Below are positions 1-21,359 of a stretch of 21,359 bases of DNA, one piece after another. Numbering within the stretch: the stretch's first letter is position 1; every line of letters begins with the position of its first letter. The position numbers and the translations under genes are program-made. This DNA comes from a virus, in the IMG/VR virus record IMGVR_UViG_3300022602_000485, positions 1 to 21,359 of that record. One strand, written 5' to 3'. The notes under the pieces are model-generated. The model saw only the letters and a program-made list of their open reading frames with translations, searched no databases and was not told where the DNA came from.

Positions 1-143
1 GGTTGTAAATCGGCTACATCCGGAGCCGTTTTAGCAATTTGCACCGTAGGCGAATTTGCAGTAAATTTAGCCGGCGCTGGTTCAATGGTGACATTAGAAT
101 CACCTAGGAATTTTAGTCCAGGGACTTCAATATCATCAGCCAT
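1..143 (-). CDS. Unidentified protein, N-terminal part only (runs off the window)
   Basis: An open frame starts with ATG at 143 and continues to the window edge, giving about 47 residues that begin MADDIEVPGLKFLG. The start codon shares a base with the stop of the preceding gene (TAATG), the same coupling seen throughout this operon, which supports the start. The visible part is rich in Ala, Pro and Thr and shows no signal peptide or membrane segment. Being directly downstream of two probable virion or ejection proteins, it may be another virion component, but that is inferred from position only. The 3' end is missing, so length and function cannot be judged. Confidence 0.7.
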   Translation of the reverse strand, partial: MADDIEVPGLKFLGDSNVTIEPAPAKFTANSPTVQIAKTAPDVADLQ

Positions 144-1570
144 TATCTAAACTTTCCTTGCTCTAAAGCATGAAGATTTGACCATTTACGGTTGAAATCT
201 TCACGTTGATCTTTAGGAATAGTAGCGTAAATTTCGTTTGCTTTAGTTTTTGCTTCAGGCGAATTAGAAGCGGCTAAAGCATCAATTTGGGCCATACGAA
301 CGTCATAGTTACTAACCCAAGCAGATTTAAGTTTTTCTGCTTGAATGTAACCATTGACACCACGTTTTTCAATAAGCTTGTTGTATGCGCTATTAAACAT
401 AGTAGCGGCCTTAACCGTAGCATCTGCACGTGAAGCAATATCAGCTAATGCTTCTTCGGTTAAATCAGAACTTCCATTAATGGTTTTTTTAATTTCACGT
501 GAAGCATCTGTATTAGCAGTTCCCATAACATCAGAAGCGGCCGCCATACGTTCAATATTTTTATCAAGTTTTTCTTTTTCGGCATTTCCAATAAGCCATT
601 TTCCACCCTGACGAACATATTGCCCTGGACGACTACCACGTGTTGCAGAAATATTTTCCATAACTCCACGTGTATTGGCTTCTTGTTCTTTAGCGGCAGA
701 AGCGATTGCATTGCTTTCTTGTAATAATTTTTTACCATTAGCTAAAGCATCTTTTTGTTCATCTGTGTAATTAGCAAGGGCTGGATTGCCTTTGTAATCA
801 AGATATTGGTCATACTTAATAAGGTCACGGTCTTTAGCGCTTGGTTTAGACGCTTCAGTTGTGCCACCACCACCAACGGCACTTTGACCGCCACCAAATT
901 CAGTAGGCGTAATAATAGGTTGACGTCCTTCAACTGAAGGTTGTGTAACCGTTGCACGACTAGCACCACCAATTGTTTGTACTCCAGCTTTAGGTGCAAA
1001 TGCAGTTTGTTGTTCCGGCAATGTCATCATTTGATTAGATGAACGCATTGCTTGTTGCCATTGATGGTCGCCAGGACCAGCTAACATTACGTTACCCATT
1101 TTGGCTTCTGCCATTTTAATAATGTCAGGATTGTTTTTATATTGCGTTGCAATAGTTTTGTAAGCATCAATATAAGCTTTAGGGTCTGTTACTTTTGCTT
1201 GACCTAATGCACCATCAACTTGTGCAAAAACCATACGTTCTTTGTCAGTCAAGCCCATTTTGGCGCTTTGAATAGCAGTTTGATTAGTTGCTAATGTTTG
1301 TAACTTTTCAAGATGTTTTGGACCAGTTAAAGGTGCAACGGCCATCAATGCTGGCGCAACTTTATCAGGGTCAAGCTTTCCGTCAGTTGTGTAATTATCA
1401 GTATTAGAAAGCAAATTACGAACAGGGCCAAGTTCTTTTAGTTCTTGTTGCGCTTGATTAGCTTGGACACGGGCAATAGAAGCTTCGGCCGAATACAAGC
1501 CCATTTTCATCATGTCCCCAAGGGACATAGCATTGGATTTTGGATTTAAGTCCGCAGAAAATTCAGCCAT
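143..1570 (-). CDS. 475-residue probable internal virion / ejection-associated protein
   Basis: I do not recognise a named family. The protein begins MAEFSADLNPKSN and is Ala-, Gln- and Lys-rich and mostly helical in character, with a likely coiled-coil stretch near residues 25-45 (Ala/Gln/Glu-rich) and a Gly-rich linker near 225-240. No transmembrane segment or catalytic motif is visible. Its first 30 or so residues closely resemble those of the 74-residue protein at 20958-20734, including an S-L-G-D motif after the shared MAEF start. It sits directly after the probable DNA-ejection protein and ends in a TAATG overlap with the next gene. In P22-like phages the genes after the tail accessory proteins encode ejection proteins, so that is the best guess; the basis is position plus composition. 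The ATG at 1570 has only a weak Shine-Dalgarno, so coupling to the upstream stop is likely. Confidence 0.85.
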   Translation of the reverse strand: MAEFSADLNPKSNAMSLGDMMKMGLYSAEASIARVQANQAQQELKELGPVRNLLSNTDNYTTDGKLDPDKVAPALMAVAPLTGPKHLEKLQTLATNQTAIQSAKMGLTDKERMVFAQVDGALGQAKVTDPKAYIDAYKTIATQYKNNPDIIKMAEAKMGNVMLAGPGDHQWQQAMRSSNQMMTLPEQQTAFAPKAGVQTIGGASRATVTQPSVEGRQPIITPTEFGGGQSAVGGGGTTEASKPSAKDRDLIKYDQYLDYKGNPALANYTDEQKDALANGKKLLQESNAIASAAKEQEANTRGVMENISATRGSRPGQYVRQGGKWLIGNAEKEKLDKNIERMAAASDVMGTANTDASREIKKTINGSSDLTEEALADIASRADATVKAATMFNSAYNKLIEKRGVNGYIQAEKLKSAWVSNYDVRMAQIDALAASNSPEAKTKANEIYATIPKDQREDFNRKWSNLHALEQGKFR

Positions 1571-1574
1571 AGTA

Positions 1575-2276
1575 TTAACCCATTTTGTTCATGCCATACA
1601 ACATAGCATAATTACTTATATTATTTAAACTGCCAGTAATTGCATTTGATTGGCCCATTGTTCCAGCCGCTTGTGCATTTCCAATACTTGAAAGCATATT
1701 AGATACATTAGAAGCAGTTCCAGTTCCAGCATTTGATACTGTACCAAGGGCGTTCATACCTACGTTATTAGCATTAAATATGTTACTGGCAACGTTTTGA
1801 CGGTTTGCTTGATAATCACTATATGCAGTTTGTAATGCGTTTCCAGCATAATTTTGAGCAAATTGTTGACCACCTTGAATAGCATTTCCACTTACTGCGC
1901 CACCACCAGCATTTAAACCAGCATTAAATTGACCCATGCCTTGCGTTAATCCAAATTGATAATTTGGCATCAAAGTAGTCAAATCATTCATTGTTGGCTG
2001 GGCAGTTAAATAACCGCTACCAGTTTGTATTTTTCCATTGGCATCGGTATATTGGCCAGGCAACATTGCATTTAAACCATAATTGGCTTGTGTGCCGGTA
2101 TTCATATATGGTTGAGCCATATTTTTAATATCGTTGTAAATACCGGAACTGTAATTAATACCTTGATTTGCGGCATTAGCATATTGACCAGCGGCACTTT
2201 GCGCGGCATTGCCACCAATAACCGAACTTGCTACGCTTGATGCGGCGACTGCGGCCGCTACCCATCCCATTGGCAT
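1575..2276 (-). CDS. Probable DNA-ejection (injection) protein, P22 gp7-like in character
   Basis: The 233-residue protein starts MPMGWVAAAVAASS. This ATG at 2276 is preferred over the longer open frame because AAGGA lies about 8 bases upstream and the previous gene ends at TAATC just before it. Residues 4-30 form an Ala/Ser/Gly-rich hydrophobic segment (small-residue helix, possibly membrane-inserting). The rest is dominated by Ala, Asn, Gly and Gln with repeated N-A/G patterns. This composition and position (after gp10-like and before a large helical protein) is typical of the small ejection proteins of P22-like phages, which leave the capsid with the DNA and help form a channel through the cell envelope. 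The match is to the type, not to a proven homologue. The alternative is a generic low-complexity virion protein. Confidence 0.8.
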   Translation of the reverse strand: MPMGWVAAAVAASSVASSVIGGNAAQSAAGQYANAANQGINYSSGIYNDIKNMAQPYMNTGTQANYGLNAMLPGQYTDANGKIQTGSGYLTAQPTMNDLTTLMPNYQFGLTQGMGQFNAGLNAGGGAVSGNAIQGGQQFAQNYAGNALQTAYSDYQANRQNVASNIFNANNVGMNALGTVSNAGTGTASNVSNMLSSIGNAQAAGTMGQSNAITGSLNNISNYAMLYGMNKMG

Positions 2277-2278
2277 GA

Positions 2279-2899
2279 TTAATTCCTTCTTTCTAAATGT
2301 TTGTCCATAGTCCAACCTTCAGGTGAAAACGGAGTTCTATAACCATTATCTAATCTAATACAAATAGTCAAAATAATATGGTCGGTATCGCCTTCATTAA
2401 TTACCCAATGGGGTACGGTATTACAAAACCAATGTACATCACCGGCTTTTTGAATCATTTTTTCGTTTTCATAACAAAAAGCGGCTTTTGAATTGCTTTC
2501 AAGGCAAATATTGTATTTTTCAAACGTTTCAGCGTGCCAACCTTGGTCAACATGAGAATGAATTTTTTCCCCTGGTCGCAAACGATAAAGCAAAACACCG
2601 CCAAGCATTTCGCCACCAACTATTGCCATTAAGTCTAATGCAAGCTTTTTCGCATACGGAAGATGGTCAATAGCTTTGTACCAAACAGGAATGTGTTCAT
2701 CACTAAAATCACTAAAGTCGCCTGTTTCAAAATTCTTTGTTTCGTCTTTGTATCGCAAAAATATGTCGGATGTTTCATAATGCGGACCACGTTTTGATAG
2801 TCTGCATGGGTTTTTATTCCACAAAAATGGCTGGCGTTGTAAATCCATTACTAATGGAAATACATTAACGTTGGCGGCCAATTGGGTAAAATTGTTCAT
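2279..2899 (-). CDS. Aspartyl/asparaginyl beta-hydroxylase-like 2-oxoglutarate/Fe(II) oxygenase
   Basis: The 206-residue protein carries the double-stranded beta-helix signature of the Asp/Asn beta-hydroxylase family. There is an R-x-G-E-K-I-H-S-H-V-D stretch at 108-118 (H116 and D118 as likely iron ligands). A second motif, N-T-V-P-H-W-V-I-N at 160-168, supplies H164 as the distal ligand, and R182 after a beta strand is positioned to bind 2-oxoglutarate. Family members hydroxylate protein Asp/Asn side chains or, in bacteria, small molecules; the substrate here is unknown. The N-terminal 70 residues look like an extra cap domain. It overlaps the cupin gene by ATGA, so the two are probably translated together, and it is followed by virion protein genes. 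It could modify a virion protein or a host target, but nothing in the sequence settles that. Confidence 0.85.
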   Translation of the reverse strand: MNNFTQLAANVNVFPLVMDLQRQPFLWNKNPCRLSKRGPHYETSDIFLRYKDETKNFETGDFSDFSDEHIPVWYKAIDHLPYAKKLALDLMAIVGGEMLGGVLLYRLRPGEKIHSHVDQGWHAETFEKYNICLESNSKAAFCYENEKMIQKAGDVHWFCNTVPHWVINEGDTDHIILTICIRLDNGYRTPFSPEGWTMDKHLERRN

Positions 2900-3243
2900 T
2901 TTTCTATCAAAACTTCATCAATTTTAGTAATATCAGTTTCTTCTGTTGCATGAATACAAAACCATGTAGCATCTTCCAATGCTTCAATGGTGTGATTAAT
3001 TCCAGCTTTCATATCAATGCAAGCCGGTGCCGTATATTCCTTATTATATTCGTCAGTACGTACAATTACACGTCCTTTTGACAAAATACTTAAATGGGAA
3101 TATTCATGTTTGTGCATCCCAGCGGCATACCCTTTTGGTATGTGCATTTCTTTTGCATAAAGGCCATCTGAAAAATGATGTTGGGTCCCCAAATCAATTT
3201 CAAAAATACCTTCATTTTGCTGAAATTGTTCACTAGGTTTCAT
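2896..3243 (-). CDS. Small single-domain cupin protein
   Basis: This 115-residue protein matches the cupin fold: a first motif G-x5-H-K-H-x3-H-x6-G (G38, H44, H46, H50, G57) and a second motif around A-G-I-N-H (H84). In the classical first motif the fourth ligand region carries Glu; here His50 stands in that place, giving a four-His metal site if it folds as expected. Cupins of this size range from enzymes (isomerases, dioxygenases) to sugar- or metal-binding proteins, and the substrate cannot be inferred. The gene starts in an ATGA overlap with the small gene before it and ends in an ATGA overlap with the oxygenase gene. Both partners are beta-barrel metal proteins, which suggests a joint role. 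Confidence 0.82.
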   Translation of the reverse strand: MKPSEQFQQNEGIFEIDLGTQHHFSDGLYAKEMHIPKGYAAGMHKHEYSHLSILSKGRVIVRTDEYNKEYTAPACIDMKAGINHTIEALEDATWFCIHATEETDITKIDEVLIEK

Positions 3244-3482
3244 GGGTTGTAATAAGGCACTTTCATTGGTTTACCGTTAACAACAATATTAATAAATCCG
3301 GCTGGTGCTGAAGGCAATGTTTGATTTCCAGCGGTAGCCGTTGTAGCTGAAGTAAAGTTTAATATATTTAACAAATACTGTTGCCAAACCCTAGTTGGCC
3401 TATTTGTTTTTTGGTCCAAAAACTCCGATTGTGGGTACGGATTATTTTGGGTGCTTGCGTAAATACCTTGATTATTGGCCAT
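3240..3482 (-). CDS. Small virion-associated protein of unknown function (80 residues)
   Basis: The gene begins at the ATG of a TAATG overlap with the gp10-like gene and ends in an ATGA overlap with the cupin gene, so it is firmly embedded in the operon. The protein has an Asn/Gln-rich N-terminus (MANNQGIYAST), a central T-R-V-W-Q-Q-Y-L-L segment that looks like a short amphipathic helix, and a C-terminal beta-like stretch with I-N-I-V-V-N-G-K. Small proteins of this pattern occur beside tail genes in many phages, where their role is not established. No catalytic or membrane features are visible. A minor tail component or adaptor is the likeliest guess, from position only. Confidence 0.8.
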   Translation of the reverse strand: MANNQGIYASTQNNPYPQSEFLDQKTNRPTRVWQQYLLNILNFTSATTATAGNQTLPSAPAGFINIVVNGKPMKVPYYNP

Positions 3483-5677
3483 TAGTTTGCTCCAGCACTA
3501 GCTTTAAGGTTAGCGGCAATAATTACCGGATTAATAGGGTCTGTAACCACTACTTCAAATATACGGTCACGCGCCCAACCCATTCTTCGCCAAATAGCAC
3601 GGTTTTTATATGCGCCTTGTTGGCCAATAGAAACCCAATGTTCTTGGGACCATGTAGAACCGCCATCATCTGACCAACGCAACATGGCTTGTGGATTGGC
3701 ACCGGTAGTAATAAGGCTTGATACACCAGCAATGGCAATACCAGCAATAGCAGTCCCGGCTACGGCATTTCCTGTTACTTGTGAAGAAGTAATGTTTCCT
3801 TCTAATCCAACACCAGGCTGAAAATAAATTTGCAATTCATCAAAATACTGACGTTGGTAATCGCTAACTAAATGTGGGGCGCGGCGTAAACGGCGTATTT
3901 CATTGCCATTGTCTGTGTAATTTAATGGGTCTAACTGATAAATTTGTCCATTAGCATAATCGCCAACCAAATTCATATTTTGGAAATTGGCATGGCAATT
4001 AGAACGATGACGATGAAAAACGTTGTTTGAATCAACAGAAAGCCATTTATGCCACATATTTGTGGACATATCGTAAACCCAAGTTAAATCTAAAGTTGGG
4101 AATGAAAGAACATAACATTCATGGCCTTCCATTTGATAGGTATAGGCCACGGCATCTTCAACGTATTGGTCAACTAAAGTGTTTTCTACGGCATGGGTGC
4201 TAATACGGGTTGGCACATAGCCATTCATCATCATTACTTGGGATTGGCCGCGAATATTACGACTTAAATAAGCAAATGAATTGCCTACTCTTGATACTGA
4301 AAATTTAGCCACAATACCGTGTTGGGTTGATGTTCCTGGAATACGCTGAAATGGAAACGGAAATAAACCAGCATCAATCCACACTTCAGAAGAAGCTTCA
4401 CCAAGTAAATAAACTTCACGATGGTCAACAATAACTGAAACCAAATTATCGGGCGCGCCATCTTTAGAACTAAAGTTTAATTGATTAGAAATTGGTGAAA
4501 GAAGGTTGGAACAACCCCATTGTTGGGTTCCAGGACGGTTATAAACAAAATAGTTATCAACAATGTCAACAACATCCGCACCACTAAAAGCGCCATCGCT
4601 AAACGGCAGAACACTAAAGTTAAGCGCATATAGACTTTCTGAACCAACAGTTTGTGAAGTGCTAACAACATAAGAACCAGTACCGCCAGTACCAGTACCA
4701 AATGTTAATGTTAGGGTTAACCCTGTACCATTTCCGCTAGTTGTGGTTGGTGCTGGTGTGCCAGGATTTACTGTATAAACACCATAATTGACTACGGTCA
4801 ATCCTGTAACTGCGCCGCTTCCACCAATTGAAGCTACTGTATATGTAGCTTGTTGACTGTATATACCGCCAGTAACCGTAATCGTGTCGCCAATCGCATA
4901 ACCGGTACCAGCCGCAGTAATGCTATAAGAAAGCGCCGCAGAGCCGCCTAAAGCCGTAATAATCGTTCCGGCAGTTACGCCAGTACCTTGAATGGTTTGT
5001 CCTGGATATAAAGTACCGCTAGATACTGCGCTTACAGTTAAAACCGTGCCGGAAATTGAACCAGTAATTTTAGCGGCAACTGCAGAAGAATTGAATACTT
5101 CTGATGGTTCGGTTTGGCTAATATTGACGTTGTAAGTTCCTACGCCGCCGGTACCACTTCCAAAGCTAGTAATAATGGTTTCAGCAGTAACGCCAATACC
5201 AAATAATTGTTGTCCGGCCGCAATTGTGCCTGATTTCATTAAAGTAACTGTTAGAATTGTACCTGATACAGAACCTACAAATTGAGCAGAAGATGGATTA
5301 GATATACGCCATGTATAACGATAAGTGCCATCTGTTATGTAAACGTTTTGGCCATTATCAGTAATTCCTACGATTCCAGTAGAAGTATTAAGATTTCCAA
5401 CAATAGTAGGCGTTAATGATGAATTAACTACATAAACATAACTGCCGCATACTATAACCATATATTGACCGCCTGATACAGTACGCATACCGCGTACTTC
5501 AGCGTTATTTAAAGTCAATACGTTTGTTAAACCTGGTGTCGGATATAAAGCAATCACCCCGTTTTGACCAGGTTGTTTTAATGGGTCAATTTCAGGGCGA
5601 AAGTTAATACATTCCTGTGCATCTTGATAGATGGACGGCGCTTCGTAAGAAGGTCCAATGAATCCAAAATCAGGCAT
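3482..5677 (-). CDS. P22 gp10-like packaged-DNA stabilisation / tail hub protein with inserted beta-repeat modules
   Basis: The 731-residue protein starts MPDFGFIGPSYEAPSIYQ. The ATG at 5677 overlaps the previous stop (TAATG), and the 21 residues before it in the longer open frame are spurious. The N-terminal S-x-x-Q-x-C-I-N-F-R-P region with Y-P-T-P-G-L at 45-50, and the later beta-propeller-like middle, are typical of phage stabilisation proteins of the P22 gp10 type. Those proteins sit beneath the portal and gp4 and help close the tail after packaging. P22 gp10 is about 470 residues; most of the excess here is an insertion at about 134-345 made of Gly/Thr/Ser-rich repeats. Recognisable gp10-like sequence resumes after it (D-N-Y-F-V-Y-N, then W-I-D-A-G). 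It lies three genes after the gp4-like gene, as expected for tail completion. Confidence 0.85.
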   Translation of the reverse strand: MPDFGFIGPSYEAPSIYQDAQECINFRPEIDPLKQPGQNGVIALYPTPGLTNVLTLNNAEVRGMRTVSGGQYMVIVCGSYVYVVNSSLTPTIVGNLNTSTGIVGITDNGQNVYITDGTYRYTWRISNPSSAQFVGSVSGTILTVTLMKSGTIAAGQQLFGIGVTAETIITSFGSGTGGVGTYNVNISQTEPSEVFNSSAVAAKITGSISGTVLTVSAVSSGTLYPGQTIQGTGVTAGTIITALGGSAALSYSITAAGTGYAIGDTITVTGGIYSQQATYTVASIGGSGAVTGLTVVNYGVYTVNPGTPAPTTTSGNGTGLTLTLTFGTGTGGTGSYVVSTSQTVGSESLYALNFSVLPFSDGAFSGADVVDIVDNYFVYNRPGTQQWGCSNLLSPISNQLNFSSKDGAPDNLVSVIVDHREVYLLGEASSEVWIDAGLFPFPFQRIPGTSTQHGIVAKFSVSRVGNSFAYLSRNIRGQSQVMMMNGYVPTRISTHAVENTLVDQYVEDAVAYTYQMEGHECYVLSFPTLDLTWVYDMSTNMWHKWLSVDSNNVFHRHRSNCHANFQNMNLVGDYANGQIYQLDPLNYTDNGNEIRRLRRAPHLVSDYQRQYFDELQIYFQPGVGLEGNITSSQVTGNAVAGTAIAGIAIAGVSSLITTGANPQAMLRWSDDGGSTWSQEHWVSIGQQGAYKNRAIWRRMGWARDRIFEVVVTDPINPVIIAANLKASAGAN
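4646..5068 (-). repeat. Beta-repeat module, copy 2, split by another module
   Basis: Residues 204-344 of the gp10-like protein begin like copy 1 (I-T-G-S-I-S-G-T-V-L-T-V ... T-A-G-T-I-I-T-A-L-G-G) and finish with its ending (G-T-G-T-G-G-T-G-S-Y-V-V-S-T-S-Q-T-V). About 80 residues of a different sequence (nucleotides 4942-4700) sit between the two halves. Confidence 0.75.
4700..4942 (-). repeat. Second Gly/Thr-rich module nested inside copy 2
   Basis: Residues 246-326 contain S-I-T-A-A-G-T-G-Y-A-I-G-D-T-I-T-V-T-G-G and V-T-G-L-T-V-V-N-Y-G-V-Y-T-V-N-P, a beta-rich pattern common in phage tail proteins. It interrupts the beta-repeat between its I-T-A-L-G and G-T-G-T-G-G elements, which suggests a later insertion. 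Confidence 0.65.
5111..5278 (-). repeat. Beta-repeat module, copy 1 (within gp10-like gene)
   Basis: Residues 134-189 of the gp10-like protein read G-S-V-S-G-T-I-L-T-V-T ... G-V-T-A-E-T-I-I-T-S-F-G-S-G-T-G-G-V-G-T-Y-N-V-N-I-S-Q-T. The same pattern recurs at 5068-4646 and at 7066-6884, so this is a transferable module of about 56-60 residues. Confidence 0.8.
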
Positions 5678-6324
5678 TATCTTAACTCTGCCCAAACTTG
5701 CAACGTTGGTGTGCCAGTAGTTACAACTTGATAACGGCAATTTGCTTGAACAATAGCAGTTAAATTTGATGTAATGTTTGTTGATCCTGCATCTAAAGCA
5801 ACTGTTTGATAAGAACCGCTTCCAGCATTTGTTTCTACTTGCAATCTTGCAGAAGTTCCAGCCAATGTTGTAACAGTTACATTAACCATAATTGGGTAAC
5901 CAGCACTATTAGTATATACAGTATTGTATGCCCTAGATGGAGTTCCCCAAGCTTGAACACCTGTACCCAAACCAGATGCATAATTTTGAACTGAAGCATT
6001 GGCAAAAGTCAAAGTATTGCCAATAGTTAAATTTGTTAAATTTGATGTTCCAGTAATATACAAAGAATTTGCACTTAAAGCTGTTCCTTGCAAAGTTGTA
6101 AATTTACCGGTATTTGGTGTGCTTGACCCAATTGCGCCTGGTGAAACTAAACTATTATTTACAAGATTTGTAAAACCAGCACCAGTTGCAGTACCGTTTA
6201 CTACTAAATTTTGTGTAGTAAAAGTATTGGCTTGCAATACGCCGTTATATACAGCATTATTGACGTCATTTAGCCATGCCGCATAAATTACGGTTGAATT
6301 GTCAACAAAGTTAGTAGAAGCCAT
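5677..6324 (-). CDS. Tail fibre- or needle-like beta-rich protein (215 residues)
   Basis: The start MASTNFVDNSTVIYAAWLNDV at 6324 is chosen because AGGAAAATT precedes it and the previous gene stops at TAG just upstream; the longer frame has no such signal. The N-terminal F-V-D-N-S-T-V-I-Y-A-A-W-L-N-D-V-N segment (residues 6-22) is a recurrent opening in phage tail proteins. A P-G-A-I-G-S-S-T-P-N-T-G-K-F-T-T-L motif in the middle also occurs in the long fibre of this window (P-I-G-A-T-T-P-S-T-G-A-F). The C-terminal 90 residues are a compact beta domain. Placed between the gp4-like and gp10-like genes, it is probably a trimeric tail appendage; P22 has its needle protein gp26 in this neighbourhood, but no direct similarity to gp26 can be claimed. 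Confidence 0.78.
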   Translation of the reverse strand: MASTNFVDNSTVIYAAWLNDVNNAVYNGVLQANTFTTQNLVVNGTATGAGFTNLVNNSLVSPGAIGSSTPNTGKFTTLQGTALSANSLYITGTSNLTNLTIGNTLTFANASVQNYASGLGTGVQAWGTPSRAYNTVYTNSAGYPIMVNVTVTTLAGTSARLQVETNAGSGSYQTVALDAGSTNITSNLTAIVQANCRYQVVTTGTPTLQVWAELR

Positions 6325-6331
6325 AATTTTC

Positions 6332-7303
6332 CTATCGTAAGAATCCACCGGTCAAAATCCAACCGGCATCTTTTTGGCGACCAACCAACAACGCATCACT
6401 AAATACAGAAGCTTGAATTGGTCGCATATTTGTGCGTTTTAAGGTTGCTTTTGCTTGTGCGGCATATTTTGTAATCAAAGCCATTGTTGCTGGGTCATTT
6501 TTGCCGTACATCGGCATTAAACGTTCAGCAAGACACCAGCGCAAACATAATTCATAACCTTGTGGCAAAACAATTGGGTCATAAATGGTGTTATAACGGG
6601 TAAACAATGTATCAGCAAATATGTGCATTTCGCCCTGTGAAGGGTTTGGCCATACATAAACGTTACCCAATGGGTCAGAAGGTTGGTAATACATTGCTTT
6701 TGGCCAAGGACCGGCTAAAGTCTTTAAGCCAATCATTTCATAATTTTCAAGATTGAGTACGGCAACTGGGTAGTCAAGGCCCCCGTTAACAATAGGAGTA
6801 CCGTTAGAATTAGTGTTAATCCTAACAAAGCTAGACTGAATAGCAAGAGGGCGCTGGTAATAGCCATTAATGGATGTTGAACTAACCGTCTGAGCAATGT
6901 TGACCAAATATGTGCCAGCTTCCGTAACGTTTGTACCGGCGCCTGAACCAAACGCAGTAATAACTGTTCCATTTGAAATTCCTGTTCCGGCCAAAGATTG
7001 ACCCAATGTAATCGCGCCCGATGATATTCCAGTTACAGTTAATACGTTTCCGCTAATAGAACCAGTAAAATTAGCGCCAATAGTGCCGCCAGGGCCAATA
7101 GTGTATTGAATTTGACCTGGGGTAATCGGAAATACAATTTCAGTTTTATAACTGACCATCATGGATTCGTTTGACCATTGGTCAACCATGCCATTCATCA
7201 TTTGAAAAGCATCTGCGGCCGCTTCTGCGGTAGGTGTTTCGCCACCAGCTAATGCGCCAATATCTTTTAATGCACCGCTAATAATGTCGTATGGTGTTGG
7301 CAT
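6332..7303 (-). CDS. P22 gp4-like head-to-tail adaptor (tail accessory factor) with inserted beta-repeat
   Basis: The 323-residue protein starts MPTPYDIISGALKDIGAL and continues with a D-A-F-Q-M-M-N-G-M-V-D-Q-W segment, the helical start typical of gp4-type tail accessory factors, which form the ring under the portal. The C-terminal part (about 180-300), with L-P-Q-G-Y-E-L-C-L-R-W-C-L-A and a basic A-K-A-T-L-K-R-T-N helix, also fits. P22 gp4 is 166 residues; the excess is mainly a Gly/Thr/Ser-rich insertion at about 80-140 (nucleotides 7066-6884) sharing the repeat of the gp10-like protein. The gene follows the fibre block rather than the coat gene directly. The ATG at 7303 lies close behind the previous stop (7305). 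Confidence 0.85.
   Translation of the reverse strand: MPTPYDIISGALKDIGALAGGETPTAEAAADAFQMMNGMVDQWSNESMMVSYKTEIVFPITPGQIQYTIGPGGTIGANFTGSISGNVLTVTGISSGAITLGQSLAGTGISNGTVITAFGSGAGTNVTEAGTYLVNIAQTVSSTSINGYYQRPLAIQSSFVRINTNSNGTPIVNGGLDYPVAVLNLENYEMIGLKTLAGPWPKAMYYQPSDPLGNVYVWPNPSQGEMHIFADTLFTRYNTIYDPIVLPQGYELCLRWCLAERLMPMYGKNDPATMALITKYAAQAKATLKRTNMRPIQASVFSDALLVGRQKDAGWILTGGFLR
6884..7066 (-). repeat. Beta-repeat module, copy 3 (within gp4-like gene)
   Basis: Residues 80-140 of the gp4-like protein read T-G-S-I-S-G-N-V-L-T-V-T ... G-T-V-I-T-A-F-G-S-G-A-G, then G-T-Y-L-V-N-I-A-Q-T-V. This is the same module as the two copies in the gp10-like gene. Confidence 0.8.
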
Positions 7304-7304
7304 T

Positions 7305-7628
7305 TTATTTGCTCCAAGGCAACGGTGGGGTTACGATAACTGGCCGTTCTTGCTCATAAACCATATTAGAAACTTGATTTTCAAAGCTTTGAACAAGTAT
7401 TGGCCCCATTGTACCTTTAACCCAATCAATAATTTGTGGCTCTGTTAAATCGTCATAAGGTGTAAATGGCATACCAGGTTGATAAATTAAGCTTTGTGTA
7501 CCTTGAATATTGGAAGAATAAACGCCATCAGTAGCATTTACATTCCAAAAAGCTACGCAAACAACGTTAGTTTCACCTTGGGCTTGCTCATATACATTTA
7601 ATTTGGTAATAGTCCAAGTGATAACCAT
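7305..7628 (-). CDS. Small tail-region protein, related to its neighbour (107 residues)
   Basis: I do not assign a family. The protein begins with a beta-like W-T-I-T-K-L-N-V stretch, has a central N-A-T-D-G-V-Y-S-S-N-I-Q-G-T segment and a C-terminal helical part with P-Q-I-I-D-W-V-K-G and a run to P-P-L-P-W. The order of elements (W-x-I start, D-G-x turn, short acidic helix ending in W-V or W-I, then P-W) parallels the 100-residue protein just upstream at 7947-7645, so the two look like diverged duplicates. Small proteins of this kind are often found next to tail fibre genes in aquatic phages. AGGATAAATA before the ATG at 7628 supports the start. The role is unknown; a fibre-associated protein is plausible. 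Confidence 0.75.
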   Translation of the reverse strand: MVITWTITKLNVYEQAQGETNVVCVAFWNVNATDGVYSSNIQGTQSLIYQPGMPFTPYDDLTEPQIIDWVKGTMGPILVQSFENQVSNMVYEQERPVIVTPPLPWSK

Positions 7629-7644
7629 TATTTATCCTAATTCT

Positions 7645-7947
7645 TTAAATTGTAAAAGTTCCGGCTAACCAAGGAAATTCTACTTTTTGCGTGGTTTTTA
7701 AAGCATTTAACTGCTTTTCTAAGTTCAATTTTATCGGGTTTACGTCATTTTGAGTAGTGTCTGTATCAATCCAACGTAACAATTCTTCTTCTTTAATTTC
7801 ACTAAAAGGTGGCATTTTTACTGCATCAGAAAAAATATGATTCCCTTGTGATTCAACAACATTTTGGCCATCATTAGCAGAAATTAAATACTTAACCCCA
7901 ACGGCTTCGGGAAAGACTTCCAAAATAGCCCATTTGTAATCAATCAT
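7645..7947 (-). CDS. Small tail-region protein, related to its neighbour (100 residues)
   Basis: The protein starts MIDYKWAILEVFPEAVG and has a beta-type first half with Y-L-I-S-A-N-D-G-Q-N-V-V, then an acidic helix E-E-E-L-L-R-W-I, an I-K-L-N-L-E-K-Q-L-N helix and a hydrophobic C-terminus with F-P-W-L. The same layout is seen in the next gene (7628-7305), consistent with duplication, though sequence identity is low. GGAG within the stop region of the previous gene, 9 bases before the ATG at 7947, gives a good ribosome binding site and suggests coupling. No enzyme motif, signal peptide or membrane segment is visible. Function unknown; probably connected with the tail fibre genes around it. 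Confidence 0.75.
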   Translation of the reverse strand: MIDYKWAILEVFPEAVGVKYLISANDGQNVVESQGNHIFSDAVKMPPFSEIKEEELLRWIDTDTTQNDVNPIKLNLEKQLNALKTTQKVEFPWLAGTFTI

Positions 7948-7951
7948 TTGA

Positions 7952-8380
7952 TCAACTCCAAACTTCTTGTGGTCTTGTAGGAAAATTAATATCGCCTGGT
8001 TGTGAATTAAAAACTATATCCCGTAATGCCTGGCGATAAGTAGCAAAATCAGATTTATTGACCAATGCAACGTCAGGTAATTGTGTCCAATCTGTTTCGG
8101 TCAACAATCCTTGTGCTTTTAGTTTGTTTTGTTCGGCAGTTGGCGGCAATGGTGGAACTGGCATATTTGCGTTATTCCATGCAATTTCAGCGTTTCCAGC
8201 CCATGTTGGCAATGCAGTAATTTCTTGATTAGGGGTGCCATCATTAAATTCTATCCAGCCTAATCCATTGTCCCATTGAAGGGCGTGTATATTAGATGGT
8301 GTGCCATCCCAGGTTAAATTTTCATGAACAACGCCATTTTCATAAACTGCGCCATCACTAGGAATAATAGTTAGCTTCAT
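7952..8380 (-). CDS. Phage tail assembly chaperone-like protein (142 residues)
   Basis: The last 55 residues hold T-E-T-D-W-T-Q-L-P-D-V-A-L, then F-A-T-Y-R-Q-A-L-R-D-I, ending F-P-T-R-P-Q-E-V-W. This is the conserved pattern of the small tail assembly chaperone-like domain (Phage_tail_APC type) found in proteins encoded just after tail fibres. The first 80 residues, with W-D-G-T-P-S-N-I-H-A-L-Q-W-D and a D-G-T-P-N-Q-E turn, also match that kind of protein, where the N-terminal half varies. Such proteins are thought to help folding or attachment of the fibre. The gene starts at an ATGA overlap with the Cys-rich gene, which itself overlaps the fibre gene, so all three form one translational unit. 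Confidence 0.82.
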   Translation of the reverse strand: MKLTIIPSDGAVYENGVVHENLTWDGTPSNIHALQWDNGLGWIEFNDGTPNQEITALPTWAGNAEIAWNNANMPVPPLPPTAEQNKLKAQGLLTETDWTQLPDVALVNKSDFATYRQALRDIVFNSQPGDINFPTRPQEVWS

Positions 8381-8688
8381 TCTTGCTCCAAAATTAATTT
8401 TTGTGCTTGGGGTGTAATTCCAGCCGCAGATAACAATACTCTTTGACCAATTTCATTGTTTTTAACCATTTCATTGCGGAATGATTCAACTGCGGCGGCA
8501 GTATTATGTTGTTGCCGGGCATTTTCAATCAGCATCATAGGCATCATGGTCATGGCACATCCCCAATCTTCTAGTTGTTCACCAGTATTTGGGTGTGTTC
8601 CAGCAACTTTCATAAACCAAGCACAATCCATCTGTTTGCATGGTTCAAAATTGTTTAATGGGCAATTAGCTTTAGGTTCAATTTTCAT
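8377..8688 (-). CDS. Cys-containing small protein after the tail fibre (103 residues)
   Basis: Four cysteines fall in the N-terminal half (C9, C17, C22, C44) in a C-P-L-N-x4-C-x4-C-A-W arrangement with a later W-G-C-A, and H32 lies between them. This could bind a metal ion or form a small knuckle. The second half is helical and Ala/Gln-rich (A-R-Q-Q-H-N-T-A-A-A-V). The start codon overlaps the stop of the fibre gene (TAATG) and the end overlaps the chaperone-like gene (ATGA). Proteins with this Cys pattern are seen near phage fibre genes, but I know of no assigned function. A fibre-associated or regulatory role would be a guess. Confidence 0.78.
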   Translation of the reverse strand: MKIEPKANCPLNNFEPCKQMDCAWFMKVAGTHPNTGEQLEDWGCAMTMMPMMLIENARQQHNTAAAVESFRNEMVKNNEIGQRVLLSAAGITPQAQKLILEQE

Positions 8689-11237
8689 TAGTTTTTGCTA
8701 CAAAGAATGACGTTTACGTATTTAACGTTAAGAGTAACTGCGGTTGATGATCCAGTATGGTTGTGTGAACCACCGCCACCAGTTGCACCGGTGTTACCGC
8801 TAATATCTAACGCTGGGCCACTAGAACCATAAGCAAAGTATGTACCGCCTGATACTGGGCCGCAAGTATGGGTATGGCTTGGTATTTGTGCGGATGATAA
8901 CGTTGTAGAACCAACTGTAATAGTTGGTGTTTGGTTAGCAAACACGGTACTAAATGCGGTCGTACCACCAGTAGAACCACCGGTAGAAGTAGTAATTCTT
9001 AATGCAGAATCATCTAATCCAGCAGTTGTTACTTGTGTCCATCCAGTAGGTGCGGCAGATTGATAGAACAATAAAACAGTTCCGGAAGGGAACGTAGTTA
9101 TGTTTGTTAAACCAGCACCACTACCTACAAAAGCAGTAGCAGTTAAAGTTCCAGTAGAAGGAACAAAACTTAGCTTTGTAGATGAAGTTTTTTGCGGTAA
9201 GTTACCGGTAGTTGTCGTAACCCATGTTGGATATACAGAAGTTGCGGTTGTTGTATCGTCAGTAATTGCGATATTTGTGGCATTTGTTGCAGTTGTTGCG
9301 CTAGTTGCACTTGTTGCAGTTGCCGCATTACCACCAATTGAAAGGCCTGAAGCAGTACCAGTTAAATTTGTTGCAACTCCGCTAGACGGCGTTCCAAGTG
9401 CGCCACCGTTAGTTACAAAAGCACCAACAGAACCAACGGCAACGCCTAAAGCAGTTACCACGCCTGTACCAGTCGTAATTGTTGAAGGAGCAACTCCAGC
9501 GCCGCCGCCAATCATCAAAGCATTTGCGGCTAAAACCGATGAAGATGCCCAAGTAGTTCCACTTGAAAAATAAGGAATACCACCGGAAGTGCCAGCAACA
9601 GTTAAAGCTAAAGTTCCTGAAGTAGTAATTGGCGATCCTGATACAGAAATTAAACCACCAGTAAATGATTGCGCTACGCTAGTAACTGTTCCAGTTGTTG
9701 GTGTAGTCCAAGTAGGCGCGGATGCAGAACCTTGGCTAGTTAATACTTGTCCTGAAGTTCCATACCCAGTTGTACCGCTAAGTGCAGGGGTTGTACCTAA
9801 GTTTGTGGATAAACCAATAGCACCTGAAGCATTGATTACATGGGCTGATTGACCTGATGAACCCCAAGCAAAATAAAGTTTGTAACCATTACCTGAACCA
9901 ACAGTAATGTCACCATCATGTCCTGAAAAATAAACACCATTATTAATGCTATAAAAATCAGTAGGAGTCGATGAACTAAATACTGATGAATTCATGCCAA
10001 ACTCACCATAGTAAGATGAGTCTGTGCCTAAATCATTAGAAATAACATAGTTTGCAGAAGCATTAGAACTTGTAGATTTGTTCTGAATAATTAATTGATT
10101 GTATGAATTTGCAGTAGTAGAGCCAAAAGTTGCAATACTATTTGAGGCATTAAAACTTAATACTGGAGTTGTGTTTGTAACTGTATTGGCACTTAAAGTA
10201 GTGAAATCACCGCTATATCTAGTAGTTGAACCTACTGAACCATTAATATTAATGCTTGCAGTACCAGTTAAATTAGTTACTACACCACTTGCTGGAGTTC
10301 CAAGGGCTGGCGTAACAAATGTTGGGCTATTAGCAAATACCAAAGCGCCTGTACCAGTTTCATCTGTTACGGTTGCGGCCAAGTTAGCAGAAGTTGGAGT
10401 TTGCAAGAAAGTTAGCATACCTGTTGCCAAACCAGTTACCGAACCAATCGCAGGGGTAATAGTGGTATTGGTAACAGAAGTAATCTGACCCTGAGCATTG
10501 ACCGCAAATACAGGGGTTGCAGTTGCTGAACCATAAGTAGAAGCAGCGACACCTGTGTTTGTGATGCTAAATTGAAAACCTGTAAGAGTTAAACCTGTTC
10601 CTGCTGTATATGTTGCAGAAGTAGTAAATTGTGACCAATTATTAGCGGTTACGCCAATTGTTCCACCTGGAGTTGCCGTGCAAAACCATGCAGAACCAGC
10701 TTGTGTGCCATATTCAATAAATGAAATTGCACTAATTAATTCATTCCAAGTATTAGTATCTAAAGACCTAGTCCATGCGCCGGATGCGGCAATATAAATA
10801 CCATTATTAGCGGCAGTTGATTGATTTTTAACTAAAACCCTGTCACCGGATAATGTTGTGTAACCATCAATTGTTTGTAATCCCGACAATGTAATGTTTG
10901 TCAAAGTTGCTACTGCACAAGGTTGTTTCCAGCTAATCCCAGCGGCATAAGACTGCAACGCCAACAAGTTAACAATGTCAGTTGCACCGCTTGGTTGTGT
11001 AGAAATTGTGCCGGTTACTGTACTAAAGCTAGTAAATGCCCCAGTTGACGGTGTAGTTGCTCCAATTGGACTTGAATCCAATGTGGAATTGGTAATGGTT
11101 AATCCTGATTGAACAGGGTTTGAAGTCGCATAAAACGGCTTACCTTGACCAATAAAAGTATTAAAACTGCCGTCAACGTTGAAATACGCTTGAACCGGCA
11201 GTAAATTCTGTACCGCAGAATTTGATGGTGTAGTCAT
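8688..11237 (-). CDS. Long tail fibre with C-terminal HxH collar-type tip (849 residues)
   Basis: The protein is Thr/Ser/Gly/Ala-rich and beta-repetitive throughout, as expected of a trimeric fibre. Residues 1-36 resemble the start of the preceding gene product and are likely the virion anchor. A P-I-G-A-T-T-P-S-T-G-A-F motif lies at 57-68. Residues about 85-205 contain the D-R-V-L-V-K-N-Q ... N-G-I-Y ... W-T-R-S-L-D domain common in phage fibres. The segment L-G-T-P-A/S-S-G-V-x-T-N-L-T-G-T-A-S occurs twice. The last 134 residues form a collar-like tip with A-P-T-G-W and two H-x-H motifs (I-P-S-H-T-H-T at about 788-790 and S-H-N-H at 825-827) that in T4-type tips bind metal. This is the best candidate for the host-recognition protein. 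AAGG before the ATG supports the start. Confidence 0.88.
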   Translation of the reverse strand: MTTPSNSAVQNLLPVQAYFNVDGSFNTFIGQGKPFYATSNPVQSGLTITNSTLDSSPIGATTPSTGAFTSFSTVTGTISTQPSGATDIVNLLALQSYAAGISWKQPCAVATLTNITLSGLQTIDGYTTLSGDRVLVKNQSTAANNGIYIAASGAWTRSLDTNTWNELISAISFIEYGTQAGSAWFCTATPGGTIGVTANNWSQFTTSATYTAGTGLTLTGFQFSITNTGVAASTYGSATATPVFAVNAQGQITSVTNTTITPAIGSVTGLATGMLTFLQTPTSANLAATVTDETGTGALVFANSPTFVTPALGTPASGVVTNLTGTASININGSVGSTTRYSGDFTTLSANTVTNTTPVLSFNASNSIATFGSTTANSYNQLIIQNKSTSSNASANYVISNDLGTDSSYYGEFGMNSSVFSSSTPTDFYSINNGVYFSGHDGDITVGSGNGYKLYFAWGSSGQSAHVINASGAIGLSTNLGTTPALSGTTGYGTSGQVLTSQGSASAPTWTTPTTGTVTSVAQSFTGGLISVSGSPITTSGTLALTVAGTSGGIPYFSSGTTWASSSVLAANALMIGGGAGVAPSTITTGTGVVTALGVAVGSVGAFVTNGGALGTPSSGVATNLTGTASGLSIGGNAATATSATSATTATNATNIAITDDTTTATSVYPTWVTTTTGNLPQKTSSTKLSFVPSTGTLTATAFVGSGAGLTNITTFPSGTVLLFYQSAAPTGWTQVTTAGLDDSALRITTSTGGSTGGTTAFSTVFANQTPTITVGSTTLSSAQIPSHTHTCGPVSGGTYFAYGSSGPALDISGNTGATGGGGSHNHTGSSTAVTLNVKYVNVILCSKN

Positions 11238-11245
11238 ACTAAACC

Positions 11246-11734
11246 TTAATAGGCAATACAGTTAACTAGGATTACATCACTTGCTGACATTGGTGCCGCG
11301 GCGCCAGTTGTTACTGAAAAGCTAGTAAATGTTACTGAAGTTGTTGTGCTTCCAGTTAATTGTAAAAATAATGTAGAACCGCTTGTTACGTCAGCGGCAA
11401 ATGCTAACCATCCATTAGGTGCAGTTGGTAGTGTAATAGTTCCGCTTGAAGCGCCGCCCGAACCAACAACAATTTTAAATACAAATGTGCTAACCGCAGT
11501 AATTGTTGGGCTTGTGCCAAATCCCGAACCAATTGTAGGCAATGTATTTGAAGTGGCAATTAAATTACCACCCATAGACAATGTTGCTGGGTTTTCGGTA
11601 TTACCGCTTAATGGGGGTGAAAATACTACGCCACCAGGACCAATCAAACCGGTACAAACCCCAGCCGTATTAAATGTTGCCTGTACCGGCATTAAATTTG
11701 TTACTGAACTATTAGCAACGCCTGGGTTTGACAT
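11246..11734 (-). CDS. Short beta-rich virion protein sharing the tail fibre N-terminus (162 residues)
   Basis: The start MSNPGVANSSVTNLMPVQ at 11734 is chosen because AAGGAAATAACC precedes it; the 8-residue longer frame runs into the previous gene. Residues 7-36 (N-S-S-V-T-N-L-M-P-V-Q-A-T-F-N ... I-G-P-G) align with residues 6-36 of the long fibre (N-S-A-V-Q-N-L-L-P-V-Q-A-Y-F-N ... I-G-Q-G), so both probably use the same attachment domain. The rest is a Thr/Ser/Gly-rich beta domain with G-T-I-T-L-P-T-A-P-N-G-W-L. No enzymatic motif is seen. It may be a short fibre, or an adaptor that competes with or caps the fibre attachment site; this is inference from the shared domain. Confidence 0.8.
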   Translation of the reverse strand: MSNPGVANSSVTNLMPVQATFNTAGVCTGLIGPGGVVFSPPLSGNTENPATLSMGGNLIATSNTLPTIGSGFGTSPTITAVSTFVFKIVVGSGGASSGTITLPTAPNGWLAFAADVTSGSTLFLQLTGSTTTSVTFTSFSVTTGAAAPMSASDVILVNCIAY

Positions 11735-11744
11735 GGTTATTTCC

Positions 11745-12095
11745 TTAGTTTTGGTCAACCATTGGCATTACGTACAAAGTTCCTGAAGTACCAATAGCGG
11801 TAATTGAGAAAATTTGCGGTACTGCAATAACGGTTGGTTGTGACATTGATACGCCTAAAACAAACGATTGGCTACTATTTCCACCAGTTGGCAATACTGC
11901 GGCCGGTGCAGTTCCAGTACCCTGAACAACTGGAGTAATGGTAATAGCAACCGGTGTAGAAGCAGTATTTAAGAAACCGCACCAGTTAACCTGGTCGTTT
12001 CCTGAAGGAGTAATAGTAACCGCCGTTGACGATGTTCCGTTAACGGTAATAGCAGTTGTAGGGCCAACAAAACGATAAGCCGATACGTTAGCCAT
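11745..12095 (-). CDS. Small beta-rich virion protein (116 residues)
   Basis: The sequence MANVSAYRFVGPTTAITVNG is followed by alternating Thr/Val/Ile strands and Gly/Ser/Pro turns, with almost no charged residues until the C-terminal D-Q-N. That is the composition of capsid decoration or small tail proteins. The gene starts two bases after the previous stop (TAATCATG) and ends 10 bases before the next start. No family is recognised. Lying three genes after the coat gene, it could decorate the head; that is positional inference. The absence of Cys pairs, a signal peptide or membrane helices argues against an envelope or lysis role. Confidence 0.78.
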   Translation of the reverse strand: MANVSAYRFVGPTTAITVNGTSSTAVTITPSGNDQVNWCGFLNTASTPVAITITPVVQGTGTAPAAVLPTGGNSSQSFVLGVSMSQPTVIAVPQIFSITAIGTSGTLYVMPMVDQN

Positions 12096-12097
12096 GA

Positions 12098-12433
12098 TTA
12101 CACCGCCGTTACTGGTGCTGGACCTTCAAGACGTGTAATCGCAATTGTGTATGCGCCGCTTGATGGAACAACAGAAGCACTAGAAGTCAAATTACCATAT
12201 TGAATTGATAGAATACCGGCAGTTAAACAATCAGCTTCAGCGATAACTACGCCAGCAGTTTGTGCGCCGTTGTAACCAATAACGGTAACGATGTCGGTAG
12301 TTTGCAAACCTGGCAAGCTGTAAGTTACGGAAGTTGTAGTATTAGCGGCCAAAGTATTGGAAGCATTGCTCAATATTGGCTGAATATAAAAAGTTTCGTG
12401 TGAATTACCACGGGTAATAGTAGTAGATGACAT
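12098..12433 (-). CDS. Small beta-rich virion protein (111 residues)
   Basis: The protein MSSTTITRGNSHETFYIQP has a short polar N-terminus followed by Thr/Ser/Val-rich strands (T-T-T-S-V-T-Y-S-L-P-G-L) and a hydrophobic C-terminal half with T-I-A-I-T-R-L-E. No catalytic motif is visible. It is the first gene after the intrinsic terminator at 12505-12478 and has a possible -10 element 28 bases upstream, so it may begin a separate transcript. AAAGGA lies about 8 bases before the ATG. Its character matches the two genes flanking it, and together they look like a block of small capsid or tail decoration proteins. I do not recognise the family. Confidence 0.78.
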   Translation of the reverse strand: MSSTTITRGNSHETFYIQPILSNASNTLAANTTTSVTYSLPGLQTTDIVTVIGYNGAQTAGVVIAEADCLTAGILSIQYGNLTSSASVVPSSGAYTIAITRLEGPAPVTAV

Positions 12434-12460
12434 GATTTTTCCTTTAAATGAGGATAATTA

Positions 12461-12466
12461 ATTATA
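12461..12466 (-). promoter_or_regulatory. Possible -10 element downstream of the terminator
   Basis: A perfect TATAAT on the minus strand lies about 28 bases before the ATG at 12433 and just past the terminator. No good -35 is present at 16-18 bases (the region overlaps the terminator stem), so this could be chance in AT-rich spacer DNA, or an activator- or phage-factor-dependent promoter. Confidence 0.3.
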
Positions 12467-12477
12467 AGTCTAAATAG

Positions 12478-12505
12478 AAAAAAAGCCACCCTTTTTAGGG
12501 GCGGC
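12478..12505 (-). terminator. Intrinsic (rho-independent) terminator
   Basis: On the minus strand GCCGCCC (12505-12499) pairs with GGGTGGC (12491-12485) over 7 bases with one G-U pair, a 7-base loop, and then seven consecutive T (12484-12478). It lies 23 bases after the stop of the gene at 12974-12528, so it would end or attenuate transcription after the coat and first decoration gene. Confidence 0.85.
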
Positions 12506-12527
12506 CTTTCCTTTACTTCTTACTTAA

Positions 12528-12974
12528 TTAAGCCCCAATAGGGTTAGTTAAGTTGTAGTTGCTAAAGTCGTAACCGTAAACATAAACGTCACAAGTAGCG
12601 GCCGCGCCTTGGGCGGTAGTTACACGGAAATATACGTTTTGTGTTGATTGAGTAGCAGTAGAAGCTACTGTCAATTGGTTAACAACTGTTGCACCAGTAT
12701 TGCCTGAAAGCGCAGTAGAAGCCGCAACAATAGCAGTACCTTGTGCGTTAGCCGCTGGGTAAACTGCCGCAACTGCCGTTGTCAAGCTTGTAGAAGCATT
12801 GGTAACGATAAAGTTGCTAACAGAAAAGTTAGTTGTGTTTTGGATAGGGATTGCGTTATCGCCAGTAGCGTTAACGTTTACGCCAGTCAATACACCTAAC
12901 AAACGAATAGCTTGGTTAGTAGCTAGATTTGATGGGTGAATCGTTTGGGTTGATGCTGGTCCTGGATTGCTCAT
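12528..12974 (-). CDS. Beta-rich protein following the coat gene, probable head decoration protein (148 residues)
   Basis: The protein starts MSNPGPASTQTIHPSN and contains N-F-I-V-T-N-A-S-T-S-L-T-T-A-V-A and G-T-A-I-V-A-A-S segments that recur in small proteins encoded just after coat genes in several phage groups. Function there is not established. It is Ala/Thr/Val/Asn-rich with very few charged residues. Being the only gene between the coat gene and the strong terminator, it is probably transcribed at the highest late level, which suits a stoichiometric capsid protein such as a decoration protein. The start ATG at 12974 has AAGGAA about 8 bases upstream. Confidence 0.8.
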   Translation of the reverse strand: MSNPGPASTQTIHPSNLATNQAIRLLGVLTGVNVNATGDNAIPIQNTTNFSVSNFIVTNASTSLTTAVAAVYPAANAQGTAIVAASTALSGNTGATVVNQLTVASTATQSTQNVYFRVTTAQGAAATCDVYVYGYDFSNYNLTNPIGA

Positions 12975-12990
12975 GATTTTATTCCTTAAA

Positions 12991-13032
12991 TAAGTTAATA
13001 GTGGGCCAAGATTAAGTTAATAGTCCTGGCCC
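12991..13032. repeat. 12-bp direct repeat around an inverted repeat after the coat gene
   Basis: The 12-mer TAAGTTAATAGT (plus strand) occurs at 12991-13002 and 13013-13024. An inverted repeat (13003-13010 with 13025-13032, GGGCCAAG against CCTGGCCC, one wobble) overlaps it with a 14-base loop. On the minus strand no T-tract follows, so it is not a normal terminator for the coat transcript. It may be an RNA processing or stability hairpin. Confidence 0.5.
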
Positions 13033-13038
13033 TTTTAA

Positions 13039-14523
13039 TTAGCTAGCTACACGGCAAGCAAGTTCAGGGTACAACGGCGCCCAACCATATAACACATCCA
13101 AACGTGTTGGAATGGAATCGTTATTTATGGTGTACTGCCTCACGACTCTGAGTGACAAACCAATTTCTTTATCAGAGGCGCGCCCCGCGAAATGGACCCC
13201 TTCTGGCAATTCAAGGTCAGCTACTGCTAATGTAAAAGCATTGCGGTGCATGATGATGTTTTGTGAAGAAGTTGTACCAGTATTGTTAAATGGATTAACA
13301 GTCTGTGAACCAGTAGAAGTTACGCTAACGTTTTGGAACTGACCAGCAGTAATAACGGCTGGGGAAACAGTCACGGAAGCAGTACCACCTGAACTGATAG
13401 ATACAGGAGCAGTTACAACGAATGAACGTAGTTTGCCTGAACCATAAGCTTGACGGTTTTGTGGGTTAACTGCATATACGCCAGCGATAGTGAATGTATC
13501 ACCTTGGTTCAATGTTGCGGCCGCACTTGTAGCACCAATAGTGATGGTAGAAGTTTGTGCCCAACCTGAAGTCAAGAAGCCAGTTGCAGTTGTAACGTTG
13601 CAAGACAATGTAGCACCGGAGTAGCTACCGAATGTTTGTGCCTGAACGTTTTGGTCCATCTTCCAGTTCATGCCGCCGGAATCACGACCCATCAAGCCTT
13701 TACGATACTGTTCGCCAATTGCTTCTTGTGGAACGAACAAACCTTTCAAACTGTCAACGATAGTTGCAGATGTGAATGGCTCAACGATGCAAGAACGGCG
13801 ACCGTCACGTGGAGCACCTTCAGAATCAAGGTAAGCGGCCGCAGTCAGGTAAGTAATCAAACCAGTTGGTGCAGTACCAGCAGTACCAACGATGTTTGCA
13901 GTATTGTTCTTAGCCATCAATAAACCATCACGGTCTATCTTATTTGCAATAGTTGCTACCGCGGGTTTCAGCACTCTATCCGAAAACATATCCAAAGACA
14001 ATGCCAAATCTTGCGTTGTGAACTGGGTCGCAACTTGGAATTGAGTTGTCAATGTAACTGGTACTGAAGTTTCGTTGAAATCTTCGACAGACAAAGCCGG
14101 GCCTGTCGCACCTACGAAGCGACCAGGTCTGCGGACATTAACTGTCGCGCCGATTTTTCCACCAACACATTCTGTTACTTTCACCTTTCGGTTACTGACC
14201 ACTTTCGTGGCGGTTCAAGTTCTTCGACTTAAACTCAAGGCTTTCTTTTGTTATGGCCCTGTTCAGACTATCGCATCCCTCGTAAGGGTTTTCTCACTTA
14301 GTCGTTCACGGTGGCTTTCGCCTTCCGCCCTGTCGGCTACTTCTAGCCTTCCAAGTCAATCAGAGAAAATTTTCCTAACTTTCAAAAAGTTAGGCCGCTG
14401 TCATTTAACGGCAAATTGGTCATCGTAATTTCTATCGACTTCGCTTGTGAATGTTAGTTCGTTTTCCAAAACCATCAACGCTTCGTTGGTGATTTTGCTA
14501 ATGGTTAATAAATTATTTGCCAT
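13039..14523 (-). CDS. Major coat (capsid) protein, P22 gp5-like, split by a group I intron
   Basis: The gene has two exons: 14523-14408 (38 codons plus 2 bases) and 14167-13039. Joined, they give 1245 bases and a 414-residue protein, close to P22 coat (430). Exon 1 starts MANNLLTISKITNEALMV, typical of this coat family, and ends Y-D-D-Q-F-A-V. Exon 2 continues V-G-G-K-I-G-A-T-V-N-V-R-R-P, restoring the family motif Q-F-A-V-x-G-x-K-I-G with correct spacing. The middle contains the D-R-D-G-L and D-S-E-G-A-P segments, and the C-terminus L-D-V-L-Y-G-W. AAGGA lies upstream of the ATG at 14523. Without splicing, translation stops at TGA 14403-14401 after 40 residues. The GTG at 14202, which would give a 387-residue frame, lies inside the intron and is not a credible start. 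The gene sits between scaffold and decoration genes. A phage GroES-like protein upstream may assist folding. Confidence 0.93.
14168..14407 (-). ncRNA. Group I self-splicing intron (about 240 nt, no endonuclease gene)
   Basis: The RNA folds into the group I core. P1: exon GCCGU (14412-14408) with guide GCGGC (14398-14394), a U-G pair at the splice site. P2: nine pairs, 14394-14386 with 14382-14374. P3: UUUUCUC (14369-14363) with GAGAAAA (14295-14289). P4: CUUG (14355-14352) with CAGG (14332-14329). P5: GGCUA (14348-14344) with UAGCC (14339-14335). P6: CGG with CCG, plus a GAAA-capped extension (14322-14313). P7: GACUA (14303-14299) with UAGUC (14270-14266). P8: CCCU with AGGG around UACG (14288-14277). 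P9: CAGGGC (14261-14256) with GCCUUG (14241-14236). Three further hairpins follow, two with GAAA loops. The intron ends in G (14168). P10: ACA (14401-14399) pairs with the exon start UGU (14167-14165). The subgroup is not assigned; there is no P7.1/P7.2 insertion. Confidence 0.93.
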
Positions 14524-14559
14524 GATGCAAGTTCCTTAAATGTAAATTAAATTTTTACC

Positions 14560-15477
14560 TTAACGAATCTTTCCTGTCTTGCGGCCGGCTTTCCAAGCTT
14601 GATAGTCGATTTGTTCGCCATCTGTATATACGCTTTGACTGCCTGTCCCACGAATCGGATTAATCGGTTTCGGTGCATTTGACTTCACCGCAACAGGCTT
14701 ACTTGTAGCTGGTTCTTCGGCTTTCGCTTCAAACTTCGCTTCTAACTTCCCAATCAGCTTTAACGCACTAGCGGTAGATAGTCCGGCAATCTTGGCGCCC
14801 AATTCATCGTCTGAAGCAAGTTCATACAGAATCCTAGGACCAACATCACTTTCCAAAATCGCATCACGCACTTCATTGCTTACTGCAACTGTTGATGATG
14901 CAACCATATCTTCGTAATCGGGTAATTCAGCTTTAACTGAATCAAGCTTTTGTTGCCAGGTTTGTAATACTGCCTGTTGTTTAGCTTGTTCTTGTTGTTG
15001 CCTTACTTCCCTATCACGTCTTGCTACTGCTTCATTTGCTGACCATTCGGCTAACGCTTCAGCGTATTTAAACGCATCCGGAAAGTCGTCAGGTTGTGGC
15101 TTTGTATTGGCAGTTTGCGTTTGTGGCGCTGGTTGTTGCCCTTCTAAAGCCGCTAAACGTGCTTCCAAACTTTCCCTAGCTTCGCGTTCACGTGCCGCAG
15201 TTTCTTCGGCCGCCTTACGTGCTTTGGTCAGTTCAGAAAAACGTTTTTCTAACTTGGGGTTAGATTTCGGTTCCTCTGTTACGGTCGCATTTTCTTCCGT
15301 TGGGGCTGGTTCACTCTGACTTACTTCGGCCGCTGGCTCTACTGGAGTTTCCTCAACAGTAGCCGCAGTTGGGCTTTCTTCGGTAGCTAAACCTAGTTTC
15401 CCAGCATAAAAATCTGCTGAATTATCATTTGTTACAACGCTTGATGCCAAACGTTCTGCTACATTTGCTTCTGACAT
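14560..15477 (-). CDS. Capsid scaffolding protein (305 residues)
   Basis: The start MSEANVAERL at 15477 has GGAG 8 bases upstream; the slightly longer GTG start is less likely. Residues 30-70 are an acidic, Pro/Thr/Glu-rich disordered stretch. Residues about 72-115 form a highly charged coiled coil (F-S-E-L-T-K-A-R-K-A-A-E-E). A D-F-P-D-A-F-K-Y-A-E-A-L-A-E-W segment follows and then more Gln-rich helix. The C-terminal end (D-Y-Q-A-W-K-A-G-R-K-T-G-K-I-R) is a basic tail of the sort that binds coat protein in P22-type scaffolds. Acidic, helical, Glu/Ala/Lys-rich proteins encoded between portal and coat are scaffolds in this phage group, directing procapsid assembly and leaving before or during packaging. 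No protease motif is visible. Confidence 0.88.
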   Translation of the reverse strand: MSEANVAERLASSVVTNDNSADFYAGKLGLATEESPTAATVEETPVEPAAEVSQSEPAPTEENATVTEEPKSNPKLEKRFSELTKARKAAEETAAREREARESLEARLAALEGQQPAPQTQTANTKPQPDDFPDAFKYAEALAEWSANEAVARRDREVRQQQEQAKQQAVLQTWQQKLDSVKAELPDYEDMVASSTVAVSNEVRDAILESDVGPRILYELASDDELGAKIAGLSTASALKLIGKLEAKFEAKAEEPATSKPVAVKSNAPKPINPIRGTGSQSVYTDGEQIDYQAWKAGRKTGKIR

Positions 15478-15499
15478 GGACTTCACTCCAAGAATTTGC

Positions 15500-15515
15500 C
15501 CGATGAACCCATCGG
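15500..15515 (-). promoter_or_regulatory. Perfect hairpin just upstream of the scaffold gene
   Basis: CCGATG (15515-15510) and CATCGG (15505-15500) form a 6-bp stem with a 4-base loop in the portal-scaffold gap. It ends about 22 bases before the scaffold ATG and is not followed by a T-run. It may affect mRNA stability or translation of the scaffold gene rather than terminate transcription. Confidence 0.45.
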
Positions 15516-15540
15516 TAGGTTGTTTTAACTATACAACACT

Positions 15541-17634
15541 TTACTGCGGTTGTGCAACATTAGTTGGTTGCAAACTACCAGTTGCTTGATTTGCAAAACC
15601 ATACTGTTCTTTATTCCGTGCTTCAATTTCTCTTTCAAGCTTTGCGGTGTCCATGTGATGCAAGATAAGTTCCATAAGGGCATCAATTTCCATCTTGTTT
15701 TGGCTAGTAACTGACCTGGTATTTTGGTCATTGACCTTAACTTGGGCGTTAAGCATGGCACGTCTATCTTCATGGCCTTGTTTAACTTCTTCAATATCCT
15801 GGCGTTGCTTGATATACATTTGCAATTGCTGGTTCTGTTGACCCATTTGTTGCAACGCATCTTGCATTTGCTTGATTTGCATCTGAACTTGTGGCGGAAT
15901 CTTGGATTGGTCGTCAATTTGGGCCAATGGGTTGATAGAAGCCAAACGGTCTGCAATGACTTCGGCGCCTGGGAAGTCCATATTTCTAAATACCAAGTCA
16001 CCAATCTGACCAAATAGGTTTGGATTAGCAGTCAGGGCTTGCATCATGGATTCCACGGCTTCCTGGCGTTTAGTGCTATATCCAGGGCCAGTTTCCATCA
16101 CAATATCGTATTCGCCAACGGTCACGTCATTCAAAATCTTATCAATGCCGCTTTCGTCTTTGCCTTGCTGGTTAATCGTGACAATCTTTGGCTTGCCATC
16201 ATCACCAATAATCCGCATTACACGTTCTTTATCGTAAATTTTGGGGATTAAATCAAGAATAATGCGACCAGTATGGGCAATTGAACGGGTCAAATTGTCG
16301 TAATAATGGTAATTAGTCATGTCAACTTGCATCTGTTGACCTTGTAATGCTTTACCGGATATTGGTCCTTGTGGCAGTTGTGATGGGTCAAAAATACCCA
16401 CTACGGCCATCAAATCAGCATTAATTCCAGCGGCCGCGGCCATAATTCCGGCTGGCGGTTGCTCCGGTGCTTGGCGAATTGGGGGTGGTGCCGGTACGCC
16501 ATCGGTATCTGTCTGCTTGTAACGCAGATAAGACATTGCTTTGGTATTAGCTTGCGCCCATTCGTTTTCGTGGCCTTCATCTTGACCTTCAGCCATAATC
16601 CATTTAGCTTTGGGCGCGAGGGCAACGCTTTCAGTAATGGATGTAACCCAAAAGTTGTACATTCTTTGTGGGTCTTTGGCCATGCGAACCAAGCCAAATT
16701 TCTTGCGCTTGCCTTCAATAACCAATTGCTGACCATAAGTAGGCACGATTGGGATGTATTTACCAGCCCATTTGCCTTCTTCAAGGATTTGCATACCAGT
16801 TAGTTTGCACCAATGGATTTCTTTGCGCCATGAACTGCGGCGGCTTACTTCATAAATGCCGGCAGATTCTAAAACCTTATCACTTGGCATTTCATCTTCA
16901 TAAACGTGTGTGCCATCGGACAATAGGATTAGGTCTGCATTAACAATCTTGGTATAGAAGTATTCAGCCAGGCGAATATCTTCCTTCATTACCCATTCAG
17001 CATCGCTATCACCAGTACCACGTTGAGTAAATCCTGAACCATCTTCGGCATCAGGGTACATTGCTCTAAAGTTTTCTTTAGGAATTACGGTTGTAATTAA
17101 TACTTTTTCGGCATCTGAACCATCCGGTAATACGGAATTAGGGTCAAAATAGACTGTAAATGGGTTGTCAATCGTATCAATGCAGATTTCTTGGTCAAAC
17201 GACTTTTCGTTAACATAACGTGTGTTTACACGCCAAAAACCCCATCCCATACGAACTGCTGATTCATAAGCGGTGTCATAAGCATGGTCAGCATTGGATT
17301 GATTTTCAATGTGACGGCACATACCAGTAACAATATCGGCTAACTGTTCGTCAGTTTCATTGTTCATCCCGTGGGCTTTCATCCTTGGGCGTTGCTGGCG
17401 TTGCTGATTGCATAGTTGACGAATATAAGCATCAACTTTATTGATTGTTAAGCATGGGCGCGATTCCACGCTACGGCTATTTTGGATTTCTACTGGCCAT
17501 TGGTCGCCACCGGCGAACTTTAGGTCATCTAATGCTTCTGAACGGTTATTGGTATCGGCATCTGCCGCAAAACGTAGGAATTGCTTTGCATCATCAATTC
17601 TAGGGTCGTAATCATCGTATTGCGATTCAGCCAT
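15541..17634 (-). CDS. Portal protein, P22-like (697 residues)
   Basis: The protein begins MAESQYDDYDPRIDDAKQFL, and residues about 43-90 carry F-A-G-G-D-Q-W-P, P-C-L-T-I-N-K-V-D and Q-R-Q-Q-R-P, the typical opening of P22-type portals. G-W-G-F-W-R-V-N-T and N-P-F-T-V-Y-F-D-P follow. Length is close to P22 gp1 (725). The C-terminal 120 residues are Gln-rich helix with a long K-Q-M-Q-D-A-L-Q-Q-M-G-Q-Q coiled coil, matching the barrel that projects into the capsid in P22. The portal forms a dodecameric ring at one vertex, docks the terminase and nucleates procapsid assembly with scaffold and coat. It begins three bases after the large terminase stop, and the Shine-Dalgarno is weak, so translation is probably coupled. 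Confidence 0.93.
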   Translation of the reverse strand: MAESQYDDYDPRIDDAKQFLRFAADADTNNRSEALDDLKFAGGDQWPVEIQNSRSVESRPCLTINKVDAYIRQLCNQQRQQRPRMKAHGMNNETDEQLADIVTGMCRHIENQSNADHAYDTAYESAVRMGWGFWRVNTRYVNEKSFDQEICIDTIDNPFTVYFDPNSVLPDGSDAEKVLITTVIPKENFRAMYPDAEDGSGFTQRGTGDSDAEWVMKEDIRLAEYFYTKIVNADLILLSDGTHVYEDEMPSDKVLESAGIYEVSRRSSWRKEIHWCKLTGMQILEEGKWAGKYIPIVPTYGQQLVIEGKRKKFGLVRMAKDPQRMYNFWVTSITESVALAPKAKWIMAEGQDEGHENEWAQANTKAMSYLRYKQTDTDGVPAPPPIRQAPEQPPAGIMAAAAGINADLMAVVGIFDPSQLPQGPISGKALQGQQMQVDMTNYHYYDNLTRSIAHTGRIILDLIPKIYDKERVMRIIGDDGKPKIVTINQQGKDESGIDKILNDVTVGEYDIVMETGPGYSTKRQEAVESMMQALTANPNLFGQIGDLVFRNMDFPGAEVIADRLASINPLAQIDDQSKIPPQVQMQIKQMQDALQQMGQQNQQLQMYIKQRQDIEEVKQGHEDRRAMLNAQVKVNDQNTRSVTSQNKMEIDALMELILHHMDTAKLEREIEARNKEQYGFANQATGSLQPTNVAQPQ

Positions 17635-17637
17635 AAT

Positions 17638-18924
17638 CTATCCCATCCAACTGGATTGAACGTGTGGAACGGTCTTTTTGACCACTTTCCTTGGTTCGTT
17701 AATCATAAGTCCTATGTACCGAAAGGCATCGGCCCCGTTTGAGTAATGGTCGTGCAATGGCTTTTGGCTAAATTGCTTTGTTTCGGGGTCAACTTCGTAC
17801 CGGTAGTGACGTAAACATTGTAAGCCTTCTTCGGTATTTTGCCTATCAAAATAGCATTTAGGGAATATTGTTCTTGCCGCGTTAATAGAATCTGCAACAG
17901 GCACTCTGTCTAGCACTTTAGTTCTGTGTCCTGTTTGCCGGACAATTTGTTCAATAGTCATTCCAGTTTGATAGGAATGGGCTTTAGCATCATGCGGCAA
18001 CCAAATCGTATCAATCATGTAGCCATAGGATTGAATCTTGGCCAGCCAATAGCTAATGGTCTGCTGGTTATCTTCTTCGTAACGTATCAGCCTAGTTTCA
18101 GTTGGGAACAGTTGCACATACCAAATTGCCGTATGGTCGTTGAACCCCAAATCGAACACAACGTGAACCCCCTTCATTGCATCGTATGGAACATTGCATA
18201 TACGGCCTTGTAATTCAGCCATAGTGACTTCTTTAGCAAAGATGGCACCATTAATCGTCTGACGTGGAATTCCTTCCCAAACGTTGTTATACGCTTCTAT
18301 ATCACGTGCTTGCAGTTGTCTGCGTTCTATATCCAATACTTCAGGAAAATAGGGGTTATCACTCCAGTTAAGCTTGGTGACTACGGCATTTTCCGGTGGA
18401 TTTAATACAAATCGCTTATAGGTTTCATCTGTTGGCAGTTCAGGGTTAAAGCTTACCCATATTTCACTACCTTCTTTTCTTATTGTTGGGGCCAAAATTT
18501 CCCAGGAATGGGCCGTAACGTTATTTGCTTCCTCTACCCAGCATATATCAATACCTTCGATAGATTTAAGGCCATTGATGTTGTTCTTGATGCCGGCAAA
18601 AATAAATTCTGAACCATTGATGCCACGAATAGTATTTTGAGTAATTTCATAATGGGCTTCTAATCCCATAGCGTAGATTTGGTCGCTTAATAGCTTATGG
18701 ACTGAATCCTTAATGCTGGTTTGGAACTCACGGGCGCATAGTACACGAATAGGCGCTTTGATACCCTTGATTAATAGGGCGCGAGAAATTCCCCAAGATT
18801 TTGAGCCGCCGCGCCCACCGTACAAAATTCTGTATCGAATTTGCTTGGGTTCAAATAAACACTTTAGTTTGGCCGGAAACCGTTCCCTGGCAATGGCATC
18901 TTTAATCTGTTGTGACGGTTCCAT
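17638..18924 (-). CDS. terL: Large terminase subunit, ATPase and nuclease (428 residues)
   Basis: The Walker A motif G-G-R-G-G-S-K-S is at 36-43, Walker B I-D-I-C-W-V-E-E-A at 125-133, and the coupling motif V-S-F-N-P at 157-161, forming the packaging ATPase. The C-terminal RNase H-like nuclease has Asp residues in V-V-F-D-L-G-F-N-D (D258), P-H-D-A-K-A-H (D312) and S-N-G-A-D-A-F-R-Y (D399). This layout matches the Terminase_3 (PBSX-type) family. It cuts concatemeric DNA and drives it through the portal. The ATG at 18924 is taken as start and overlaps the end of the small gene before it by 23 bases; a TTG four codons upstream is the alternative. No strong Shine-Dalgarno is visible, consistent with coupling. 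Confidence 0.95.
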   Translation of the reverse strand: MEPSQQIKDAIARERFPAKLKCLFEPKQIRYRILYGGRGGSKSWGISRALLIKGIKAPIRVLCAREFQTSIKDSVHKLLSDQIYAMGLEAHYEITQNTIRGINGSEFIFAGIKNNINGLKSIEGIDICWVEEANNVTAHSWEILAPTIRKEGSEIWVSFNPELPTDETYKRFVLNPPENAVVTKLNWSDNPYFPEVLDIERRQLQARDIEAYNNVWEGIPRQTINGAIFAKEVTMAELQGRICNVPYDAMKGVHVVFDLGFNDHTAIWYVQLFPTETRLIRYEEDNQQTISYWLAKIQSYGYMIDTIWLPHDAKAHSYQTGMTIEQIVRQTGHRTKVLDRVPVADSINAARTIFPKCYFDRQNTEEGLQCLRHYRYEVDPETKQFSQKPLHDHYSNGADAFRYIGLMINEPRKVVKKTVPHVQSSWMG

Positions 18925-19213
18925 CAGGGTCCACAAAAGTTATCTGAACGCCAGTTTTAAGTTCTGCACCATTTGGACCGGTGACTTCTTGCGTTGCAAT
19001 AGCTTTTCCATCAACACGGTCCATTACTTCCTTTACTGCCCATGCTTCACCTGATTCTGCTAGTGAAATAAGCTTTTTAACGATATTAGCTAACTTGGTT
19101 GGGTCTTGAATCAAATCCATGCGAATACGGTCATAAAAGAGTTTGCCCTTCTTAGCATTTTGATTGCCAATTTGACCCCCTCTTGAATTATTCGACTCGA
19201 TTTCCATGTCCAT
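18902..19213 (-). CDS. Putative small terminase subunit (103 residues)
   Basis: The gene lies directly before the large terminase and overlaps it, the usual place for the DNA-recognition subunit. The protein has a Gly/Asn-rich start with G-G-Q-I-G-N-Q-N-A-K-K-G-K, then helical sequence (L-I-Q-D-P-T-K-L-A-N-I-V-K-K-L and A-W-A-V-K-E-V-M-D-R-V-D-G-K-A). Proteins of the form G-x-x-G-N-x-N-A ... A-x-K-E-x-x-D-R-x-D-G-K-A are commonly found just before TerL in phages and are often left as hypothetical. The assignment rests on position plus that pattern. It is shorter than the P22 small terminase (162), with no clear helix-turn-helix. A second ATG two codons in (19207) is an alternative start. Confidence 0.72.
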   Translation of the reverse strand: MDMEIESNNSRGGQIGNQNAKKGKLFYDRIRMDLIQDPTKLANIVKKLISLAESGEAWAVKEVMDRVDGKAIATQEVTGPNGAELKTGVQITFVDPDGTVTTD

Positions 19214-19234
19214 GATTTGTAAAGCCTTCTTTAG

Positions 19235-19456
19235 TTACGCTTGTGGTTGTTCTGCTGGTGTTTCTATGTTTACTTCTACTGGTTCACTTTGTTGTTGCTT
19301 TGCAATATGCTCATCAACTTGTGTCTTGGCGCTTAACATTAAACGGCCATGCAATTCAGCTACCAGTTCCATAGGTAATTTACGCAATCCTTGCAAGATT
19401 AGTTCCATTTCTTGTACAGAATGGCTAAATTCTAGTTTTAAGTCATTTAAATTCAT
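19235..19456 (-). CDS. Small helical protein of unknown function (73 residues)
   Basis: The protein MNLNDLKLEFSHSVQEMELI is an amphipathic helix in its first two thirds (Q-G-L-R-K-L-P-M-E-L-V-A-E-L) and a Gln/Glu/Pro-rich tail. The start lies in an ATGA overlap with the tiny basic gene upstream, and the next gene starts 22 bases after its stop. Small proteins with a V-Q-x-M-E-L-I-L-Q-G-L-x-K-L-P pattern are common in phages near the packaging genes; their function is unknown to me. A regulatory or packaging-related role is possible but not supported by any motif. Confidence 0.75.
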   Translation of the reverse strand: MNLNDLKLEFSHSVQEMELILQGLRKLPMELVAELHGRLMLSAKTQVDEHIAKQQQSEPVEVNIETPAEQPQA

Positions 19457-19599
19457 TTCTTCTTACCTTTCTTTTTTTCTGCTTCGCGTTTTTCGCTATA
19501 CGCAATTGCTACGGCTTGCTTTACTGGCTTACCGGCTTTGACCTCGGTGGCCACGTTTTTCTTAAATGCGGCTGGTTTTGCTGATTTGATTAATGGCAT
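19453..19599 (-). CDS. Tiny Lys-rich phage protein (48 residues)
   Basis: An open frame reads MPLIKSAKPAAFKKNVATEV, continues through K-A-G-K-P-V-K-Q-A-V-A-I-A-Y-S, and ends in a Lys/Glu-rich tail (E-K-K-K-G-K-K-K). This M-P-L-x-K-S ... F-x-x-N-V-x-x-E-x-x-A-G-K-P-x-x-Q-A-V-A-I-A-Y-S pattern recurs as a small conserved protein in many phages, so I consider it real despite its size. It has a net positive charge and probably binds nucleic acid or acidic proteins, which is inference. It starts two bases after the stop of the gene before it (TAATCATG) and ends in an ATGA overlap with the next. Confidence 0.85.
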   Translation of the reverse strand: MPLIKSAKPAAFKKNVATEVKAGKPVKQAVAIAYSEKREAEKKKGKKK

Positions 19600-19601
19600 G
19601 A

Positions 19602-19880
19602 TTAACAGTTCCAATTTTTAAGTGATGCTTTAGCCCTTTCAGCCGGACCTTTAGCTTTCTTTACTACGCCTTCCATTCTTGCACAAAATGAAGCTTTTCT
19701 ACCCTTATCCTTTTCTGTCTTTGGATTTGGTGCTGGTGCTTTTAGATCACTACCATTCTTGGCGTTGTATTCAGCACGTCCTTTTGCGGTCATGCCGGCG
19801 CCCTTTTCAGTAGGATTGTATGTCTTACCTTTGCCAGTAGTCTTATGCTCTATAGGCTTGTCATGTTTTTTAGTAGCCAT
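19602..19880 (-). CDS. Basic protein with G-x-T-A-K-G-R and S-F-C-A-R-M motifs (92 residues)
   Basis: The protein has a Lys-rich N-terminus and then G-A-G-M-T-A-K-G-R-A-E-Y-N-A-K-N-G-S-D-L-K-A-P near residues 28-50. Further motifs are R-K-A-S-F-C-A-R-M-E-G and a final L-K-N-W-N-C. These match a short conserved phage protein of unknown function (DUF6321-like, recalled rather than searched). The two cysteines (in S-F-C-A-R and the terminal N-C) are conserved features of that type. The start overlaps the previous stop (TAATG). Its strong positive charge (many Lys and Arg, few acidic residues) suggests nucleic acid contact. The role in the virion or cell is not known. Confidence 0.82.
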   Translation of the reverse strand: MATKKHDKPIEHKTTGKGKTYNPTEKGAGMTAKGRAEYNAKNGSDLKAPAPNPKTEKDKGRKASFCARMEGVVKKAKGPAERAKASLKNWNC

Positions 19881-20029
19881 TACTTATGCCCCTTTCCATA
19901 AAACATTTGCTTACAAAAAGCATCTAAAACTATTTGTTTTGTTTTGTCATCAGGTATTTTTGCCAATGCTTCATTGATGGCTTTAGCTAATACTTTGCCA
20001 ACATCTTTAGCTGGAATTAATGTAGCCAT
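19880..20029 (-). CDS. Tiny helical protein (49 residues)
   Basis: An open frame starts at ATG 20029, two bases after the previous stop, and ends in a TAATG overlap with the next gene. It reads MATLIPAKDVGKVLAKAINE and ends in K-Q-M-F-Y-G-K-G-H-K. It looks like two short amphipathic helices with a basic C-terminus. I recognise no family. The tight junctions at both ends and the absence of any other use for the 150 bases argue that it is translated. Confidence 0.7.
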   Translation of the reverse strand: MATLIPAKDVGKVLAKAINEALAKIPDDKTKQIVLDAFCKQMFYGKGHK

Positions 20030-20031
20030 AA

Positions 20032-20343
20032 TTACTTTTTCTTTGCAGTCTTAGCAGATTGTTTAAAAGCTTCAGCAGTTGGTGCGCCTTTACTACCAGG
20101 CTTTCGCATTTTTTCTACTGGCTTGCCTTCTGCCTTTTCTTTTGCAATACGTTCTTGCTTTTTATGGATATTGGCATAAAGTCCGGGTTTAGTAGCCATT
20201 TTAGGTTCCTTTGTCGTTGCTTTTTTTAAGGTTGGGCGCTTTTTTGGTTTTTCAACTGGAAAACTAGGCGTTGGTTCATCAAACGTAAAAATATATCTTG
20301 ATTTCTTTTTGGGTTTAAACCAGTTCAGTATTTTTTTCAGCAT
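20032..20343 (-). CDS. Basic protein with an internal second start (103 or 55 residues)
   Basis: The long frame (MLKKILNWFKPKKK...) begins at 20343 inside the end of the GroES-like gene with GGAAGAAG before it. The last 55 residues, from ATG 20199 (MATKPGLYANIHKKQERIA...M-R-K-P-G-S-K-G-A-P-T), correspond to a small phage protein of conserved type that usually stands alone. AAAGGA lies about 8 bases before this internal ATG. Both starts therefore look usable, giving either a fusion with an extra Lys/Pro-rich N-terminal arm or two nested products. The protein is strongly basic throughout, so nucleic acid binding is likely (inference). Function is unknown. Confidence 0.78.
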   Translation of the reverse strand: MLKKILNWFKPKKKSRYIFTFDEPTPSFPVEKPKKRPTLKKATTKEPKMATKPGLYANIHKKQERIAKEKAEGKPVEKMRKPGSKGAPTAEAFKQSAKTAKKK

Positions 20344-20665
20344 AATCTTCTTCCGTTAAGAAACATACGTCTTGCCAGGACATAATAAGATAACGTTCAC
20401 CGTAAGTAAAGTATTCTTGAAATTTAAGATATTCATCTTGGGCGTTTTTACTCATAGTTCCAAATCGAACATGGTCGCCAACATTAACTGGCATGGCTTC
20501 ACGGCGCCCATTAGGTAGCTTTTTGCCCGGTCCTACGGCTACTACAACGCCCATATTGTCTGCTTCTTTGTTTTCAACAATGATTACAGAACTTAAAATG
20601 CGTTTATCAGGGCGTACAACGATTTTGTCGCCCATTGGTTTTAATATAAAATCTACATCAGCCAT
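20315..20665 (-). CDS. groES: GroES-like co-chaperonin (116 residues)
   Basis: The sequence aligns with the Cpn10 fold: L-K-P-M-G-D-K-I-V-V-R at 8-18, a candidate mobile loop containing I-I-V at 28-30 (position of the GroEL-contacting I-V-L in E. coli GroES), V-V-A-V-G-P-G-K at 41-48, N-V-G-D-H-V-R-F-G at 61-69, and Y-L-I-M-S at 92-96. It is about 20 residues longer than E. coli GroES, with an insertion near 70-85 and a longer acidic C-terminus. Phage GroES relatives (T4 gp31, RB49 CocO) replace host GroES to fold the coat protein. P22-type coat folding depends on GroEL/ES, so that role fits here. AAGGAG gives one of the strongest ribosome binding sites in the window. Confidence 0.9.
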   Translation of the reverse strand: MADVDFILKPMGDKIVVRPDKRILSSVIIVENKEADNMGVVVAVGPGKKLPNGRREAMPVNVGDHVRFGTMSKNAQDEYLKFQEYFTYGERYLIMSWQDVCFLTEEDYAEKNTELV

Positions 20666-20689
20666 ATCAACTCCTTAATAGTTGGTTGG

Positions 20690-20725
20690 TTAGAAAGGCC
20701 CTAGTTTACCTTCACGTGCTAGGGC
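20690..20725 (-). terminator. Possible terminator or attenuator hairpin before the GroES-like gene
   Basis: GCCCTAG (20725-20719) pairs with CTAGGGC (20704-20698), a perfect 7-bp stem with a 14-base loop, followed by CTTTCTAA. The T-tract is poor, so termination may be partial. It separates the two first genes of the window from the GroES-like gene. Confidence 0.5.
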
Positions 20726-20733
20726 TTTTCGCT

Positions 20734-20958
20734 TTAATCTGCGTAATAATTTGGGTCTGTTGGTGCTTGATTGCCTGAACCAGCGGTAAATGGAATGTCT
20801 TGGCCGCTTTGCATTGGCTTATCACTCCAAGGCGTTGCTTTAGTTTTTTGAACTTGGCTTGCCCGTTTTGCATCTTTTAAATAGGCGTTGGTTTTTAATA
20901 AATCCCCCAAACTACTTTGATTAGATGGGGGGTTTAAATTGGCAGTAAACTCAGCCAT
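20734..20958 (-). CDS. Small protein sharing the N-terminus of the 475-residue protein (74 residues)
   Basis: The protein starts MAEFTANLNPPSNQSSLGDL and its first 30 or so residues closely match those of the gene at 1570-143 (MAEFSADLNPKSNAMSLGDM). After that it is polar and Pro/Gln/Asp-rich with no domain in sight. The gene begins two bases after the previous stop (TAATCATG) and is followed by a hairpin. The shared segment may be a binding or targeting signal, for example for incorporation into the capsid, which would make both virion proteins; this is inference. Alternatively the short gene may be the remnant of a duplicated larger one. Confidence 0.78.
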   Translation of the reverse strand: MAEFTANLNPPSNQSSLGDLLKTNAYLKDAKRASQVQKTKATPWSDKPMQSGQDIPFTAGSGNQAPTDPNYYAD

Positions 20959-20960
20959 GA

Positions 20961-21317
20961 TTACATATCGTCTTGGTCGTGGCCAGCGCGCTTATGGTCA
21001 TAGCATACGGATTCACCAGTATTGCCATGATTAAACTCACCTAAACGGCCATCGTGTTTGCCCATGTGCATTTCACGACCGCCCATTCCATCTTCCATAC
21101 CAAGAGCAACGCCACCAGCAAATGATTTTGCATGACGTTCGCCAGTTGTATCGCTTGATGTTGCGCCTTTAGGAATCTTTTCCCCAGTAGCACCAGGCAT
21201 AAATTTTGTAGAATTTACGCCAGTTTCACGTGATTCACGTTTTTCGCCTGTACGGTCGCTTGATTTAACACCTTTTGGAAAGCGTTCGCCGCTTTCACCT
21301 TTCATACCATAACCCAT
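20961..21317 (-). CDS. Gly-rich repeat protein of unknown function (118 residues)
   Basis: A 21-residue unit occurs twice: residues 7-27 (G-E-S-G-E-R-F-P-K-G-V-K-S-S-D-R-T-G-E) and 42-62 (G-A-T-G-E-K-I-P-K-G-A-T-S-S-D-T-T-G-E). A partial third unit may be G-N-T-G-E-S near 98. The C-terminal third has Met/His/Gly-rich patches (H-M-G-K-H-D-G) and ends D-Q-D-D-M. The sequence is polar, with no predicted helix-rich core or membrane segment, and is likely disordered. AAGGAAAATATT precedes the ATG at 21317. No family is recognised; a virion-associated or nucleic-acid-associated flexible protein is possible. Confidence 0.75.
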   Translation of the reverse strand: MGYGMKGESGERFPKGVKSSDRTGEKRESRETGVNSTKFMPGATGEKIPKGATSSDTTGERHAKSFAGGVALGMEDGMGGREMHMGKHDGRLGEFNHGNTGESVCYDHKRAGHDQDDM

Positions 21318-21359
21318 AATATTTTCCTTTTTGCAAAAAGAACTAGAAAAGCCTAGTTT
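21318..21359 (-). other. Leader at the window edge with the second half of a likely terminator
   Basis: The minus strand here reads CTAGGC followed by TTTTC soon after the window edge, resembling the 3' half of the hairpin at 20698-20725 (CTAGGGC then CTTTC). The 5' half would lie outside the window. The ribosome binding site AAGGA of the next gene is also here. Confidence 0.3.

Follow-up and report, generated by a model that had tools for sequence, protein, structure and literature searches.

The analyzed stretch of DNA (the window, 21,359 nt) is a viral record that carries the structural module of a P22-like podovirus on its minus strand. The genes of this module are arranged in the order GroES-like, terminase, P22-type portal, scaffold, P22-type coat, tail genes, adaptor, gp10-like closure protein, 80-aa gene, cupin, hydroxylase-like gene, gp7-like ejection protein, and 475-aa gene. 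The portal matched the P22 type with an E-value of 1e-175, and the terminase, scaffold, and GroES-like genes were named from sequence. The cupin gene and its product are designated CUP, and the PF05118 hydroxylase-like gene and its product HYD. The main features are as follows.

143..1570, minus strand: 475-aa gene that takes the position of gp20, an ejection protein, in P22 (assigned by position only; no family match)
1575..2276, minus strand: P22 gp7-like DNA-ejection protein (phrog_598), directly downstream of HYD
2279..2899, minus strand: HYD, Asp/Asn beta-hydroxylase-like protein, 206 aa, with H116, D118, H164, and His174
2896..3243, minus strand: CUP, cupin, 115 aa, with the four His residues H44/H46/H50/H84 (HxHx3H, fourth His 34 residues on)
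3240..3482, minus strand: 80-aa tail gene, directly upstream of CUP, at the position occupied in P22 by the gene 26 needle
3482..5740, minus strand: gp10-like head closure/nozzle protein (phrog_578 Hc3)
20315-20665: gene for a GroES-like co-chaperonin (identified from its sequence), located upstream of the terminase

A preliminary description of this DNA had placed two overlapping genes between tail and ejection genes. Both open reading frames were found at the coordinates listed above with a 4-nt overlap (ATGA stop/start), and Pfam and PHROG matches identified their neighbors as tail and ejection proteins. The 80-aa gene, which is the usual upstream neighbor of CUP in close relatives, likewise overlaps CUP by 4 nt of the ATGA type, and the gp7-like ejection gene starts 2 nt after HYD. 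In comparisons with three relatives, dN/dS was 0.10, 0.10, and 0.14 for HYD and 0.07, 0.05, and 0.10 for CUP. Both genes are under purifying selection (dN/dS of about 0.1).

Two other features of the module were observed. A 74-aa open reading frame at 20734-20958, at the opposite end of the record, shares 51% identity with the N-terminus of the 475-aa gene (143-1570) and resembles a partial duplicate of it. A beta-rich stretch of approximately 70 aa is common to the adaptor (6332-7303) and the gp10-like protein (3482-5740), and it matched the same PHROGs in both, 38233 (tail fiber) and 21413. We regard this stretch as an insert common to these two distinct virion proteins.

Conserved residues and structural models

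HYD matched the Asp_Arg_Hydrox family of Pfam (PF05118) with 31.3 bits against a cut-off of 22.6, and 42 of the 44 aligned HYD members matched PF05118 at E <= 0.001. H116, D118, H164, and N168 were retained in 88/88 relatives; the first three had been described previously as intact ligands, and they are intact throughout this set. HYD is predicted to possess a two-His-one-carboxylate iron site (HxD...H). Both iron-site His residues are common to HYD, the Asp/Asn beta-hydroxylase family (PF05118: AspH, LpxO), and proline hydroxylases (4p7w, 1e5r). AspH is not known to have the iron-site Asp, whereas HYD has the full HxD...H pattern. HYD further differs from AspH, LpxO, and the proline hydroxylases in its size (approximately 190-206 aa), in its location in phage virion operons, and, in the clade of the window, in the absence of the Arg located 10 residues after the second His.

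R182 had been listed among the ligand residues of HYD. Its identity as the Arg that binds 2-oxoglutarate (2OG) was not sustained because R182 follows the second His by 18 residues, whereas the canonical Arg lies at +10. The position of R182 is usually basic (Arg in 66 and Lys in 15 of the 88 relatives). In profile alignments, the 2OG-binding Arg is found at +10 in proline 3-hydroxylase and cis-4-hydroxylase, and R735, also at +10, is the equivalent 2OG Arg of AspH. The corresponding residue of HYD in the window is His174. Among the 88 relatives, 68 have Arg at this position, 11 have His, and 6 have Met; the starred tree clade of the window comprises 11 rows, and each of them has His. Several rows of the window's HYD clade also share a C-terminal extension of about 25 aa. 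The HYD of the window lacks the Arg expected of an AspH/proline-hydroxylase-type 2OG/Fe(II) oxygenase. Since His174 occupies the canonical Arg position, the use of 2OG by HYD in this clade is uncertain. For the whole family, we consider oxygenase activity of HYD likely, in agreement with the earlier designation. The designation is weakened for the clade of the window, in which His replaces the 2OG Arg and activity is only somewhat favored.

The preliminary description had called for structure prediction, which yielded confident models for CUP (pLDDT 83) and HYD (pLDDT 93.6, pTM 0.88) with AlphaFold. In profile searches against the PDB, the closest matches to HYD from one alignment (A1) were L-proline cis-4-hydroxylase (E 1e-6) and proline 3-hydroxylase (3e-5). 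A larger alignment (A8) placed a small cupin enzyme first, followed by proline hydroxylases (E 0.001-0.008) and AspH (0.03). Since the top matches of these alignments differ, the exact position of HYD in the double-stranded beta-helix superfamily is not well defined.

CUP matched Cupin_2 of Pfam with an E-value of 6e-5 but did not reach the Cupin_2 cut-off. Its proposed ligands, also described earlier as intact, were each kept in at least 116 of the 118 unique relatives (H44 in 117, H46 in 118, H50 in 118, and H84 in 116), and C96 was retained in 115/118. The CUP model resembled HP0902 (Z 12.6), TcmJ (12.3), KdgF (12.2), DddK (11.9), a cellulose oxidative enzyme (11.4), and TM1459 (11.2) in the PDB. 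The fold matches of the model, the four conserved His residues, and the sub-cut-off Cupin_2 profile assign CUP to the cupin superfamily. CUP and Thermotoga TM1459 are each a single small cupin barrel with four His residues (Z 11.2 over 89 residues). The spacing of His52 to His58 in TM1459, taken from the titles of its structure mutants, equals that of H44 to H50 in CUP, and the HxHx3H pattern is found in both. However, the two proteins share only about 10% identity, and CUP sits in a phage slot.

CUP also matched PHROG 12032, a podophage short tail fiber family (E 2e-22), and database entries for the CUP family (PHROG 12032, 24280) carry the names "tail fiber adhesin" and "short tail fiber protein." Podophage cupins annotated in this manner (Vibrio VPMS1, Thalassomonas BA3, and Dickeya Amaethon) are homologous to CUP. 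In VPMS1 and P26218, the cupin directly precedes an annotated DNA-ejection gene. We did not find experimental support for the fiber label of the podophage cupins. Second, divergent cupin paralogues were observed upstream in the tail genes at L033:1212-1526 and L129:3336-3818, and the latter has lost two ligand His residues.

Distribution of the pair

Loci were the best 80 per query and are, thus, weighted to near relatives of the query; HYD clusters were defined at 70% identity and fetched with HYD queries alone. CUP adjoins or is fused to HYD in 24 of the 44 HYD clusters among the matches listed, in either order (15 HYD-CUP, 8 CUP-HYD, and 1 fused). The other 20 clusters among these matches have a sulfotransferase-like neighbor (9), a GNAT neighbor (4), no such neighbor (5), or a contig edge (2). 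In the genomes searched, no separate cupin was seen elsewhere in the CUP-less HYD genomes with a sulfotransferase-like or GNAT gene. The fused case (L067) is a natural 307-aa HYD-CUP protein in which both Pfam domains scored above their cut-offs. Overlaps between CUP and HYD are short as a rule, most commonly 4 or 13 nt, in both orders.

The query pattern matched only 8 HYD loci in a collection of bacterial genomes covering 84,980 species. CUP was adjacent in 7 of them, in both orders and before or next to a gp7-like gene. The hosts of the 8 loci were Paraburkholderia, Cupriavidus, Undibacterium, Rhodanobacteraceae, Acidisoma, and a Flavobacteriales MAG. Prophages with the pair are present in Paraburkholderia tropica LMG 22274 and Cupriavidus basilensis KF708, whereas an isolated phage with both genes was not found. 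In the HYD-CUP prophage group, the ejection genes are followed by an ATP-grasp (GARS-like) protein gene (L073:10861-12279).

The preliminary description had suggested a survey of co-occurrence and had treated CUP and HYD as a pair. The survey was positive, and the recurrent adjacency in both orders, the natural fusion, and the prophage copies support a functional pairing. CUP and HYD are very probably functionally coupled, and the coupling is well supported because of this recurrent adjacency, the L067 fusion, the paired bacterial loci, and the short overlaps.

Cupins lacking HYD are common. Among the matches listed, HYD accompanied 24 of the 113 four-His cupins from the cupin queries and was absent near 52 of the 63 from the window-type query. 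Since most cupin phages near the window carry no HYD, CUP is expected to have a role without HYD.

The homologous cupins of VPMS1, Amaethon, H4/4, P26218, and SnaP-R1 occupy the same slot; unlike CUP, they have lost at least one of the four metal His residues and are not accompanied by HYD. Among the 233 unique cupins with full flanks in the matches listed, HYD adjoined 79 of the 168 with four His residues and 0 of the 65 others; all four His residues were thus present in 79/79 HYD-adjacent cupins. A correlation between HYD and the four-His site was considered (Fisher p 1e-5 for CUP-query loci among the matches listed) and rejected: ligand state shows only one change on the cupin tree, a single evolutionary contrast, and the link is, therefore, not independent evidence. 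The presence of HYD requires at least 18 changes on the best cupin tree, all inside the four-His part, although many forks are weakly supported and only 2 of these changes are required when starred branches alone are considered. SET is a domain typical of protein methyltransferases. In rare cases, a ligand-lost slot cupin is fused to a SET domain that lies on one or the other side of the cupin (L258:2141-2920, L264:145-927, L255:2201-2875, and L183:4390-5265); the cupin-SET fusion of P26218 is weakly supported.

Genomic slot

The cupin of cupin-only phages is flanked by the gp7-like gene on one side and by a small tail or needle-like gene on the other. In a T7-like Sphaerotilus phage, its neighbors are the tail tubular B gene and, on the other side, a short gene located ahead of an internal virion protein. 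The slot of CUP and HYD, after the nozzle/needle and before the first ejection gene, is that of gene 14 in P22 and gene 13 in T7. Pfam describes T7 gp13 as a probable scaffold protein. P22 gp14 and T7 gp13 matched only their own Pfam families, and Pfam and profile searches did not detect homology of either protein to CUP, HYD, or the GNAT alternative. DUF2824, the P22 gp14 family, was not found in 20 related records. Since homology between the slot genes was not detectable, a shared function is only a suggestion.

Other genes occur at this position in cupin-less phages. A protein of approximately 165 aa with the P-loop-like motif GLPRSRTxW precedes HYD (L101:5487-5990, L046:5550-6014, L060:5514-6011, and 8 more). 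We considered this slot gene (F16) as a true sulfotransferase; it has the motif and sub-threshold Pfam matches only, and we retained the term sulfotransferase-like. A GNAT-like gene follows HYD at L003:8601-9065, L004:8609-9058, L096:6558-7019, and L105:4169-4621. Its candidacy as a homologue of P22 gp14 or T7 gp13 was rejected because no profile signal was obtained.

Discussion

The best explanation of the present results, which we hold tentatively, is a coupled metal-enzyme module that modifies a co-expressed virion or ejection protein. CUP and HYD, as predicted metal-binding beta-barrel proteins, would be produced late as one translationally coupled unit and cooperate during synthesis of the podovirus tail and ejection proteins. 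HYD, as a putative non-heme-iron oxygenase, would place a hydroxyl group on a side chain of a co-expressed virion protein, be it a tail-tip, nozzle, or ejection protein. CUP, as a metal cupin, would either act on the target of HYD or dock HYD onto it, and the two proteins may form a physical complex. A virion or ejection protein as the substrate of HYD is a reasonable possibility, somewhat short of probable. Hydroxylation of a virion or host protein, as suggested in the preliminary description, is thus a candidate function. The recurrence of the pair and its fusion, the fixed slot, purifying selection, and the four His residues of every HYD-adjacent cupin speak for a modification module, and the rare cupin-SET fusions in the sister clade, which join a cupin to a methyltransferase-type domain, speak for protein modification. 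Against the module stand the frequent occurrence of CUP without HYD, His174, the relatedness of HYD to hydroxylases of free amino acids, the single change in ligand state, and the lack of a tracking residue: a comparison of phages with and without HYD did not reveal a convincing hydroxylatable residue that tracked HYD in the 80-aa, gp7-like, gp10-like, gp20-like, or cupin proteins.

CUP and HYD may instead act late on a small molecule or a host surface component, such as a free amino acid, a sugar, or lipid A, with CUP as a sugar- or acid-transforming enzyme; for example, an envelope change may spare the loss of progeny to debris or exclude rivals. A small-molecule substrate remains a candidate because the nearest solved relatives of HYD include the free-proline hydroxylases. 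One HYD relative has a weak match to the lipid A hydroxylase LpxO, far below the cut-off. KdgF, TcmJ, DddK, and the cellulose oxidative enzyme are small-molecule or polysaccharide enzymes, and the last is also the closest PDB protein to CUP by sequence; however, fold likeness among small cupins says little on the substrate. We consider this reading rather unlikely given the strict placement in the virion operon beside the ejection gene across very different phages, and other metabolic genes were not seen in the module. It is also unlikely that CUP is a structural tail protein (a short tail fiber, needle tip, or adhesin) that HYD modifies or merely adjoins. The PHROG labels, the position of CUP after a needle-like gene, and the persistence of the ligand-lost clade in the same slot agree with a structural role, whereas the near-invariance of the four His residues and C96 in the clade of the window is unexpected for a mere adhesin, and a 115-aa single-domain cupin without a shaft is unlike a fiber. 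A similar cupin-type gene of Ralstonia phage phiAP1 bears the "short tail fiber" label without experimental validation (PMC8703784).

We regard as very unlikely a by-product of a permissive insertion slot, in which CUP and HYD do not cooperate. GNAT and sulfotransferase-like genes also occupy the slot and CUP is common without HYD, but the fusion, the start/stop overlaps in both orders, the pairing in 7 of the 8 bacterial loci, and the repeated changes in HYD presence within the four-His part of the best cupin tree, many forks of which are weak, oppose this view. HYD in the window's clade may have lost 2OG chemistry and become a binding protein or adopted another cosubstrate, as suggested by His174 in place of the canonical Arg in 11/11 clade rows and the C-terminal tail that several of them share. 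This appears doubtful since H116, D118, H164, and N168 are invariant, dN/dS is about 0.1, the His at position 174 is itself conserved, and the near-invariant basic residues K128 and R49 could participate. Returning to the modification module, we speculate, with considerable reserve, that the slot between the nozzle/needle and the first ejection protein is a dedicated podovirus protein-modification locus. A cupin paired with or fused to interchangeable enzymes (a 2OG-type hydroxylase or, rarely, SET), or a hydroxylase with a GNAT or sulfotransferase-like gene, would then mature the ejected proteins.

The ectoine operon encodes the GNAT EctA, the cupin EctC, and the 2OG hydroxylase EctD. Cupin and 2OG oxygenase genes adjoin in this operon as in the CUP-HYD pair, by analogy only; no aminotransferase was seen with CUP-HYD, and the metal ligands and the oxygenase family differ. 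Asp/Asn hydroxylase-like genes have been reported singly in Limnohabitans phage DC33 (PMC12195039), pelagimyophages (PMC7029224), and cyanophages (PMC3037559). A survey of jumbo phages described 2OG oxygenases with cupin-like proteins in a cyanophage cluster, in the context of capsule or metabolite chemistry (PMC7824862). We did not find a description of the CUP-HYD pair in the searchable open-licence literature, a search outside which most subscription papers fall, and the earlier statement that the pair matches no described phage system holds within this range.

Annotation usually treats phage oxygenases and cupins individually, as tail fibers or auxiliary metabolic genes. The presence in many short-tailed phages of CUP overlapping HYD just before the first ejection gene suggests a protein- or surface-modifying step in assembly. 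The pair and its natural fusion provide a concrete, testable subject for structural studies and mass spectrometry. If the proposed function is correct, part of the widespread "short tail fiber" family would be re-labelled as metal cupins, and a conserved unit of two enzymes linked to the ejection genes would suggest that enzymatic modification takes part in the assembly or infection of podoviruses.
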